DNA from: Hyphomicrobium sp.
GTDB lineage: Bacteria; Pseudomonadota; Alphaproteobacteria; Rhizobiales; Hyphomicrobiaceae
Length of the DNA: 64,000 bases
Assembly (NCBI RefSeq): GCF_019744875.1
Contig: NZ_JAIETU010000002.1
Location: 310,001 to 374,000 of the forward strand
Reading direction: 5' to 3'
The notes under the pieces were generated by a model. It was given only the letters and a program-made list of their open reading frames with translations, did no database searches and was not told where the DNA came from. Numbering within the stretch: the stretch's first letter is position 1; each line of letters opens with the position of its first letter. A program made the position numbers and the translations under genes. Positions 1-64,000 of the stretch are shown here, piece by piece.

Positions 1-657
1 AGCCGTGACGCGGCCGCGGGCTGCGAACTCGTCGCCGCCGAAGCCGAGGATGACGAGGTTGCCGGCGATCAGCGGAGCGCTGGTGCTGGTCTCGCCCTTT
101 TCGGGCCAGGCGTGCTTGACGACCCAGGCCTCTTTGCCGGTTGCGGCATCGAGTGCGATCAGGAAGCCGTCGAGCGTGCCGTAGTAGAGCTTGCCGTTGG
201 CGTAGGCCGGTCCCCGATTGACGGTGTCGCAGCAGGCGCGCGGCACGGCCGATTCATCACGGTCGGTGGTCTTGACGTAGTTCCAGATCTGCTTCGGATG
301 GTCGGGGTCCGAGAGATCGAGACCCTGTGCGATGTTGCACTGGGCCATGTTCGGACAACCCGACACGAAGAACAGCATCGGCTTGCCGCCGACGTCTTCA
401 ATGAACAGCGGCTGGCCTTCATGGCCACGCAGGGCGCCGGTCGACTGCGACCAGACCATCTGCAGCTTGCTCACGTTGTCGGTGGTGATGTCCTTCAGCG
501 GCGAATGGCGGGTCAATGAATTGTCGCGCCCGGGGGAACCCCATTGGTTGGGGTCAGCCGCGCGCTTGTCGACCTCGTCGTTTGCGAAGGCGGGGACGGC
601 AAGTCCCAGCATCGCAAACATGAGGCCGCCCGCGAGCAGGCCCATTTTTTTCGTCAT
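1..657 (-). CDS. xoxF: XoxF-type PQQ-dependent methanol dehydrogenase, N-terminal part (runs off the left edge)
   Basis: Periplasmic quinoprotein that would oxidise methanol and related alcohols and pass electrons to a c-type cytochrome. Only the first 219 residues are in the window. A signal peptide (MTKKMGLLAGGLMFAMLGL) ends near AFA. It is followed by DPNQWGSPGRDNSLTRHSPL, the vicinal-cysteine motif PRACCDTVNRG, the propeller repeat LDAATGKEAWVVKHAWPEKG and GGDEFAARGRVTA. This combination matches lanthanide-type XoxF better than MxaF, and among XoxF clades it looks more like XoxF1 or XoxF3 than XoxF5; that clade call is from memory of the family. The Asp pair that would prove lanthanide use lies outside the window. 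Start ATG at 657 follows a strong AGGAGAGGAG ribosome binding site. Confidence 0.88.
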   Translation of the reverse strand, partial: MTKKMGLLAGGLMFAMLGLAVPAFANDEVDKRAADPNQWGSPGRDNSLTRHSPLKDITTDNVSKLQMVWSQSTGALRGHEGQPLFIEDVGGKPMLFFVSGCPNMAQCNIAQGLDLSDPDHPKQIWNYVKTTDRDESAVPRACCDTVNRGPAYANGKLYYGTLDGFLIALDAATGKEAWVVKHAWPEKGETSTSAPLIAGNLVILGFGGDEFAARGRVTA

Positions 658-1016
658 GTCAGGTCTCCTCTCCTATCTTCGAAGGTTTGAGGATTGAGGA
701 GCCAGGCAAAGCACATCCGCCCGCCCGAGAGGTTCAGCAAGAAACCCCGGACGATCCGCTCACGCGAGTATGTGACTTTGGCAGGGCGATCTGGCTCTTT
801 CAGCGAGCCTTATGTCCCGCAACCTACGCTGCAGGCGGACCGCGCTTCTGCTCCCTGGCGTTCAATTCACAAACGTCGGTGAGAGCGAGCGCGTGCAATT
901 CATGCCGAATATGCCTGCGTGGACGCCCTACCCACAGCACGCACGGTAGGGATGTTATACCAGAACTTCGAGAGGGAAATGTCCCATCTCCGCGGGGGCA
1001 TTTTCCCAATCACGGA
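658..1016. other. Intergenic region upstream of xoxF
   Basis: About 360 bases separate the xoxF start from the stop of the SUMF1-family gene, which is read in the same direction. It must carry the xoxF promoter and leader. I see the AGGAGAGGAG ribosome binding site just upstream of 657, but no convincing promoter hexamers, terminator or small gene. Short open frames here have no recognisable protein features. Confidence 0.5.
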
Positions 1017-2126
1017 CTAGTGATCGATTGGCTCGAGCGTGCGCGCGACGCGGAAACCAACACTGAAGTTCCTGAAGTCAGGCACGTTGCGGGCGCGCAT
1101 GCCTGAGCGCATGACCTTGGGCGAGTAGAAGACGGATCCGCCGCGCATGCTGCGCACACCACGCGACGGCGGTTGATCGTCAACAGGAGCGCAATCGTCG
1201 GCACTACGCGGCGCTCCGTTCCTGGGGCCAGACGCATAGTCTTCGCAGTAGAAGTCTGCCGTCCATTCCCAGACGTTTCCGTGGACATTGTGAAGTCCCC
1301 ACGCGTTCGGTGCGAACGCATTGGCTGGCGCCGGCGCTTTTCCGTCCCATTCGCCACCGCACCCCTTGCACGCCGCGCGGGGCGCGCCATCGGCGGGAAG
1401 CGTATCGCCCCACCAGTAGGCCGTTGTCGTGCCGGCGCGCGCGGCAAACTCCCACTCGGCTTCGGACGGCAATCGATAGTCGTGGCCGGTCTTTGCGGTG
1501 AGCCACGCCGCATAGGCCATCGCGTCGTTGAAGCTCACGCCGACGATCGGCTGGCCCGGCGCCGTGAGGTTGTCTCCCAGATTGCGATAGTAGCGGCTCG
1601 ATCCGGTCTCGATGTTGTGCTGCCCGCCTGGCTCGCGCCACTCCGCCGGTTTGCATCCGCCGTCGGCGACGCAGGCTTCGTACTCGGCAACGGTCGTTTC
1701 CAGTGCCGCGATGGCGAACGGCGCGATGGCGACCTCCACTTGGATCTCGTCCTCCATGTGGTCGCGTTCGCTTTCGGGTGTGCCGATCTTGAAGCCCTTC
1801 GGCGACGGCGGCAGGGCGACCAGCACCGGGCAGTCTTTTTCGCAATCCCGGAACGGATTGGCGCCGCCCGCAATCCGCGTCGTCTCCGTGTGTTGCCCCT
1901 TCAGCCCGGCGGGGAACGACAGAACGGCAAGGCCGAGCTCACGGGCGCGCGCGGCAACAGCGTCTTTGTCCTGCGGATTTGCTGTGAGGATCGCCTCGAG
2001 AGCCGCCGCGCTGGTTGCCGATGCGATCTCGGCCGCACCTCCCGCAGCGTGAGCCGGCGCGCTTGCGAACAGCACAGCGACGCCCGCGAAGCAACCGAAT
2101 TGGGAACTTCTCCTGGCGCGGCTCAT
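1017..2126 (-). CDS. Exported SUMF1/EgtB/PvdO-fold (formylglycine-generating-enzyme family) protein
   Basis: 369 residues from the ATG at 2126, which follows GAGAGG. The N-terminus MSRARRSSQFGCFAGVAVLF is signal-like, so the protein is probably periplasmic. The C-terminal two thirds is a SUMF1-type domain: RLPSEAEWEFAARAG, NAWGLHNVHGNVWEWTADFY, MRGGSVFYSPKVMRSGMRAR and a final VGFRVAR. True sulfatase-modifying enzymes carry active cysteines near the RGGS segment. Here that segment has none, so canonical formylglycine generation is unlikely. Several cysteines (DCEKDCP, CVADGGC, CKGC) suggest disulfides in the periplasm. It lies between xoxF and a quinoprotein-associated SoxYZ carrier, so a role in maturing or assisting a PQQ dehydrogenase is possible but inferred. 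Confidence 0.85.
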   Translation of the reverse strand: MSRARRSSQFGCFAGVAVLFASAPAHAAGGAAEIASATSAAALEAILTANPQDKDAVAARARELGLAVLSFPAGLKGQHTETTRIAGGANPFRDCEKDCPVLVALPPSPKGFKIGTPESERDHMEDEIQVEVAIAPFAIAALETTVAEYEACVADGGCKPAEWREPGGQHNIETGSSRYYRNLGDNLTAPGQPIVGVSFNDAMAYAAWLTAKTGHDYRLPSEAEWEFAARAGTTTAYWWGDTLPADGAPRAACKGCGGEWDGKAPAPANAFAPNAWGLHNVHGNVWEWTADFYCEDYASGPRNGAPRSADDCAPVDDQPPSRGVRSMRGGSVFYSPKVMRSGMRARNVPDFRNFSVGFRVARTLEPIDH

Positions 2127-2214
2127 GCCATTGTCCTCTCGAAAAAGCGCGCGTACTCCTATGTTATACTGTTGCTGCAATCAAGCCGGGCCGTTCCGGC
2201 CGTGGAGGACAGAC

Positions 2215-3033
2215 ATGCCCCGTAGCCTCGTGCTCGCCATCGCATCGATCCTTTTCGCAACGCAAGGCTTGGTCGCGACCCAAAGCTCGGCGGCCGAGCC
2301 CGACCTCTGGCCCGGGCTCAAAGAGGAGATCTTCGGAGACCGCGTCATCGCCGAGAACGATGGGGTGATCGCGCTCTTTGCACCTGAAACCGCCGAGGAC
2401 GCCGCGCTGGTGCCGATCAGCGTGCGCTTCCCGCCGAACACGTCGCGGACGATTACATCCATGACGCTGCTCGTGGATCGCAATCCGGCGCCTGTCGCGG
2501 CGACGTTCGAATTCGGAGACGCGTTTCGCAAGGGCGACGATATCGGAGAGCGCCAGCTCGCGACGCGCATCCGTCTCGACAGCTTCTCGCGCGTGCGCGC
2601 GATCGTCGAGACGACCGACGGCAAGCTGCACATGGCCACGCGCTTCGTGATGGGCGCGGGCGGCTGCTCTGCAACCTCGTCGAAGGACATGGAAGCAGCC
2701 CTCGCCGGGATCGGCCGGATCGACATCAAGACGCTGTCTGAGCCTGCGCGCGGCGACGCGTTCCGCGAAACCCAGGTGAAGATCAAGCATCCGAACTTCA
2801 CCGGGTTGCAGATGGATCCCGTGTCGCGCGGCTTCGTCCCTGCCCGCTTCATCGACGATCTCGAAATCAAGAGCGCCGACGGCGTGCTGTTCAAGATGAA
2901 GGGCGGCATTTCGATTTCGGAGAACCCCAACCTGCGCTTCAGCTACGGCACGAGCACGAAGGGTCCGATCGAGGTGACGGCGCGCGATACGAACGGCGAG
3001 CAGTTCACCAGCAAGTCCGACAGCGGCTCGTGA
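2215..3033 (+). CDS. Quinoprotein dehydrogenase-associated SoxYZ-like carrier (fusion protein)
   Basis: 272 residues from the ATG at 2215, which follows TGGAGGA; the leader is MPRSLVLAIASILFATQGL. The first half is SoxY-like and ends in a carrier-arm segment AGGCSATSSKD, whose single cysteine corresponds to the SoxY swinging-arm cysteine but is internal. The second half is SoxZ-like (VKIKHPNFTGLQMDPVSRG, FIDDLEIKSADGVLFKM, NPNLRFSY). This SoxY-SoxZ fusion is a known family that accompanies PQQ dehydrogenases, and its substrate is unknown. It is divergent from the SUMF1-family gene and close to xoxF. Genuine separate soxY and soxZ genes occur at about 52 kb in the same window. Confidence 0.88.
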   Translation: MPRSLVLAIASILFATQGLVATQSSAAEPDLWPGLKEEIFGDRVIAENDGVIALFAPETAEDAALVPISVRFPPNTSRTITSMTLLVDRNPAPVAATFEFGDAFRKGDDIGERQLATRIRLDSFSRVRAIVETTDGKLHMATRFVMGAGGCSATSSKDMEAALAGIGRIDIKTLSEPARGDAFRETQVKIKHPNFTGLQMDPVSRGFVPARFIDDLEIKSADGVLFKMKGGISISENPNLRFSYGTSTKGPIEVTARDTNGEQFTSKSDSGS

Positions 3034-3076
3034 GGGCTGCGCGTAAGCCGCTACTCGTAAGCGCTACTTTCAACCT

Positions 3077-4294
3077 CTACTGGCGCGCGAGCCTTAAGAT
3101 GTCGCGCGCCAGAACGTCGATCCCCTCGCCCACATCCGTGTTGATCAACACCGAGACGGACATCCAGTCCGATGTCTCGGGATGCGCGGCGATGATGTTG
3201 TAGGATGTAAAGCCGGGCACGTGCCCCGAGTGGCTGTAGAGATCCACGCCGCCGGCGTGCTCGATGAACCATCCCATTCCGTAGTAGACGTCCGGCGTGA
3301 CGCGCGCGCCGTCCGAGAACATGGCCCGCTTCAGATCGACGGATATCACGCGTCCGCCCATGAGAGCAGCGTTCCAGCGTGCAAGGTCGGCGATGGAGCT
3401 GGTGATGTCGGCGCTGCCCTTGAGCCAATCGGGCTGGTCGAAAACGGGCTCGCTTCTCGGAATTGCGACGGCGTTGATAGCTCCGGTCTGCGGCTCATCG
3501 ACGAAGCCGGTTTCGGCAAGTCCGGCGGCCGGAAAAATGACATCCCGCAGATAGCGGCGGTGTGCCATCGGCGCAGTCGCGCCGGGACGGACCGCCTCCT
3601 CGATCACCTCGGCCAGCAGAAAGTAGCTCGTGTTCGAATACTCGAACGTGTTCGGCCAGCCAGAGGGAGTGAGCTTCTTGATTTCCGACAGCAGGTCGGG
3701 CGCGGCAATCCGGCCCCAGGGGTTCATCGACGCCGTGGGCGTGCGCGTGAAGTTCGGCAGGTTGGATGTCATCGTGAGCAGCGTGCGCAGGGTCACCGGC
3801 TGCTTGTCGAGATCGCTCGCGAGCCCCGGCCAATGCGCGACGCCCGAGAAGACGCGCGACAAGGGAAGCTCGAGCGTGACTGGCGTGCCGTCTCTCAGGG
3901 TCGCGCCACGGCCGACGAGATCCAGGACAGCGGCGGCCGTAAACTGCTTGGCGAGCGAGCCGATGCGATAGACGGTGTGGGGGCTCGCCGGAACGCCGGG
4001 CGCGGCTTCGCGATAGCCCTTGGCGGCGAGCACGCCCTTGTCGGTCGCGATGCCATACACCAGCGACGCTTTCGGCAGGTCCGCCGCCTGCCGGTCCAGC
4101 TCGGCGAGGAACCTCGCCACCAGCGCGTCCGTGCCTGCGGCTGCTTCCTGCGACCAGTCTGCCGCTCGTGACGGGGAATGGCCGGCAAGAGCGAGCGCGA
4201 ATGCAATCGCGCACCCAATCCACAGGGGCCCGACCCACGGGAACCGCCCGCCAAATGGCGCGCTGCGTACACCCGGTTTGGGAACTTTGTTCAT
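3077..4294 (-). CDS. Periplasmic serine hydrolase, class C beta-lactamase / esterase fold
   Basis: 405 residues with an N-terminal hydrophobic segment (WVGPLWIGCAIAFALALAG) that fits a signal peptide or anchor. The penicillin-binding-protein-like active site is complete: SxxK as GSLAKQF, YxN as YSNTSY and a third motif SHSGHVPGF in place of KTG. HSG in that position is common in esterase and D-aminopeptidase members of the family, so true beta-lactamase activity is not implied. It is convergent with the SoxYZ-like gene and read in the same direction as the mxa operon, but it lies beyond the operon terminator at about 4.45 kb. It is therefore probably independent of methanol oxidation. Confidence 0.88.
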   Translation of the reverse strand: MNKVPKPGVRSAPFGGRFPWVGPLWIGCAIAFALALAGHSPSRAADWSQEAAAGTDALVARFLAELDRQAADLPKASLVYGIATDKGVLAAKGYREAAPGVPASPHTVYRIGSLAKQFTAAAVLDLVGRGATLRDGTPVTLELPLSRVFSGVAHWPGLASDLDKQPVTLRTLLTMTSNLPNFTRTPTASMNPWGRIAAPDLLSEIKKLTPSGWPNTFEYSNTSYFLLAEVIEEAVRPGATAPMAHRRYLRDVIFPAAGLAETGFVDEPQTGAINAVAIPRSEPVFDQPDWLKGSADITSSIADLARWNAALMGGRVISVDLKRAMFSDGARVTPDVYYGMGWFIEHAGGVDLYSHSGHVPGFTSYNIIAAHPETSDWMSVSVLINTDVGEGIDVLARDILRLARQ

Positions 4295-4633
4295 GCCGCC
4301 ACGGCTCGGCCAAAGACGGCAAGACTAGAGCTTTTTTCGAGCCGATCAAATCCCGCAACCGAACATCCCGGGGGGCTACCGACACTCCAGCCGCCATACC
4401 CGGCGAGCGTCACACGCTTTGCAAAAAGGCTCAGCGAAAAAAAAGGGCCGGGCGTCGAGAAAACATAAGGAGGAGACCGCTCACTCGACGCCCGGCTCGC
4501 TGCAAGCCCTCGGACCATAGGGTATCACCCTGACGGCCCACCACGGGATTACATCCCGATATGGATTGCCAGGTTTCCCAATCCCGTAGCCGGTCCCAGT
4601 CCCGGGCGGGCGTCTTGAGCGCGCGCGAGACGC
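4295..4633. other. Intergenic region at the end of the mxa operon
   Basis: About 340 bases between the last mxa gene (stop at 4634) and the start of the serine hydrolase gene. It holds the large terminator described separately. It presumably also holds the hydrolase promoter, which I cannot place. No coding sequence is supported here. Confidence 0.5.
4438..4496 (-). terminator. Rho-independent terminator of the mxa operon
   Basis: A perfect 13-bp inverted repeat, GCCGGGCGTCGAG at 4447-4459 against 4484-4496, encloses a 24-nt loop. Read on the minus strand, the stem is followed immediately by a run of T residues (positions about 4444 down to 4437). It sits about 140 bases after the stop of the last mxa gene and is the first strong terminator in the minus direction after mxaF. 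Confidence 0.85.
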
Positions 4634-4966
4634 CTACATGTCGATCTTCGGCACGTTGTCCGGCAGCGTCCCGTCCGGCAGGCAGGGCCGGCCGGAGGCT
4701 TTGCAGCGGAACATGTTGCGGTCGTCCTTGCTGCATTCGAGCGCGCGGTCTTCCGAGTTGTCCCAGCTCTCGTAACCCCGGCCGAGCGCACCGGCCCGTG
4801 ATGACCACCACTCCTGGGCGGCGACCATGGCCTTTTCCTGCGTCGCTTCCGACGACAGCCCGCTCTCGACGGGATCGCCGCAGTACTTTCCGGCGCTGGC
4901 ATCCGCCGCCACGCCGACCATCAGAAGCACCGTCAGAATAGCCCGGGTCACGCTGCTCGCTTGCAT
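4634..4966 (-). CDS. mxaH: Small exported protein at the MxaH position of the mxa operon
   Basis: 110 residues with a clear signal peptide (MQASSVTRAILTVLLMVGVA ending near ASA). The mature part has five cysteines (KYCGDP, LECSKDD, FRCKAS, PCLPDG) and a tryptophan-rich segment (EWWSSRAGALGRGYESWDNS). I recognise no domain. The symbol comes from gene order: in the mxaFJGIRSACKLDEHB arrangement known from Methylobacterium, mxaH is the second gene after mxaD, which is this place. It is the last gene before the operon terminator and begins 20 bases after the preceding stop. Function is unknown. Confidence 0.62.
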   Translation of the reverse strand: MQASSVTRAILTVLLMVGVAADASAGKYCGDPVESGLSSEATQEKAMVAAQEWWSSRAGALGRGYESWDNSEDRALECSKDDRNMFRCKASGRPCLPDGTLPDNVPKIDM

Positions 4967-4986
4967 CCTGGGATCCTTTTCGGGGG

Positions 4987-5973
4987 TTACGGTGAGGGAC
5001 GCTCGGGGGTCTCATGCAGCACGGCAAGTCCGCGCGGACCGCCGGGCACCTTGATGCGGCGGATCTCTTTCAGGCTCGCAAGATCGACCACGGAAACGGT
5101 GTCGGAAAACCAGTTCGCGACGTAGCAGCGGGCGCCCCCCGCGACGATGACGATGCCTTCAGGGTAAGAGCCGACCTTGACGTGTGCGGGTGGCGCACCG
5201 GCCGCTCCCAATACGGCGATGGTGCCTGACTGCTGGTTCGTGACGAGGACGCGCGACCCGTCACCCACGACAGCCGCGCCATAGGGCATCGCGCCGCTTT
5301 GCATCACGTCGGCGACTTTGAACGTCGTCGTGTCGATCCGAGAGACCGTGCCGCCTTGGACATTCCCCACGTACAGGCTGCGGGCGTCGGGCGAGAGGGC
5401 GATCGCGAACGGCGCGTGGCCCACGGGAACCGTCGCCGCAGCCGTCAGATCGTCCGTGCGGATGACGCTGACGCTGTCGCTTTCGCGGTTGGCGACAAAC
5501 AGCAGTTTCTCGTCGGGCGAGAGAAGGAGGTGCGCTGGCGCGCGCCCCACCTCAACCGTCTTTGCGGGCTCGTTGCCGTCTGCGTCCAGCACGGAGACAT
5601 GCGAGCCGTTCCAGTCGGCGACGAACAGGCGTCCGTCGCGGGCGATGGCCACGCCGAACGGCGAGCCGCCGACCTTGAGCGTCCGCAAGACGCTCTTCTT
5701 GGCGAGATCGACGATCGACACCGCGCCGAGATCGGGATGCGTGACATAGGCACGGCTCCCGTCCGGCGCAATGGCCAGCGCCGCTGGCGCCTTGTCCAGG
5801 GCGATCGCACCGGACGTGGCCTCTGCGCCGTCCTCGATCTCGCTCAGCGTGGCGCCAGTCTGGCTGAGAACGTAGATGCGTTCCGCGGCTGCTGCGCTGG
5901 CGCCGCGGTCCATCAGACCCAGCGCCAGCACCATTGCAAAAACCGCCAGTGACCGGAGGCAGCGCATGCTCAT
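4987..5973 (-). CDS. mxaE: YVTN-type beta-propeller protein at the MxaE position
   Basis: 328 residues, signal peptide then about seven copies of a YVTN-like blade, for example AIAPDGSRAYVTHPDLGAVS, VAIARDGRLFVADWNGSHVS, LLLSPDEKLLFVANRESDSVS and IALSPDARSLYVGNVQGGTVS. Such periplasmic propellers often assist redox enzymes. The gene starts five bases after the mxaD stop and so is translationally linked to the operon. The mxaE name is assigned from the known order after mxaD, not from sequence identity that I can verify. It could scaffold or protect the dehydrogenase complex in the periplasm; that is inference. Confidence 0.68.
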   Translation of the reverse strand: MSMRCLRSLAVFAMVLALGLMDRGASAAAAERIYVLSQTGATLSEIEDGAEATSGAIALDKAPAALAIAPDGSRAYVTHPDLGAVSIVDLAKKSVLRTLKVGGSPFGVAIARDGRLFVADWNGSHVSVLDADGNEPAKTVEVGRAPAHLLLSPDEKLLFVANRESDSVSVIRTDDLTAAATVPVGHAPFAIALSPDARSLYVGNVQGGTVSRIDTTTFKVADVMQSGAMPYGAAVVGDGSRVLVTNQQSGTIAVLGAAGAPPAHVKVGSYPEGIVIVAGGARCYVANWFSDTVSVVDLASLKEIRRIKVPGGPRGLAVLHETPERPSP

Positions 5974-5978
5974 CGGCG

Positions 5979-6512
5979 TCAGCTCTTGCCTTCGACCTTG
6001 GCCTTGAGCGACTCGAGGCCTGCGCGCATGAAGCCGGTCATGGCCTTCACGGCGCTTTCGTCGTTCAGGTTATCCGGCGGGAAGTTGCTGGTGTCGCCAC
6101 GATAGAAGCGGCCGGTCCATGTTACCTCGCTCCCTTCGCCTGCCGGGGTGACGGCAATGGTGGCGGAGTAGAAGCTGACCGGCAGGGCCTCAAGGTTTTC
6201 CGTCGACAAGCGGTAGCCGTACGACATGTCCTTGTCGCTGTACTCGTCGAGACCTTCGACAAGGTTGCCGGTTTCCAGCGTGATCGTGCGCGTGGCGCCG
6301 CTGCCGTTGCCGCCGCTTGCTTCCGCTTTCTTGATGCCGGAGTTCCAGCTCACGTCGCCGAACTCCTTGAGGGCAGCCCACACCTTCGCGGGCGGTGCTG
6401 CGATCGTGATCTTCTCCTCGGCCTTCTGCGGCGTCGGCCCGTGGGCGAGAGCCGGTGCAGCGGCGCCGATCCAGAGAGCCAATGCTCCCATTACGTGTGC
6501 GAACTTCGACAT
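5979..6512 (-). CDS. mxaD: MxaD, periplasmic SRPBCC-family methanol oxidation protein
   Basis: 177 residues from the ATG at 6512; a longer in-frame start would add a stretch without a signal sequence. The signal peptide SKFAHVMGALALWIGAAAPALA is followed by an SRPBCC (START-like) fold: EEKITIAAPPAKVWAALKEF, EGLDEYSDKDMSYGYRLS and the closing helix MTGFMRAGLESLKAKVEG. In methylotrophs MxaD is a periplasmic protein reported to improve interaction of methanol dehydrogenase with its cytochrome cL. It begins 16 bases after mxaL and ends five bases before the propeller gene. Confidence 0.9.
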   Translation of the reverse strand: MSKFAHVMGALALWIGAAAPALAHGPTPQKAEEKITIAAPPAKVWAALKEFGDVSWNSGIKKAEASGGNGSGATRTITLETGNLVEGLDEYSDKDMSYGYRLSTENLEALPVSFYSATIAVTPAGEGSEVTWTGRFYRGDTSNFPPDNLNDESAVKAMTGFMRAGLESLKAKVEGKS

Positions 6513-6528
6513 TCGTGACCTCACTTTT

Positions 6529-7491
6529 CTAGAGTTTCGATGGAGTGCCGCGCAGGAAGGCCGGCGCGGCGTAAAGAGCAACCAGCAACGCGAGCGCGAG
6601 TGCCGCGGGCACCGGGCGCACGTCGACTGCGACCTCAACCGGTCGGGAGCGCGCGTTGCCGGCGATGGTTTCGAGAAGGTTCGGATTGTCGATGAGATCG
6701 ACGTGGGCCAGGCCCGTTTTCGCCCCGATGGCAGCGAGGTGTTCGCTTCTCACGGACGAGAGATGCTCGTCGCCCTGCGGTGCATCCGATCCGAACGGCG
6801 CCCACTTCGGGTGGTAGCCGGGGCGGAGATGTGCGTCAGGCGGCGGGGGGCCGGAATGATTTTCCTGCGGCACGTCCATGGGGCCGTAGCTGCCGATCTC
6901 GTTGCCGTCGTCGTCGTACTTGGGCATCGGCACCTTGTCCTTGCCGCCCACGCCGATCACGACGCCCTTGACCTTGCCGAGCGTGCCTTCGAACTCCGGC
7001 AACGGCACGCCGCGCGGTTCGGGTGGGGCCTCGTGGCCGTCCGTCAGGAACAGAAGGTCGGCCTTCAGATCCTCGGCGATCGTCATGGCGTGGTAGACGC
7101 CCTTGGTGACCATGCTGTCGCCTTCCCACGCCATGCGCCAATCGAGGTTTTGGATGGCGGTTTCGATCGGGGCGAAGTTGTCGCAAACCTCGACCGGATT
7201 GAAGAGCAGGAAGCTGCGGCGCTCGGTGAAGATGCCGAGCCCCAGGCGCGACTGACACGGCAGTTGGGCGAGCAGGCGCTCAAGCGCCGCCTTCGATGCG
7301 TCGAGCCTGCTTTCGGGCTGGCCGGCGTCCGTCATGTCGCGCGTGTTCATGCTGCCCGTCACGTCGACGATGGCGACGAGGTCGTAGACATTGCGCGTGA
7401 GCGTGACGCGCGGCAGCGCCATCGCGAGGCACGTGAGCAGCAGCGCCGCGAGGAGCGCCCAGAACCGGGCATCGTCCAACGGAAGCCGCAT
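6529..7491 (-). CDS. mxaL: MxaL, von Willebrand factor A domain protein for methanol dehydrogenase maturation
   Basis: 320 residues from the ATG at 7491, overlapping the mxaK stop as TGATG; this favours it over a longer in-frame start. One N-terminal membrane helix (FWALLAALLLTCLAMALP), a vWA domain with MIDAS motif VDVTGSMNTRD, then a C-terminal hydrophobic segment (PAALALALLVALYAAPAFL). The bulk is periplasmic by topology. MxaL belongs to the MxaRSACKL set required to assemble active, calcium-loaded methanol dehydrogenase. With MxaC it forms a pair of vWA membrane proteins analogous to the MoxR/vWA metallochaperone systems. Confidence 0.92.
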   Translation of the reverse strand: MRLPLDDARFWALLAALLLTCLAMALPRVTLTRNVYDLVAIVDVTGSMNTRDMTDAGQPESRLDASKAALERLLAQLPCQSRLGLGIFTERRSFLLFNPVEVCDNFAPIETAIQNLDWRMAWEGDSMVTKGVYHAMTIAEDLKADLLFLTDGHEAPPEPRGVPLPEFEGTLGKVKGVVIGVGGKDKVPMPKYDDDGNEIGSYGPMDVPQENHSGPPPPDAHLRPGYHPKWAPFGSDAPQGDEHLSSVRSEHLAAIGAKTGLAHVDLIDNPNLLETIAGNARSRPVEVAVDVRPVPAALALALLVALYAAPAFLRGTPSKL

Positions 7492-8108
7492 CAGGGAAGT
7501 CCCTTCGGCACGCCGGGAAGATCGGTCCAAAGGCGCTTTGGCGCGTCGGGCGGAATGTCTTCGCCTTCCTGGTCGTAGCCTGGGAAATCGCGGACGATGC
7601 GCATGGCGACGTCAAAGTTGTATTTGATATCCCACGCTTCCGGATCCAGGCGCAGCGCCAGGCGGTATTCGTCCTTCGCGAGCCGGGTCATCGGAATGGC
7701 CTTGTCCTGATCGCCGCGCTCGACGAAGGCGATGGCCGAGCGGATGCGCGCGTTGGCGTGGTTGGCCAGCAGGCGCGCGCGCAGCTTCGGATCGTCCATG
7801 GACGAAGACGCATCGAGCAGGGCCTGCGCTTCCTCGCGCCGGTCGCGCGCAATCAGGAATTCCGAGCGGGCGAACAGAACCTCGTCGGACGCCTTGCGCA
7901 GATCGACCGGAATGTCCTCGCCCGCCTTGAGGGCCGCGATGGTTGCGTTGTCGCGGCGAACCTCGAGAATTTGCCAAGTGAGCGCCGCGAGCGCGGCGAC
8001 CGACGCCGCCAGCGCCACGACGAGCGCCGGCAAGCGCACCTTGCGCCAGGCCGCCACGAGCGCCGCTCGGGCTTGCGCTATGAACGCGGATTGCGAACGT
8101 TCCATCAT
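7491..8108 (-). CDS. mxaK: MxaK, membrane-anchored methanol dehydrogenase maturation protein
   Basis: 205 residues. A single N-terminal membrane segment (LPALVVALAASVAALAALTW) is followed by a helical, TPR-like region: DEVLFARSEFLIARDRREEA, ARLLANHANARIRSAIAFVE and AKDEYRLALRLDPEAWDIKY. The start overlaps the mxaC stop by four bases and the stop overlaps the mxaL start, as in other mxa operons. MxaK is required together with MxaA and MxaL for calcium insertion in methylotrophs, although its molecular role is not settled. Confidence 0.9.
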   Translation of the reverse strand: MMERSQSAFIAQARAALVAAWRKVRLPALVVALAASVAALAALTWQILEVRRDNATIAALKAGEDIPVDLRKASDEVLFARSEFLIARDRREEAQALLDASSSMDDPKLRARLLANHANARIRSAIAFVERGDQDKAIPMTRLAKDEYRLALRLDPEAWDIKYNFDVAMRIVRDFPGYDQEGEDIPPDAPKRLWTDLPGVPKGLP

Positions 8109-9106
8109 GCTCCCTCCGCGACCGGCACGAGGCGGACCTCGGCCAACTTCGCCGCGAGCAGCACGATCAGCGCCGCGATGGCGACGGCAAAGGCGTGCGC
8201 CTTCATGTCCTCGAGCGGGATGCGCTCGAAATAGGTGATGGGGCTGCGCTCAAGCTTGCCGATCTCGGCGATGGCGCCGCTGACGGCTTCCGGATTCTCC
8301 GCTTCGAACGCGCGGTAGCTGATGTTGAGCGACTTGAAGAACTTGTCGAGATGGCGCTCCGGCATGGCTTGCGGCGTGTCGTCCTCGCCGGGGGCGGGAA
8401 CGGTGGAGATGCCGGGCGTGCCGGCGGTGCGCAGAAACAGCCAATAGAGATTGATCGGGCGGCGGGCGAAGGCCGCGCGCAGCGTCTCCTGCACCTTGCG
8501 GTCGATGACGGCCGCGCCGTCCGACACCAGCACGATGACGCGAGACGCGGGCGACGTGTCCGCCTCCTGCATGTCGAGCGACAAGGCCAGACCGCGCCCG
8601 ACGTTGGTGAAGGCAAGGCCCGGGCGGTCGATGGCGTCGATGGCGGCCATGGCGGCTGCCTTGTGCTCCGTCATCGGCAGGACGTGCATCGGCGATGTCG
8701 AGAAGGCGGCGACGCCGACGAGGTCATGATCGCGGTGGGCGATGAAGTCTTTCAGCAGACGCCGCGCGGCGGCCGATTTGCTTTCTTCTCCCCCCTCGGG
8801 CGCGCGCCCGGCGAACGTGTTGTCCATGCTCGACGAGCGGTCAATCAGGAGCACGATGTGCGCGCCCTCGCCTGTCTTCTCGATAGTGCGGCCCAGGCGG
8901 TGGAGGCCGGCGATGCCGAGGATGAGCGCCGTGATGGCGACCGCACCGGCAATGCGCAGCGTCCAGTCGATGGCGACCGAAAGCGGATCGGATTCGATGC
9001 CGTCGAGCGATGACGCGCTCTGCGGGCGCTGCGCGGACCGGAAGAGCGGAAGCAGCGCGAGAGGCAGCAGCAGAAGCAGGGCCGGGCTGGAGACCGCGAG
9101 GTTCAT
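8105..9106 (-). CDS. mxaC: MxaC, von Willebrand factor A domain membrane protein
   Basis: 333 residues with N-terminal hydrophobic helices (LLLLPLALLPLF and IAGAVAITALILGIAGL), a vWA domain with MIDAS motif LIDRSSSMDNTF and a C-terminal membrane helix (AFAVAIAALIVLLAAKLAEV). This BatA-like topology places the vWA domain at the membrane. It overlaps mxaA and mxaK by four bases on each side, indicating coupled translation. It is part of the maturation machinery together with the ATPase MxaR and the DUF58 protein MxaS. Confidence 0.92.
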   Translation of the reverse strand: MNLAVSSPALLLLLPLALLPLFRSAQRPQSASSLDGIESDPLSVAIDWTLRIAGAVAITALILGIAGLHRLGRTIEKTGEGAHIVLLIDRSSSMDNTFAGRAPEGGEESKSAAARRLLKDFIAHRDHDLVGVAAFSTSPMHVLPMTEHKAAAMAAIDAIDRPGLAFTNVGRGLALSLDMQEADTSPASRVIVLVSDGAAVIDRKVQETLRAAFARRPINLYWLFLRTAGTPGISTVPAPGEDDTPQAMPERHLDKFFKSLNISYRAFEAENPEAVSGAIAEIGKLERSPITYFERIPLEDMKAHAFAVAIAALIVLLAAKLAEVRLVPVAEGA

Positions 9107-10017
9107 CGGCTGGCGCGCTCCTGTCGTGCCAGATTGGCCGCAAGCTCCTTGAGCTCGACCGCTCCGAACGTGTCAGGATTGCTTCTCCGCCCTTCGCCGA
9201 AAAAGACCGCGTGGGAGGCTCGGAAAAAACGGTCGACTGCCATGCGCGCGTCGCCATGCTCGGGATGCGTGCCCAGAAACGCATCGACGTCGGCGGCCAT
9301 AAGCCGGCGGCCGGCGGCCGCATCGAAGGCGCGATGCAGGGCGAGAAGCGCGGCGCGATAGCCCTCGGAACCGCCTTGCGCCAGGGCGCGGCCGATCTCG
9401 CGTGTGGCGCGGGAAAAGGGCCGCGCGGGGCGGCGGTGGAACGGCCACCAGGCTAGCTCGCGCGCCAACAGCGCGAGCAGCCCCAGAGAGAGCGCCGCCA
9501 TGATCAGCGCAAACGTGCGCGTAGCTCCAGAGCGCCGCAGGCCGTTGGGGTAATCCGGCCGCAGAAATGTCTCGGCCGTCTCGCCGCTCTTTTCGGGGAA
9601 GATCTCGCGCAGGGGCGACATGAGAAACGTGAACGCCGGAATGGTGGCCGTCGCGGCTCCGCCCGCGCCGCGCACCGCGATCTCGGCCGCCGGGATCGTC
9701 TGCTTGCGCGGGTCGATCGGCGCATAGAACATCTGATAGGTGAGCTTCAGGATGTGGACGCGCGCGTCGCCCCGGCGCACGGCGTGCTGCTCGATGCCGC
9801 GCAGCTCCAGCCAGTAGTTCGACGGGCCCACGCGCGGCAGCGAAGCCGGGACGATCTCATCCTCCAGGCCGGTTTCGATCTCGACCGTGCGTTGCAGCGT
9901 GTCGCCCAGGAAGTAGCCGAATGGGCGCGGTTCGATCATGCGCACGGAGCGCACCTCGGCCGCTGCGTGCTGGGCGAACGCGCCGAGAATGAGAGCCGCG
10001 AGAAGCGCGCGCACCAT
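9103..10017 (-). CDS. mxaA: MxaA, methanol dehydrogenase calcium-insertion protein
   Basis: 304 residues: signal peptide (VRALLAALILGAFAQHAAA), a beta-rich periplasmic part with PFGYFLGDTLQRTVEIETGL and YWLELRGIEQHAVRRGDARV, a membrane helix (FALIMAALSLGLLALLAREL) and a C-terminal helical cytoplasmic tail (GYRAALLALHRAFDAAAGRR). This BatD-like layout fits MxaA, which genetic work in Methylobacterium links to calcium incorporation into methanol dehydrogenase. It starts three bases after the mxaS stop and overlaps mxaC. Confidence 0.92.
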   Translation of the reverse strand: MVRALLAALILGAFAQHAAAEVRSVRMIEPRPFGYFLGDTLQRTVEIETGLEDEIVPASLPRVGPSNYWLELRGIEQHAVRRGDARVHILKLTYQMFYAPIDPRKQTIPAAEIAVRGAGGAATATIPAFTFLMSPLREIFPEKSGETAETFLRPDYPNGLRRSGATRTFALIMAALSLGLLALLARELAWWPFHRRPARPFSRATREIGRALAQGGSEGYRAALLALHRAFDAAAGRRLMAADVDAFLGTHPEHGDARMAVDRFFRASHAVFFGEGRRSNPDTFGAVELKELAANLARQERASR

Positions 10018-10020
10018 CGC

Positions 10021-10896
10021 TCACGCCCCCGCTGCGAGATGGGCGCCGAGGCGATCCCAGGCTATGTGATCGGTAATCTCAAACGGCTCACGGCCGTAGC
10101 GTGCGGCAAGCGAGCGAAAAAAGGACCGGCGCGCCTCGATCCTCCTTTGCCACTCGGCCCGGAGTGAGGGCCTCATGGCGACGAGACGGCGCCGGCCAGT
10201 TTCGAGATCGGAAAGCTCCAGGAGCCCCCACGACGGCAGCTCCGCATTTTCGCGCGAGTCCGAGATCCGGATGGGCACGACATCGTGCGTGCTCAGCTCT
10301 TCGAACACCGCTTCGATCTGCTTCTCGGGGAGCAGAAAGTCCGACACGACGATCACGAGGTTGCGCTTGCGGCCCACGCGGCGCGCGGCGTCGACAAGCC
10401 CGGATGCGCCCCGGCGCAGGGGAACATAGGTGCGGATGGCGTCGACCATCTGCGGCTCGCCAGCGCGGGAACGCTGCGGCGCGACGCACAGCTCCTCGCG
10501 GATCGTCTCGTCGGCGCTGAAGAGGGCGAAGGTGTCCCCTGCCCGGCGTGCGGACGCTGAAAAGACCTGCGCAAGATCGGCCGCGATGGCCATCTTGCGG
10601 GCCGCGCCCGAAAACCCCATCGAGCCCGAGACATCCAGCAGCATCGTGACGCCGATCTGGCTTCTCTCCTCGAAGCGGCGCACGTGCAGGGCGCCGAACG
10701 GATCGCGCATCGTCTGGCGCAGATCGATACGGCGCGGGTCGCGGTATTCGAGCAGGCTGGCGAGATCGCGGAAGACGCCCCCCGAGCCCGCGTGCGTGCT
10801 GCGATGGGCTCCCTGCCGCAGCGCGCGGCTGCGCCAGATGATGCGATAGGGGACGTCCGAGAGCGCGTTGTTCGACGCCATCTCAGTGGCCGTCAT
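10021..10896 (-). CDS. mxaS: MxaS, DUF58-family methanol dehydrogenase maturation protein
   Basis: 291 residues, no signal peptide, so cytoplasmic. A DUF58 / vWA-like core is visible: YRIIWRSRALRQGAHRS at the start, EYRDPRRIDLRQTMRDPFGA, then the MIDAS-like motif LLDVSGSMGFSG and VIVVSDFLLP. DUF58 proteins pair with MoxR AAA ATPases, and the gene overlaps mxaR by four bases (ATGA), consistent with an MxaR-MxaS complex. In other methylotrophs this complex is needed for active methanol dehydrogenase. Confidence 0.92.
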   Translation of the reverse strand: MTATEMASNNALSDVPYRIIWRSRALRQGAHRSTHAGSGGVFRDLASLLEYRDPRRIDLRQTMRDPFGALHVRRFEERSQIGVTMLLDVSGSMGFSGAARKMAIAADLAQVFSASARRAGDTFALFSADETIREELCVAPQRSRAGEPQMVDAIRTYVPLRRGASGLVDAARRVGRKRNLVIVVSDFLLPEKQIEAVFEELSTHDVVPIRISDSRENAELPSWGLLELSDLETGRRRLVAMRPSLRAEWQRRIEARRSFFRSLAARYGREPFEITDHIAWDRLGAHLAAGA

Positions 10897-11942
10897 GGCA
10901 CCGGTATCCGATCGAACAGCGCGCCGATCAGCTCGCGCACGATGGTTTCGCGCCGCAACTCATAAGCCGGTTCGAAGAAGATGCGGTGCGCCATGGTCTC
11001 GAAGAAGACATCGCGCACATCCTCGGGCAGCGCTGCCGAGCGGCCGTCGAGCCAGGCGGCGACGCGGGCCGCGCGCACGAGATAGCTCAGGCCGCGAGGG
11101 CTGGCGCCTGCCGCGACGAGACGCGCGGTGTCGACACCATCGATGTCGATGCCGGCTGCCTTCGGGTTGCGGACGGCCTCCCAGAGGGAGAGCACGTAGC
11201 GCTCCAGCACGTCGCTAGTCTTTGTCTCGTTCTGAATGGCCCGTCCGACATCGTTCAGCAGATCGTGCTTGAGGATGCCTTGCTCGAGCTGCCCGATCAG
11301 CCGGTCGCCATCGTGGTAACGCGTATCGAACGCGAGGGCGCGCCGCGTGGCGTCGTCCGACGGAAGCCCGATGGCGATTTCCATCAAGAAGCGGTCGCGC
11401 GCGGCGGCCGGCAATTCGAACGTTTCTTCGCGCTCGACGCGGTTGCGGTCTGCGAAGACGACGAGATGCGGAAAGTGGAACTCGCGATTGAATGCGGAGA
11501 CGCTGCGCTCGGCCATGATGCGCAGGAGCAATGAATGCACCTGGGGGCGGGCGCGGTTGATCTCGTTGAAGAAGAAGATTGCGAGGTCTTCGCCCGCACG
11601 CAGCACGGGCCCCTCCTCGACGCGCGGTCGGCCATCTTCGGCGAGGTACGTGTGGTAGATGAAATCGCCGGGCATCAGGTCGATGGTGCCCTCGATGCGC
11701 TCGTAGGCCCCGCCCACGCACCGCGCGGCGGCGCGCAACAGCGTCGTCTTACCGACGCCGACGTCACCTTCGAGAAGCACGTGTCCACGTGCGAAAAGCG
11801 CAATCGTAAGCAGGCGAATGACGCGCTGCTGGCCGACGACGGCCTTGGACACTTCCGTTTCGAACTTCTGGGCGCGCTCGCGCCATTCGCGCAAGTCTAT
11901 GCGTTCGGCCACTTCGCCGCTTTCCCTTCTGTCGAGCGCCAT
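10893..11942 (-). CDS. mxaR: MxaR, MoxR-family AAA+ ATPase for methanol dehydrogenase activation
   Basis: 349 residues from the ATG at 11942. An in-frame start 39 bases further upstream has no better ribosome site and would lengthen the usual MoxR N-terminus. Walker A is LEGDVGVGKTTLLRA, Walker B IFFFNEINRARPQ, sensor region VVFADRNRVEREETFELP and arginine-rich AARDRFLM; the lid is ASPRGLSYLVRAARVAAWLD. MoxR ATPases act as chaperones for metal insertion with vWA partners. It is separated from mxaI by 145 bases that include a tetraloop hairpin, so its expression is probably set lower than mxaFJGI. Confidence 0.94.
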   Translation of the reverse strand: MALDRRESGEVAERIDLREWRERAQKFETEVSKAVVGQQRVIRLLTIALFARGHVLLEGDVGVGKTTLLRAAARCVGGAYERIEGTIDLMPGDFIYHTYLAEDGRPRVEEGPVLRAGEDLAIFFFNEINRARPQVHSLLLRIMAERSVSAFNREFHFPHLVVFADRNRVEREETFELPAAARDRFLMEIAIGLPSDDATRRALAFDTRYHDGDRLIGQLEQGILKHDLLNDVGRAIQNETKTSDVLERYVLSLWEAVRNPKAAGIDIDGVDTARLVAAGASPRGLSYLVRAARVAAWLDGRSAALPEDVRDVFFETMAHRIFFEPAYELRRETIVRELIGALFDRIPVP

Positions 11943-11990
11943 CTTTGACCTCGCGGCGCGCGGAGCCGACCCGTCGCCCATTCAAAAGGA

Positions 11991-12010
11991 GGTGCGGCCG
12001 AAGCCGCACC
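11991..12010 (-). promoter_or_regulatory. UUCG-loop stem-loop between mxaI and mxaR
   Basis: A perfect 8-bp stem GGTGCGGC / GCCGCACC closes a four-base loop that reads TTCG on the minus strand, an exceptionally stable tetraloop. TCCTTTTG follows, which is only weakly T-rich. It lies 77 bases after the mxaI stop and 48 bases before mxaR. It could be a partial terminator or a 3-prime mRNA stabiliser that separates the abundant structural genes from the maturation genes. Confidence 0.6.
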
Positions 12011-12087
12011 CCAAGAACCCTCGGAGAGGAAGCAGAGCACTTTGCAAGCGTGGCACCGCAGCCGAGGAGACTAGAACGCCGAAGCTT

Positions 12088-12378
12088 CTAGAGCTTCGAT
12101 ACGTCGTAAACCCACTTGCCGGTCTTCTTGAAGTGCTCAGCGCGCTTCTTGTTGCGTGCGTCCTGGCCGTCAAGAGCAGCCTGCTGCTTGGCGAGCTCAG
12201 CCGGGTTGTGCTTCGGATCGTACTTCGAGCCGGCCACCTTATCGGGATAGCCAGGCTTGGCTTCCCAGCAGTTGCCGGGGGCCTTGCACTTGGTGCCGTC
12301 GTAGGCGCCGGCTGCACCGGCTCCGATCGCGAGCACAAGCGCTCCTGCTGCAACGGTGACAATAGACTTGATCGTCAT
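12088..12378 (-). CDS. mxaI: MxaI, methanol dehydrogenase small (beta) subunit
   Basis: 96 residues from the ATG at 12378, which follows GAGGA; the longer open frame lacks a proper signal start. The signal peptide TIKSIVTVAAGALVLAIGAG is cleaved before YDGTKCKAPGNCWEAKPGYP, the typical mature start of the beta subunit with its disulfide cysteines. The rest is a lysine-rich long helix (AALDGQDARNKKRAEHFKKT) that wraps on MxaF. With MxaF it forms the alpha2-beta2 periplasmic enzyme. It is the fourth gene of the operon, as in other mxaFJGI clusters. Confidence 0.97.
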   Translation of the reverse strand: MTIKSIVTVAAGALVLAIGAGAAGAYDGTKCKAPGNCWEAKPGYPDKVAGSKYDPKHNPAELAKQQAALDGQDARNKKRAEHFKKTGKWVYDVSKL

Positions 12379-12474
12379 GGGTCGTTCCTCCAAATCGTCT
12401 TCCACTTCGAGCGGTTTCATCCGCCTTGACACCCACATGCTGTCGGGAGCGCCTTTTACAGGGCGCCTTGCCGA

Positions 12475-13053
12475 CTAGTTTGCGGATACCTTGCACTCAT
12501 CCCCGTCGGCGGCTTTGGCGCTGCCGTCCGCGGACGCGTGTTCTTCGGGCTTGTATGGCTTGAACGTCTTCTTCTGCTCTTCGGTCAGCCAATCGGCATC
12601 CGCGACATCGCCTGAGTAGATGTGGCGGATCCAAGCCATCAACTTCAGAAGCTCATCGAGCGTCAGATCGCTGTGCGGGCCCATCATGCCTTGCGCGCCG
12701 CCGTAGATCGTCTCGAAGAGACCTTTGTCCGTCTTGTTCTTCGGGTAGGTCCAATAGTTGTCGGCGAGACCCGGGCCAACCTTGCCTTCGCCCACGTGGC
12801 CATGACAGCCCGAGCACGACGTCAGGTAGACTTCTTCACCCTTCGGCAGGCATGCCTTGACCTCGGTGTAGAGGTTGACACCGCTTTCGAGGAAGTGCTT
12901 GACCGCTGCCGTATCGCGCCCTTCCGGATTGGAAGATTCCGGCACCTTGAGATCGTCACCCGTAATCGTGTTGCGGAAAGTTTCCGCCGCCACGGCCGTT
13001 CCGGTAATCATCGCGGCGACCGCCGCCATCACAACAAGTGCCTTGCTCTTCAT
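12475..13053 (-). CDS. mxaG: MxaG, cytochrome cL, electron acceptor of methanol dehydrogenase
   Basis: 192 residues from the ATG at 13053 (MKSKALVVMAAVAAMITGTA signal peptide). An alternative ATG 18 bases upstream is in frame but gives an acidic, poorer start. One haem c site, TSCSGCHGHVGEGK, and the distal methionine in GGAQGMMGPHSD. The C-terminal extension after the cytochrome fold ends in ECKVSAN and is typical of the large cytochrome cL. It receives single electrons from the PQQ of MxaFI and passes them to a class I cytochrome c. Confidence 0.96.
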   Translation of the reverse strand: MKSKALVVMAAVAAMITGTAVAAETFRNTITGDDLKVPESSNPEGRDTAAVKHFLESGVNLYTEVKACLPKGEEVYLTSCSGCHGHVGEGKVGPGLADNYWTYPKNKTDKGLFETIYGGAQGMMGPHSDLTLDELLKLMAWIRHIYSGDVADADWLTEEQKKTFKPYKPEEHASADGSAKAADGDECKVSAN

Positions 13054-13101
13054 CGTGTAATCGCCATCCATTCTTTAACGCTTGATCTGTTCAGCCGCGT
13101 C

Positions 13102-13980
13102 TTACGAGCGCGGCAATCCTCCGACGAGCGGGATGCCCTCGTCCTTCAGGATTTCCTCGATCTTCGGCTTTGCTTTCTCGAGCGCTGCTTCGAGCGCGGC
13201 GAGAAGAGCCTTGTCATCCTTGCGGACGCCGGCAGACTGGTCGAAATGGTGCGGAACCTTCTCGCCGTCGCTGCGGGTGTTGTTGTCGGGGATGACGGTG
13301 AGCATGATCTTGTCGGAGGCCTTCGCGTAGCGGGCCACTTCGGGTGCAAAATTGATCGCGACGTCAGCCGTGCCGTCGGCGACCTCGTTGACCATCCGCT
13401 GGGGCGGAATGCGCGTGAACTTGTTGCGCTTGTCCTGGAAGTTGGTCAGCGAGTGCATGTAGTTGAAGTGCTCGCGGAAGAGGCCGATCTTCTCGAGCAT
13501 GATCTGGGCAGGCGATCCCGGCGTGAAGCCGATCTTGGACGCCTTGGCGAGGTCCGGGCTCGACCAGTCCTTGATGTCGAGCTTAGTGTCCTTGCGCTGG
13601 ATGAACACGTAGGGCGCGCGGTAGTACGGCTTGGTCGTCAGGACGCGATCGTCGCCGGTGTCGAGGCCCATGACAACGTCGCAGCGCTTCACGTCCAAAA
13701 GATCGCGCACGAGGTAGATCGCAGGCTTGTTCAAGTAGACGAACATCGGGCTGCGGCCCATGGCTTCCGCCAGCGCAATTGCGATCTTGTTCTCGAAGCC
13801 AGAGCCGTCGCGGTTCGAATAGGGGAGCTCATCGGCGGCGGCGCAGATGCGCAGAGCATTCGGGTTTTCGACGTCATCGTCGGCGGCAAGCACCGGGGCC
13901 GCCATCAAGCCGGCTGCGAGAGCCGGCGCGGCAAGGCCGAATTTCATAAACGCGAAGCTGAAGGAGGCAAAACGCTTCAT
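13102..13980 (-). CDS. mxaJ: MxaJ, periplasmic solute-binding-like protein of methanol oxidation
   Basis: 292 residues from the ATG at 13980, whose signal peptide (KRFASFSFAFMKFGLAAPAL, ending near VLA) supports this start. The mature protein is a family 3 solute-binding fold: NALRICAAADELPYSNRDGS, GFENKIAIALAEAMGR, LDTGDDRVLTTKPYYRAPYV and a closing PKIEEILKDEGIPLVGG. MxaJ is encoded between mxaF and mxaG in all such operons and is thought to assist assembly of methanol dehydrogenase. A 217-base gap containing a stem-loop separates it from mxaF. Confidence 0.95.
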   Translation of the reverse strand: MKRFASFSFAFMKFGLAAPALAAGLMAAPVLAADDDVENPNALRICAAADELPYSNRDGSGFENKIAIALAEAMGRSPMFVYLNKPAIYLVRDLLDVKRCDVVMGLDTGDDRVLTTKPYYRAPYVFIQRKDTKLDIKDWSSPDLAKASKIGFTPGSPAQIMLEKIGLFREHFNYMHSLTNFQDKRNKFTRIPPQRMVNEVADGTADVAINFAPEVARYAKASDKIMLTVIPDNNTRSDGEKVPHHFDQSAGVRKDDKALLAALEAALEKAKPKIEEILKDEGIPLVGGLPRS

Positions 13981-14142
13981 AGTCTCTACCCTTGGGTTTC
14001 CTCTTGTGGTTTCGGGCCTGCCGTCTGTTTTGCTTCCGGACACGGGCCCGGGCTTTGCGGCTTGGCTCGGCGCACACTCCATCCCGGACGCTTCAGATGC
14101 GTCTCTCGCGGTTGTGCGGCTTTTAGCTAGGTCGTGAAGAGC

Positions 14143-14178
14143 CGCCGCAGTGCCTCATTGAGGTTCGGCACTGCGGCG
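14143..14178 (-). promoter_or_regulatory. Strong stem-loop in the mxaF-mxaJ intercistronic region
   Basis: A perfect 12-bp stem CGCCGCAGTGCC (14143-14154) / GGCACTGCGGCG (14167-14178) with a 12-nt loop, 19 bases after the mxaF stop on the minus strand. No T-run follows, so it is not a standard terminator. It is well placed to protect the 3-prime end of the mxaF message or to attenuate transcription into mxaJGI, giving MxaF in excess over MxaJ. Confidence 0.7.
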
Positions 14179-14197
14179 ACCGTTAGTTCAGGCTGGA

Positions 14198-16093
14198 TCA
14201 GCCCTTGCTGTCGAACTCACCGACGTTGATGTCTTCCGAGTAGGGGTTCTTGCCATCGAGCGAGAACACCTGGAGGCCACCACCCATCTGCGTGTAGTTC
14301 TGCAGGTTCTTGAAGGCGCCAACCGCACCGAGACCGGCCGTCGGATCCTGGAGGTCGAACACGAGGCCAACGCCCGGCCAGCCACCGACGCCGTACATGA
14401 TGGCGACGTACTGGGTGCCCTTGTGCTCATACGTCATCGGGTGACCGATCACGCCCGAGGGAAGCTTGTACTTCCAGAGCAGCTCACCGGTGTCAGAGTT
14501 GCGAGCCTTGATGAAGCCATCCAGCGTTCCGTAGAACACCAGGTTGCCTGCGGTCGACAGCGTGCCGCCCCAGACAGAGAAGCGCTCCATCTTTTCCCAC
14601 TTGTACTCGCCGGAGATCGCGTTGTAGGCCTTGATCTGACCGAGGCCGAGGTAGTTCTGGCGATCGCCCTTCGGGCCCGGGTACATCCACAGCGTTGCGC
14701 CGACGAAGAACTGGCCGGCACGATAGGGAAGCATGAAGGGCTCCCAATCCATGCAGATGTGGTTGATGCCCATGAAGAAGAGTTCCTTCGTGGGATCGTA
14801 GCTGTCGTGGCCCTGGTTGTGGTAGCCCATGGCCGACGGGCAGATTTCCTTGCCCTTATGGTCCATGCGCGTGCCGTACTCAGGATCGCGAACCGGCAGA
14901 CCCGACTTCAGGTCGACCTGCTTTACCCAGTTGACCGTGTCGTCGAGCTTGTTAGCCGAGACCAGGTCGCCGTTTTCACGGTCGAGGGTGTAGACGATGC
15001 CGTTACGATCCGGATGGGTCAGAAGCTTACGCTTCTTGCCAGCCTTGTCGGTCTGTTCCGACAGGATCATGACGTTGACGCCTGCGTAGTCCCACTCGTC
15101 GTGCGGGGTCTTCTGATAGCCGAACTTGGCCTGTCCGGTGTCCGCATCGCGGCCCCAGATGGTCATCGTCCACTTGTTGTCGCCCGGACGCATGGTCTCG
15201 TTCCACGGCGCCGGGTTGCCCGAGCCGTAGTGGAAGAGGTTGGTCTCGGGGTCGTAGGCGTACCAGCCCCAGTTCGTGCCGCCGCCGATCTTCCAGGCGT
15301 CGCCTTCCCAGGTGCCAGTGCCGAGGCCCTTCTGGCCGTAGTGCGGGTTGGCGCTGTTGAAGTCGGCTGCGAGGCCCACTTCGTTGTCCGGACCGGTCGC
15401 GTAAACGCGCCAGACCTGCTCGCCCGTCTTGACGTTGTAGGCGGTCGTGTAACCGCGAACACCGAGCTCTGCACCCGAGGAGCCGACGAGAGCCAGATCC
15501 TTGATGACGTAAGGAGCCTGAGTCAGCGTCTGGCCGACCTTGATGTCGCCGTTCTCAACCTTCCAGTACTCTTCGCCGGTCTCGGCGTTGAGGGCCACAA
15601 GGTGAGCGTCGAGCTGGGTCTTGATGATCAGCGCAGGCGTCTTGCCGTCGCCCGGCCAGTAAGCCAGACCGCGGTTCACGAGGTCGCAGCAAGCGACCGA
15701 GCGTGCGGCCGGGTCCTGCTTCGGCTTGTGCTGCCACAGGATGTGGCCCGGGTCGTTCAGGTCGAGAGCGAACGTGTTGTTCGGAAACGAGGTGTGAACG
15801 TACATCACGTTGTTGACAACGAGCGGCGTTCCCTCGTGCCCGTGCAGCAGACCCGTCGAGAACGACCAGGCAGCGCGGAGCTGCTTAACGTTCTCGGTGC
15901 TGATCTGCGTGTTGGGGCTGTAGTTCTGAGAGCTGTAGTTCTTGCCCGGCATGACCCAGTTTTCGTTGCTCTTCGAAAGCTCATTGAGCTTGTCGTTGGC
16001 GAACGAAACCGAAGCCGAACCCACTTGCATGGCGACCGTCAGCGCGACGCAAGACGCGCCTGCCAGCAGCCCCGTACCCAGGTGCTTCATCAT
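14198..16093 (-). CDS. mxaF: MxaF, methanol dehydrogenase large (alpha) subunit, Ca/PQQ-dependent
   Basis: 631 residues, eight-bladed PQQ propeller in the periplasm. The signal peptide ends near VSFA, and the mature protein begins [20 protein letters not shown]. Diagnostic features are the adjacent-cysteine motif [46 protein letters not shown], and the catalytic region [14 protein letters not shown]. The residue two after the catalytic Asp is Ala, as in calcium enzymes, whereas lanthanide XoxF has Asp there. The C-terminus has the blade [20 protein letters not shown]. It is the first gene of the mxa operon; the start ATG-ATG-AAG follows AGGGA. Confidence 0.98.
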
Positions 16094-16521
16094 TCCCTAA
16101 ACCTCGCGTTATCCATCCCAAGGTCGCGGCAGTTCCCGCGTTGCGCTCCGGAGGGAAAAACCACCCGGCGCTGGCGCGGCCTGCCACTGTTCAAATTCGC
16201 GATGGCCACTGACCAATTCTCGGACATCGCGAGCACGTTTCGATCCGCTCGGCACGCAGAGGACTTAGCTATCCGCTGCGACATTGCATCTCGTTCCGTG
16301 GGCTCACGCTAGACTGCGACTTTCGTATCGGTCTCTAGTCCGACTGGCAGACATCAGCGGGAAACAACTGCAAACCCGCCGGGCTAGTGCCGGTTCACGG
16401 CTCGCATGTAACTGTGTAACGTTTTTGTGATTGCGCTCGGGAGCAAGCTTGTGGTGTTTCAAGGCGAACACGACGCAGCGCATGCGTCGGCGGACGCATT
16501 CTTGAAGAGGCTTCGACCAGC
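16094..16521. promoter_or_regulatory. Divergent promoter region between mxaF and the lipoprotein/MxaB-like genes
   Basis: About 430 bases without a supported gene. It must hold the mxaF promoter and probably the divergent one. I searched by eye for the AAGACA / TAGAAA pair described for Methylobacterium mxaF and did not find it. The most notable element is the inverted repeat listed separately at 16197-16232. Position suggests that the response regulator encoded next door binds somewhere here. Confidence 0.5.
16197..16232. promoter_or_regulatory. Inverted repeat upstream of mxaF
   Basis: TCGCGATG at 16197-16204 and its exact reverse complement CATCGCGA at 16225-16232, separated by 20 bases (half-site centres 28 bases apart). 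It lies 104-139 bases upstream of the mxaF start. This is a candidate binding site for a dimeric activator. The spacing is not a whole number of helical turns, which weakens the case. Confidence 0.3.
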
Positions 16522-17058
16522 GTGCCTTGCTCTCGACATCAGAAACTGATCGGCGCGCCGGTGCGGACTTCGTCCGTGATCGCAGCCATTCTGATCGGCA
16601 CGATTACAATCGGCGGGTGCGGCGACGAAGCGACGACCGAGCATGCGAAAGCGCCTGCGAGCGGCGAACCTGCCTACACGGTCAAGTGGCTCGAGGTTTC
16701 GAGCCCCTTGAGCCCGGCCCAGTGGCTCGTCAGCAAGCGCGACAATACGTTGAAGCCGGCCGACGACGCCGACGTAATCACCGTTGCAGACCGGCTCGCC
16801 GCTGCAAACGAGCGATATCGTGAAGGCGAGCGCATGATCGCCAATCGCGCCTCGCAGCTTTCCGACATGCTCGCGCCGCTCGGCATCGTCGAGAGCCCCA
16901 TCGAAATTCTGGACGATCTCACGAGCATTGCCGGAGAGGTCAACCAAACGGAAGGCTTCGGCGCAATCAGCCAGCACTACTTCAATCTTCGCGTTGCGCG
17001 CGTCGAGCGGCAGGACGCGCTTGCCGCTCTCAAAACCCACTATGGACCACGGCGCTAA
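16522..17058 (+). CDS. Putative lipoprotein of unknown function, upstream of the MxaB-like regulator
   Basis: 178 residues from a GTG at 16522 preceded by GAAGAGG; a second in-frame GTG at 16561 would give a more compact signal peptide. A hydrophobic stretch VIAAILIGTITIGGC ends in a lipobox cysteine followed by GDEATTEHAKAP. The mature part is helical (VADRLAAANERYREGERMIA, ASQLSDMLAPLGIVESPIEI) and contains no motif I recognise. It is divergent from mxaF and 20 bases upstream of the response regulator gene, so the two are probably cotranscribed. A sensory or accessory role in the regulator pathway is possible but unsupported by sequence. Confidence 0.7.
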   Translation: MPCSRHQKLIGAPVRTSSVIAAILIGTITIGGCGDEATTEHAKAPASGEPAYTVKWLEVSSPLSPAQWLVSKRDNTLKPADDADVITVADRLAAANERYREGERMIANRASQLSDMLAPLGIVESPIEILDDLTSIAGEVNQTEGFGAISQHYFNLRVARVERQDALAALKTHYGPRR

Positions 17059-17078
17059 CACTTCAGGATAGACTTCCC

Positions 17079-17759
17079 ATGGGACTAGATACTCAAGGCG
17101 CAGAGCAGCTCCGCGTCCTTATCATCGACGATCATCCGTTTGTGCTGCAGGGCTGCGCGCGCATTCTCGAAGAGGCGGATATCGCGCGCGCGCTTCAGTC
17201 CGGCGGTCTCGCTGACGGTTATCGCCAATATCGCGCGCATCATCCGCACGTGATCATCGTCGATCTTTCAATCAAGACCGCGACGCTCGGCGGCCTGTCG
17301 TTCGTGCGCCGCCTGCGGCTGCACGACAAGCGGACGCCGATCCTCGTGCTCAGCATGCACAGCGATCCGATGATCATCCGCCGCGCGCTCGAAGCAGGCG
17401 CGACGGGCTATCTTCTCAAGGACGCGCCGGCTGAGGAGTTTCTGAAGGCGTTCCATTGCGTGCGTCAGGGCAAGCCCTATCTCAGCCACGAGGTCGCGTC
17501 CGAGATCGCATTCAGCGACACGCGCCACAGCGCCAATCCTCTCAACGCGCTCACCGTGCGCGAACTGCAGACGCTGTCGCTGATCTCGGAAGGGAAGTCG
17601 TACGGCGTGATCGCCGACGAACTCAACATCAGCTACAAGACCGTCGCCAACACCACGTCGCAGATCAAGTCGAAGCTCGGCGCGCGGAGCCTGCCCGAGC
17701 TGATGCGCCTTGCGATCCAGCATCTGCCCGGCCCGTCCGGCCGGCGCGGCAAGGAATAG
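17079..17759 (+). CDS. mxaB: NarL/FixJ-type response regulator, MxaB-like
   Basis: 226 residues. The N-terminal receiver domain has acidic pair IIDDHPFVLQG, phosphoacceptor Asp in VIIVDLSIKT, LVLSMHSD and the lysine in GYLLKDAPAEEF. The C-terminal LuxR-type helix-turn-helix is LTVRELQTLSLISEGKSYGV followed by IADELNISYKTVANTTSQIK. In Methylobacterium mxaB is a regulator of this family at the distal end of the mxa operon and is needed for mxaF transcription. Here the gene is divergent from mxaF instead. The mxaB name is inferred from family and location. No histidine kinase gene lies beside it. A strong terminator follows. Confidence 0.75.
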   Translation: MGLDTQGAEQLRVLIIDDHPFVLQGCARILEEADIARALQSGGLADGYRQYRAHHPHVIIVDLSIKTATLGGLSFVRRLRLHDKRTPILVLSMHSDPMIIRRALEAGATGYLLKDAPAEEFLKAFHCVRQGKPYLSHEVASEIAFSDTRHSANPLNALTVRELQTLSLISEGKSYGVIADELNISYKTVANTTSQIKSKLGARSLPELMRLAIQHLPGPSGRRGKE

Positions 17760-17791
17760 CTCGCGCCTCCCACATCGATCCTGAATAACAA

Positions 17792-17821
17792 AAAATGGCC
17801 GGGCATCTGCCCGGCCATTTT
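17792..17821. terminator. Bidirectional Rho-independent terminator
   Basis: A perfect 14-bp stem, AAAATGGCCGGGCA at 17792-17805 and its complement at 17808-17821, with A-rich and T-rich flanks. It can end the regulator transcript on the plus strand and the convergent minus-strand transcript from 18484. It falls 32 bases after the regulator stop. Confidence 0.9.
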
Positions 17822-17857
17822 GTTTGTGCCGCGTCGATTGGTACGCGAAGACCAGTT

Positions 17858-18484
17858 TCAGCCCGGAGCTTTGATCGCGATATCGGCCGGCGTCGAGAAC
17901 GTGCCGTCGAACAGGCGCGTCGCGCTGGCGCCCTTCGTCACGACGTTGCGCGCCGGAAGACCAGTCGCCTTGTCGACGTAGAGCGTCTGCACGTTCGGCT
18001 CGTCTTTCGGCTTGGCCTGGTCACCCTTCGCCTGCTCCTCGACGGCCGACGGAAGCGTCGCCTTGTAGGCGACATAGGGTTTGCCTTCGAACGTCGTCTC
18101 GCCCAGGCACTCGTAGTCGATCTTGCTCTTGGCGGGCTCGGCGATGGTTTCCTTGAGCTGCTTGGAGATGACCTCGGCGAAATTCGCGGGCACCTCGGAC
18201 CAGCCCTGGCCCTGGTTGGACCAGACCTTATCGCCGACGGCGATGGTCTCCATCTTCTGCGGTGAATCGCCGAGGCTGACGCGCTGGTGCATGCGGTCCG
18301 GCAGGAGATAGTCGACCGTCATGGTCAGCGAGCCCTGCTGCTCGTTGACGATCCGCGTCTCGAGGCGGAAGCTCTTCCCGCTCCGCAGCTTGGAGAAGGC
18401 CTGGTCAACCTCGCTCTTGCAATCGGCCTGCGCATGACCTGCGAGGCCCATCAAAACCGCGATTGCGACAACGACTGTCCGCAC
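17858..18484 (-). CDS. Exported hypothetical protein with LolA-like beta pattern
   Basis: 208 residues from a GTG at 18484 that follows GAGAG at good spacing. The signal peptide RTVVVAIAVLMGLAGHAQA is followed by a mature protein with alternating beta strands: SFRLETRIVNEQQGSLTMTV, HQRVSLGDSPQKMETIAVGD, YECLGETTFEGKPYVAYKAT and QTLYVDKATGLPARNVV. The pattern resembles periplasmic lipid-carrier-like folds (LolA/LppX), but I cannot confirm the family. It is the last of three consecutive small exported proteins on the minus strand. Confidence 0.72.
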   Translation of the reverse strand: MRTVVVAIAVLMGLAGHAQADCKSEVDQAFSKLRSGKSFRLETRIVNEQQGSLTMTVDYLLPDRMHQRVSLGDSPQKMETIAVGDKVWSNQGQGWSEVPANFAEVISKQLKETIAEPAKSKIDYECLGETTFEGKPYVAYKATLPSAVEEQAKGDQAKPKDEPNVQTLYVDKATGLPARNVVTKGASATRLFDGTFSTPADIAIKAPG

Positions 18485-18616
18485 CTGAACTCTCCATTTT
18501 TCTTCGGTTTGAGATCGAATTTCACTTGCCGGTCTGCGCCGCGGCGTGTCGCGGCAAATTCAGATGGGATTTTTTCCGGATGGCGCCGCACGCCCGCTCC
18601 GGCGGTGCGTTTCCGG

Positions 18617-19069
18617 TCACGGGGGCAGACATTGCTGGCCGACGTACTTCGCGTCCACCGTGACGGCCATGGAGGCCTGGCCATTGGCGGGCGGATCGAA
18701 CGTCATTTTCGTAATGCCGCGGTACCACGTCTGGAAATCACCGGTGTAGAGCGTGCTGATGCGCTCCTCGCCAAGCTTGGAGCGGCACACAACGTTGACA
18801 ATCACCTGATCGTCGAAGCGTTTCACATCCGGCTCGGCGCAGGTGCTGCCAGCCGAGGGAACCGCAATGCTGTCGGCGGGCGCGATGCACGCGTCGAACT
18901 CGGTCATGCCAAGCTCGGCGGAGACGCTGGTGATGCGCCAGTGCCCTGCCTTGCGCACCGGCAGTGGCTCTGCGAATGCCGTCGCGGTCTTAACGCTCAC
19001 GCCGAGCAGCATGGCGCCGAGCGCGACTGACGAAGCCACCAGACGCGAAACCACAGATCCTGTCCTCAT
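18617..19069 (-). CDS. Exported DUF3617-like small protein
   Basis: 150 residues from the ATG at 19069, which follows GAGGTG. A longer signal-type leader (SRLVASSVALGAMLLGVSVK) ends near AFA. The mature part has the layout of DUF3617 proteins: AGHWRITSVSAELGMTEFDA, a cysteine pair around CIAPADSI and CAEPDVKRF, then VNVVCRSKLGEERIST and a C-terminal QQCLPP. Function is unknown. It lies in a set of three small minus-strand secreted proteins between the regulator and the exaA-like operon. Confidence 0.72.
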   Translation of the reverse strand: MRTGSVVSRLVASSVALGAMLLGVSVKTATAFAEPLPVRKAGHWRITSVSAELGMTEFDACIAPADSIAVPSAGSTCAEPDVKRFDDQVIVNVVCRSKLGEERISTLYTGDFQTWYRGITKMTFDPPANGQASMAVTVDAKYVGQQCLPP

Positions 19070-19093
19070 GGCACTTGGCACCTCAGCGGCGTC

Positions 19094-19597
19094 CTACTGG
19101 ACCGTGGCCTTGAGGTGGACGGCGAGCTCGGCTCCGGGCGTGTATTCCTTGCTCGTGCGCGCCAGCCAGTCGGCGACGTTCTTGACGCGCTCGGGTGAGA
19201 TCTCCTCGTTCTCCCGCGCGATCCGGGTCACGAAGAAGCCGTCGCCAGCCCGCATGCCGACCCACTTCGAGCCGTCGGGCGCAACGTAGCGCACCACGTG
19301 GGCGGGCTTGGCTGCGCCGTCCGCTTCAACCGTGAACTTCGCGCCGTCCGCGTTCCAGCTCGCCTTCTCGCACTTGCCGTCCCAGCCGAGGTGCGTGAAC
19401 GCTGCGTGATCGTCGCCGAGCGATTTACCGGGCTCCGAAAGGGAAAAAACATGTCCGCGCCAGCGGGCGGTGACATTGGCCCCGTCACAGCTTTTGAAGT
19501 TCAATTTGTTGTCCTCGAACGCCATCGTCGAGGCTAAGGCTGCGGAGGCAACGAAGGGGGCCGACAGGGCGACGACTACTCGCAGCAACGTGCGCAT
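19094..19597 (-). CDS. Exported hypothetical protein
   Basis: 167 residues from the ATG at 19597; the longer open frame upstream has no signal-like start. The signal peptide RTLLRVVVALSAPFVASAAL ends near LAS. The mature portion contains NKLNFKSCDGANVTARWRGH, HLGWDGKCEKASWNADGAKF and VRYVAPDGSKWVGMRAGDGF, with two cysteines that could pair. I recognise no domain. It begins the three-gene minus-strand set, and the next gene starts 24 bases after its stop. Confidence 0.68.
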   Translation of the reverse strand: MRTLLRVVVALSAPFVASAALASTMAFEDNKLNFKSCDGANVTARWRGHVFSLSEPGKSLGDDHAAFTHLGWDGKCEKASWNADGAKFTVEADGAAKPAHVVRYVAPDGSKWVGMRAGDGFFVTRIARENEEISPERVKNVADWLARTSKEYTPGAELAVHLKATVQ

Positions 19598-20042
19598 TCT
19601 GATGCTCCAAACCACTTTATCTAGGGATGCCGGGCGCTGAATTTGACGGGATATTGACCGCGACCCCTCGGCCTTCAAGGCTTATCTTCCCGGCGGCTCT
19701 TTACATGACGCGAACGTGAAATAGCGTGTGCAATTACTTCCCGCCAATAATGGGAATTCACGCCCAATGCGGCCAACCCACCACGACGCCATTTGTTTTC
19801 CGCGAAAGGTGGCAAATCGTCCAACGCGTTGCATTTACGTGATTATCTTGACGTATTCGGGAACTAGTCTGGGCGCTACTGGGAATTTATGGAATTTCCA
19901 TATTGTCCATTGGTCTACATGAGATCGCGAAACGCTCATTGTTCGCCAAAAGGCGAATAGACGCACATTTCAAAAACTGAATTTCTCGGGCAGGGGCGGA
20001 TTTCGAAACTCGCCTCGTTAAAATGAAACTGGGAGAAACGCC
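19598..20042. promoter_or_regulatory. Divergent regulatory region upstream of the exaA-like operon
   Basis: About 445 bases, visibly richer in A and T than the flanking genes, separate the minus-strand exported-protein gene from the exaA-like gene. It contains the 15-bp palindrome listed separately. A GGGAGAAACGCC ribosome binding region lies just before 20043. I see no convincing sigma-70 hexamers and no small gene. Confidence 0.5.
19888..19902. promoter_or_regulatory. 15-bp palindrome upstream of the exaA-like gene
   Basis: TATGGAATTTCCATA is a perfect inverted repeat about a central T, 141 bases before the start of the PQQ alcohol dehydrogenase gene, in an A+T-rich region. It is a candidate operator or activator half-site pair for the operon. 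No regulator gene lies immediately beside it. Confidence 0.4.
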
Positions 20043-21947
20043 ATGCAACGTAGACACCCCCTTCGGGGCGTCAACGCGACGCTTTTTGCGGCCGCATCGA
20101 CACTCGCGATTGCCGCCTTTAGCGGCACCCTCACCGCGCAAGCCCAGACGGGCTCCAAGCCGGTGAGCTGGGAAGACATTCTCAACGACGAAAAAACGCC
20201 CGGCGACGTGGTGAGCTGGGGTATGGGCGTTCGCAACCATCGCTACAGCGAGCTCGAGCAGATCAACGCAGCCAACATCGGCCAGATGAAGCCGGTCTGG
20301 TCGTTCTCGTTCGGCGATGAAAAGCAGCGCGGCCAGGAAACCCAGGCCCTTGTCCATGATGGCGTGATCTACGTCACGGCGTCCTACTCGCGCGCCTTCG
20401 CGCTCGACGCCAAGACCGGCAAGAAGATCTGGTCCTACTCGCACCGCCTGCCCGACGACATTCGCCCGTGCTGCGACGTCGTCAACCGCGGCGGCGCTCT
20501 CTACGGCGACAAGTTCTACATGGGCACGCTCGATGCCGGCATCGTCGCTCTCGACCGGAAGACCGGCAAGGTCGTCTGGAGCGAGAAGTTCGAAGACCAC
20601 ACCGCCGGCTACACGATGACGGGTGCGCCCTCCATCGTGAAGGATCAGAAGACCGGCAAGGTTCTTCTCATTCACGGCTCGTCGGGTGACGAGTTCGGCG
20701 TCGTCGGCCGCCTCTATGCGCGCGACCCCGACACCGGCAAGGAAATCTGGATGCGTCCGCTGGTCGAAGGCCACGTCGGTCGTATGAACGGCAAGGATTC
20801 GACGCCGACGGGCGATCCGAAGGCTCCGTCGTGGCCGAACGCCAAGGACGGCAAGAAGGTCGAAGCCTGGAATCACGGCGGCGGCGCTCCGTGGCAGACG
20901 GCGACCTATGACGAGAAGACCAACACGATCGTCATCGGAACGGGCAACCCGGCTCCGTGGAACCATCACTATCGCTCCGGCCCGAACGGCGACTGGAAGC
21001 CCTACGACAGCCTTTACACGTCGGGCCAGGTCTACATCGAGCCGTCGACCGGCGAGCCGGTCGGCTTCTTCCAGCACACGCCGAACGACGCGTGGGACTA
21101 TTCGGGCAACAACCCGATCACGCTGTTCGAAATGGAGAAGGATGGCAAGACGGTCCGCGCCGGCGCTCACGCCGACCGCAACGGCTACCTGTTCATCACC
21201 GATCTCGACAAGCTGACCGCACGCGACGGCAAGATCTCGAAGCAGGTCGGCGGCGCGCTCGGCATCTACCCGATGGTGCCCGACATCACCTGGGCAAAGA
21301 GCTGGGATGTCGCCAACGGCCGTCCGAACGAAGTCGAAGGACAGCGTCCTCCGGCACCGGCTGCCGGCGAGCAGAAGGGCAAGGTCATTCAGGTCACGCC
21401 GAACTTCCTCGGCGGCACGAACTGGATGCCGATGGCCTACAGCCAGGACACCAAGCTGTTCTACATCCCGACGAACGACTGGTCGGAAGACTACTGGACC
21501 GAGAACGTCACCTATAAGAAGGGTGCCGCCTACCTCGGACAGGGTTTCCGCATCAAGCGCCAGTTCGACACGCACGTCGGCGTGCTTCGCGCGATGGACC
21601 CGGCAAGCGGCAAGATCGTGTGGGAACACAAGGAAGAAATGCCTCTGTGGGGCGGCGTGCTCGCCACCAAGGGCGGCTTCGTTCTCACCGGCACGAGCGA
21701 CGGCTACGTGAAGGCCTTCGACTCGAAGGACGGCAAGCAGCTCTGGTCGTTCCAGACGGGCTCTGGCGTCGTTTCGCAGCCTGTGACCTGGGAAGCTGAC
21801 GGCAAGCAGTACATCGGCATCTCCTCGGGCTACGGCGGCGCCGTTCCGCTTTGGGGTGGCGACATGGCCGACCAGACCAAGCAGGTCAGCCAGGGCGGTT
21901 CGTTCTGGGTGTTCGAGGTGCCGCGCACCACGGCTTCGAACGAGTAG
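20043..21947 (+). CDS. exaA: ExaA/PedE-like PQQ-dependent alcohol dehydrogenase, predicted Ca-type
   Basis: 634 residues with a signal peptide ending near AQA. PQQ-propeller landmarks are RPCCDVVNRGGALYGDKFYM (vicinal cysteines), GSSGDEFGVVGRLYARDPDT, GTGNPAPWNHHYRSGPNGDW and the active-site segment NDAWDYSGNNPITLFE. The residue two after the catalytic Asp is Ser, as in calcium-dependent ethanol dehydrogenases of the ExaA/PedE group, whereas lanthanide enzymes have Asp and MxaF has Ala. This predicts oxidation of ethanol or longer alcohols rather than methanol. It heads an operon with a PedF-like cytochrome. A strong stem-loop follows the stop. Substrate is inferred only from the family. Confidence 0.93.
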   Translation: MQRRHPLRGVNATLFAAASTLAIAAFSGTLTAQAQTGSKPVSWEDILNDEKTPGDVVSWGMGVRNHRYSELEQINAANIGQMKPVWSFSFGDEKQRGQETQALVHDGVIYVTASYSRAFALDAKTGKKIWSYSHRLPDDIRPCCDVVNRGGALYGDKFYMGTLDAGIVALDRKTGKVVWSEKFEDHTAGYTMTGAPSIVKDQKTGKVLLIHGSSGDEFGVVGRLYARDPDTGKEIWMRPLVEGHVGRMNGKDSTPTGDPKAPSWPNAKDGKKVEAWNHGGGAPWQTATYDEKTNTIVIGTGNPAPWNHHYRSGPNGDWKPYDSLYTSGQVYIEPSTGEPVGFFQHTPNDAWDYSGNNPITLFEMEKDGKTVRAGAHADRNGYLFITDLDKLTARDGKISKQVGGALGIYPMVPDITWAKSWDVANGRPNEVEGQRPPAPAAGEQKGKVIQVTPNFLGGTNWMPMAYSQDTKLFYIPTNDWSEDYWTENVTYKKGAAYLGQGFRIKRQFDTHVGVLRAMDPASGKIVWEHKEEMPLWGGVLATKGGFVLTGTSDGYVKAFDSKDGKQLWSFQTGSGVVSQPVTWEADGKQYIGISSGYGGAVPLWGGDMADQTKQVSQGGSFWVFEVPRTTASNE

Positions 21948-22004
21948 TGCAATTGGCTTGAGCGGCCGGATAAACCTTCCTCTCCAAGCCGCTCGAGACA
22001 CCAG

Positions 22005-22035
22005 ACCGCCAGCGCGACCACGCCGCGCTGGCGGT
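22005..22035 (+). promoter_or_regulatory. Stem-loop after the exaA-like gene
   Basis: A perfect 12-bp stem ACCGCCAGCGCG (22005-22016) / CGCGCTGGCGGT (22024-22035) with a 7-nt loop, 57 bases after the dehydrogenase stop and 31 bases before the next gene. It is followed by TCCCTCCGTTCTC rather than a T-run. As with the hairpin after mxaF, it could lower expression of the accessory genes or protect the dehydrogenase mRNA. Confidence 0.6.
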
Positions 22036-22066
22036 TCCCTCCGTTCTCAAGCACGGGACTTGCCGC

Positions 22067-22774
22067 ATGACCGGACGCCGACTTCTGCGCGGTGCGAAGC
22101 CGCTGCTTCTTGCTATTGCCACTGTGATTGCGGGTGACGCGGTGCCGGTTCAGGCCGATGCGCAGGGCTACCCCATCATCGTCAACAAAGAGCCGCGGCC
22201 CGAACCCTGGGTCATCAACGGCTGCACGATCGCGCCGAAGACCACCTGCGAGGGCGCCGATCTTCGGCACGCCGATCTCAAGGATGCCAACCTTCAGGGC
22301 GCAAATCTCAAGGGCGCCATTCTTGCTCGCGCCGATCTTCGGCACGCCAACCTGCAAGGCGCGGACCTGACGGGGGCCAATCTCGACGGCGCGCGTCTCA
22401 CGATCGCGTTCATCCAGGGCGTCAAGATGCCGGGCGCGTCGCTCAAGGGCGCCGACCTCTCCTTCGTTCGCATGAACAAGGCCGATCTGAGCAACGCCGA
22501 CCTGACGGCCGCGACGCTTGAAAAAGCGATGGCCAAGGGCGTCAAGTTCATCGGCACCAAATTCATCAACACGGACGTCCAGGAAACGAAATTCTACGAG
22601 GCCGACCTGTCGAATGCCGTGTTCGACGGTGTGAAGATCCGGTTTGCGATCTTCCAGGATGCCTTCATGGAAGGCTGCAAGGGATGTCCGCTGACCTGGC
22701 AGCACGGCGAGCGCGTGTGGGAAACGAACAAGGAGCGGTGGGAGCCCGCTGCGCCCGAGCCGGCGACCAAATAA
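22067..22774 (+). CDS. Secreted pentapeptide-repeat protein
   Basis: 235 residues. The N-terminus GRRLLRGAKPLLLAIATVIA is signal-like, so the protein is probably periplasmic. A run of A(D/N)LXX pentapeptides from about residue 65 to 190 forms a right-handed quadrilateral helix: DLRHADLKDANLQGANLKGA, ADLRHANLQGADLTGANLDG, then more degenerate repeats. Cysteines before the repeats (NGCTIAPKTTCEGA) and after them (GCKGCPLTWQHGERVW) could cap the solenoid with disulfides. It is the second gene of the ExaA-like operon. Most pentapeptide-repeat proteins are scaffolds without catalysis; association with a quinoprotein operon is uncommon in my knowledge. Confidence 0.85.
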   Translation: MTGRRLLRGAKPLLLAIATVIAGDAVPVQADAQGYPIIVNKEPRPEPWVINGCTIAPKTTCEGADLRHADLKDANLQGANLKGAILARADLRHANLQGADLTGANLDGARLTIAFIQGVKMPGASLKGADLSFVRMNKADLSNADLTAATLEKAMAKGVKFIGTKFINTDVQETKFYEADLSNAVFDGVKIRFAIFQDAFMEGCKGCPLTWQHGERVWETNKERWEPAAPEPATK

Positions 22775-22785
22775 CGGTGGCCCGC

Positions 22786-23244
22786 ATGCGCGCAGCGCCT
22801 CATCTCCTCGGCAACGCCGGCTTCGGCTGCATCGCGGCCCTCATGCTCCTGGCCTTGCCGTGCGTCGACGGGGTTGCGTTCGCGGGCGATCCAAGATCAT
22901 CGGTTCAGACGTGCCTCGGCATCGCGGCCGACAGCGAGAGACTGGCCTGCTACGACCGCGAAGTCCGCAACCTCGTCGCGCCGACATTTTCAGGACGCCT
23001 GAGCAAGACGACCGATCGCTTCCAGATCGATGGGCCGACGGTGCTTCGATACCAAAGCGACGGTCCGATCTTCGTTCTCTATCTCAAGGCGCCCGACGAC
23101 ACCGTGATCCAGAACCTCCACATCGGCGGCGGGGGCGAGGACAGCTACCTCATCGACCGCCCAGGAACCTACTACCTCGACGTCAGCGGCAGTGAATCCT
23201 GGCGCATCTGGCTCGAGCCGCAAAGAGACATGAAGACCAATTAG
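22786..23244 (+). CDS. Exported hypothetical protein with a CYDREV-type motif
   Basis: 152 residues from the ATG at 22786, eleven bases after the pentapeptide gene; the longer open frame overlaps that gene and is rejected. A signal-type segment (FGCIAALMLLALPCVDGVAF) precedes CLGIAADSERLACYDREVRN. That C-x(n)-RLxCYD pattern recurs in alphaproteobacterial envelope proteins. The rest is beta-rich (FQIDGPTVLRYQSDGPIFVL, GTYYLDVSGSESWRIWLEPQ) and reads like a small jelly-roll or pre-peptidase-like domain. Function is unknown; context suggests the periplasmic alcohol oxidation module. Confidence 0.72.
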   Translation: MRAAPHLLGNAGFGCIAALMLLALPCVDGVAFAGDPRSSVQTCLGIAADSERLACYDREVRNLVAPTFSGRLSKTTDRFQIDGPTVLRYQSDGPIFVLYLKAPDDTVIQNLHIGGGGEDSYLIDRPGTYYLDVSGSESWRIWLEPQRDMKTN

Positions 23245-23261
23245 CAAAGAGGCACTTTCCG

Positions 23262-23687
23262 ATGACGTTGCGCGCTGCTGTTGTTGCATTTGCCATTCTG
23301 TTCGCGGCACCGACCGCGGTTCTCGCTCACGGCGACGGAGCCCCGCAGCCCGTCGACACGACCGGCCTCGAGCCGCTCGGAGATGAGTGGCGCGGCACGA
23401 ACCCCTATCGCGACGATGCCAAGCAGAAGGCTGCCGCCATCGAGATCGGATCGCGGGGCTACAATTCGAACTGCGCCCGCTGCCATGGCCTCGAAGCGAA
23501 ATCCGGCGGCATGGCGCCTGACCTGCGCGAACTCGGCGAGAGCGAGACGGAAGACGCCTGGTTCATCTCGCGCGTTCTGCAGGGCGCCGTCGTCAGCGGC
23601 CGCCAGAAGATGCCTCCCTTCGAAGGGCTGCTCAATCAGGAAGCCATCTGGGCCATCCGCACGTACATCGACTCTCAGCCCGACTGA
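23262..23687 (+). CDS. pedF: PedF-like cytochrome c550, electron acceptor of the quinoprotein
   Basis: 141 residues: signal peptide (TLRAAVVAFAILFAAPTAVL), linker GDEWRGTNPYRDDAKQKAAA, then the haem c site GYNSNCARCHGLEAKSGGMA and the distal methionine in GRQKMPPFEGLL. The NSNCARCHGLEA wording is typical of the c550 that serves Pseudomonas-type PQQ ethanol dehydrogenases. It should accept electrons from the ExaA-like enzyme in the periplasm. The stop overlaps the start of the following small gene. Confidence 0.9.
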   Translation: MTLRAAVVAFAILFAAPTAVLAHGDGAPQPVDTTGLEPLGDEWRGTNPYRDDAKQKAAAIEIGSRGYNSNCARCHGLEAKSGGMAPDLRELGESETEDAWFISRVLQGAVVSGRQKMPPFEGLLNQEAIWAIRTYIDSQPD

Positions 23688-24004
23688 TGCTGACTTTGCG
23701 GGTCGTAGCGCTTGCGTTTTCGACGGTGGCCGGGCTCGGCTCTCCGGCGCGCTCCGAAATTCACGACTACATGATCCTGCGCATGCTCTATCTGGGCACG
23801 ACGTGCGGCGTGCAGAAGCTCGAGCGGCTGGATGCCGGACGGCCGGACTGGCGGCGGTTCAAGGCCGAATGCCGTGACGTCTCCTCGTATCCGCACGGTC
23901 TTTTCGTGATCTGCACCGATCCCGACGACGATCGCCACTGCCGGGCAGAAACGACGGCGCGCGAGTTCGACAGCCTGGAGCTGCTGCGGCCCAAGGGAGA
24001 GTGA
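23687..24004 (+). CDS. Small exported hypothetical protein in the exaA-like operon
   Basis: 105 residues, start overlapping the cytochrome c stop (TGATG). A signal-like N-terminus (LTLRVVALAFSTVAGLGSPA) is followed by YMILRMLYLGTTCGVQKLER, CRDVSSYPHGLFVICTDPDD and HCRAETTAREF; four cysteines are present. I recognise no domain. It is translationally coupled to the cytochrome c gene and four bases upstream of the b561 gene. A role in that electron-transfer module is therefore plausible. Confidence 0.7.
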   Translation: MLTLRVVALAFSTVAGLGSPARSEIHDYMILRMLYLGTTCGVQKLERLDAGRPDWRRFKAECRDVSSYPHGLFVICTDPDDDRHCRAETTAREFDSLELLRPKGE

Positions 24005-24007
24005 GCC

Positions 24008-24556
24008 ATGTCCGCGACGCCCCGCGCATTTTCAGCGACAAGCATCGCGCTGCACTGGCTGGTTGCCGTGGGCATTCTCGGGATGATCGGGTTCGGCGTC
24101 TGGGTCGGCGCGATGGAGAGCGGTCCGGACAAGACCGCGGCGATCCAGATCCACAAATCGTGCGGCGTCCTGGTCGGGGCGCTGGCGCTCCTGCGGCTCG
24201 TGTGGCGCAGCCGTGAAGGCTTTCCCCCCGCCACGGCGCACGCGCCGGGCTGGGAGACGCGGGTCGCACGCCGCGTTCATGAGGCCATGCTGCTGCTGAC
24301 CGTCGCCATCCCGGTGACGGGGATGTTGAAATCCGTGACGTACGCGCGTCCCGTCGAGGTGTTCGGCGCGCCGCTCATCCCCAAGCTGCTGTCTGAAAAG
24401 AACGTGCCGTGGAACGAGGCCGTCTCGCTCGCGCACTCGACGTTCGCCTACCTGCTGGCGGCAATCATCGTTCTTCACGTCGGCGCCGCCTTGAAGCATC
24501 ACGTGGTCGATGGCGACGGCACGCTGTGGCGGATGATCAAGCCGGTGGCGCGTTGA
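24008..24556 (+). CDS. Cytochrome b561 family membrane protein
   Basis: 182 residues with four membrane helices and the haem-ligand histidines in the usual places: FSATSIALHWLVAVGILGMI, AAIQIHKSCGVLVGALALLR, RRVHEAMLLLTVAIPVTG and YLLAAIIVLHVGAALKHHVV. Bacterial b561 proteins move electrons between quinone, superoxide or periplasmic carriers. Here the gene closes the operon of the ExaA-like dehydrogenase, so it may link periplasmic electrons to the quinone pool. A general nickel-hydrogenase-type b subunit is less likely because no hydrogenase genes are near. Confidence 0.88.
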   Translation: MSATPRAFSATSIALHWLVAVGILGMIGFGVWVGAMESGPDKTAAIQIHKSCGVLVGALALLRLVWRSREGFPPATAHAPGWETRVARRVHEAMLLLTVAIPVTGMLKSVTYARPVEVFGAPLIPKLLSEKNVPWNEAVSLAHSTFAYLLAAIIVLHVGAALKHHVVDGDGTLWRMIKPVAR

Positions 24557-24621
24557 CGTTGCCGGGAAGACGTGCGGGGCGCCGCGCCGCGCGCTGGCCG
24601 GATTGCATCAACAGTCAAATT

Positions 24622-24697
24622 TGGTGGGCCCGCCAGGACTCGAACCTGGAACCAGGCGGTTATGAGCCGCCAGCTCTAACCGTTGAGCTACGGGCCC
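24622..24697 (-). tRNA. tRNA with CAU anticodon, probably tRNA-Ile2 (lysidine-modified)
   Basis: Seventy-six bases including an encoded CCA end. The 7-bp acceptor stem pairs 24697-24691 (GGGCCCG) with 24632-24626 (CGGGCCC). The anticodon arm is GGCGG-CTCATAA-CCGCC and the T arm contains GTTCGAGTC. The CAU anticodon means Met or the AUA-reading Ile2. The GGGCCC acceptor and GGCG..CTCATAA..CGCC anticodon stem resemble Ile2 more than elongator Met, and initiator features are absent. Identity between Ile2 and Met is not proven. Confidence 0.92.
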
Positions 24698-25182
24698 CCC
24701 GCAAACGGGGTGCGATGCCATCCCTGCGGCGGAAATAGCATATGTATTTCCGTCGCCTACCATAAATCGCTCGATTCGTCGTCACGCGTGCCGGGCCCGG
24801 TTTCGGATCAGGTGGCGGCGCGCCCTGTGACGTCCAGAAACTCATAGACCATGGCCGGGTTGAGGCCCGCGACGAGCGGCGGACCCTAGAAGCCGGGAGC
24901 CATCCCTGCAAGAGGGGGGCCCGCAAGAGGGATCAAATCGGCGCGCTCACGCGCCTTGGCGCGGCGCGGAACTTGCGGCCTGCGCGATCCTCCCAGCCGA
25001 TAGCCGATGACAAACATCCGTTGGTTCATCCACTGCGTTTGCGGTGCCTCTCCCAGCACGTGCCCTGTTCCGCCTGGGTGAGCTTTCCTTTTTTGGCGAG
25101 TTGCGGCAGTAATCGCGGCAGGGGTTCAGGACGGCAACGTGCCGTTGCCTGCTGACGACACGTGCAAGACCGAGGACTGGAA
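24698..25182. other. Gene-free stretch between the tRNA and the TetR gene
   Basis: About 485 bases. No open frame here has recognisable protein features. On the minus strand around 24812-24885 a short stretch translates as PPLVAGLNPAMVYEFLDVTG, ending at a stop. It looks protein-like but has a stop just upstream and no start, so at most it is a gene remnant. No attachment-site repeat of the tRNA 3-prime end was found nearby. Confidence 0.35.
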
Positions 25183-25857
25183 ATGACCACCAAGGCGGCG
25201 CCGAAAGAGGCCAAGCAGAGAGGGGCTTCGCAGAAAGGGGCCCAGCAGAAAGCGGCTGGGCAAAAGGAAGGCCTGCTGCGGCGTCAGGAAATTCTGTCGG
25301 CGGCCCTGAAGCTGTTTTCCGAGCGCGACTATTCGGCCATCACGATCAAGGACATCGCGCAGCTCGCGCAGGTCAATACCTCGCTCCTCTATTACTACTA
25401 CGCCGACAAGGAGGCCCTGTTTCGGGCCGCGCTCGAGGAAGCCGTGGGCGCCGCCATGCGGAACTACGCCGAGATCGCCAGCAAGCACTCGGAACCCGTC
25501 GACCTCATCGACGACTGGTTCCAGATGCACGTGGAGCTGACCTCGGACATTCGCCGGCTCGTGAAAATCCTGATCGACTATTCGAGCTCGAGTTCGCAGA
25601 CGCGCGTGCTGGATGACGTGGTGAGCAAGTTCTACGACGTCGAAACCGAGGTTCTCTCCAAAGCCATCCGGCGCGGTCAGCGCCTGGGGCTGTTCAACAA
25701 CGTATCTCCGCAGACGGCCGCGATGTTTGCCTCCATGCATCTCGATGGCGTGATGGTCCGCTCCATCATCCAGCCGCAGCTCAACGTGCCCGCGGCCATC
25801 GCCGCGTTCCGCACCGCTTTCTGGGCTTACGTGGGCTACGATCCGAAGAAGGCCTAA
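25183..25857 (+). CDS. TetR/AcrR-family transcriptional regulator of the amine locus
   Basis: 224 residues from the ATG at 25183 (GAGG seven bases upstream). A lysine/glutamine/alanine-rich tail (KEAKQRGASQKGAQQKAAGQ) precedes the TetR helix-turn-helix: RRQEILSAALKLFSERDYSA then ITIKDIAQLAQVNTSLLYYY and YADKEALFRAALEE. The C-terminal ligand domain includes DWFQMHVELTSDIRRLVKIL. It lies upstream of and in the same direction as the permease gene, and a 20-bp palindrome lies between them. This is the expected arrangement for a ligand-relieved repressor of the permease-glnT genes. The ligand is unknown; an amine or amide is inferred from the neighbours. Confidence 0.9.
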   Translation: MTTKAAPKEAKQRGASQKGAQQKAAGQKEGLLRRQEILSAALKLFSERDYSAITIKDIAQLAQVNTSLLYYYYADKEALFRAALEEAVGAAMRNYAEIASKHSEPVDLIDDWFQMHVELTSDIRRLVKILIDYSSSSSQTRVLDDVVSKFYDVETEVLSKAIRRGQRLGLFNNVSPQTAAMFASMHLDGVMVRSIIQPQLNVPAAIAAFRTAFWAYVGYDPKKA

Positions 25858-26186
25858 CAGCCGGCCCGGCCGCAGCAGCCGCGCATCGGCTGCACTCCCC
25901 TCCTTCCGCGCTTCTTCGCCGGCGCGCACCGTTCGCGCTTGCGAACACCGATGGTGCATCGCTTTGCGGGCCCTCCGCTCCGCGTTTTCCACCCTCGCTC
26001 CGCTTGTTGCTCGCTCATCGCTGGTCGCTGGCGGCGCTTACTTGTGCGCAAATCTCTGCGCCGGAGACGGGCCTCTTCGTATTTGATTGACTAGTCAATC
26101 AATGGCTGGCAAGTTTGTCGCACTTAGGGAAGAAGCGAGATTGCGGACAGAGCAACAAAAGGGGCCGTCCGCACAGGGGAGGAACG
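25858..26186. promoter_or_regulatory. Promoter/operator region of the permease-glnT genes
   Basis: About 330 bases between the TetR gene and the permease start. The distal part holds the 20-bp palindrome, then an A+T-richer leader and the AGGGGAGGAACG ribosome site just before 26187. The proximal 200 bases show no gene. Confidence 0.55.
26083..26102. promoter_or_regulatory. 20-bp perfect palindrome, predicted TetR operator
   Basis: TTGATTGACTAGTCAATCAA is a perfect inverted repeat with no spacer. Its core TTGACTAGTCAA-like form is typical of operators bound by TetR-family dimers. It lies 84 bases upstream of the permease start and 225 bases after the TetR gene, so it probably overlaps the permease promoter. 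This is the longest spacer-free palindrome I noticed in the window. Confidence 0.75.
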
Positions 26187-27818
26187 ATGACGGATACGAC
26201 GCTACCGCAAGTACCCGCGCGTTCGGCAGAGGGCGCGACTTCGCACTCTCTCGTCCGCACGCTGAATTGGACCCACGCATTTTGGTTCGCCGCCGGCACA
26301 CCGGCTCTCGTGTTGTTCTCGGTCGGTGCCATTGCGGCCACGGTCGGCAACATCTCGCCACTGGTCTGGACGATCTCGATCATCTTCGGCTTCCTGCAAG
26401 CCTTCACGTACGCCGAGATCTCGTCGATGTACCCGCACAAGTCGGGTGGTGCCTCTGTCTACGGCGCGCTCGCCTGGGTGCGTTACGGCAAGATGCTCGG
26501 CCCGATCTCCGTGTGGTCGAACTGGTTCTCGTGGACGCCCGTGCTCGCAATCGGCACCGGCTTGGGCGCCGGCTACATTCTCAATCTCTTCTTTCCGGCC
26601 GATCATCCCGTTCAGACGTGGCAGATCACCCTGCTCTCACTCGACTTTCTGAAGTCCGGCCTGACCCTTCGCATCAACTCGGTGTTCGTGCTCGGCTGGA
26701 TCCTCGTGCTCATCGTCTTTGCGGTGCAGCACCGCGGCGTACTGAAGGCCGCGAACCTTCAGAAGCTGCTCGCCATCACGGCGCTGGCGCCCTTGATCAT
26801 CATCGGCCTCTCGCCCTTCTTCACCGGCGGCTTCTCGTGGGCGAACTTCGAGCCGTTCGTGCCGCTCGCACGCGACGCTGCCGGAAACCCCATCGCGGGT
26901 GAGTGGAACATGGCCGGCTGGACCGTATTCGCCGGTGGCCTGTTCATTGCCGGCTGGTCGACCTACGCCTTCGAGACTGCGGTCTGCTACACGCGGGAGT
27001 TCCGCAATCCGGGTCGCGATACGCCGCTGTCTCTCATCGCCGCCGGCATTCTCTGCCTGGTCGTGTTCTCGCTCGTACCGTTCGCCTTCCAAGGCGCGTT
27101 GGGGCTCTCGGGCATGCTCGACCCCGGCATCTACAGCGGCATGGGCGTGGCCGACGCCATGGCGGGCATCATTGGCGCAGGCCCCGTCATCACGAAAATT
27201 CTCATCGTGATGCTGATCCTGGCGCTTCTGCTGACCGTCAGCATGTCAATGGCGGGCTCGGCTCGGACGCTCTACCAGGGCTCCGTCGACGGCTGGCTGC
27301 CGCGCTACCTCGGACGCGTGAACAGCCACGGCGCGCCCGTTGCGGCAATGTGGACCGACCTCGGCTTCAACATGCTGCTGCTCATGATGTCGGACTATGT
27401 GTTCCTGCTGGCGATCGCCAACGTGAACTACATGATCTTCAACTTCCTCAACCTGCAATCCGGCTGGCTGCATCGCATCGATCGGCCGGAGATGGCACGG
27501 CCCTACCGCGCTCCCACCATCATTCTCGCGATCGGTGCGGTACTCGGCTTCGTCAACCTGCTGCTGCTCGGCATGGGCGCCAATATCTGGGGGCCCGGCA
27601 CGCTCGCAGCCGGCTTCGCAGTCGCGGTGATGATCATCCCGGTGTTCGCATTCCGGCACTACATCGTCGACGGCGGGAAGTTCCCGCACCAGACGTTCGA
27701 AGACTTCGCCGGAGTGGATCAAAGCGAGGTCAAGACGCGCGCCGGTCTGCTGCCCTACCTGACGCTCGCCGTCGGGGCCGGCGTGATCGCGATCGGATAC
27801 TCACTCGCCCAATATTGA
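26187..27818 (+). CDS. APC-superfamily amino acid / amine permease
   Basis: 543 residues from the ATG at 26187, which follows AGGGGAGGA; an upstream in-frame GTG would add a charged, non-membrane leader. About twelve membrane helices are visible. The family signature region is WFAAGTPALVLFSVGAIAAT and SIIFGFLQAFTYAEISSMYP, followed by KSGGASVYGALAWVRYGK. Helix 8-like segment WSTYAFETAVCYTREFRNPG resembles amino-acid/choline/GABA transporters. It should import the substrate of the ligase encoded 90 bases downstream. The substrate cannot be read from sequence; an amine, amino alcohol or amino acid is likely. Confidence 0.9.
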   Translation: MTDTTLPQVPARSAEGATSHSLVRTLNWTHAFWFAAGTPALVLFSVGAIAATVGNISPLVWTISIIFGFLQAFTYAEISSMYPHKSGGASVYGALAWVRYGKMLGPISVWSNWFSWTPVLAIGTGLGAGYILNLFFPADHPVQTWQITLLSLDFLKSGLTLRINSVFVLGWILVLIVFAVQHRGVLKAANLQKLLAITALAPLIIIGLSPFFTGGFSWANFEPFVPLARDAAGNPIAGEWNMAGWTVFAGGLFIAGWSTYAFETAVCYTREFRNPGRDTPLSLIAAGILCLVVFSLVPFAFQGALGLSGMLDPGIYSGMGVADAMAGIIGAGPVITKILIVMLILALLLTVSMSMAGSARTLYQGSVDGWLPRYLGRVNSHGAPVAAMWTDLGFNMLLLMMSDYVFLLAIANVNYMIFNFLNLQSGWLHRIDRPEMARPYRAPTIILAIGAVLGFVNLLLLGMGANIWGPGTLAAGFAVAVMIIPVFAFRHYIVDGGKFPHQTFEDFAGVDQSEVKTRAGLLPYLTLAVGAGVIAIGYSLAQY

Positions 27819-27830
27819 ACCTGACAACAC

Positions 27831-27874
27831 TCCCCCTCGCGGGAGAGGCGCACGGCGCATCTCTCCCGCGGGGA
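27831..27874. repeat. REP-like hairpin between the permease and glnT genes
   Basis: CGCGGGAGAG (27838-27847) pairs with CTCTCCCGCG (27861-27870), extended by TCCCC / GGGGA on the outside with a two-base bulge, around a 13-base loop. This CTCCCC...GCGGGAGAGG type of palindrome is a common dispersed intergenic element in alphaproteobacteria. It could also tune expression between the two genes. No T-run follows. Confidence 0.5.
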
Positions 27875-27908
27875 TACTGAAACCACTCTGACCTTCAACG
27901 AGGACGTT

Positions 27909-29270
27909 ATGACAACAGTAACCGACAGCGCCATCGCAACCCTGATGAAGAAACTGGAAAGCGCGGGCGTCAAGTTCATGCTTCCGAGCTACGTCGACAT
28001 GCACGGCGTATCGAAAACCAAGGTCGTGCCGCTCGCACATCTCCAGGACATGGTCGACGGATCGGAACTGTGCACGGGCGCGGCACTGGACGGCGTTCCG
28101 CAGGATGTCAGCGACGAAGAGGTGTCGTCGCATCCGGATATCCGGTCGGCAACCGTCCTTCCCTGGGCGAACGACGTGGCCTGGTTCGCGAGCGACCTGT
28201 GGTGCGGCGGACAGCCGTTCGAGCCCTGCAGCCGCAACATCCTGCAGCGGCAGTTGGCCAAGGCCGACGAGATGGGCTACGGCGTCAACCTCGGCATCGA
28301 GGCCGAATTCTTCGTGCTCAAGGACGACGAGAAGATTGGCTTCAAGCCGCTTTCGGACCGGCAGAACCTCGCGAAGCCCGCCTACGACGTGTCCCGCTGC
28401 ATGGACAACAGCGGCTGGCTGTTCGAGCTCGTCAACGCGATGAACGACCTGGGCTGGGATGTCTATTCGCTCGACCATGAGGACGGCATCGGGCAGTTCG
28501 AGATCGATTTCCGTCACGCGGATGCGCTAACGATGGCGGATCGCTTCACCTTCTTCCGCCTCATGGCGCACGAGATCGCGCGCAAGCACGGCGGGTTCGC
28601 GACATTCATGCCGAAGCCCTATGCGGATCGCGCAGGAAGCGGCGCTCACTTCAACATGTCGCTTTCCGACAAGGCGACGGGCAAGAACCTGTTCGTCGCG
28701 AAGGACGATCCGCGCGGCTGCAAGCTGGGCGAACTCGGCTACCACTACATCGCCGGCATCCTGAAGCACCTGCCCGCCATCAGCGCCGTGGTTGCGCCGA
28801 CCGTGAACAGCTACAAGCGGCTCGTGCTCAAGGGCAGCATGTCCGGCTTCACGTGGGCCCCCGTGTTCCTCTGCTACGGCAACAACAACCGCACCAACAC
28901 GGTGCGCGTGCCCAAGAGCGGCGGCCGCGTGGAGCTGCGCGTCGCCGACAGCGCGTGCAATCCCTACCTGGGTGCTGCGCTGACGATTGCGGCAGGCCTC
29001 GAAGGCGTGCGCGATCGCCTCGATCCGGGCGAGCCGCACAAGGACAACATGTATCTCAAGACACCGGAAGAGCTGGCCGCGCTCGGCGTGTCGCAGCTTC
29101 CGGGGTCGCTCTCCGAAGCGCTCGATGCCTTCGAAGCGAACCCGCTCTGCAAGCAGGTGTTCGGCGATGCCATGTTCAAGTCCTGGCTCGAGTTCAAGCG
29201 CGAGGAATGGCACTCGTACACGAACCACATCTCGGAATGGGAAGTGAAGCGCTACCTCAAGTTCTTCTAA
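27909..29270 (+). CDS. glnT: GlnT-type glutamine synthetase / gamma-glutamylamide ligase (GMAS-like)
   Basis: 453 residues, a type III GlnT-family ligase. Metal and substrate motifs are GIEAEFFVL near residue 128, GSGAHFNMSL near 243 and RVELRVAD near 340; the N-terminus has KFMLPSYVDMHGVSKTKVVP. This family includes glutamine synthetase III and gamma-glutamylmethylamide synthetase, which joins glutamate to methylamine with ATP. Family members can also act on ethylamine or amino alcohols. The neighbours (amine-type permease, hydrolase, kinase) and absence of methylglutamate synthase/dehydrogenase genes favour a dedicated amine-glutamylation route over central nitrogen assimilation. That is inference. 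A terminator-like hairpin follows. Confidence 0.9.
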   Translation: MTTVTDSAIATLMKKLESAGVKFMLPSYVDMHGVSKTKVVPLAHLQDMVDGSELCTGAALDGVPQDVSDEEVSSHPDIRSATVLPWANDVAWFASDLWCGGQPFEPCSRNILQRQLAKADEMGYGVNLGIEAEFFVLKDDEKIGFKPLSDRQNLAKPAYDVSRCMDNSGWLFELVNAMNDLGWDVYSLDHEDGIGQFEIDFRHADALTMADRFTFFRLMAHEIARKHGGFATFMPKPYADRAGSGAHFNMSLSDKATGKNLFVAKDDPRGCKLGELGYHYIAGILKHLPAISAVVAPTVNSYKRLVLKGSMSGFTWAPVFLCYGNNNRTNTVRVPKSGGRVELRVADSACNPYLGAALTIAAGLEGVRDRLDPGEPHKDNMYLKTPEELAALGVSQLPGSLSEALDAFEANPLCKQVFGDAMFKSWLEFKREEWHSYTNHISEWEVKRYLKFF

Positions 29271-29298
29271 ATCCGGAAGCTCTACTAAATCCAGACTG

Positions 29299-29356
29299 GG
29301 AGACGCAGTTTTTGCTCCCCTTGTTTTCTGCGTCTCCTTCTTTTCTCGATCGTCAT
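29299..29356 (+). terminator. Rho-independent terminator after glnT
   Basis: GGAGACGCAG (29299-29308) pairs perfectly with CTGCGTCTCC (29338-29347) around a T-rich loop, followed by TTCTTTTCT. It lies 28 bases after the glnT stop and before the creatininase-family gene. It may therefore reduce read-through into that gene or separate two transcripts. Confidence 0.75.
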
Positions 29357-29429
29357 GCGCGCGGCGGCCTTGCGGGCCCTCGCGCGCATGCGACCCGTTC
29401 GCCACGTACGATGCATCAATAGGACCAAC

Positions 29430-30197
29430 ATGATCTGGGCCGAGCGCACTTGGACTGAAATTCCCGGCGATCTCGAAGCTGCGAACTACACGGCGCTGCT
29501 TCCGGTCGGCGCAACCGAGCAGCACGGCCCGCACCTCGGGACCGGCATGGATACGGCGATCGGCGATCCGCTCTGCCGGAAGGCTGCCGAGCGAACCGGC
29601 GCGCTCATGCTGCCGACCCTGCCCTACGGCTGCTCTCTCGGGCACAGCCGCCGCTGGCCCGGCACCATTTCGCTCCAGCCGATCACGCTCATCACGGTCG
29701 TCAAGGAGATCGGCGATTGGGCCTACGCCAGCGGCGTGCGGCGGCTCATCATCGTCAACAGCCATGTCACGAACGCCGCGCCACTGCGCTGCGCGCTCGA
29801 AATGCTGCGTGCCGAGCACGACGACCTGATGGTCGCGATCGTCAACTCGCCCCACATCAGCGACCGCGTGCGCGCGGCCCATTTCAGCGATGGCGACGAC
29901 TGGCACGCCAATCGTGCTGAAACCGCGGTGATGATGGCGGTCGCGCCCGAAATGGTGCGCGAGGCGCTGGTTGCGTCGTCGGACGACCCGGACCGCACGG
30001 CCGGGCTTCTGTTTTCTCATCCCGTGAACAGGACAAGCCTCAACGGCGTGACGGGAACGCCCAGTCTCGCGACCCGCGCCGAGGGCGAAGAGCTGTTCGG
30101 TTGGATGGTCGAGGATCTGGTCGCTCTCATCAAGCGCGCGATGTTCGAGCAGCCGCCGCTGCCGCATGGCTACGACAGCAACGCCTCCGGCGGGTGA
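29430..30197 (+). CDS. Creatininase-family metal-dependent amidohydrolase
   Basis: 255 residues from the ATG at 29430, which follows AGGACC. Upstream in-frame codons encode an Arg/Ala-rich stretch unlike the family and were left out. Metal-site landmarks are LPVGATEQHGPHLGTGMDTA, then RRLIIVNSHVTNAAPLRCAL, where most family members read NGHGGN, and DWHANRAETAVMMAVAPEM, which supplies the final acidic ligand. The family hydrolyses cyclic or linear amides (creatinine, formamides such as in pyrroloquinoline or mycofactocin pathways). Placement after GlnT suggests it opens an amide made or consumed in this locus. The reaction is unknown. Confidence 0.85.
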   Translation: MIWAERTWTEIPGDLEAANYTALLPVGATEQHGPHLGTGMDTAIGDPLCRKAAERTGALMLPTLPYGCSLGHSRRWPGTISLQPITLITVVKEIGDWAYASGVRRLIIVNSHVTNAAPLRCALEMLRAEHDDLMVAIVNSPHISDRVRAAHFSDGDDWHANRAETAVMMAVAPEMVREALVASSDDPDRTAGLLFSHPVNRTSLNGVTGTPSLATRAEGEELFGWMVEDLVALIKRAMFEQPPLPHGYDSNASGG

Positions 30198-30224
30198 TCG
30201 CAGAGACCTCCATGCCGATGCTCC

Positions 30225-31247
30225 TCAGCCCTGCTGGTTCGCCACGCTGCGCTCGGCTTGCGTGAGGTACGCATCTGCAAGCTGGACGGTCATGTCGGTG
30301 AAGGCGCTGCCGAGCGCCTGAGCCGTCGGCGTTTCGGCATGACTCGCGATCCACGCGGTCAGCAGGATGCGCCGGAGCAGGATGAAGGTCGGCAGGAACG
30401 CGACATCTTCCTCTGCGAGTGGCGCGACCGTGCGATAGCCTTCGACCCATGCATCCTGAAGTGCGGGCACAATGGGGTCTTCCTCGAAGAAGCTCACGGC
30501 GGCTGCGAAATCGTACATGAACCAGCTGAACCCGCAGTCGTCGAAATCGATGACGCCCAGGCGGTCGCCGTCGACGAGGAGGTTGTCGAGGCGGAGATCG
30601 GCGTGAACGAGGCCGAAGCGCTCCGGCCCCTCGCCGTAGCGCGTGAGCTTCTCGTCCAGCACGCGGCAGGCCCGACCGAGCGTAGCTCTGCCGTCCGCCG
30701 TCAGCCCAAGTGCGTCTCGCCAGTCGCCCCATAGCGGCCGCGATCCCAGCATCGCCTCGTAGTTCCAGACTTTGCGGCGGAATTCCGCGGGGCGCCGCCA
30801 GGCGCGGGAGTGGGCGTGAAGGCGCGCGCTGATCGCGCCGAGCTCCCTGAACGCGGGGACGATGCTCTCCGCCCGCGTGTCCGGCTTCGCTCCGCTCATG
30901 AATTCGAACGCGACGACGCGGCGCGCGGCGCCCGCGGCCTGCATGACCGCGATGGCGTCCCCGTTCCCGCACGGCAGAGGCTTCGGCGTGGTGACGATGC
31001 CGTCGCGCCGGAGTGCGTGAATCCAGGCGAGCTCGGATTCGATTTCGGTGCGGCTGTGATAGCCCGGCCGATGCACTCTCAGAATGACCGGATGGCCGGT
31101 CTCGGGATCGACAGCCTTGAAGGTGGCGTTCTCGGAGAGGTTCAAGGTCGTGATAGAGGCGTGCGGGGGGAGCCCCCACTCATGGGCCGTTGCGACGAGG
31201 CCTTGGCGGAGTTGTTCGACAAACGCATCTTCGTAGAGACCTGCCAT
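30225..31247 (-). CDS. APH/homoserine-kinase-II-type small-molecule kinase
   Basis: 340 residues, protein-kinase-like fold of the aminoglycoside phosphotransferase family. The catalytic loop is FGLVHADLRLDNLLVDGDRL and the metal motif is LGVIDFDDCGFSWFMYDFAA. The N-terminal lobe has VILRVHRPGYHSRTEIESEL. Enzymes of this family phosphorylate hydroxyls of small molecules such as choline, ethanolamine, homoserine or hydroxylysine. It converges on the creatininase-family gene with 27 bases between stops. In the context of an amine permease and a glutamylamide ligase, an amino alcohol is an attractive substrate. This is inference only. Confidence 0.85.
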   Translation of the reverse strand: MAGLYEDAFVEQLRQGLVATAHEWGLPPHASITTLNLSENATFKAVDPETGHPVILRVHRPGYHSRTEIESELAWIHALRRDGIVTTPKPLPCGNGDAIAVMQAAGAARRVVAFEFMSGAKPDTRAESIVPAFRELGAISARLHAHSRAWRRPAEFRRKVWNYEAMLGSRPLWGDWRDALGLTADGRATLGRACRVLDEKLTRYGEGPERFGLVHADLRLDNLLVDGDRLGVIDFDDCGFSWFMYDFAAAVSFFEEDPIVPALQDAWVEGYRTVAPLAEEDVAFLPTFILLRRILLTAWIASHAETPTAQALGSAFTDMTVQLADAYLTQAERSVANQQG

Positions 31248-31341
31248 CCTTCGCGCCCTGGTTGCCTGCTCCGTTGCCTGTCAAACGCAGTTTGTTTTCG
31301 ACGAGCGGAACTCAAGCAGCGTTGCGTGGGCACATCTTGCG

Positions 31342-32799
31342 TCAAATCGCGACGGGCAGCAAACTTGCCCCATACTCATGCGCGCTTGCCAGTGCGGCTT
31401 GGCGGCGGGATACCGTTTCCCGATACTCCTGCGCTTCAATGTCCCTAAAGAACGGTGCAGCGGGAGCCAGCTTTCGCACGGCATCCTCAACTTCGGCGAG
31501 CGACACGCGAAAGAACTCCTTGCGGACATTACGGGTGTTGATGCGCTGCAATTCAAATGTGGCGTGTAGGGCGCGTTCGAGTGCAGGCGCGTTGTCGCTG
31601 TAGATAATTGCGTGCGTGTCGAATACGAACGGTACACTCGCGTCCCCCAACTCCTTTACGCGGTCGAGGGGATCAAGTCTTCGCGTAAGTCCAATTTTGA
31701 CGACGTCCTCACCGAACGAGCCGACGTTCGAGATGATGTAGACATAGCCGGAACTCGTTCTCTCTGCCATTGCTTGAGCCCTTGCGGCCTTGGCCCGCGC
31801 TTCCGCCAGATCCCTCTCAAGGAGTTTTATCTGCTCACCGAACGCTTCGAGTTTTTGCCCGGTCACACTTGCGGCCTCGGCAGAGGCTTTCGCCAGCAGC
31901 TTTTCATAGTGTTCTTCGTCTCGCCGAGCTTCCTCCATATCTCGAAGCAATCGCTGCTCCTCTCGGGCCAGTCGCGCCGCTTCAGTGCGTTCCTCTCGCT
32001 CTTCCTTCAGCTTTTCGCGGCACTCGTGCGTTAAGCGCAACTCACGAAGCTTCAGCGTCAAGTAGTCTGCGGTGATCGTGATAGCATTCGACTCGTTGAG
32101 CTTGTCGATTTGCTCCTTTGCGCGAACAATGCGCTTCTCCATAGCATTGACGTTGTTCCACCGTGTATTTGCTATCGCTGCGTCGCATTCATTGTTGAAA
32201 GCACGCATGGTCAGCCGGATGTTCCGACCGGTCATTGTCTTACCCCTCGCGACGCTTCCGTCGACTGTCCATTTCGTCGAGCAAACGACTGCGATCTCCT
32301 GGGAAATGAGTTTCTTCTGGGCAGACCTGACGTCGATGATTGCGGCTTTGAATTGTTCGCTGTCTGTGAAATCGAAGTGGGGCTCGTAGACGCCCAACTC
32401 GGCGAACGCGAGCTTTTCGTCGAAGATGGCGACCTCTGCTACGAGCCGATCGTAGATCTGCCTCTTCTCAATGTAGTTGCGTTGGAGGAGTTCAATTTCA
32501 CCCTGCAACTCTCTAGCGCGAACTCCCGACTCGTGGGTACGCGCCATCTGTGCATCGGCAAACGCGTTCGCTCTACTCTGCACCACATTCGCTTGAGAGT
32601 TCGCATCGACGAGGATTTTCTTCGCTGTCCAATCCGCCTCTTTGAGAATGCGCTCAGCCTCCACGTCCGCATCGAGAACGACGCTAAATCTTTCTTCGAC
32701 AGCCAGTCGAGATTTTCGCTCGTCGCCGCAAACAATGAACGCCATGACCGCAGTCGCAATCACGCTGGCGAGCGGAAGAAATTCCAGAACAGTTCCCAT
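31342..32799 (-). CDS. Membrane-anchored DUF4041 / T5orf172 (GIY-YIG) protein
   Basis: 485 residues from the ATG at 32799, where a membrane helix begins at once (LEFLPLASVIATAVMAFIVC); the longer frame adds 35 residues without support. A long charged coiled coil holds the DUF4041 core (YEPHFDFTDSEQFKAAIIDV, VRSAQKKLISQEIAVVC) and KLKEEREERTEAARLAREEQ. The C-terminus is a T5orf172/Mug113 GIY-YIG nuclease-like domain: SGYVYIISNVGSFGEDVVKI then GLTRRLDPLDRVKELGDASV. Such proteins occur in phages and in bacterial accessory regions. The gene is visibly richer in A and T and uses different codons from its neighbours, suggesting horizontal acquisition. Function unknown; possible defence role. Confidence 0.85.
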   Translation of the reverse strand: MGTVLEFLPLASVIATAVMAFIVCGDERKSRLAVEERFSVVLDADVEAERILKEADWTAKKILVDANSQANVVQSRANAFADAQMARTHESGVRARELQGEIELLQRNYIEKRQIYDRLVAEVAIFDEKLAFAELGVYEPHFDFTDSEQFKAAIIDVRSAQKKLISQEIAVVCSTKWTVDGSVARGKTMTGRNIRLTMRAFNNECDAAIANTRWNNVNAMEKRIVRAKEQIDKLNESNAITITADYLTLKLRELRLTHECREKLKEEREERTEAARLAREEQRLLRDMEEARRDEEHYEKLLAKASAEAASVTGQKLEAFGEQIKLLERDLAEARAKAARAQAMAERTSSGYVYIISNVGSFGEDVVKIGLTRRLDPLDRVKELGDASVPFVFDTHAIIYSDNAPALERALHATFELQRINTRNVRKEFFRVSLAEVEDAVRKLAPAAPFFRDIEAQEYRETVSRRQAALASAHEYGASLLPVAI

Positions 32800-33052
32800 A
32801 TTGGCGTGCCCCCACGCAGTCCGACATTCAGTGTTCTTCGCATTGCGTGGGGAGCTCGTCGACAAAGAATGATACTTCGCCAACTGCCAAATTTGGCCGT
32901 CCATAAACTTTGGGGCATGCGCCCGCAGTGCAACTTTGTTGGTGAAATCTCACTCTGCCGCTGATTTTGATGTGGATCATGGTCGCCGCGTGCGTTGGCA
33001 GATCCGGCCGAAGCGCTAGTCTCGTGCTGTCATCACATGCGCGGAGGCAGAC

Positions 33053-33349
33053 ATGCTCGATACGCACTTGGCTGACGACCCGGCATTGCGGTGCGAGGCG
33101 CTCTTCGATCGCATCGCCGCCACGCCCATCGGGCAGAACCCGCACACGCTCAAAGTCGCGCTTGCCGAATGCGATGCGCTCGAGCACGCCATCGACAGCC
33201 CGTCCATGGTCTGCAAGCTGCGGGACATGCGCCATTGGCTGCGTCTGGCCTACGGTCACGCATTGCACAGCTATCCCGAGGATGCGCTGCGCGACATCCT
33301 GCTCAACGCGATCGCCGGCTTCGGCGGCGCGGTGCGAGCCGGGCGCTGA
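33053..33349 (+). CDS. Small hypothetical protein
   Basis: 98 residues, no signal peptide or membrane segment. It is mostly helical: LRCEALFDRIAATPIGQNPH, TLKVALAECDALEHAIDSPS and MRHWLRLAYGHALHSYPEDA. The regular codon use and the GGAGGCAGAC ribosome site before the ATG at 33053 support it as real. It converges on the chemoreceptor gene with twelve bases between stops. I recognise no family. Confidence 0.65.
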   Translation: MLDTHLADDPALRCEALFDRIAATPIGQNPHTLKVALAECDALEHAIDSPSMVCKLRDMRHWLRLAYGHALHSYPEDALRDILLNAIAGFGGAVRAGR

Positions 33350-33361
33350 GCAGCCGCACTG

Positions 33362-34834
33362 CTACGCGACGAGCGTCTTGGACGCCTCGACGACTGCGCG
33401 CGCGGCGACGCTGGCCGCTTCCGTCGCGCCGGCGATCTTGCTCATGTTGTCGGTGATGGCTTGCACGCCGTGAGACGCCGTCAGCATGTTCGACGAGATT
33501 TCCTGGGTGACGGCGCCCTGCTCCTCGATGGCGGCGGCGATGCCCGTCGAAATGTCGTTGATCGAATTGATGACGGTGGTGATTTCCTGGATCGCGGCGA
33601 CGGCATCGCTCGTGCCGGCCTGAACGGTGCCGATCTGAGAGGCGATCTCGGCCGTGGCCTTCGCGGTCTGGCTGGCCAGGGTCTTCACCTCGGAGGCGAC
33701 GACGGCAAATCCCTTGCCGGCTTCGCCCGCGCGCGCCGCCTCTATCGTGGCGTTGAGGGCGAGAAGGTTGGTCTGCGAGGCAATCGTGTTGATGAGGCTC
33801 ACGACCTGGCCGATGCGATCGGTCGAGACGGCAAGCCCGCTCACGATCTCGTTCGTCCTTTTGCCGAGCATCACAGCCTGGTTCGTGATCTGAGACGCCT
33901 GATCGACGCGGCGGCCGATCTCGCGCACGGATGACACCAGCTCTTCGGCGGCGGACGCCACGGCCTGGACGTTGCTCGACGTGGCCGAGGACGCCGTGAA
34001 CGCGCCGGACACCTCTTGCGTCGTGTCGGCAATCGCCTTCGTGACCTTGCCCAGGTCCACGTCGATGGTGCGCTTGAGGCTCGTCTTGAGGGCCACCTGC
34101 GCGGTGATGTCGGTGCAGAATTTCACGACCTTGAACGGGCGGCCCGAGGCATCGAAAATTGGGTTGTAGGTGGCCTGCAGCCAGATCTCCTTACCGGCGC
34201 GGGTCTGGCGCCTGTATTCCCCGGACTGGAACTCGCCGCGCTTCAGAGCCTGCCAGAACGCCGCGTAGGCCGCCGTCTGGCGATCCGCCTCGGCGACGAA
34301 GATGCGATGGTGGCGCCCGACGATCTCCTCGAGCGCGTAGCCGACGGCACCGAGGAAATTTGCGTTCGCGCTCTGAATGTTGCCGTGGAGATCGAAATGG
34401 ATGACGGCATTGGATTTGCCGATGGCCGCAATCTGGCCTTCCAGTTCGGCCGCATGCTGCCTGCGGGCGGTGATGTCCGTGCAGAACTTGACGACCCGGT
34501 AGGGCTTGCCGCCGGCGTCGACCAGCGGGTTGTAGGTCGCCTGGATCCAGATTTCCTTGCCGCCCTTGCCGACCCGCAAGAACTCGCCCGACTGGAATTC
34601 GCCCCGGTTCAGGTTGGCCCAGAATTTCGCGTAGTCGGGGTGGGAGCGCTGGTCGGCCGGCATGAACATGCTGTGATGCTTGCCCTGGATTTCGCCCAGG
34701 CTGTAGCCGACTGCACCGAGGAAATTCGCGTTGGCGGTCACGATCGTGCCGTCCAGATTGAACTCGATGACAGCCTGCGATCTGTCGAGGGCATCGAGCT
34801 TTGACTGCAGTTCATTGGTCTTTTGGCTGAACAT
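33362..34834 (-). CDS. Soluble methyl-accepting chemotaxis protein with two tandem PAS domains
   Basis: 490 residues without membrane helices. Two near-duplicate PAS-PAC units occupy about residues 10-125 and 130-245: each has an [20 protein letters not shown]-type opening and a [20 protein letters not shown] or [20 protein letters not shown] close. The signalling domain follows with the conserved hairpin tip [29 protein letters not shown]. The layout matches BdlA/Aer2-type cytoplasmic receptors that sense redox, oxygen or bound cofactors. No CheR-binding pentapeptide is seen at the end (VEASKTLVA). No che genes are nearby. Confidence 0.92.
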
Positions 34835-35293
34835 TTGGACGCCTTCCCGCTGGAGACGATGCTCGGGTGTTCAGGCGATCGCAGCGCACAATACTGCGTC
34901 GACTGTCAATGCACCTGAAAATTGCGTACAAGAATGTCCGATTCCGGATAATTTGGGGTTAAGAAATTTTCCCACCTCCGAATTTTTCAACCTGAAACAC
35001 TCAGAAAATATTGGAAATTGGTCTAATGACTAAACTTTAGTCAGACGACTGTATGTTTTTGATTTGGAACGCCTTCTGACCCTTTTGCTTCGATTTGTCG
35101 CAACCCTAGGTTTTACTCAGCTCGGGCCTGGCGAGCCGATATCGTCGAAGAAGATTTCCGGACCGCACGCGGTGTTGAGGTTAAAATTATCGTTGCCCGT
35201 CAAATGCGTGACATTCGGTCTCAACTTCAGTGGTTTGAGTGTTAGGGGAACTCAATTATCTGGTAAGGTGTTTGCACACAACTGAACGTCCGT
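34835..35293. promoter_or_regulatory. A+T-rich divergent region between the chemoreceptor and the FeeM-like gene
   Basis: About 460 bases, markedly A+T-rich compared with the genes around it. It contains the 17-bp palindrome listed separately and probably two divergent promoters. Short open frames within it have no recognisable features. Confidence 0.5.
35027..35043. promoter_or_regulatory. 17-bp palindrome upstream of the FeeM-like gene
   Basis: TGACTAAACTTTAGTCA is a perfect 8+1+8 inverted repeat in an A+T-rich context, 251 bases upstream of the FeeM-like gene and 192 bases upstream of the chemoreceptor gene. It has the size and symmetry of an operator for a TetR-, MarR- or LuxR-type dimer. 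No regulator gene lies beside it. Confidence 0.55.
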
Positions 35294-36034
35294 TTGCGCT
35301 TCCAACCTCGAGACCTTCCATTGAAAACTCATGCCTTGCGAGATGCCGCACCGGTGGAAGCGGCCCAGTCGGATGGTGTTGTCACCACCCAATGGTATTC
35401 GACCCTGGACAACCGGCGCGAAGCCTTCGCCCTTCGCCATCGCGGATATGTTCACGCAGGTCTGATCGAAGCATCGCCGTTCGGAATTTACTCTGACGTC
35501 TACGATGAGCTGCCGACCACGGTTGTCGCCGGGCTTTTCCGCCGTGGCGCCTGTGTCGCGACGCTCCGCCTGAGCTTCTACACGCCGGGCACGCAATCGG
35601 CCGCTCTGCCATGCGAGAAGGTCTATCCGGAAGTTCAGGGCATCAAGGACAACGCGCAGGGGCTCGTCGTCGAGCTGTCGCGCCTGTCGATCGATCCGGA
35701 CATCACCAACACGCGCTACCGCGCACGCCTCTATGCGGCCGCCATTCGCGCCGGCGTGACGGCCTGCGTGGCCATGGATGCGCGCCACCTCCTCGTTGCC
35801 ACCCAGACCAAGTGGCAGTCGTTCTACCAGCATGTCATGGCGTTCAAGGCGCTCGGGCCGCCGCAGTTCTATCCGCCGGGCGATGTTCCGGTCGTTCTGC
35901 TCGGCCGCGCGCTCGATGACGACCTGAAGCGCCGCATCTCGAAGAACATGTTCTTCAAGATCGACGATGCAGAACTGGAAGAGCTCAAGACGCTGCTTCC
36001 GAGCCTGATCGCCCCGACGCAGGTCGCGGTCTAG
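35294..36034 (+). CDS. FeeM-like N-acyl amino acid synthase (GNAT-fold acyltransferase)
   Basis: 246 residues from a TTG at 35294. No ATG occurs in frame near the N-terminus, and a stop lies ten codons upstream, so a TTG or the later GTG at about 35354 must be used. Family landmarks are NRREAFALRHRGYVHAGLIE, YDELPTTVVAGLFRRGACVA, ATLRLSFYTPG, VVELSRLSIDPDI and SFYQHVMAFKALGPPQFYPP. This resembles the FeeM catalytic core, related to LuxI-type acyl-homoserine-lactone synthases, which joins an acyl-ACP to an amino acid. Products would be N-acyl amino acids acting as lipids or signals. ACP and KAS II genes lie about 2-3 kb downstream. Product not predictable. Confidence 0.78.
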   Translation: MRFQPRDLPLKTHALRDAAPVEAAQSDGVVTTQWYSTLDNRREAFALRHRGYVHAGLIEASPFGIYSDVYDELPTTVVAGLFRRGACVATLRLSFYTPGTQSAALPCEKVYPEVQGIKDNAQGLVVELSRLSIDPDITNTRYRARLYAAAIRAGVTACVAMDARHLLVATQTKWQSFYQHVMAFKALGPPQFYPPGDVPVVLLGRALDDDLKRRISKNMFFKIDDAELEELKTLLPSLIAPTQVAV

Positions 36035-36219
36035 GCCGCGTTCAGCCCTCCTGATCGCTGTGATCGAGCGGCGCCAGCGCGCCGCCGTGCGTGTTGTTTC
36101 ACTGTGTTTTGCGTTCGTTGTGAGGTGGTTCCGGGCGGAACAGCGCTCGTGCGCGTTCCGGGCGATCATCCTCGCATCAACCCGGCGCCAAGGCGACGCC
36201 ATACGGTGGAGAGACCCAG

Positions 36220-36489
36220 ATGACCACGATCCGCAACCTCGTCGCCGGCGCAGTCACCCTCGGCGTTCTCCTCGCGTCCAGCCAGGCCGGCGCCGTCAGC
36301 CTCAGCGTCAAGCTCGCCTGCGCCGCCGACTACCACGCCCATTGCAGCATGCACGCCCCCGACTCCCCCGGCGTCCGCAAGTGCATGCGCGCCGTCGGCC
36401 GCAATCTCTCGCAGGGCTGCATCGGCGCTCTCGTGGCGGCCGGTGAGGTCTCCAAGTCGACCGTCCAGCGCAAGGTCGCCGTCAAGTAA
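36220..36489 (+). CDS. Secreted Cys-rich repeat peptide, first tandem copy
   Basis: 89 residues: signal peptide (RNLVAGAVTLGVLLASSQAG, ending GAVS) and a 60-residue mature part with four cysteines in the order LACAADYHAHCSMHAP, SPGVRKCMRAVGRNLSQGCI. The spacing resembles Cys-rich GLG1-type repeats. The C-terminus is basic. It is a close paralogue of the gene 240 bases downstream, most differences being conservative. GAGACCCAG precedes the ATG at 36220. Function unknown; a small disulfide-bonded periplasmic or secreted protein. Confidence 0.78.
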   Translation: MTTIRNLVAGAVTLGVLLASSQAGAVSLSVKLACAADYHAHCSMHAPDSPGVRKCMRAVGRNLSQGCIGALVAAGEVSKSTVQRKVAVK

Positions 36490-36726
36490 GGCGCTTCGCC
36501 CAGCCGGGCCCGGAGCGCCGGGTCCACGCACGCTCCGCACCGCCCTCAAAGTTGTATCAGTCTCTCAAGGAGTGCTTTCCGACCGCGGACCGCCGCACTC
36601 CCCCGCCCTTACTTTTTTGCCGATGTCTTCGCTTTTTCCATCCGCGTTCCCAGAGGAACAGCGGCCAGGGCCGTTTGGGCGCACTCTCTCCTCATCGGAC
36701 ACACACTGGCAACGGAGAGAACGCCA

Positions 36727-36996
36727 ATGACCAAGATCCAGAACATCCTCGCAGCAAGCATCACCCTCGGCGCGCTTCTGGTTTCGAGCCAGGCCGGCGC
36801 CGTCAGCCTCGGCGTCAAGCTTGCCTGCGCCGCCGACTACCGCGCTCACTGCAGCATGCATGCTGTCGGCTCTCCCGGCGTCCGCAAGTGCATGCGCGCC
36901 GTCGGCCGTAACCTCTCGCAGGGCTGCATCAGCGCCCTCGTAGCCGCCGGCGAAGTCTCCAAGTCGACCGTCGAGCGCAAGGTCGCCGCCAAGTAA
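36727..36996 (+). CDS. Secreted Cys-rich repeat peptide, second tandem copy
   Basis: 89 residues, aligning without gaps to the preceding copy: signal peptide QNILAASITLGALLVSSQAG, then LACAADYRAHCSMHAVGSPG, VRKCMRAVGRNLSQGCISAL and the basic tail SKSTVERKVAAK. All four cysteines are kept, so both copies appear to be under selection. Each has its own ribosome binding site (GGAGAGAACGCC here), and a terminator follows. The upstream spacer of this copy is also partly similar in arrangement, consistent with a tandem duplication of gene plus leader. Confidence 0.78.
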   Translation: MTKIQNILAASITLGALLVSSQAGAVSLGVKLACAADYRAHCSMHAVGSPGVRKCMRAVGRNLSQGCISALVAAGEVSKSTVERKVAAK

Positions 36997-37070
36997 GGAT
37001 CGGGACAAGTTGCAGAGGCTCAACCCGCAACTTCGACAAATCGACGGCCCGACACTCTGAATCAGAAAAT

Positions 37071-37099
37071 CCGGTGCGGCTCTCCACGCACCGGCTTTT
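37071..37099 (+). terminator. Rho-independent terminator after the Cys-rich peptide genes
   Basis: CCGGTGCG (37071-37078) pairs with CGCACCGG (37087-37094) around an 8-nt loop, followed by CTTTTTC. It lies 75 bases after the second peptide gene. The A-rich upstream flank may let it work in both directions. Confidence 0.85.
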
Positions 37100-37136
37100 T
37101 CAATGAAAAGCGGAATTCCGGGATGAGCGCTTGCCT

Positions 37137-37619
37137 TCACCCGCTCGCGTCGTCGGCCGGACACGCATCGGCCTGCAGCCGGCCCTGACGTCCCGCACAA
37201 ACGAGCGGGGCAGCCGAAGCGTGGCCCTGCCATGCCGGCTCGCTGAACTCGGCTTCCATCACGGTGATGTCTTCGCCCGCATACACGCTCCGGAGCTGGT
37301 CGACATCGTCGATGGCAATGGCCCAGACGTTACATTTGCTGGTGAACCGGATCTCGCCGCGCTTCGAGATGGGGGTCGCGCCGAACCCGATGGTGATTGC
37401 GTCGCCGTCCGGCCAGAAGGCGATCTCACCTTTGTTGATGACCGCGCGGGCATCCGGCTCGATATCAGGGGAGAGGGACGTGCGGAAGTAGACCTCGCGG
37501 CCCCAGGTCTGGACGGCGCCGTGCATCGGCAGCGCATCCCAAATGCGATCCGCCGTCGGCGTCGGCAGCAGCCGAGCCCGGATCGTCACCTTTCCTGCCT
37601 TGATGACTATGTGCCGCAT
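37137..37619 (-). CDS. Cyclophilin-like fold (DUF369/TM1367-type) protein
   Basis: 160 residues from the ATG at 37619. The first 120 residues follow the bacterial cyclophilin-like family: HIVIKAGKVTIRARLLPTPT, ADRIWDALPMHGAVQTWGRE, INKGEIAFWPDGDAITIGFG and NVWAIAIDDVDQLRSVYAGE. The family has no established enzymatic activity. The last 40 residues (SAAPLVCAGRQGRLQADACP) look unstructured and carry two cysteines. Likely cytoplasmic and monocistronic. It converges on the tandem peptide genes. Confidence 0.75.
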   Translation of the reverse strand: MRHIVIKAGKVTIRARLLPTPTADRIWDALPMHGAVQTWGREVYFRTSLSPDIEPDARAVINKGEIAFWPDGDAITIGFGATPISKRGEIRFTSKCNVWAIAIDDVDQLRSVYAGEDITVMEAEFSEPAWQGHASAAPLVCAGRQGRLQADACPADDASG

Positions 37620-37907
37620 CAAAGCCTCCCAAGCCCTCGCCGTGACGGCTTATTTTTCGCCCATCCAGACATTAACCGAGCCGCAAGCGATCCGGTTCCA
37701 AGTGGGCGCCGCGGAGAACGCCATTTTGTGGCGCGCACTGCGCGGCTTCGATTTTATCGTGGCCGTCAACCCTACCATCTCACCTGGAGCGGCGTCCTTC
37801 AAGAGGGTGACGGCCTCGTCCGCGTTCGCCCACACGTTAAGAGGCGCGGAAGACTGGTATCTCCCGCGCCTCAGAACAGTACACAACGATCAGACTTCAG
37901 AGGCAGC

Positions 37908-39152
37908 TCAGGCGGGTGGCGGGCCGAACACCACAACGGCGTTCAGGCCGCCGAACGCGAACGAGTTCGACATCGCGTAGTTGACCTTCATGCTCCGCCC
38001 GACGTTCGGGACGTAGTCGAGGTCGCACTCCGGATCGGGCTCGTCGAGGCCGATGGTGGGGGGAACCCAGCTCTCCTGCATGGCCTTGATGCATGCGACG
38101 GCCTCGATGCCGCCGCCCGCGCCCAGCGGATGGCCGGTCATCGACTTGGTCGACGAGATCGCGAGCTTCGAGGCGGAGTTCTTGAAGACCTCCTTGATCG
38201 CCCTCGTCTCGTTGATGTCGTTGTCCTTGGTCGCCGTGCCGTGCGCGTTCAGGTAGTCGATCTCTGACGCCTCGATCCCGGCATCGTCGAGCGCCATCTG
38301 CATGGCGTAGCTCGGGCCTTCGACCGTGGGCTTCACCATGTCCTGGCTGTCGGAGGCCATGCCGTAGCCGACGAGCTCGGCAAGGATGGTCGCGCCGCGG
38401 CGCTTGGCATGCTCATACTCTTCCAGCACCAGGATGCCGGCACCCTCGCCGAGCACGGTGCCGTTGCGCTTCTTGGCGAACGGGAAGCAGCCCTGCGCCG
38501 ACAGCACGTGCAGCGCCTGCCAGGCTTTCATGGTGCCGTAGTTGATGACCGATTCCGAGGCGCCGCAGATGGCGACATCCACCAGGTCGTTCTTGATGTA
38601 ATCGCGTGCGAGGCCGATGGCGTGCGTCGCGGTCGAGCAGGCCGAGCAGGTCGCGAACGTCGGGCCCTTGATGCCGAATTCGATACCGACGTGGGCCGAC
38701 GCCGACGAGCCGATGATGCGCAGGAGCGTCAGCGGGTTGGTGGCGCGCTTGTTGTGAATGAACAGGTCGCGGTAGGCCGTTTCGAAGGTCGTCAGGCCGC
38801 CGGCGCCCGAGCCGATGATGCAGGCCGCGCGGTAGGGGTTTTCGACCGGGAACTCGATGCCCGACTGGCGCACGGCTTCCTCGGCGGCGGCCGCGGCAAA
38901 CCACGAGTAGCGGTCGGCGTGCACGATGATCTTGTCGCGCTTGAAGTTCTTGAGGCGGACCTTGGGATCGAAATCCTTGATCTGGGCCGCGATCAGAATC
39001 TTGAGGTCTTCGAGCGGAAAGCCGCCGAGTTCGCTCACGCCGGACTTGCCGACCTTCACGCTCTCCCAGAACTCAGAGGTATTGAGGCCGATCGGCGTAA
39101 CCACGCCAACGCCCGTCACGACCACACGACGTGTGCCGTTGCCTTTTGCCAT
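37908..39152 (-). CDS. fabF: Beta-ketoacyl-ACP synthase II (FabF/NodE-like)
   Basis: 414 residues with the full Cys-His-His site: FATCSACSTATHAIG (nucleophile), NAHGTATKDNDINE and SSTKSMTGHPLGAGGGIEAV. The start RRVVVTGVGVVTPIGLNTSE and end GLNAVVVFGPPPA are typical. It elongates acyl chains on ACP. It lies 104 bases downstream of a separate ACP gene with no other fatty acid synthesis genes around. This NodE-NodF-like pairing suggests a special-purpose acyl chain rather than housekeeping FabF. An FadD-type ligase is divergent and a FeeM-like acyltransferase lies 2 kb away. Confidence 0.93.
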   Translation of the reverse strand: MAKGNGTRRVVVTGVGVVTPIGLNTSEFWESVKVGKSGVSELGGFPLEDLKILIAAQIKDFDPKVRLKNFKRDKIIVHADRYSWFAAAAAEEAVRQSGIEFPVENPYRAACIIGSGAGGLTTFETAYRDLFIHNKRATNPLTLLRIIGSSASAHVGIEFGIKGPTFATCSACSTATHAIGLARDYIKNDLVDVAICGASESVINYGTMKAWQALHVLSAQGCFPFAKKRNGTVLGEGAGILVLEEYEHAKRRGATILAELVGYGMASDSQDMVKPTVEGPSYAMQMALDDAGIEASEIDYLNAHGTATKDNDINETRAIKEVFKNSASKLAISSTKSMTGHPLGAGGGIEAVACIKAMQESWVPPTIGLDEPDPECDLDYVPNVGRSMKVNYAMSNSFAFGGLNAVVVFGPPPA

Positions 39153-39256
39153 GGATTATCAATCCTAAGATCTGGGCAAGCCCAGCCACGTTCAAATACG
39201 GGCCGCCTTGACCGGCAGCCCGCTATTCGCGCAATCGAGGACCTTACGGCTGGCCG

Positions 39257-39535
39257 TTAGGCCTTTGCAGCAGCCGGGCCAGCGGCCATCAGGCCCTTAA
39301 CCTTGTCGACCACCGAGCCGACAGTCTTGAAGTCGCCAACGTCTTCGTTCGCGTTGTAGGGGATCTCGATCCCAAAGGTGTCTTCGATATCGAAAACAAT
39401 CATCGCAAGGTCTAACGACTCGATCTTGAGATCCGTCAAAGCGGTCGTGAGCGAGATATCGTCCCTCGGCTCTTTCATGTGCTTCTTGAGGATTTCAATG
39501 ATTTTGGTTGCGACTTCGTCCATCTCGCTCTCCAC
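39257..39535 (-). CDS. Acyl carrier protein, NodF-like specialised type
   Basis: 92 residues: DEVATKIIEILKKHMKEPRD, then the phosphopantetheine site DLKIESLDLAMIVFDIEDTF, where Ser is the attachment residue but the usual Asp before it is Glu. The tail is alanine-rich (VKGLMAAGPAAAKA). Length and divergence differ from housekeeping AcpP and from AcpXL. It is followed by fabF, so the two probably work together as a dedicated ACP-ketosynthase pair. A pair of ACTTAAGT sites lies 42-65 bases upstream of its start. Confidence 0.88.
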   Translation of the reverse strand: MESEMDEVATKIIEILKKHMKEPRDDISLTTALTDLKIESLDLAMIVFDIEDTFGIEIPYNANEDVGDFKTVGSVVDKVKGLMAAGPAAAKA

Positions 39536-39968
39536 ACCCTGCCAAACTTGACTTGCAGGGACCCCGGTTGTCTTTCACTTAAGTCTTGAAGCACTTAAGT
39601 AAAGCAAGGCTGCAATCGTCACAAGCTTGGGCGTCACATATCCTTAAACCGGCCTGAAGTCCAGCCAACGGGCTATTTCGCCCGAGGCCGTCCGGCCAGG
39701 CCGTCTCATCTCAGATCTTCAAACGCCGCGAAGTTCCACACGACACAGGCCCTCACCTCATAGGCCCTCACCTCTCGCGTCTTTGTGGGGCGCGCACTAG
39801 GCGAAAGCCGAAAAAGTGTGTTCTATGGCAATGCGGCGTTCTGCGTCACGGACAAGTTACAACTAATGCTTGCCGGGTGGATAGTGAAGCCTCGGCCACG
39901 CTGCGCGACACGCAGACGCGGCCGAAATTGCACGCTTCCGCTCGTAAAAAAACGCGGGGAGCACACGG
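39536..39968. promoter_or_regulatory. Divergent region between acp-fabF and the acyl-CoA ligase gene
   Basis: About 430 bases. The acp-proximal part carries the twin ACTTAAGT sites listed separately. An open frame at 39785-39976 has no recognisable features. The ligase start at 39969 is preceded by GGGGAGCACACG. No other structure was seen. Confidence 0.5.
39577..39600. promoter_or_regulatory. Twin palindromic sites ACTTAAGT upstream of acp
   Basis: Two identical 8-bp palindromes, ACTTAAGT at 39577-39584 and 39593-39600, with an 8-bp spacer (16 bp centre to centre). The whole 24-bp block is itself nearly symmetric. It lies 42-65 bases upstream of the acp start, in promoter position. It could bind a fatty-acid-responsive or other dimeric regulator; the protein is unknown. 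Confidence 0.5.
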
Positions 39969-41684
39969 ATGGCTGACGGGACGGCTCAAGACACCCCCCT
40001 TGCCGATTATGCGTGGATCAAGAGCTATCCCGCTGGGGTTGCTTGGGATTTAGACACCGAGGTCAAGCCGCTCCATCACCTCATCGAGGACGCAGCCGCC
40101 ACCAGCCCGAACAATCCGTGCACGACGTTCCTGGGCCGCACGCTGACCTACGCCGAGATCGGATCATTGGTTGCTCGCGCCGCCGCCGGGCTGCAGCAAC
40201 TGGGCGTCGTGAAGGGCACCAAGGTCGGCCTCTTCCTGCCGAATACGCCCACGTTCGTCGTCTACTATTACGCGATCCTCAAGGCGGGCGGTGTCGTCGT
40301 CAATTACAATCCTCTTTACACGCTCGATGAGCTGACCTTCCAGACCAAGGACAGCGAAACCGAGTTGATGGTGACGCTCGACCTCAAGGTGCTGTTCGAC
40401 AAGGTCGAGGCCCTGATCGCCAACAACACGCTCAAGGGCGCCGTCATCTGCTCGTTCCCGGCGCTGCTGCCGGCGACGAAGGCGATCCCGTTCAAGCTGT
40501 TCAAGTCGAAAGAGCTGGCGCGGCCCCACTCGTCACGCGTGCGCGACCGCCTGCGGCTCGAGGACGAGGTGCTGACCGACGCGGCCACGTTCACGCCGGT
40601 TGCGGTCGAGGCCGAGGACGTCGCCGTCATCCAATATACGGGCGGCACGACGGGCACCCCCAAGGGGGCGATGCTGACGCACGCGAACCTCTACATCAAC
40701 GTGCAGCAAATCGGAGCCTGGGCGCCCGAACTCGTCTACGGCAAAGAGAAGTCGCTGGGCTGCCTGCCCTTCTTCCACGTCTTCGCGATGACAGTCGTCA
40801 TGAACCTCGGCGTGAAGTATGCCGCCGAGCTGTTCCTGATGCCGCGCTTCGTGCTCAACGACGCGCTCGACCTGATCCACAAGAATAGGCTTACGGTGCT
40901 CGCGGGCGTGCCGACGTTGTTCAACGCCATGCTGAACCATCCGCGCATTTCGAGCTACGACCTGACGTGCCTCAAGTTCGTGCTCTCGGGAGGGGCGGCG
41001 CTGCCGGCCGAGGTCAAGCAGGCGTTCGATGCCGCCACCGGCTGCTGCGTCGTCGAGGGCTACGGCCTCTCCGAAGCCTCGCCCGTCGTGACCTGCAATC
41101 CGCTCGACGGGTCGGCGCCGCGCGGGGCAATCGGCCTGCCATTGCCGCGAACGGTTCTCACGCTGCGCGACCTGACAGACCCGACGCGCGAGGTTGCCCG
41201 CGGTGAGCGCGGCGAGCTTTGCATCGAGGGCCCGCAGGTGATGCGCGGCTACTGGAACAAGCCGGCCGAGACCGCGGCCCAGTTTGCGGGGCCCTGCCTG
41301 CGCACCGGCGACGTCGGGATCATGGACGAGAACGGGTATTTCTTCATCGTCGACCGGATCAAGGATCTCATCATCTGCTCGGGCTACAACGTCTATCCGC
41401 GCAGAATCGAAGAGGCCTTGTACGAGCATGCGGCCGTCGAGGAAGCGGTCGTCATTGGCATCAGCGACAAGTATCGCGGCGAGGCGCCCAAGGCGTTCGT
41501 GAAGCTCAAGGCCGGGCAGGAGGCCACGCGCGCCGCGCTGATGGCGCATCTGGAAACCAAGATCTCAAAGCTCGAAATGCCGGTCGACATCGAGTTCCGT
41601 GACACGCTGCCGAAGACCATGATCGGCAAGCTGTCGAAGAAGGAGCTCAAGGCCGAGGAAGTCCAGGGCGGCCGGAAAGGCTAG
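39969..41684 (+). CDS. fadD: Long-chain fatty acid-CoA ligase (FadD-like)
   Basis: 571 residues, adenylate-forming enzyme. The AMP/phosphate loop is VIQYTGGTTGTPKGAMLTH, followed by LGCLPFFHVFAMTVVMNLGV, VEGYGLSEASPVVTCNPLDG, LRTGDVGIMDENGYFFIVDR and the hinge/lysine DRIKDLIICSGYNVYPRRIE with PKTMIGKLSKKEL at the C-terminus. It activates fatty acids to acyl-CoA in the cytoplasm, probably feeding the beta-oxidation genes at 43-49 kb. It is divergent from acp-fabF. Confidence 0.93.
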   Translation: MADGTAQDTPLADYAWIKSYPAGVAWDLDTEVKPLHHLIEDAAATSPNNPCTTFLGRTLTYAEIGSLVARAAAGLQQLGVVKGTKVGLFLPNTPTFVVYYYAILKAGGVVVNYNPLYTLDELTFQTKDSETELMVTLDLKVLFDKVEALIANNTLKGAVICSFPALLPATKAIPFKLFKSKELARPHSSRVRDRLRLEDEVLTDAATFTPVAVEAEDVAVIQYTGGTTGTPKGAMLTHANLYINVQQIGAWAPELVYGKEKSLGCLPFFHVFAMTVVMNLGVKYAAELFLMPRFVLNDALDLIHKNRLTVLAGVPTLFNAMLNHPRISSYDLTCLKFVLSGGAALPAEVKQAFDAATGCCVVEGYGLSEASPVVTCNPLDGSAPRGAIGLPLPRTVLTLRDLTDPTREVARGERGELCIEGPQVMRGYWNKPAETAAQFAGPCLRTGDVGIMDENGYFFIVDRIKDLIICSGYNVYPRRIEEALYEHAAVEEAVVIGISDKYRGEAPKAFVKLKAGQEATRAALMAHLETKISKLEMPVDIEFRDTLPKTMIGKLSKKELKAEEVQGGRKG

Positions 41685-41769
41685 GGCGCGCCTCTCCTGT
41701 CATCCATCGCGGAAGGGCGACGGCCACTCACCCCACCGCGCCATCTCACCACGCTGCTCCAGGTCACGC

Positions 41770-42435
41770 ATGACGACGGATCTCTCAAGCTGGACGGGCG
41801 CGCCGCGCCCCGCACGCACGTCCCTGCACGGGCGCTATGCGCGCCTCGAGCAGCTCGAAGCGAGCTTGCACGGCGACGCCCTTTACGCATCGGCGCGGGA
41901 GCCGGGCGCGGACGAGCGTTTCCGTTTTCTGTTCGACGATCTACCCGCCGACCGGGCCGCGTTCGATGCCTGGCTCGCCAAGGCCGCCTCAACACCCGAT
42001 CCGCTCTTCTTCGCTGTGATCGACGCTGCCACCGGGCGGGCGGAAGGCCGCCAGGCCCTCATGCGGATCGAGCCCAAGCACGGCGTGATCGAGATCGGCA
42101 GCATTCTCTGGGGGCCGCGGATCGCGCGCACGCGCGTCGCGACGGAGGCGCTGTTTCTGGCCGCGCGCCACGTGTTCGACGATCTCGGCTATCGCCGCTT
42201 CGAATGGAAATGCGACGACCGCAACGAACCCTCGAAGCGCGCGGCGCTCCGTTTCGGCTTCACGTTCGAGGGCGTGTTCCGCCAGCAAATGGTCGCCAAG
42301 GGGCAGAACCGGGACACGGCCTGGTTCGCGATGCTCGACCGCGACTGGCCGCGCCTCAGAGCGTGCTACGAGGCGTGGCTCGCGCCGGAGAATTTCGACG
42401 CTTCCGGCCAGCAACGCCAGCCGCTCGCGACCTGA
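41770..42435 (+). CDS. GNAT-family N-acetyltransferase, RimJ/RimL type
   Basis: 221 residues. The Acetyltransf_3 pattern is visible: LFFAVIDAATGRAEGRQALM, GVIEIGSILWGPRIARTRVA (acetyl-CoA loop), TEALFLAARHVFDDLGYRRF and KCDDRNEPSKRAALRFGFTF then EGVFRQQMVAKGQNRDTAWF. Family members acetylate protein N-termini or small amines. The gene follows the ligase by 85 bases on the same strand and may be cotranscribed, but no functional link is evident. It converges on the dioxygenase gene. Confidence 0.88.
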   Translation: MTTDLSSWTGAPRPARTSLHGRYARLEQLEASLHGDALYASAREPGADERFRFLFDDLPADRAAFDAWLAKAASTPDPLFFAVIDAATGRAEGRQALMRIEPKHGVIEIGSILWGPRIARTRVATEALFLAARHVFDDLGYRRFEWKCDDRNEPSKRAALRFGFTFEGVFRQQMVAKGQNRDTAWFAMLDRDWPRLRACYEAWLAPENFDASGQQRQPLAT

Positions 42436-42455
42436 CGGCCGCAGACATTCGCCGG

Positions 42456-43328
42456 TCAACCCTCGCTGCCAGGAACGATCGAACCGCGACTGCGGGGCTG
42501 CGCCGGCGCGCCTTCCGGACCGCGCGGTCCTGGGGCGCCGCCGGGCGGTGGCCCCATGCCGGGAGGACCAGGGGGTGGGCCGGGCGGACGTCCGAACCCT
42601 GCGCGCTCAGGCCCCGCGGCACGGTCAACGCCGATCACCAGCGTCGCGACATACGCGTCGGCCTCCTCGCGCAGGCTCACGAAGGAAATGTGGTCTTCGT
42701 CGGCGCGGGCGATGAAGTCCGTGCTGTTGAGCGTGTCGCGCTTGGACGAGCGCGCATTGTAGGGCGCGATGTTGGCGAAGATGTATTCCGCGAGCGCATC
42801 CGGGAAGTACATCTGCCCTGTCAGCATCGATTTCTCGTCGAGCAGCACCTTGAAATGGATGTGCGTGGTGCGGCCGCGATACCAGCCGGGGAAGATCGTC
42901 TTGAATGAGACTTCGCCGGTTGCGCTCGTCGTCTGTGTGCCGCGCAGGAATTTTTCACCCTTGGTCGAGATTTCCCGGTCGTCGCCCTGCCCGTCATAGC
43001 CGGAATACTGGCCAGTCGCGTCACAGTGCCAGACATCTACGCGCGCGGCGGGGATCGGCTGGCAGGTAGCGCCGTCCGTCACCTGGATGAGAAGCCTGAG
43101 CGGCACGCCCGGACGGCCTTCGGTGATATCTTCGCGGACAAGGGCGGGATCGAAATAGAACGGGCCTTCGACCATGCGCGGCGTCATGCGGCAGACGTTC
43201 GCGAGTTGGGGGACGGCGACCGGCCCTGCCGCTTCCGCTGTCGCCGTACGGGCGCTTGCTAACGCCGCGGCGCCGCCCGCGAACCCGGTCAAGGCTGCGC
43301 GCCGCGACACGTTTTTCTCTGCTGTCAT
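42456..43328 (-). CDS. Tat-exported intradiol ring-cleavage dioxygenase with Pro/Gly-rich tail
   Basis: 290 residues from the ATG at 43328; the longer frame runs antisense-free into the thiolase gene and is rejected. A twin-arginine leader (NVSRRAALTGFAGGAAALAS) implies export of a folded metalloprotein. The intradiol core has RMVEGPFYFDPALVREDITE, CQPIPAARVDVWHCDATGQY with YSGYDGQG, and FPGWYRGRTTHIHFKVLLDE, supplying the Tyr and His Fe(III) ligands. The last 40 residues are PPGPPPGPPGMGPPPGGAPG-like, an extended surface tail. Most intradiol enzymes are cytoplasmic; exported members have poorly known substrates. It follows the thiolase gene in the same direction. Confidence 0.86.
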   Translation of the reverse strand: MTAEKNVSRRAALTGFAGGAAALASARTATAEAAGPVAVPQLANVCRMTPRMVEGPFYFDPALVREDITEGRPGVPLRLLIQVTDGATCQPIPAARVDVWHCDATGQYSGYDGQGDDREISTKGEKFLRGTQTTSATGEVSFKTIFPGWYRGRTTHIHFKVLLDEKSMLTGQMYFPDALAEYIFANIAPYNARSSKRDTLNSTDFIARADEDHISFVSLREEADAYVATLVIGVDRAAGPERAGFGRPPGPPPGPPGMGPPPGGAPGPRGPEGAPAQPRSRGSIVPGSEG

Positions 43329-43486
43329 GATTGTCCCCTGTCTGCACGCGTCGCTGTGGCGGCCGTCGATACGGCAACCGCCATCACGGCAGTCAGTCAT
43401 GCCGCGACGATCATGGGCAACAACGCAGCAGGCGGGCAATATCCGGCGCTCGCCGAAATGACCTCGGTGACGCAGGTGCAATTCGG

Positions 43487-44791
43487 CTAGGCGGCAACCC
43501 GGGCTTCGGCGCGGTTGGCGCTTTCGAGGATCGCTGCCACGCCCATGCCGCCCGCCGTACAGACGGAGATCAGGCCGCGACCGCCGTGCTCCGACAGGAG
43601 CTTCGACAGGTTGGCGAGCACGCGCGCGCCGGTCGCGGCGAACGGATGGCCGAACGCCAGCGACGAGCCCTTGACGTTGAGCTTGGCGCGATCGATCGCG
43701 CCGAGCGGGGCGTCCTTGCCGAGGTGCGTCTTGCAGTAGAGCGGATCCTCCCACGCTTTGAGCGTGGCCAGAACCTGGGCCGCGAAGGCTTCGTGGATCT
43801 CGTAGTAGTCGAAATCCTGCAGCGTAAGATGCGCGCGATCGAGCATGCGCGAGACGGCAATCGTCGGCGCCATCAGCAGGCCCTCGCCGGCCGCGAAATT
43901 GTTGGCCGAGCTTTGCGAGTACGTGAGGTACGATTGCAGTGCGAGACCGTGCTTTGCCGCCCATTCCTCGCTACATAGCAGCACGCAGGCCGCGCCGTCC
44001 GTCATCGGCGTCGAGTTTGCTGCCGTCAGCGTGCCCTTGTCGGATTTGTCGAAGGCGGTCTTGAGCGTCGCGAGCTTGTCGAGGCTCATGTCCTCGCGCA
44101 GGTTGTTGTCGCGGAACACGCCGGCGGTCGGCACGATCAGATCGTCCATGTAGCCCGAGCGATAGGCCTCGGCGCCCTTGCGGTGGCTCTCGAAGGCAAA
44201 GCGGTCCTGCTCCTGGCGGCCGATCTTCCATTCACGCGCCATCAGCTCGCAATGCTGGCCCATGGTGAGGCCGGTGCGCGGCTCGGCGACGTTCGGCGGC
44301 TGGGGGGCGAGCTCGCTCGGACTGAAGCCCTTGAACACGCGCACGCGGTCCATTAGCGTTTTCTGCTGGCCGACCTGGATCAGGCGGGTCGAGAATTTCT
44401 TCGAGAACACGATCGGCGCGTCGGACGTCGTGTCGGAGCCGACGGCGATGCCGCATTCGATCTCGCCGGAGGCGATCTTGGCGCCGATCATGGCGGCGGC
44501 CTGCAGGCTCGTGCCGCACGCCTGTTGGAGCGTGATGCCCGGTGTCGAGGGCGCAAGCTTGGTGCCGAGCACCGCCTCACGCGTCAGGTTGAAGTCCTTC
44601 GAGTGGGTGACGACCGCGCCGCCGACGACCTCGTCGATGTGCACGCCCTTGAGCCGGTACTTGTCGACGAGGCCGTTCAGCGCCGCCGTCATCAGATCGA
44701 GATTGGACAGATCGGCATACAGGGTGTTTGAGCGGCAGAACGGCGTGCGCACGCCGCCTACGATGCCGATCCGCCGCAAAGTTCCAGCCAT
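43487..44791 (-). CDS. fadI: Acetyl-CoA acyltransferase (FadI/FadA-type thiolase)
   Basis: 434 residues from the ATG at 44791, because MAGTLRRIGIVGGVRTPFCR is the family start; the longer frame is not thiolase-like. The nucleophile is in TLQQACGTSLQAAAMIGAKI, the catalytic histidine in LAFGHPFAATGARVLANLSK and the second cysteine in ISVCTAGGMGVAAI. It performs the thiolytic step of fatty acid beta-oxidation. It lies 43 bases after the multifunctional hydratase/dehydrogenase gene, forming a fadE-fadJ-fadI operon. Confidence 0.92.
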   Translation of the reverse strand: MAGTLRRIGIVGGVRTPFCRSNTLYADLSNLDLMTAALNGLVDKYRLKGVHIDEVVGGAVVTHSKDFNLTREAVLGTKLAPSTPGITLQQACGTSLQAAAMIGAKIASGEIECGIAVGSDTTSDAPIVFSKKFSTRLIQVGQQKTLMDRVRVFKGFSPSELAPQPPNVAEPRTGLTMGQHCELMAREWKIGRQEQDRFAFESHRKGAEAYRSGYMDDLIVPTAGVFRDNNLREDMSLDKLATLKTAFDKSDKGTLTAANSTPMTDGAACVLLCSEEWAAKHGLALQSYLTYSQSSANNFAAGEGLLMAPTIAVSRMLDRAHLTLQDFDYYEIHEAFAAQVLATLKAWEDPLYCKTHLGKDAPLGAIDRAKLNVKGSSLAFGHPFAATGARVLANLSKLLSEHGGRGLISVCTAGGMGVAAILESANRAEARVAA

Positions 44792-44834
44792 GCTTGTCTC
44801 TCCTCTGTCCGCCCGCGCAGCGCGAGCGCGACTG

Positions 44835-46859
44835 CTATTCCGCCGCTTCGCGCGTTGCCGCGCTCTGGTTCTGCTCGCTCGCCTTGAAGTGCAGGGGCCC
44901 GCCCCGGAAGGGCGCAAAGCCGGTGCCGAATATGACGCCGGCATCGACCAGATCCGCGCTTTCCACCACGCCGTCGTCGAGGGCGCGCTGCGATTCCCGG
45001 ATCAGGGGTTCGACCAGCTCGCGGCCGAGCCGTTCGAGCTCGATCGCCGAATAAGTTTTTTCCGCTTTCTCGGGCTTGCCGTCCTTCCAGACGTAGAAGC
45101 CCTCGCCCGTCTTCTTTCCGAGTTTCTTCGAGTCCACGAGGCGCTGCAGCATGGAGCCCTCCGGCGACAGGCCGAGGATGCGCCCGACGTGCGCGCAGAC
45201 ATCCAGGCCGACGTTGTCGGACAGCTCGATGGGGCCCATCGGCATGCCGAAAGCGCGGGCGGCTTCGTCGATCTTTTCCTTCTCCTCGCCCTTTTCCAGA
45301 CGCGCCATCGCTTCCATCATGTAGGGCGCGAGCACGCGGTTGACGAGGAAGCCCGGGACGCTCTTGGTCACGAGTGGGAACTTGCCGATGGCGGTGACGA
45401 AGGTTGCACCCTTCTTCACCTCGTCCTCGCGGCTTTGCGCCCCGCGCACGACCTCGACGAGCGGCATCTGAGCCACGGGATTGAAGAAGTGGATGCCGAT
45501 CAGGCGGCCGGGATCCTTGAGCGGGGCGGCGATGGCCTCGATCTCGAGCGACGACGTGTTGGTGGCCAGCACGGCGCCCGGCTTGATCACGCCCTCAAGC
45601 TCCGCAAACAGCTTCTGCTTGACGTCGAGACGTTCGACGATGGCCTCGATGATGATGTCGGCGCGCGACGCGCCGGCGCCCGTGGGATCGGCGATCAGGC
45701 GCGCCTTCGCGGCCGCCTTCTCGGCTTTGGTCTTGAACTTGCGCGAGAACAGTTTGCTCTGTGCCTTGATGCCCTTTTCGATGACCTCAGGAGAGAGATC
45801 CTGAAGGGTCGCCTCCATGCCCGAGGCGACGCACCAGCCGGCGATGTCGGCGCCCATCGTGCCTGCGCCGATGACGTGCACGCGCAGCGGCTTCCACTTC
45901 TGGTCTTTCGGGGCCTGCGCCTTGAGCAGCTCGGACAGCTTGAAGACGCGGCGCAGATTGCGCGACGTGTCCGAAATCAGCAGCGGCGCGAAGTAGCGCG
46001 TTTCCGCCGCCTTCATCGCGTCGAGGTCGCCGCCGTGCAGCTCGAACAGATCGATCAGCCGGAAGGGCGCGGGATAGTGCGCCTCGCGCGCCTTCTTCTT
46101 GGTCTCGTCGCGCATTTTCTTGGCGAGCAGCGCGCGGGCGGGCCAGCGCGTCAGCAGTGATTGGGCGAGACCTGCGGGCTTCGACTTGCGCTTTTTCTGC
46201 ACGGCGCGGCGCGCGGCCCAGCGGAGCGCGCTGCGGCTGGCGACCAGTTCATCGACGAGACCTAGGGCGCGCGCACGCGAGGCGCCGATCATGGAGCCCG
46301 TCAGCATCGCCTGCATGGCGGCCACGGGGCCGGCCTGGCGGATCGAGCGGGCGGTGCCGTGCCAGCCTGGGAAAATGCCGAGCTTGACCTCGGGGAAGCC
46401 GACCTTGGTCGAAGGATCACGGGTCGCGATACGATAGTGGCAGGCGAGGATCAGCTCGAAGCCGCCGCCGACGCAGACGCCGTGGATGCCAGCGACGACC
46501 GGGATCGACAGGCGCTCGATGCGGTCGAACAGCGCCAGCACCATGCCGAGGCGGTCGAGCACCTGGGCTTCCGTGTCGAAGCTGTCGAACTCGTTGATGT
46601 CGGCGCCGACGATGAAGCCCTTCTCCTTGCCGGAGAGGATGACGAGGCCGCACATGGTGCGACGGCGCGCGCCTTCCTCGGCCCAATCGATGATCGCCGA
46701 CAGCTCCTGCAGGGGCCGCGTGCCGAGCGCATTGGCGCTTGCGCCCTCGCGGTCGAAGATGGCCCAGCCGATCCCCTCCTGATCGACCGAGAAATGCCAG
46801 TCGCGAAACGCGAGGGTGCTCGCGGGCGCGTCTTCCGTTCTCTCGCCGTCGTCGGACAT
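44835..46859 (-). CDS. fadJ: FadJ-like enoyl-CoA hydratase / 3-hydroxyacyl-CoA dehydrogenase
   Basis: 674 residues, two-domain fusion. The N-terminal crotonase domain has GLVILSGKEKGFIVGADINE, PVVAGIHGVCVGGGFELILA and KVGFPEVKLGIFPGWHGTAR. The NAD-binding domain begins LRVHVIGAGTMGADIAGWCV, and the dehydrogenase signature is LIGIHFFNPVAQMPLVEVVR with GFLVNRVLAPYMMEAMARLE. It hydrates enoyl-CoA and oxidises the hydroxyacyl-CoA. It sits between fadE (14 bases) and the thiolase gene in one minus-strand transcript. Confidence 0.93.
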   Translation of the reverse strand: MSDDGERTEDAPASTLAFRDWHFSVDQEGIGWAIFDREGASANALGTRPLQELSAIIDWAEEGARRRTMCGLVILSGKEKGFIVGADINEFDSFDTEAQVLDRLGMVLALFDRIERLSIPVVAGIHGVCVGGGFELILACHYRIATRDPSTKVGFPEVKLGIFPGWHGTARSIRQAGPVAAMQAMLTGSMIGASRARALGLVDELVASRSALRWAARRAVQKKRKSKPAGLAQSLLTRWPARALLAKKMRDETKKKAREAHYPAPFRLIDLFELHGGDLDAMKAAETRYFAPLLISDTSRNLRRVFKLSELLKAQAPKDQKWKPLRVHVIGAGTMGADIAGWCVASGMEATLQDLSPEVIEKGIKAQSKLFSRKFKTKAEKAAAKARLIADPTGAGASRADIIIEAIVERLDVKQKLFAELEGVIKPGAVLATNTSSLEIEAIAAPLKDPGRLIGIHFFNPVAQMPLVEVVRGAQSREDEVKKGATFVTAIGKFPLVTKSVPGFLVNRVLAPYMMEAMARLEKGEEKEKIDEAARAFGMPMGPIELSDNVGLDVCAHVGRILGLSPEGSMLQRLVDSKKLGKKTGEGFYVWKDGKPEKAEKTYSAIELERLGRELVEPLIRESQRALDDGVVESADLVDAGVIFGTGFAPFRGGPLHFKASEQNQSAATREAAE

Positions 46860-46873
46860 CGGGTGAACTCCTG

Positions 46874-49396
46874 TTACATCTGTTTTTCCGCATCGGCCGG
46901 AAGGCCGCGCGAGTTGTGTCCAAGGATCGAAGCCGCCTTGCGATAGTTTGGCTCCAATTCCTCGGGCGCGAAATGATCGACCGCAATGACGCGGGCCGTC
47001 AACGTCTCGACCTCGCGCAGCATCAACGCTTCGCTTTCGGTGATCGATCCTGCCTCAGCCGCGGCGGCAATCCAATCGATGCCGTGGAAGCGGCGAACGG
47101 TCCCGGACCGGATGGCGCGTTCAAGCTTCTTTTCGGCTTCCTCGGCGGCGACGACCTTTTTCAGCGTCACTTCGAGCAGGCCGGTCGCATCGCCCGGATC
47201 GTTCGAGATGTAGATGTCGCGCGTGAGGCGGTCGCGCACGGGACCGGGCTCGGTCACGAGGCGCACGATCCGCGAGCCCAGCGCGTCGGGAGCCGGATAG
47301 TAGTGGCGGCCGAACGGGAACACGAGGGTGCGGAGCAGGACGCGCACGGCCGGGTTGGGGAAGTTCTCGACTGTGCCGCGAAGCGCTTCCTCGAAGCGAT
47401 GCAGGCCGTTCGCGGCGGCGAAAGCGACGATGGCGCGATCCGGTTCGGGTCGCCCGTCATCTTCGAAGCGCTTGAGCACGCAGCACAGGAGGTAGATCTC
47501 GGAGAGCGCATCGGCGAGGCGCCCGGTGATCTTCTGTTTCACCTTGAGGCCGCCGCCGAGGGTCGCGACCGTGAGATCGGCGACGAGGGCGAAGTTGCGC
47601 GATGCGCGCGAGAGCTGGCGATAGATGGTTTCAAGACCGTCGGCGCGATCCGGCACCTCGCCGAACAGCCCAAGCGTGATGTTGTGGAAGAAGGCGCCCG
47701 CGACGTTCGAGATCGAGAACGAGATGTGGCCGAGCAGCGCGTCTTCGAAGGCGGCGAGGCCGCGCTTGGTGTCCGTGTCCTGGACGGCCTGCACTTCCTT
47801 GTACAAATAGGGATGCGATCGCAGCGCGCCTTGAGCGAACGTGATCAGCGTGCGAGTCAGAATGTTTGCGCCTTCCACCGTGATGCCGACGGGGACGAGC
47901 TGATAGGCCGATTGCAGGTAGTTGGATGGGCCGTCGCAGATGGCGCGACCGCCGTGGATGTCGAAGGCATCGTTGACGGCGCGGCGCAGCTTCTCGGTCG
48001 TCTGGTACTTCATCAGCGCCGAAATGACGGACGGGCGCTCGCCGCGCGAGACCATGGCGGCCGTGACGGCGCGGGCGGCTTCGTTGACGTAGGCGGTTTC
48101 AACAAGACGAGCGAGCGGCTCGTCAACGCCTTCCATCCGCGCGATGGGCAGGCCGAACTGGCGGCGAATGCGGGCGTACGCGGTCGTGACGCGCAGCATG
48201 GCTTTGGCGCCTGCAGTCGCGGATGAGGGCAGCGAAATCGCGCGTCCCGCCGACAGGCACTCCATCAGCATGCGCCAGCCGCCGCCGACCATGGCCTGGC
48301 CGCCGATCACCCACTCCATGGGAATGAAGACGTCCGTGCCCCAGTTGGGGCCGTTCGGGAAGGCCGCGCCCGAGGGCAGATGGCGCCGGCCGATGTTCAC
48401 GCCCGGATGCTTCGCCGGGATGAGGGCCACGGTGATGCCGATGTCCTCGGTGTCGCCGATGATCTTGTCGGGATCGAACAGGCGGAACGCGAGGCCGACC
48501 AGCGTCGCTTCGGGCCCGAGGGTGATGTAGCGCTTGTCCCACGACAGGCGGATGCCGACGACCTCACGGCCCTCGTGCTCGCCCTTCGTGACATAGCCGA
48601 TGTCGCGCATGGTGGCGGCGTCGGAGCCGGACGTTGGCCCCGTCAGCGAGAAGCAGGGTACTTCGAGGCCCTGCGCCAAGCGCGGCAGGAAATGGTGCTT
48701 CTGTTCGTCGGTGCCGTACTTCTCGATCAGCTCACCGGGCCCGAGCGAATTCGGGACCATCACGATGGTGACGACGTCGGGCGAACGGGAGGCGATCTTA
48801 CCCAGGATCAGCGACTGGGCCTGGGCGGAAAACCCGAGACCGCCGTGCTCCTTCGAGATCAGCATGCCAAGGAAGCCATGCGCCTTCACGAAATCCCAGA
48901 TCTCGACCGGCATGCGGCGCTCCGCGTGGCGGATCTGCCAGTGGTCGATCATGGCGCAGAGCTGCTCGGTCGGACCGTCGAGGAAAGCGCGCTCCTCGGG
49001 CGAGAGCACGATCGGGGGGATGGCGCGCAGCTTCTGCCAGTCCGGCGTGCCCGAAAAGATCTCGGCATCGAAGCCGACGGTGCCCGCGTCGAGCGCCTGC
49101 TGCTCGGTGTCCGAGACCTTGGGCAGGATGTTGCGGACGAGCTTGAAGGCGGGCCGGACCAGAACCTTGCGGCGCACGTCCGCGATTGAAAGTGCTGCCA
49201 GCCCGGCGAGGCCAAGCCAAACCAGAAAGCCGAGGAAACCGAAGTGCGGCGCATGCAGCGCGCCGTGGAACGCCCCGCACTGCCAGGCCAGGGCCACAAG
49301 TCCGAGGCCCGCTGCCCATTGCCAGGGAGAGGCCCGCCAGATACCGAGCGCAACCGCGACCGCGATCAAAGTGATCAGAAGCAGGATCAACGCCAT
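46874..49396 (-). CDS. fadE: FadE-type acyl-CoA dehydrogenase
   Basis: 840 residues, long form as in E. coli FadE. N-terminal membrane helices (LILLLITLIAVAVALGIWRA and FGFLGFLVWLGLAGLAALSI) anchor it. The dehydrogenase core has KEHGGLGFSAQAQSLILGKI, CFSLTGPTSGSDAATMRDIG (FAD/substrate loop), WVIGGQAMVGGGWRMLMECL and FDIHGGRAICDGPSNYLQSA. It carries out the first oxidation of fatty acyl-CoA and passes electrons to electron-transfer flavoprotein. First gene of the beta-oxidation operon. Confidence 0.93.
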   Translation of the reverse strand: MALILLLITLIAVAVALGIWRASPWQWAAGLGLVALAWQCGAFHGALHAPHFGFLGFLVWLGLAGLAALSIADVRRKVLVRPAFKLVRNILPKVSDTEQQALDAGTVGFDAEIFSGTPDWQKLRAIPPIVLSPEERAFLDGPTEQLCAMIDHWQIRHAERRMPVEIWDFVKAHGFLGMLISKEHGGLGFSAQAQSLILGKIASRSPDVVTIVMVPNSLGPGELIEKYGTDEQKHHFLPRLAQGLEVPCFSLTGPTSGSDAATMRDIGYVTKGEHEGREVVGIRLSWDKRYITLGPEATLVGLAFRLFDPDKIIGDTEDIGITVALIPAKHPGVNIGRRHLPSGAAFPNGPNWGTDVFIPMEWVIGGQAMVGGGWRMLMECLSAGRAISLPSSATAGAKAMLRVTTAYARIRRQFGLPIARMEGVDEPLARLVETAYVNEAARAVTAAMVSRGERPSVISALMKYQTTEKLRRAVNDAFDIHGGRAICDGPSNYLQSAYQLVPVGITVEGANILTRTLITFAQGALRSHPYLYKEVQAVQDTDTKRGLAAFEDALLGHISFSISNVAGAFFHNITLGLFGEVPDRADGLETIYRQLSRASRNFALVADLTVATLGGGLKVKQKITGRLADALSEIYLLCCVLKRFEDDGRPEPDRAIVAFAAANGLHRFEEALRGTVENFPNPAVRVLLRTLVFPFGRHYYPAPDALGSRIVRLVTEPGPVRDRLTRDIYISNDPGDATGLLEVTLKKVVAAEEAEKKLERAIRSGTVRRFHGIDWIAAAAEAGSITESEALMLREVETLTARVIAVDHFAPEELEPNYRKAASILGHNSRGLPADAEKQM

Positions 49397-49700
49397 CGGG
49401 GGCTCCGCTCTTTGGTCTGTCGCGCCTCAGGAGCGGTCTACGCCCTGGGGGCGCGTCCCACTTTCATCAGGCTCGATCAACAACGCCTGGCGCAGGCCGC
49501 TCAGAGTTGCTGAGACTACCTCGCCATCGATACGACGCTTCCGCTTCACACGCAAAAACGCGCGTCGAGCCGATATGGTAAGCGAAGAGTATAAAGCGTT
49601 CCTCTCCGCCACAATGAATTCGTGGAAATCTTTGTCTTTACTGAGCGTTAACGTTGTATCTTCCGGCCGCGACTGAAATGAGAGCGACCCGCGGCGGCTG
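49397..49700. other. Intergenic region upstream of fadE
   Basis: About 300 bases separate the fadE start from the stop of the sulfide dehydrogenase flavoprotein gene, both on the minus strand. The region must carry the fadE promoter. It is A+T-richer near 49560-49670, and a short CGTTAACG palindrome occurs around 49646, too short to call. No gene is supported. Confidence 0.4.
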
Positions 49701-51032
49701 TTAACCGCGTCCTGCCTCAGGATGCTTGCCCGTGGCGGAGGCCGACTTGGCGAACATGTCGGCGGTCAGCGTCTCGTACCAGGCGAGGCTCTCCTCGTAG
49801 TTCTCCTTGCGCAGCTCTGCCGTCTCGCCGGGCTGCGAGATGAAGGGATCCTTGGCGACCAGGATGTGCTTGCCCTTGGCGTCGCCCGGCGCGTAGTCGG
49901 CGCCGATCTTGACGCTGTCGCCCGGCGAGAGCATCGACCAGCAGGTGTTGCGGTAGGCGGCCGGCGGGCGCTCGGCCCCTGTGAGATCGGCCAGCACGTG
50001 CCCCGCGACGGCGCGCGCCTGGTTGTTGGCAGAATACGCTGACTTGGGCATGTCGGCGGCAATGGTTGCGTCGCCCACGACGTAGACGTTTTCGATTTTC
50101 GCCGATTGGAAGCTTTCCGGCTTGATCGGGCACCAGTCGCCTTCGGCCAGGCCGCTCGACAGCGCGATCGCGCCCGCCGTCTGGTCGGGAATGATGTTGG
50201 CGACCGCCGCCTTGAACGTCTCGCCCGACTTCGTCACCACCTCGCCCGTCTTGGGATCGACGCGCACAACGCTCATGTCGTCGATGTCGTTGGTGAGGCG
50301 CAGCTCGATGACGTTCTTGTAGTACTTGGCGAACGCCTCCTCGAAGACGGCCTGTTTGGAAAACGACATCTTGGGATCGAGGATGACGAGCTTGCTCTTC
50401 GGCTTTTCGCGCTGGAGGTAGTTGGCGATCAGGCAGGCGCGCTCGTAGGGGCCCGGCGGGCATCGATAGGGATTGCGCGGGGCGGCGATGACGACGAGGC
50501 CGCCGTTCTCCATGTCGTCGAGGCGTTCGCGCAGCAGCTTCGCCTGACGTCCGCCCGACCAGGCGTGGGGCATGAAATAGCTGGCGGCTTCGCTGTAGCC
50601 TTCGATGGCGCCATACTTGAAGCCGATGCCGGGCGCGACGACGAGCCGGTCATAGGGGATGGCTGCGCCCTTCTCGATCGATACCTCGCGCTTTGCGGCA
50701 TCGAATCCGGTGGCGCGGGCATGCACGACCTTAATACCGATGGCGGCCAGTCCGTCGTAGGTGTTGGTGATACGCGAGACCGGCAGGAAGCCGCCGATGA
50801 AATGGTTGGAGTAGAAGCACGACGTATAGTGCGTCTGCGGCTCGATGAGCGTGACGTCGAGATCCGGCACGGCGCGCTTGATCGTGACGGCGACCGTCGC
50901 GCCCGCCGGGCCACCGCCGATGATGACGACGCGGGCCTTCGCGGCGGCGCGCGCCGACCGCGCGAGCGCGCTAAGCGAGAGCGGCACGGCTGCTAGTGCG
51001 AGCGCGAACTGGCGCCGGTCGATCTGGCTCAT
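49701..51032 (-). CDS. soxF: Flavocytochrome c sulfide dehydrogenase flavoprotein subunit (SoxF/FccB)
   Basis: 443 residues with a twin-arginine-like leader (QIDRRQFALALAAVPLSLSA) for periplasmic export. The FAD-binding start is ARVVIIGGGPAGATVAVTIK. THYTSCFYSNHFIGGFLPVS contains the cysteine that carries covalent FAD in this family. Redox cysteines are in NPYRCPPGPYERACLIANYL and AYRNTCWSML. NVYVVGDATIAADMPKSAYS is the second FAD motif. It oxidises sulfide or polysulfide and needs a haem partner (FccA/SoxE), which is not adjacent. The start overlaps the thioredoxin gene by four bases. Confidence 0.9.
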   Translation of the reverse strand: MSQIDRRQFALALAAVPLSLSALARSARAAAKARVVIIGGGPAGATVAVTIKRAVPDLDVTLIEPQTHYTSCFYSNHFIGGFLPVSRITNTYDGLAAIGIKVVHARATGFDAAKREVSIEKGAAIPYDRLVVAPGIGFKYGAIEGYSEAASYFMPHAWSGGRQAKLLRERLDDMENGGLVVIAAPRNPYRCPPGPYERACLIANYLQREKPKSKLVILDPKMSFSKQAVFEEAFAKYYKNVIELRLTNDIDDMSVVRVDPKTGEVVTKSGETFKAAVANIIPDQTAGAIALSSGLAEGDWCPIKPESFQSAKIENVYVVGDATIAADMPKSAYSANNQARAVAGHVLADLTGAERPPAAYRNTCWSMLSPGDSVKIGADYAPGDAKGKHILVAKDPFISQPGETAELRKENYEESLAWYETLTADMFAKSASATGKHPEAGRG

Positions 51033-51511
51033 GGCGCACTGATCTCCTTGGTCCCGAAACCTGGAAAATACCCGGCTGCGGACAGCAACGGCCGCAGCTC
51101 CTCGTAGAAGTAGTCCGCGCCGGGATAGCCGGTCACGCGTCCGAGCTCTTCGCCGGACCGCATCAGAATGAATGTCGGCGTGTAGACGACCGGCGCGAGC
51201 CCCTTGAGATCGGGGGCGCCACGGCGCACGCGCTTCAACGGCGCGAAGCGGCCTTCATCGGTTTTGGGGTAGCCGCGCCCGATTTCGGCATGCCACTTCT
51301 GGCAGAACCGGCACCCGGGCTCTTCCACCATGACGAGGCGGATGGGGGATGCGGCATGGGACGGGAGAGAGGCCGCGGCATTGAGCGCGATCGCACAGGC
51401 CACGAACGCGCCGGCCGCGCACACGGCGGACGCCAGCACGAGCAGAATTCCAGTGAGCCAGCCGCGGCTTGCGCGCGGCGCCAAGTCGGCTCCGACGTGA
51501 TCGAGGGCCAT
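51029..51511 (-). CDS. SoxS-like periplasmic thioredoxin-fold protein
   Basis: 160 residues from the ATG at 51511 (GAAGGTG upstream); a GTG three codons earlier is also in frame. One membrane helix (LTGILLVLASAVCAAGAFVA) exposes the rest to the periplasm. The active site EEPGCRFCQKWHAEIGRGYP is a C-x-x-C in a thioredoxin fold ending in TPTFILMRSGEELGRVTGYP. SoxS and SoxW reduce Sox carriers such as SoxY and keep them active. It is divergent from soxYZ with about 130 bases between, and coupled to the flavoprotein gene. Confidence 0.84.
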   Translation of the reverse strand: MALDHVGADLAPRASRGWLTGILLVLASAVCAAGAFVACAIALNAAASLPSHAASPIRLVMVEEPGCRFCQKWHAEIGRGYPKTDEGRFAPLKRVRRGAPDLKGLAPVVYTPTFILMRSGEELGRVTGYPGADYFYEELRPLLSAAGYFPGFGTKEISAP

Positions 51512-51638
51512 TTTTTGCACCTTCGTTTGGTGGCATCGTAGCAGTCCCTAGGTATGACGAGAAGGATGCTATGGCCACGATGCCCACGCATTCATATATG
51601 TAATCTTCGACGACTCCTCCCCGCCCAGGCGGCGCGCC

Positions 51639-52205
51639 TTGAGAGATGATGCGAGCACGGACGTGAAAAACACCACTTCGCCATGGGAGCACCTGCTTGG
51701 GGGGCGCGCGCTCGATCGCCGTGCGGTTCTGGCCGGCGCCGGCGCGCTCGCAGCCGCAGCGATGGTCCCGGCAGCGGCCTTGGCCGAAGCCGCGAAGACC
51801 ACCCCGGCAGCCGCGGCGGACCCGCCTCCCCTCGTGCCGACCGCGCAGTTCGGAGACGCGTTCGCGAAAGTTGTCGGAAGCGGGACGCCGCTCGAAGGGC
51901 TCGTTGTGCTCGAGCTTCCGGAGTTTGCCGAGAACGGCAACATCGTGCCTTACAAGATCAGCATCGACAGCCCCATGACCGGCGAGGACCATATCCAGCG
52001 GATCACCCTGCTCTCGACGCAGAACCCGCAAGCCACGGTGGCCGTGTTCCATTTCACGCCGCTCTCCGGCAAGGCGACCGTGTCGGGGCGCATGCGCCTT
52101 GCCAAGACGCAGGAAGTCGTTGCGGTGGCGCTGACGTCGTCGAACTCGCTCCTGGTCGGGCGACAGATGGTCGATGTCGGCATCGGCGGCTGCGGGGCGG
52201 AGTAG
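51639..52205 (+). CDS. soxY: SoxY, sulfur-carrying subunit of the Sox system
   Basis: 188 residues from a TTG at 51639 with AGGCGG upstream; a GTG at 51663 is the alternative and no ATG is in frame. A twin-arginine leader GRALDRRAVLAGAGALAAAA exports it together with SoxZ. The immunoglobulin-like body includes FAENGNIVPYKISIDSPMTG and HIQRITLLSTQNPQATVAVF. The C-terminus is VDVGIGGCGAE: the sulfur-carrying cysteine is present, but the arm ends GCGAE rather than the usual GGCGG. It carries sulfur intermediates as thioethers or polysulfides on that cysteine. Confidence 0.9.
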   Translation: MRDDASTDVKNTTSPWEHLLGGRALDRRAVLAGAGALAAAAMVPAAALAEAAKTTPAAAADPPPLVPTAQFGDAFAKVVGSGTPLEGLVVLELPEFAENGNIVPYKISIDSPMTGEDHIQRITLLSTQNPQATVAVFHFTPLSGKATVSGRMRLAKTQEVVAVALTSSNSLLVGRQMVDVGIGGCGAE

Positions 52206-52208
52206 ACA

Positions 52209-52538
52209 ATGGCCGCCTCCAAACCCCGCCTCAAGCTTCCCGAGCAGGCTGCCGCCGCCGGCGACGTGATCGAAATCAAGGCGCTGATCACGCACGTCAT
52301 GGAGACGGGCAACCGCAAGACGGCCGATGGCCAGCCGATCCCGCGCAACATCATCCACACGTTCAGGGCCGAATACGACGGCAAGCCCGTGTTCACGGCC
52401 GAGTTCGGCCCCAGCATTTCGGCCAATCCCTACATCTCGTTCTATCTCAAGGTGCCGGGCCCCGGCGAACTGCGGGTGACATGGATTGACGACGAGGGCG
52501 GCGAGACGATCGAGCGCTACCCGATCGCGGTCGGCTGA
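52209..52538 (+). CDS. soxZ: SoxZ, partner of SoxY
   Basis: 109 residues, three bases after soxY. Family features are DVIEIKALITHVMETGNRKT, PRNIIHTFRAEYDGKPVFTA and NPYISFYLKVPGPGELRVTW with WIDDEGGETIERYP. It has no signal peptide and is expected to travel with SoxY through the Tat pathway. No soxXA, soxB or soxCD gene is present in the window. Confidence 0.93.
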   Translation: MAASKPRLKLPEQAAAAGDVIEIKALITHVMETGNRKTADGQPIPRNIIHTFRAEYDGKPVFTAEFGPSISANPYISFYLKVPGPGELRVTWIDDEGGETIERYPIAVG

Positions 52539-52650
52539 GGCCCGCGGAATTCCGACCTAACAGAGCGGTTTATATTCCTGGTTTCTTGGACTTGCCCGCG
52601 CGGCCTGAAGCCGATACGCCGGAGGGCAGGCTGAACGCAGGATCCGAAGC

Positions 52651-52893
52651 ATGTCTGATGACCCCATTGTCGCGCAAGCGGGCCCCTACCAGGTCGAACT
52701 CGTGGAAGGGCAGACGTACTTCTATTGCCGCTGCGGGCGCTCGCAGACGCAGCCGTTCTGCGACGGCTCGCACAGCGTGACTGATATCGAGCCGCTGGAG
52801 TTTACGGCGCCGTCCACGGGCACCTTCAATCTCTGCGGCTGCAAGGCCACCGACGACGAGCCCTGGTGCGACGGCTCGCATAATATGATTTGA
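52651..52893 (+). CDS. CDGSH iron-sulfur protein with two CDGSH motifs
   Basis: 80 residues. The two cluster sites are YFYCRCGRSQTQPFCDGSH and FNLCGCKATDDEPWCDGSH, each C-x-C ... C-D-G-S-H, so one chain should hold two 2Fe-2S clusters with His ligation. There is no signal or membrane segment, so it is a soluble cytoplasmic protein. Small tandem CDGSH proteins are common in bacteria but their role is not settled. It lies 112 bases after soxZ on the same strand; linkage to sulfur metabolism is possible but not shown. Confidence 0.92.
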   Translation: MSDDPIVAQAGPYQVELVEGQTYFYCRCGRSQTQPFCDGSHSVTDIEPLEFTAPSTGTFNLCGCKATDDEPWCDGSHNMI

Positions 52894-53133
52894 GGCCCAC
52901 TGCTCCGCCTGCGCGCACGGACATCCAAGGCGAATCGGACACTCGTCCGGGGAGTTGGGCCGCAGCCTCCAGGCCCCTTTTTGCGCAAAAATTGCCTCAC
53001 CTCCGCACAAATCCACAGCACGCCGCCCGCTCGGGCCGCTTCCCGGGCGCCTCAGCCGAAAAATCGTTTCCCAACCGCGCCGCACCCGTCCTAAACAGCT
53101 AAGGCAGAGCTATTCGGGGGAACGGCCGCAACA

Positions 53134-54048
53134 ATGGACTATTTCATCCAGCAGCTCATCAATGGGCTCACGCTCGGCTCCATCTACGGTCTCATCGCCA
53201 TCGGCTACACGATGGTCTACGGCATCATCGGCATGGTCAACTTCGCCCACGGCGACGTGTTCATGCTGGCCGCCTTCATCGCTCTCATCCTCTTTCTCGC
53301 CCTCACGCAACTGCTCGGCATCGGCTCGCTCGGGCTCGCGCTCTTGATCGTGCTCGTGCTCGGCATGGCGCTGACCAGCCTCTGGGGCTGGGTGATCGAA
53401 CGGCTCGCCTACCGGCCGCTCAGGGGATCGTTCCGTCTTGCGCCGATGATCTCGGCCATCGGCATGTCGATCTTCCTGTCGAACTTCGTCCAGCTCGTGC
53501 AGGGCCCCCGCAACAAGACGCTCGAGCCGATCCTGTCCAACGTCATCGTGCTTCCGGTCGGTCAGGGCTCGGTGACTCTCGCCGAAAAGCAGCTCGTGAT
53601 CATGCTCGTCACGGCGCTCCTGCTCGGCGTGCTCTGGTACGTCGTGCGCCACACGCCTCTCGGGCGCGCGCAACGTGCCTGCGAGCAGGACCGCAAGATG
53701 GCCTCGCTGCTCGGCGTGGATGTGGACCGCACGATCTCGATCACGTTCATCATGGGCGCGGCGCTGGCCTCGGTCGCGGGGCTTTTGTGGATGACCTACT
53801 ACGGCGTCGTCAGCTTCAACGACGGCTTCGTGCCCGGCGTGAAGGCGTTCACGGCGGCGGTGCTCGGCGGCATCGGCTCGCTGCCCGGTGCGGTGCTCGG
53901 CGGACTTCTCATCGGCCTCATCGAGACATTCTGGTCGGCCTACTTCACCATCGACTACAAGGACGTCGCGGCCTTCTCGATCCTGGCCATCGTTCTCATC
54001 TTCATGCCCTCCGGACTGTTGGGCCGCCCGGACGTCGAGAAGGTCTGA
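53134..54048 (+). CDS. livH: LivH, branched-chain amino acid ABC transporter permease
   Basis: 304 residues, about eight membrane helices. Family features are FIQQLINGLTLGSIYGLIAI, TMVYGIIGMVNFAHGDVFML and RRAQRACEQDRKM-type cytoplasmic loop (GRAQRACEQDRKMASLLGVD). C-terminal AVLGGIGSLPGAVLGGLLIG is the LivH/LivM signature. It forms the inner-membrane channel with LivM. First gene of a complete liv operon, preceded by GGGGGAACGG. Confidence 0.95.
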   Translation: MDYFIQQLINGLTLGSIYGLIAIGYTMVYGIIGMVNFAHGDVFMLAAFIALILFLALTQLLGIGSLGLALLIVLVLGMALTSLWGWVIERLAYRPLRGSFRLAPMISAIGMSIFLSNFVQLVQGPRNKTLEPILSNVIVLPVGQGSVTLAEKQLVIMLVTALLLGVLWYVVRHTPLGRAQRACEQDRKMASLLGVDVDRTISITFIMGAALASVAGLLWMTYYGVVSFNDGFVPGVKAFTAAVLGGIGSLPGAVLGGLLIGLIETFWSAYFTIDYKDVAAFSILAIVLIFMPSGLLGRPDVEKV

Positions 54049-54052
54049 GGCC

Positions 54053-55399
54053 ATGGGCAATATCGGCGAGGCGTTGAAAGCGGCGCTGATCGCAGCCCTG
54101 GTGACGTTCGGTCTCGCGTTCCCCATCGTGGCGCTGCGCACCGACACCAACCTGTCGAACCAGCTCGTGCTGAACCAACGCTCGGGACTGGCGCTGGCGC
54201 TGGCGGGCGCCGCGTTCGCCGTGCGCTTCGTGTTCGCCCTGCTCTATCCGGCAGGCTTCGTGCGCCGCGCCGCAAAGCCCAGAAGCGAGGTGCCGCCGCA
54301 TCCCTACCTGCGTTATCTGCCGCGTGTGGGGCTGGCGCTGCTGCTTGCGTTTCCCTTCATCGCGCTCGCCGTCGCCTCTGCCGGAGGGCCGGGTATCCTC
54401 AAGGTCGTCGACACCTACGGCATCCAGATCCTGATCTACGTGCTGCTCGGGCTCGGCCTCAACATCATCCTCGGCCTCGCCGGCCTTCTCGATCTCGGCT
54501 TCGTCGCCTTCTATGCCGTCGGCGCCTACTGCACGGCGCTCCTCACCACCACCTACGGCTTCTCGTTCTGGATTGCGCTGCCGATCGCGGGCATCGTGGC
54601 GGCACTCTGGGGCGTGCTGATCAGCCTGCCGGTGCTGCGCCTCAAGGGCGACTACATCGCCATCGTCACTCTTGCGTTCGCGGAGATCGTGCGCCTCGTG
54701 CTCGTCAACTGGGTGCCGGTGACGGGCGGATATGCGGGCTTGTCGGACATCCCGAAGCCGACGCTGTTCGGCTACTCGCTTGGCCCAGGTCCGGACTCAC
54801 TCTGGACCGCGCTCTCAATCCCCTACGCGCCGATCTACCGGCTCGCCTTCATGTACTATCTCGTGCTGGCGCTGGCGCTGGCCGCCTACTTCGTCACGCT
54901 GCGCCTCAGGACGCTGCCTGTCGGGCGCGCCTGGGAAGCCTTGCGCGAGGACGAGATCGCCTGCCGCTCGCTCGGCATCAATACCGTGACGACCAAGCTC
55001 ACGGCGTTCGCGGCGGGCGCATTCTTCGGCGGGCTCGCGGGCGCGTTCTTCGCCGCGCATTATAGCTTCGTCAGCCCCAAGTCATTCGAGTTTCTGGAAA
55101 GCGCGATGATCGTCGCCATCGTCGTGCTCGGCGGCCTCGGCAGCATGCTGGGCGTCGCGATCGCCGCCACGGCCATGGTCGGCGGCACGGAGCTGTTGCG
55201 CGAACTCGGCGGATTGCAGGCCGTGTTCGGCAGCGGGTTCGATCCGGCCCAGTACCGCATGCTGCTGTTCGGCCTGGCCATGGTGGTGCTGATGGTGCTG
55301 CGGCCCAAGGGGCTGGTCTCGACGCGCGAGCCGAGCGTGCGGCTTGCGGCGCGGCCGACGCGCGGCAGCCCCGCCCATCGACCCCAGCCGGCGGAGTGA
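54053..55399 (+). CDS. livM: LivM, branched-chain amino acid ABC transporter permease
   Basis: 448 residues from the ATG at 54053, four bases after livH; the longer frame overlaps livH and is rejected. The extra N-terminal 100 residues (helices around AALIAALVTFGLAFPIVALR and LALALAGAAFAVRFVFALLY) are typical of alphaproteobacterial LivM. The core has YVLLGLGLNIILGLAGLLDL, LRLKGDYIAIVTLAFAEIVR and VVLGGLGSMLGVAIAATAMV. Confidence 0.95.
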   Translation: MGNIGEALKAALIAALVTFGLAFPIVALRTDTNLSNQLVLNQRSGLALALAGAAFAVRFVFALLYPAGFVRRAAKPRSEVPPHPYLRYLPRVGLALLLAFPFIALAVASAGGPGILKVVDTYGIQILIYVLLGLGLNIILGLAGLLDLGFVAFYAVGAYCTALLTTTYGFSFWIALPIAGIVAALWGVLISLPVLRLKGDYIAIVTLAFAEIVRLVLVNWVPVTGGYAGLSDIPKPTLFGYSLGPGPDSLWTALSIPYAPIYRLAFMYYLVLALALAAYFVTLRLRTLPVGRAWEALREDEIACRSLGINTVTTKLTAFAAGAFFGGLAGAFFAAHYSFVSPKSFEFLESAMIVAIVVLGGLGSMLGVAIAATAMVGGTELLRELGGLQAVFGSGFDPAQYRMLLFGLAMVVLMVLRPKGLVSTREPSVRLAARPTRGSPAHRPQPAE

Positions 55400-55404
55400 C
55401 GGGC

Positions 55405-56343
55405 ATGCGCTGGCAATCCGAACCCCTGCTCGTGGTCGACCACCTCTCGATGCGCTTCGGCGGACTGGTGGCCGTCAAGGACCTCTCGTTCCAGGTCGGG
55501 CGCGGCGACATCACGGCGCTGATCGGGCCGAACGGGGCGGGCAAGACGACCGTCTTCAACTGCATCACAGGTTTCTACAAAGCCACCAGCGGGCGGATCG
55601 CGCTGGCGCACGGGGCGGCCGCAACGCCCGACGCGGTGGACGTGCTGACGCGCTCCGACCGGAGGCGCACCTATGGCAAGAACCCTGAGCTGTTCCTGCT
55701 CGAACGCATGCCCGATCACGAGATCGCAGCTCAGGCGCGCGTGGCGCGTACGTTCCAGAACATTCGCCTGTTCCCGGGCATGACGGTGCTCGAAAACCTG
55801 ATCGTGGCGCAGCACAAGACGCTGATGCACGCATCCGGCTGGAGCATCGGCGGCCTGCTCGGGCTCGCCACCTACCGCGCGGCGGAACGCAAGGCGCTGG
55901 AGCTGGCGCGGGCGTGGCTCGAAGTCGTCGGGCTCCTCGACCGCGCCGACCATCCGGCGGGAGAGCTGCCTTATGGCGCGCAGCGGCGGCTCGAAATCGC
56001 GCGCGCCATGTGCACGAACCCCGTGCTGCTCTGTCTCGACGAGCCGGCGGCGGGCCTCAACAACCGGGAGAGCGCCGAGCTGACGAAGCTCCTGCGCGGG
56101 ATCCGCGCGCAGACCGGCGTCTCGATCCTGCTCATCGAGCACGACATGTCGGTGGTGATGGATATTTCCGATCATGTCGTCGTGATCGAGTACGGCACCA
56201 AGATCGCCGACGGCACGGCGGAGAGCGTCAAGAACGATCCCAGAGTTATCGCGGCCTACCTCGGCGTCGAAGACGAGGATCTGGCGGCGGCGGACAGGGT
56301 GAACGCCGACCGGGCGCCCGCGGAAGAGGGACGCGGATCATGA
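55405..56343 (+). CDS. livG: LivG, ABC transporter ATP-binding protein
   Basis: 312 residues from the ATG at 55405 (GGAG nine bases upstream); a GTG at 55396 overlapping the livM stop is possible. Walker A GPNGAGKTTVFNCITGFYKA, signature region GELPYGAQRRLEIARAMCTN and Walker B LLCLDEPAAGLNNRE. It carries an insert of about 30 residues (DVLTRSDRRRTYGKNPELFL) after Walker A, seen in other alphaproteobacterial LivG. The C-terminal tail is acidic. It energises transport with LivF and overlaps it by four bases. Confidence 0.94.
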   Translation: MRWQSEPLLVVDHLSMRFGGLVAVKDLSFQVGRGDITALIGPNGAGKTTVFNCITGFYKATSGRIALAHGAAATPDAVDVLTRSDRRRTYGKNPELFLLERMPDHEIAAQARVARTFQNIRLFPGMTVLENLIVAQHKTLMHASGWSIGGLLGLATYRAAERKALELARAWLEVVGLLDRADHPAGELPYGAQRRLEIARAMCTNPVLLCLDEPAAGLNNRESAELTKLLRGIRAQTGVSILLIEHDMSVVMDISDHVVVIEYGTKIADGTAESVKNDPRVIAAYLGVEDEDLAAADRVNADRAPAEEGRGS

Positions 56344-57062
56344 GCGCACCCTTGCTGTCGGTCTCCAACGTTTCGGCCTTCTACGGCAACATCCAGGCGC
56401 TCAAGGGCGTGACGCTCGACGTCCGCCGCGGCGAGATCGTGACGCTGATCGGGGCCAACGGCGCCGGCAAGTCGACGCTCATGATGTCGGTGTTCGGCAG
56501 TCCCCGGGCGCGCGCGGGCGAGATCCTGTTCGAGGGCCGGCCGATCACGCATCTGCCGACGCACGAGATCGCGCGTCTTCGGATTTCGCAAGCCCCCGAG
56601 GGCCGGCGCATCTTCCAGCGCATGACGGTGTTCGAAAACCTGCAGATGGGCGCGGCCGTCGACGGGGGCGAGAATTTCGAAGCGGATCTCGAGCGCATCA
56701 CGACGCTGTTTCCGCGCCTCAAGGAGCGACTTCTCCAGCGCGGTGGCACGCTGTCCGGCGGCGAGCAGCAGATGCTGGCCATCGCGCGCGCCCTCATGGG
56801 ACGGCCGAAGCTGCTGATGCTCGACGAGCCGTCGCTCGGACTTGCGCCGCTGATCGTCAAACAGATTTTCGCGACGCTGGCCGAGCTTAATGCGCAAGGC
56901 ATGACGATCTTCCTCGTCGAGCAGAACGCCTTTCATGCGCTTCGCCTGGCGCACCGCGCCTACGTCATGGTCAACGGCGTGATCACGATGGAGGGCGCGG
57001 GGCGGGATCTCTTGGCGCGACCGGAGATCCGCCAGGCCTACCTCGAAGGCGGGAGGCATTGA
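56340..57062 (+). CDS. livF: LivF, ABC transporter ATP-binding protein
   Basis: 240 residues from the ATG at 56340, which overlaps the livG stop (ATGA). The longer frame overlaps livG and is rejected. Walker A IGANGAGKSTLMMSVFGSPR, signature LSGGEQQMLAIARALMGR and Walker B LLMLDEPSLGLAPLIVKQIF, switch region FLVEQNAFHALRLAHRAYVM. It pairs with LivG on the cytoplasmic face. Confidence 0.95.
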   Translation: MSAPLLSVSNVSAFYGNIQALKGVTLDVRRGEIVTLIGANGAGKSTLMMSVFGSPRARAGEILFEGRPITHLPTHEIARLRISQAPEGRRIFQRMTVFENLQMGAAVDGGENFEADLERITTLFPRLKERLLQRGGTLSGGEQQMLAIARALMGRPKLLMLDEPSLGLAPLIVKQIFATLAELNAQGMTIFLVEQNAFHALRLAHRAYVMVNGVITMEGAGRDLLARPEIRQAYLEGGRH

Positions 57063-57433
57063 TGATCGAAGACCTGCTTTCCTCTCTCGGCTATGCGCTT
57101 CCGCCCGGCGGGGGCGTCATCCCGTTTCTGCTGCTGACACTCGCCGTCGGGGGCGGCGCGGCATGGCGCACGGGGCAGGCCGTGGCCGAGGGCTGGAGCC
57201 CCCTTTGGCCGGTGCTCGTCTATACGGCGCTCATCGCGGCGGCCGTGCGGTTTCTGCACTACGCGCTGTTCGGGGCCGCGCTCGTGTCGGCGCCGAGCTA
57301 CCTGGTCGACTTTGGGCTGCTTTCCGTCATCGCGCTCGTGGCCTATCGGATCCGGCGCACCCGCCACATGACCGAACAATACGGATGGATTTTTGAGCGG
57401 TCGGGTCCCCTGACCTGGCGCGATCGCCCCTAA
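57062..57433 (+). CDS. Small membrane protein of the liv operon (DUF6867-like)
   Basis: 123 residues from the ATG at 57062, overlapping the livF stop as TGATG. Three membrane segments are visible: GVIPFLLLTLAVGGGAAWRT, WPVLVYTALIAAAVRFLHYA and YLVDFGLLSVIALVAYRIRR. The C-terminal MTEQYGWIFERSGPLTWRDR is cytoplasmic-like. Small membrane proteins of this type are regularly found between livF and the binding-protein gene in Hyphomicrobiales, and have been grouped as DUF6867. Role unknown, possibly transporter assembly. Confidence 0.82.
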   Translation: MIEDLLSSLGYALPPGGGVIPFLLLTLAVGGGAAWRTGQAVAEGWSPLWPVLVYTALIAAAVRFLHYALFGAALVSAPSYLVDFGLLSVIALVAYRIRRTRHMTEQYGWIFERSGPLTWRDRP

Positions 57434-57553
57434 GTCGTCTCACGCGTCTTCTCATACTCGGCGTGACTTCGCCGTCTTTTCGGGAGACAAACGCGGTCTG
57501 ACATTCGATGCGCGCGCGAGCGCGCACCTTTTTTTACATCCAGGAGGATCTCG

Positions 57554-58669
57554 ATGCGTCCCGTGAAGCTTGCGATCGCGCTCGCCGTCGCCCTGTCTCT
57601 GTCCGCGTGCGGCGGCGAGAAGACGCTCAAAATCGGCGTGGCGGGCCCGCTCACCGGCAAGGACGCGGTGTTCGGCGCGCAGCTCAAGAACGGCGTTGAC
57701 CAGGCCGTGCAGGACATCAACGCGGCGGGCGGGCTCAACGGGCAGAAGCTCGAGCTCGTGTTCGGCGACGACGCGGCAGATCCGAAGCAGGGCCGCTCGG
57801 TCGCCAATACGTTCGTCGGCGAGGGCGTGAGTTTCGTCGTCGGCCACTTCAACTCCGGCGTCACGGAGCCCGCCTCCGACATCTACGCCGAGCACGGCAT
57901 CCTGATGATTACGCCGGGGTCGACCAACCCCAAGATCACGGATCGCGGCCTCAGCAACGTGTTCCGCACCTGCGGGCGCGACGACCAGCAGGGCAAGATC
58001 GCGGGCGAGTACATCGCGCAGCACTTCAAGGACAAGAAAGTCGCCATCGCGCACGACAAAACGACCTACGGCAAGGGGCTCGCCGACGAGACCAAGAAGA
58101 CGATGAACGGCCTCGGCGTGCAGGAGGTGCTGTACGAGGGCATCAATGCGGGCGAGCGCGATTTCAGCGCTCTGGTCTCGAAGATCAAGGCCTCCGGCGC
58201 CGATCTCGTCTACTGGGGCGGCGTGCACACCGAGGGCGGCAGCATCCTGCGCCAGATGAGGGGCGCGGGCTTGACGGCCGTGATGATGGGCGGCGACGGC
58301 ATCGCCACCGACGAGTTCGCCGCGCTCGGCGGGCCTGGTACGGAAGGCACGCTGATGACGTTCGGTCCCGATCCGCAGAAGCGCCCCGAGGCGCAGGCCG
58401 TGCTCGAAAAGTTCAAGGCGCGCAACTTCAAGCCCGAGGCCTACACGCTTTATGCCTACGCGGCGACGCAGGTGATCGCGGAGGCGGCGAAGGCCCTCAA
58501 CTCCGTCGATCCGGTGAAGATCGCCGCGGAGCTGCATTCCGGCAAGACGTACAAGACCGCGATCGGCGACCTCGCGTTCGATGCCAAGGGCGACGTGACC
58601 CGCATCGATTACGTCATGTACACTTGGCAGAAGCTGCCGGACGGCACCATCGGCTACGTGCAGAACTGA
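57554..58669 (+). CDS. livK: LivK-type periplasmic binding lipoprotein, first copy
   Basis: 371 residues. The leader RPVKLAIALAVALSLSACGG ends in a lipobox (LSAC), so this binding protein is membrane-tethered in contrast to soluble LivK. The fold is typical: LKIGVAGPLTGKDAVFGAQL, VDQAVQDINAAGGLNGQKLE, LVFGDDAADPKQGRSVANTF and LMMTFGPDPQKRPEAQAVLE. AGGAGGATCTCG precedes the ATG at 57554. It delivers branched-chain amino acids or related amides to LivHMGF. Confidence 0.92.
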   Translation: MRPVKLAIALAVALSLSACGGEKTLKIGVAGPLTGKDAVFGAQLKNGVDQAVQDINAAGGLNGQKLELVFGDDAADPKQGRSVANTFVGEGVSFVVGHFNSGVTEPASDIYAEHGILMITPGSTNPKITDRGLSNVFRTCGRDDQQGKIAGEYIAQHFKDKKVAIAHDKTTYGKGLADETKKTMNGLGVQEVLYEGINAGERDFSALVSKIKASGADLVYWGGVHTEGGSILRQMRGAGLTAVMMGGDGIATDEFAALGGPGTEGTLMTFGPDPQKRPEAQAVLEKFKARNFKPEAYTLYAYAATQVIAEAAKALNSVDPVKIAAELHSGKTYKTAIGDLAFDAKGDVTRIDYVMYTWQKLPDGTIGYVQN

Positions 58670-58679
58670 GCCCTCGTCC

Positions 58680-59765
58680 ATGCTCCGGGGCGTGCGGCTC
58701 GGCGTGATGATCGGCGCGGCGCTGCTCGGGCTTCTGCCCGAGGGCGCGCGTGCGGACATCCGGATCGGGCTCGCCGCGCCCCTGAGCGGGCGTCTGGCCG
58801 CCCAGGGGCTCGCCATGCAGCAGGCTCTTGCCGCCGCCATCAAGGACGTGAACGCGGCCGGAGGCGTGCTCGGCCAGCCGCTCATTCTCGATGTCGAAGA
58901 CGACGGGTGCGCACGTGCGAGCGGCGAAGGCGCGGCGCGCGCGCTTCTTGCGCGGGGCCCTCTGCTCGTCATCGGCCACCCCTGCTCCAGTGCCGCCACC
59001 GCTGCGGCGCCGGTCTATGGGGCTGCGAAAGTTCTGTTTATCGCCGTCGGCGCGCGCCATCCCGACGTCATGCTCGGCGGCGCGGGCGCGCCCATTTTGC
59101 GGCTCGCCGGGCGCGACGACCGGCAGGGCGATGCGGCCGCGCACTGGCTTGCGGCCCGGGCTCCTGGCAAGCGCGTCGCCATCGTGCACGACCGGACGGC
59201 CTATGCGCGTGTCATCGCAGAGCGCGCGGCGCAGGCGCTCAAGGACGCGGCGGTGGAGCTCGCCACCGTGTTTCCGATCGTGGCCGGCAAGCACAGCTAC
59301 GCGGAGACCATCGCGCGGATCGGCGACATGCACGCCGACGCGTTGTTTTTCGCAGGCTATCCGGATGAGGCGGCGGTGATGCTGGCGGGGCTTGCGGCGG
59401 CCGGCCAGACGGTGCCGGTGCTCGGCTCGGATGCGCTTGCGACCGAAGAGTTCGCGCTCGTCGCTGCCAAATCGAAGCTCAGCGTCCAGGTGCTGCTGCC
59501 TGCCGATCCGATGCCGCTCCCGCACGGCGAGGACGTGTTCGGGGCGCGTGCGCGCGGTGCGCTGGAGGTCTGGATGCAGGCGGTGGCCGCGCTTGGCTCG
59601 GCGAACGGCGAAGCGGTCGCGGCGAAGGTCCGGGACCCGATGGCGGTGCTCGATACGCCGTCGCTTGGAAAGCTGGCCTTCGATCCGGCTGGCGACCTGG
59701 CGGCCGACCCGTTTGTGACGGCGTCGGCGCGCGCAGGCGTTTGGCTCGTGGACCGGCGGCCCTGA
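58680..59765 (+). CDS. LivK-like periplasmic binding protein, second, divergent copy
   Basis: 361 residues beginning ten bases after the first copy. It has a cleavable signal peptide (RGVRLGVMIGAALLGLLPEG, ending ARA) and no lipobox. Same fold: DIRIGLAAPLSGRLAAQGLA, MQQALAAAIKDVNAAGGVLG and VIGHPCSSAATAAAPVYGAA, with DRQGDAAAHWLAARAPGKRV. It is clearly divergent from its neighbour and more alanine-rich, so the importer may take two kinds of substrate. The ligand is unknown. Confidence 0.9.
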   Translation: MLRGVRLGVMIGAALLGLLPEGARADIRIGLAAPLSGRLAAQGLAMQQALAAAIKDVNAAGGVLGQPLILDVEDDGCARASGEGAARALLARGPLLVIGHPCSSAATAAAPVYGAAKVLFIAVGARHPDVMLGGAGAPILRLAGRDDRQGDAAAHWLAARAPGKRVAIVHDRTAYARVIAERAAQALKDAAVELATVFPIVAGKHSYAETIARIGDMHADALFFAGYPDEAAVMLAGLAAAGQTVPVLGSDALATEEFALVAAKSKLSVQVLLPADPMPLPHGEDVFGARARGALEVWMQAVAALGSANGEAVAAKVRDPMAVLDTPSLGKLAFDPAGDLAADPFVTASARAGVWLVDRRP

Positions 59766-59883
59766 TCGCTGCTTTGGGAGCAGTCTTGCCCGGCCCGGTG
59801 CGGGACTTCGTTCATGATCCCGGGCGGGGCGTCGTTCATCGCCCCGGAGGGGTCCTCTGTAGCGGGCCCCGGGACGGGGACGT

Positions 59884-60081
59884 TCAGCGGCCCTGCGATT
59901 CTCTCATGCACTCCTGCGCCAGTCGGCGTTCGATGAGCGCGAGCGCCTCAGGCACCTGATATCCGTGGGCGCGATAAGCGCGAATGCGCTCCGAAACAAT
60001 TGCGTAAGAGCGGCGTGGATCGTCGATTTCTTCCAATTTGAGATTGAGCTCAGCAATCTCAGACTGCATCTGTTCGGTCAT
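59884..60081 (-). CDS. Small hypothetical helical protein
   Basis: 65 residues from the ATG at 60081, which follows AGGGGTA. It is charged and helical: MQSEIAELNLKLEEIDDPRR, SYAIVSERIRAYRAHGYQVP and EALALIERRLAQECMRESQG. No signal or membrane segment. The coding pattern and ribosome site are good, but I recognise no family. It converges on the second LivK-like gene; a 118-base gap with GC-rich imperfect repeats separates them. Confidence 0.6.
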   Translation of the reverse strand: MTEQMQSEIAELNLKLEEIDDPRRSYAIVSERIRAYRAHGYQVPEALALIERRLAQECMRESQGR

Positions 60082-60658
60082 CAATTACCCCTAAGCTTCG
60101 TCGTGTCTTCGCGGGACGAGCCGGTTCCGGCCTTCGTCGGCGAAGCGCTGTCGGTGTGCGCGCGTCTGCCGAAACTCAAATACGAACTCGAAAAGTATCA
60201 AGTCTCGGAAGACCTTGTCCTAACATTTTCGCAACAGTGTTGATCGTTGCGTTACTTGATCACCCGGCGCGGCGCATGATCTCTCATCGAACTGTGGCCC
60301 GATCTTGGCGTTTTAGGCTCACGTATTGTTGCCGAGTATTGCGTTGCAAAAATGCACTTGGGCCCTGCAGCAAAATGCAACAGATTGTGCCCGATTTCTT
60401 TTTTCGATTTCCGGCACAAAAAACGGCGACGTGATTTCGCAGTGCGAAGTTTCACCTGCCTGAATATTATGCAGGGAAAACGCCGACATTTGGGACGCCC
60501 GTCTGCTGCCCCCGACTTTCGCATGACATAGTGTCGCAAGAGCCATCCACAGCGCGGGCAGGATGCTGGCGCCCGGCGCGGCCGGATTTGCTGCCGGAGG
60601 CCGGCTCTGCTACGCCCCCGTCTCAGAGTCCCTCCCTCTTCCAGCCTGCGAGACCCGA
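60082..60658. other. Gene-free stretch upstream of purB
   Basis: About 575 bases. It must carry divergent promoters for purB and the small minus-strand gene. The 60290-60500 part is A+T-richer with several A-runs. Open frames on both strands have poor composition and no motif. I saw no convincing riboswitch or small RNA, although a purine riboswitch or small RNA cannot be excluded by eye. Confidence 0.45.
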
Positions 60659-61966
60659 ATGATTCCCCGCTATTCACGCCCCGAGATGACCGCGATCTGG
60701 ACCCCCGAGACGCGCTTCCGGATCTGGTTTGAAATCGAGGCCCACGCCGCGTCCGCCATGGCGCAGCTCGGCGTGATTCCGGCCGCGGCGGCGCAGGTCA
60801 TCTGGGACAAGGGCTCCAAGGCCGTCTTCGACACCCAGCGCATCGACGAGATCGAGGCGGTGACGAAGCACGACGTGATCGCCTTCCTGACCCATCTCGC
60901 CGAGCACGTCGGGGCGGACGCGCGCTTCGTGCACCAGGGCATGACCTCATCGGACGTGCTGGACACGTGCCTCAACGTGCAGCTCGTGCGTGCCGCCGAC
61001 ATTCTGATCGCGGGCGTCGACCGCCTGCTCGCCGCCCTCAAAACGCGCGCGTTCGAGCACAAGAACACCGTCACCATCGGGCGCAGCCACGGCATCCATG
61101 CCGAGCCGACGACGTTCGGCGTCAAGCTCGCGTTCGCGCACGCCGAATTCCAGCGCGCGCGCGAACGCCTCGTCGCCGCCCGGCGTGAGGTCGCCACCTG
61201 CGCCATCTCGGGCGCGGTCGGCACGTTCGCCAACATCGATCCGCGCGTTGAAGTCTACGTGGCGGAGAAGCTCGGCCTCGAAGCCGAACCCGTCTCGACA
61301 CAGGTCATTCCGCGCGACCGGCACGCCATGTACTTCGCGACGCTCGGCGTGGTGGCGTCCTCGATCGAGCGGCTCGCGACCGAGATCCGCCATCTGCAGC
61401 GCACCGAGGTACTGGAAGCCGAAGAGTTCTTCTCGGCCGGGCAGAAGGGCTCGTCGGCCATGCCGCACAAGCGCAACCCCGTGCTGACCGAGAACCTTGT
61501 GGGGCTGGCGCGCATGGTGCGCTCCTACGCCATGCCGGCGATGGAGAACGTGGCGCTCTGGCATGAGCGCGACATCTCGCACTCGTCCGTCGAGCGCATG
61601 ATCGGTCCGGACGCGACGGTGACGCTGGACTTCGCGCTGGCGCGGCTCGCGGGCGTGATCGAGAAGCTCGTCATCTACCCCGAGGCCATGAAGCGGAACC
61701 TCGACAAGCTTGGCGGGCTGCACAATTCCCAGCGCGTGCTGCTGGCGCTGACGCAGGCGGGCGCCTCGCGCGAGGAGGCCTACGCGATGGTTCAGCGCAA
61801 CGCGATGAAGACGTGGGAAACGGGCGCCGACTTCCTGACTGAGCTCAAGGCCGACAAGGATGTGACGGCGAAGGTGCCCGTGGCGGCGCTCGAAGAGATG
61901 TTCGACCTCGGCTATCACCTCAAGCACGTCGACACGATCTTCACGCGCGTGTTCGGCACGGCGTAA
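60659..61966 (+). CDS. purB: Adenylosuccinate lyase
   Basis: 435 residues from the ATG at 60659; upstream in-frame sequence is not conserved in the family. The start IPRYSRPEMTAIWTPETRFR is characteristic. Catalytic motifs are TKHDVIAFLTHLAEHVGADA, FVHQGMTSSDVLDTCLNVQL, TIGRSHGIHAEPTTFGVKLA and the signature GSSAMPHKRNPVLTENLVGL. It cleaves adenylosuccinate and SAICAR in purine synthesis. The SecY-like gene follows after 55 bases on the same strand. Confidence 0.97.
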   Translation: MIPRYSRPEMTAIWTPETRFRIWFEIEAHAASAMAQLGVIPAAAAQVIWDKGSKAVFDTQRIDEIEAVTKHDVIAFLTHLAEHVGADARFVHQGMTSSDVLDTCLNVQLVRAADILIAGVDRLLAALKTRAFEHKNTVTIGRSHGIHAEPTTFGVKLAFAHAEFQRARERLVAARREVATCAISGAVGTFANIDPRVEVYVAEKLGLEAEPVSTQVIPRDRHAMYFATLGVVASSIERLATEIRHLQRTEVLEAEEFFSAGQKGSSAMPHKRNPVLTENLVGLARMVRSYAMPAMENVALWHERDISHSSVERMIGPDATVTLDFALARLAGVIEKLVIYPEAMKRNLDKLGGLHNSQRVLLALTQAGASREEAYAMVQRNAMKTWETGADFLTELKADKDVTAKVPVAALEEMFDLGYHLKHVDTIFTRVFGTA

Positions 61967-62021
61967 CGCATCACGCCTTCGGGATCTGGTGCTTCCGGCA
62001 CGGCATGCGCTAGGATCGCGC

Positions 62022-63155
62022 ATGCTCACCCTGCCCGCCGCCCGCTGGACCCAGCCCGAATTCATCCGTCGCCTCGCCGTCACCTTCGCGGTGCTGGCGC
62101 TCTATCGTGTTGGCAGCAACGTACCGCTGCCGGGCATCGATGCCGCGCTTCTGTACGCGCAGGCTCCCATGCGCGGATCGGGCGCCTACATCGGGCTCGT
62201 GTCGATCATGACGCTCGGCATGACGCCGCTCTTGTCGGCGCTGATCCTCGTCGAGATGACGAAGACGTTCTGGCCGGGCTTCTGCGCGTGGGCGGCCGTG
62301 CCTCGCAAAGCCCATCGGATCGAGATCGCCGCGGTGGCCGGCGCGCTCCTGATTGCCGCGCTTCAGGCCGGCGGGCTCGCGCTCGCGCTCGAGCAGGTCG
62401 TCGGGCTCGTTCCCGAGCCTGGGTTCGGCTTCCGGGCGGGCGTCGTGGTCTCCCTGATGGCCGCGATGGCGGTTCTGATCTGGCTTGCGGCCGTGATTTC
62501 GCAACATGGCATTGGGCACGGCTTCTGGATCCTGCTGGCTGCACCCCTCATCGTGACCTTGACCCAGCGCGTGATCGAACGGGCCGGCGACTTCGGGCCG
62601 GCCGGGCCGACGGGGATTGCGCTCACGGTCCTCATGCTGGCCGTCTCGATCGCGGTGCTGGCCGCGCTGCTCAACGCGAAGCCGCCTCTCAGCGAACCGA
62701 CTGAGCCGGCCTGGGCCAGCATTCTCGGCTTCGCGCTCGTGACGTGGGTCGTGACGGGGGCATGGGTCGCTGTCGCGCTCCTCGCGCCGGAGTATGCGCC
62801 GCCCTTCGAGCAGGTGTCCCTCTACGACGCGCTGCTGCTGCTCAGCCTTGTGTGCGTGGTGCTGGTCGTCGTGATGCGGCGGCGGAGTCTCGGAAGCGCG
62901 ACCGGCGCTTCCGCAGCGGCTGCGGCGATGCCGCTCGCCGGAGCGTTGGTCGGGCTCGTTGTATTCGGGATGGTGCTTTCACATATATCGCACGCGCCAC
63001 TCCTCATTCCTCCGACGAAGGTTCTGCTGCTTGCGGCAGCGGGGCTTATCGTCCTACAGGGCATGGCGCGCCCCGAATACGAGCCGGCGGCGACGCCCTC
63101 CACGTCGACGCCTTCCAACTCCGGGGCCGTTTCACCACCCGATCCCCAGTCCTGA
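62022..63155 (+). CDS. SecY-like membrane protein (divergent SecY paralogue)
   Basis: 377 residues from the ATG at 62022, shorter than the usual 430-450 of SecY. The N-terminal third follows SecY: helix 1 end FAVLALYRVGSNVPLPGIDA (residues about 22-41; SecY has YRxGxxIPxPGI) and the helix 2b equivalent SIMTLGMTPLLSALILVEMT. The helix 4-5 loop ISQHGIGHGFWILLAAPLIV corresponds to SecY ITERGIGNG. About ten membrane segments remain. The C-terminal half is degenerate, with the ribosome-binding loop reduced, and it ends in a low-complexity tail (EPAATPSTSTPSNSGAVSPP). Housekeeping secY normally lies in a ribosomal protein operon, so this is probably an extra, specialised copy. Function unknown. Confidence 0.8.
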   Translation: MLTLPAARWTQPEFIRRLAVTFAVLALYRVGSNVPLPGIDAALLYAQAPMRGSGAYIGLVSIMTLGMTPLLSALILVEMTKTFWPGFCAWAAVPRKAHRIEIAAVAGALLIAALQAGGLALALEQVVGLVPEPGFGFRAGVVVSLMAAMAVLIWLAAVISQHGIGHGFWILLAAPLIVTLTQRVIERAGDFGPAGPTGIALTVLMLAVSIAVLAALLNAKPPLSEPTEPAWASILGFALVTWVVTGAWVAVALLAPEYAPPFEQVSLYDALLLLSLVCVVLVVVMRRRSLGSATGASAAAAAMPLAGALVGLVVFGMVLSHISHAPLLIPPTKVLLLAAAGLIVLQGMARPEYEPAATPSTSTPSNSGAVSPPDPQS

Positions 63156-63199
63156 GCGCGATCCCCATCCGCGCGAACGGTTTTTTCGCGAGAGGTTCC

Positions 63200-63781
63200 A
63201 TGCGCACGTCCGACGTCGATATCCTGATCGTCCCCGGCTGGTCGGGGTCCGGCGAAGACCATTGGCAGACGCGTTGGGAGCGCACGCTCAAAACGGCGCG
63301 TCGCGTCGAGCAGGAGGACTGGTACGCGCCGGATGCCGAGGCGTGGGTGGGCCGCATCATCGAGAACGCCGTGCAAAGCGCGCGGCCCGTGGTCATCGTG
63401 GCGCATAGCCTCGGCGTGCCTGCGGTGGCCCACATGGCGAAGCGGATTCCGAAGGGCTTCATTTCGGGGGCGTTCCTCGTCGCGCCCGCGGATGTCGATC
63501 ACGCGAGCGCCTGGCCGGTGACGGAAGGGCTCAAGTTCGATGCCACGGCGAGCGGATTTTCGCCGCTGCCGGGCGAGCCGTTTCCGTTTCCGTCCGTGCT
63601 GGTGGCGTCGTCGACCGACCCCTACTGCAGCATGGAGCGCGCGACCGCGCTGGCCAATGGCTGGGGGTCAACGCTGGTGGAGGCCGGGGACGCCGGTCAC
63701 ATCAACAGCGCGTCCGGCTTCGGGCCGTGGCCCGATGGCGTGCTGCGATTCGGCGCCTTCCTCAGGACGCTCGAGGCATAG
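63200..63781 (+). CDS. RBBP9/YdeN-type alpha/beta hydrolase
   Basis: 193 residues from the ATG at 63200 (AGAGG upstream); the longer frame overlaps the SecY-like gene and is not hydrolase-like. Family features are DVDILIVPGWSGSGEDHWQT, nucleophile elbow VVIVAHSLGVPAVAHMAKRI, GAFLVAPADVDHASAWPVTE, acidic residue SSTDPYCSMERATALANGWG and histidine in VEAGDAGHINSASGFGPWPD. The Ser-Asp-His triad is therefore complete. Substrates of this small cytoplasmic serine hydrolase family are mostly unknown. It starts 44 bases after the SecY-like gene. Confidence 0.92.
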   Translation: MRTSDVDILIVPGWSGSGEDHWQTRWERTLKTARRVEQEDWYAPDAEAWVGRIIENAVQSARPVVIVAHSLGVPAVAHMAKRIPKGFISGAFLVAPADVDHASAWPVTEGLKFDATASGFSPLPGEPFPFPSVLVASSTDPYCSMERATALANGWGSTLVEAGDAGHINSASGFGPWPDGVLRFGAFLRTLEA

Positions 63782-63822
63782 TCGCGCTCGAGGAGCCGCC
63801 GGCCGCACGCTCAAAGGAAAGT

Positions 63823-63848
63823 GGCCAGCGGGCCTGAACCCGCTGGCC
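63823..63848. terminator. Hairpin between convergent genes
   Basis: A perfect 10-bp stem GGCCAGCGGG (63823-63832) / CCCGCTGGCC (63839-63848) with a six-base loop, placed between the hydrolase stop and the convergent zeta-subunit stop. On the minus strand ACTTTCCTTT follows, a weak T-rich tail. It probably ends the minus-strand transcript. Confidence 0.7.
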
Positions 63849-63858
63849 GATCTCGTGC

Positions 63859-64000
63859 TTACTTCGCCGATTCGATTTCGGTCACGGCCTTGGCCAGGAA
63901 CTCGGTCATGGCCTGGCGGATCTCGGCGTCGGCGATCGTCACGCCCTTGTCGGCGAAATCCTGCTTCACCTTGCGCAGCACGTCGTCATCGCCCTTCTCG
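63859..64000 (-). CDS. F1-ATPase inhibitor zeta subunit (DUF1476), C-terminal part
   Basis: The last 46 residues are visible; the start lies beyond the right edge. The segment EKGDDDVLRKVKQDFADKGV, then TIADAEIRQAMTEFLAKAVT and EIESAK, matches the end of alphaproteobacterial DUF1476 proteins. These are the zeta subunits that inhibit ATP hydrolysis by F1F0-ATP synthase in Paracoccus and relatives. In many Hyphomicrobiales the gene sits next to purC, which would fit the purB here, but the next gene is outside the window. Confidence 0.85.
   Translation of the reverse strand, partial: EKGDDDVLRKVKQDFADKGVTIADAEIRQAMTEFLAKAVTEIESAK

Follow-up and report, generated by a model that had tools for sequence, protein, structure and literature searches.

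The window, a 64,000-nucleotide stretch of Hyphomicrobium DNA, carries at 62022..63155 on the forward strand a second secY-like gene, whose product we call SecYp. Sequence comparison places SecYp within the SecY lineage, as one clade with one main locus, and the two testable pairs of relatives show purifying selection. Ten helices appear to be kept, whereas the TM2a plug has been cut back, as have loops 6/7 and 8/9; this assignment depends on the alignment. Since the plug and the motor-facing loops are apparently lost and selection is nevertheless maintained, SecYp probably has a membrane job unlike that of the normal channel. We tentatively favour the view that it is a motor-free, sealed helix clamp with a SecY fold, acting as an insertase or a chaperone, and place a regulator of SecYEG next.

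The SecYp frame begins with ATG at 62022, its stop codon ends at 63155 and the encoded protein has 377 aa. A putative Shine-Dalgarno sequence, AGGA (62012..62015, forward strand), lies 6 bases 5' of this ATG; with the upstream GTG (61989) as the start, the protein would have 388 aa. The earlier note took the gene for a SecY-like paralogue. Profile search agrees and does not assign it to a non-Sec transporter family: SecYp scores 42.3 bits against Pfam PF00344 (SecY, cut-off 32.2), with residues 61-214 matching only positions 1-142 of the 306 in the profile. In a phmmer search of solved structures, the best SecY chain was matched over residues 8-186 (E 1e-15). The list at E <= 1 comprises 18 sequences, namely 16 SecY chains and two receptor chains (E 0.065 and 0.16). 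By these scores, the match to SecY exceeds chance and the gene is SecY-derived. All single-sequence matches (Pfam, NCBIfam, phmmer) stop at or before approximately residue 218, so the SecY likeness is indeed concentrated N-terminally, as had been noticed from the letters.

E. coli SecY (443 aa) exceeds SecYp by 66 aa, which fits the 60-70 residues estimated earlier, but the gap to the SecY of its own genome (453 aa) is 76 aa. A search of this genome found one ordinary secY (389.6 bits) besides SecYp (41.6 bits), which rules out that SecYp is itself the housekeeping copy, a possibility the earlier note had raised. Outside the SecYp locus, the genome encodes a single SecE, a single SecG and, above the cut-off, a single SecA; a second SecA match (21.1 bits) is under the cut-off of 24.6. 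The absence of Sec and accessory Sec genes among the neighbours of SecYp, also remarked on before, holds.

We aligned 18 members of the SecYp family and compared them with 33 housekeeping SecYs using hhalign. The match (99.9%, E 9.4e-36) is collinear between SecYp residues 10-349 and SecY residues 19-427, and averaged hydropathy of the 18-member alignment has ten hydrophobic segments. The N-half (residues 10-195, 62049..62606; this and the following features are on the forward strand) corresponds to SecY TM1-TM5 (99.9%, E 7e-37 against the housekeeping N-half), while the five hydrophobic segments of the C-half align in order with TM6-10. According to the alignment and the residue map, three regions are shortened. 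The TM1-TM2 segment (residues 41-60, 62142..62201), from which the plug residues are absent, has 20 aa as compared to 32 in the housekeeping SecY of the same genome, and 10-24 across the 18 members. Loop 6/7 (C4; residues 218-230, 62673..62711) has 13 aa as compared to 37, and 13-22 across the 18 members. Loop 8/9 (C5; residues 286-303, 62877..62930), which starts with RRRS, has 18 aa as compared to 34, and 8-18 across members except for 41 in G020. In the residue map, E. coli SecY residues 60-69 (plug), 242-267 except 249-251, and 338-356 are without SecYp counterparts.

The C-terminal half had been described as degenerate with a low-complexity tail. Its loops are shortened and its homology taken alone is weak, but it keeps the five segments matching TM6-10, and as far as the alignment holds, it is better read as loop-stripped. 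The tail is real (residues 349-377, 63066..63152; 29 aa past the last hydrophobic segment) but not conserved, its length being 0-29 aa among the 18 members. Six positions which we take, from E. coli SecY numbering, to form the pore ring are hydrophobic in nearly all members (the exceptions are Y, Y, G and A among 108 cells) and are often occupied by residues bulkier than Ile, with F at the I191 site in 12 of 18. This makes SecYp probably sealed and not leaky.

The loop loss in the C-half rests on a weak alignment, since the C-half alone is unrecognised by hhalign (1.2%, score 18.4 with the best control at 14.8 against 33 SecYs; 1.7% against 60 SecYs) and weakly recognised by hmmsearch. In the latter, SecY C-halves reached 19.9 bits (E 3.3e-5 for 1000 sequences) as compared to 6.6 bits for reversed sequences and 10.6 bits for the best non-SecY decoy, and 13 of 75 SecY domain rows scored above this decoy. 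When the 18-row profile was compared with the PDB, the best-scoring SecY chains aligned from 13 to 351 in a single stretch. Chains 5ch4, 2zjs and 5aww, presumably Thermus SecY, align only as far as 289-290, and the archaeal-type chain 3mp7 over 15-178 only. An AlphaFold2 model built from a two-row alignment (the window protein and L075) had a mean pLDDT of 41.4 and a pTM of 0.28, and our reading of the protein does not draw on it.

A tree of 47 proteins (18 SecYp, a further paralogue from genome G033 and 28 housekeeping SecYs) unites the 18 SecYp in one clade (100/99), separate from the housekeeping proteins and with the G033 paralogue as its sister (99/98); the bootstrap is not fully settled, and the attachment of the SecYp clade is unsure because the branches are long. 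For the same reason, the tree distances, which in 20 genome pairs are 15.6-40.7 times as large for SecYp as for housekeeping SecY, are rough. dN/dS is 0.174 (G084/G088) and 0.165 (G117/G116) in the only two close pairs. The frames are open in the 18 members used, and 12 alignment columns are invariant in all of them. S61, E78, W90, A122, W169 and W231 are the same in 17-18 of the 18 SecYp, whereas 32-33 of the 33 housekeeping SecYs share another residue at each of these sites; the difference at L109 is weaker. Among these SecYp-fixed changes are E for the housekeeping Q in TM2 and W at positions where housekeeping SecY has S, I or L. By alignment entropy, TM1-TM3 are the most conserved part, and variability is greater from TM5 onward.

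The first screen of relatives gave a match in 57 of 60 genomes, mostly via housekeeping SecY, and a genome-contig search with four close members found one relative. Carriers were assigned from a nine-row profile search by a match extending well into the C-half, which gave 18 of the 103 genomes of the family; a contig-truncated relative in G033 was left out of this number. They include Hyphomicrobium zavarzinii ATCC 27496 (L075) and are distributed among the window's genus (6/8 genomes) and groups g8 (6/8), g5 (2/2), g23 (2/6), g14 (1/1) and g11 (1/22).

At the level of the order (397 genomes, E 1e-46), ten matches of this profile pass. Six are SecYp genes already counted above and four are frames of 453-480 aa, one of which (G256) is a housekeeping secY by score and ribosomal-operon-like neighbours. 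This threshold would miss copies as divergent as that of G097 (4.3e-43). In the class (385 genomes) and phylum (249) searches, the window scored 2e-104 and all other matches listed were weaker than 1e-54; the listed frames have at least 436 aa, apart from a G1033 frame of 333 aa and, of the two in G241, one that contains a TAG and has 403 aa. No SecYp was seen outside the family in the order, class (among the matches listed) or phylum samples. With the Pfam SecY model, 272 of 289 class genomes gave a match, few of them with two among the matches listed. Plasmid carriage was set aside, as the plasmid collection had no match at E 1e-5. In what was sampled, SecYp thus appears restricted to one bacterial family. 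As a separate observation, the two G241 matches (G241:C23:58512-59186 and 59507-60457) are neighbours on the same strand, one with an internal TAG, perhaps a tandem duplicate with one broken copy.

The G033 gene (L041:3077-4207) is a second SecY paralogue truncated by the contig end. Like SecYp it has a short TM1-TM2 segment and it is sister to the 18-member clade, but it retains a recognisable loop 8/9. The housekeeping profile gives it 147.7 bits, the SecYp profile 138.1 bits. The G033 genome is fragmented and has no PF06821 hydrolase at E 1e-30; the gene could be an intermediate form or contamination.

We propose that a secY duplicate was retained in this alphaproteobacterial family, mostly beside purB, and then remodelled. 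TM1-5, among them the gate helices TM2 and TM3, are preserved as its N-half, and SecYp-specific residues have become fixed. Loop 6/7 of SecY is part of the ribosome interface, and the seal consists of the plug and a hydrophobic ring (review PMC6028853); C4 and C5 are labelled as ribosome-binding in PMC8675477. With both loops gone, we infer that SecYp would no longer receive ribosomes or SecA. On the cytoplasmic side of SecY, the R357E substitution was suggested to interfere with how SecA is coupled to opening of the plug, although SecA still bound (PMC6021171), and it did not inhibit ribosome binding (PMC3689939). As R357E spares both kinds of binding in these reports, loss of the loop bearing R357 need not abolish docking. 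Gating of a plugless SecYp would presumably differ from that of SecY. The lateral gate would bind transmembrane helices independently of a motor, and SecYp could serve a few membrane proteins as a YidC-like insertase or chaperone. The combined loss of the plug and of the loops which control it would be coherent with a protein uncoupled from motors. A divergence this fast is, on the other hand, also compatible with a looser role.

Alternatively, SecYp may be a pseudo-translocon which binds SecE (or SecG, YidC, FtsH), moves no protein and tunes the amount of active SecYEG. We regard this as possible, if less probable than the helix clamp. With SecE and SecG each present once in the genome, SecY and SecYp could be rivals for both, and the loops that SecYp is missing are the catalytic-looking ones. 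However, the residues fixed specifically in SecYp fall in the gate half, and its presence in just 18 of 103 genomes implies that SecYEG does not need it.

The locus suggests another alternative. As the earlier note stated, SecYp is downstream of purB: the adenylosuccinate lyase gene (PF00206 and PF10397; 60659..61966, forward strand) is directly 5' of it. On the same strand, 44 bases after the SecYp stop, starts the gene of an RBBP9-like serine hydrolase (PF06821, 63200..63781). Neighbourhoods mapped by tblastn with reference neighbour genes placed SecYp after purB and ahead of purC in 13 of the 18 carriers (G000, G001, G002, G004, G006, G007, G011, G014, G082, G085, G087, G116 and G117). In the fetched stretches, three carriers have purC without purB (G034, where the contig begins there, G084 and G088), and G020 and G097 have neither.

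The hydrolase is downstream of SecYp on the same strand in 18/18 carriers, even in G020 and G097. SecYp could accordingly be imagined as a SecY fold recruited at the membrane as carrier or receptor of a lipid, ester or peptide on which this hydrolase acts, which we consider unlikely. The hydrolase is also present in 65 of 85 non-carriers, and the adjacency is explained by shared inheritance of one locus. Moreover, by a crude ORF caller, the gap between the two genes has no called gene in 11 carriers but at least one opposite-strand frame in the other 7.

It is a little less likely still that SecYp is a working protein-conducting channel for few substrates, driven by housekeeping SecA or ribosomes despite its short loops. 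The N-half is retained together with the gate and pore-ring positions, and SecY tolerates plug deletions (PMC8675477, section 5); on the other hand, the alignment shows loops 6/7 and 8/9 cut short, and the genome lacks a second SecA over the cut-off. A decaying pseudogene left by a past secY duplication, to which the large tree distances and the patchy presence among family genomes could point, is very improbable given the open frames, the dN/dS of about 0.17 in both close pairs and the 12 invariant columns.

SecYp can be compared with known systems. With housekeeping SecY (PF00344, TIGR00967) it shares the lineage, a clearly alike N-half and, as far as the alignment holds, ten hydrophobic segments in the same order, but it has a shorter plug segment and shorter loops 6/7 and 8/9 (alignment-dependent), the TIGR00967 score is well under the equivalog cut-off (66.8 bits, cut-off 253.6), the gene is outside the ribosomal-protein operon and six positions are fixed differently. 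Like SecY2, it is a second SecY beside the housekeeping one, and the N-terminal parts resemble each other. Unlike SecY2, it lacks a second SecA over the cut-off and accessory Sec neighbours and is far under the cut-offs of TIGR02920 (33.5 bits, cut-off 249.6) and NF009082 (35.4 bits, cut-off 353); these scores and the SecA count rule out that SecYp is SecY2. SecY2 is a precedent for a second SecY, though one working with SecA2 and small subunits, its partners being SecA2 and Asp4/Asp5 as given in PMC5076819. The likeness to YidC/Oxa1 would be limited to the proposed mode, insertion without motor or plug as described in PMC8675477, and neither the Pfam nor the NCBIfam matches of SecYp included a YidC model.

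We found no published description of SecYp among the titles and abstract beginnings listed from the open-licence literature on SecY paralogues, SecY-like proteins, duplicated or divergent secY and Hyphomicrobium. SecY is very conserved, and in the literature consulted the described second SecY, SecY2, operates with a motor. An apparently plugless and loop-poor SecYp that is still selected separates the SecY fold from its driving engines, and would allow tests of which SecY parts suffice to recognise helices and of whether the fold works when neither SecA nor the ribosome takes part. We hold it possible, though doubtful, that this is a selected natural SecY which has shed the plug and both motor-facing loops and acts alone as a motor-free insertase or helix chaperone. 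If so, SecYp would be a living, secondarily reached counterpart of the plugless, ungated proto-SecY proposed for early evolution by Lewis and Hegde (PMC8675477).

Eleven stretches of non-carriers were examined; ten surround the hydrolase gene, whereas that of G005 surrounds its secY. A profile search found no SecYp remnant in them, the sole strong match being the housekeeping SecY of G005. purB and the hydrolase gene are adjacent in G026, G123 and G067, approximately 12 to 175 bases apart; the gap is about 650 bases in G017, purB is some 6 kb off in G022 and was not seen in G028 and G099. The junction holds a GST frame in G118 and G029 and a DJ-1/PfpI frame in G083 (insert coordinates L126:5748-6347, L128:7915-8619 and L125:6737-7372), so it seems open to different genes. 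In G097, the gap from SecYp to the hydrolase gene contains a DUF892 gene (PF05974, L087:3907-4404) in the opposite orientation. An ATPase inhibitor subunit zeta gene (PF07345) occupies 63859-64000 on the reverse strand and continues beyond the window end; in most fetched loci it is on the opposite strand between the hydrolase gene and purC. Upstream of purB, the window has two adjacent periplasmic binding protein genes (PF13458, 57554-58669 and 58680-59765), and similar genes precede purB in several related loci.
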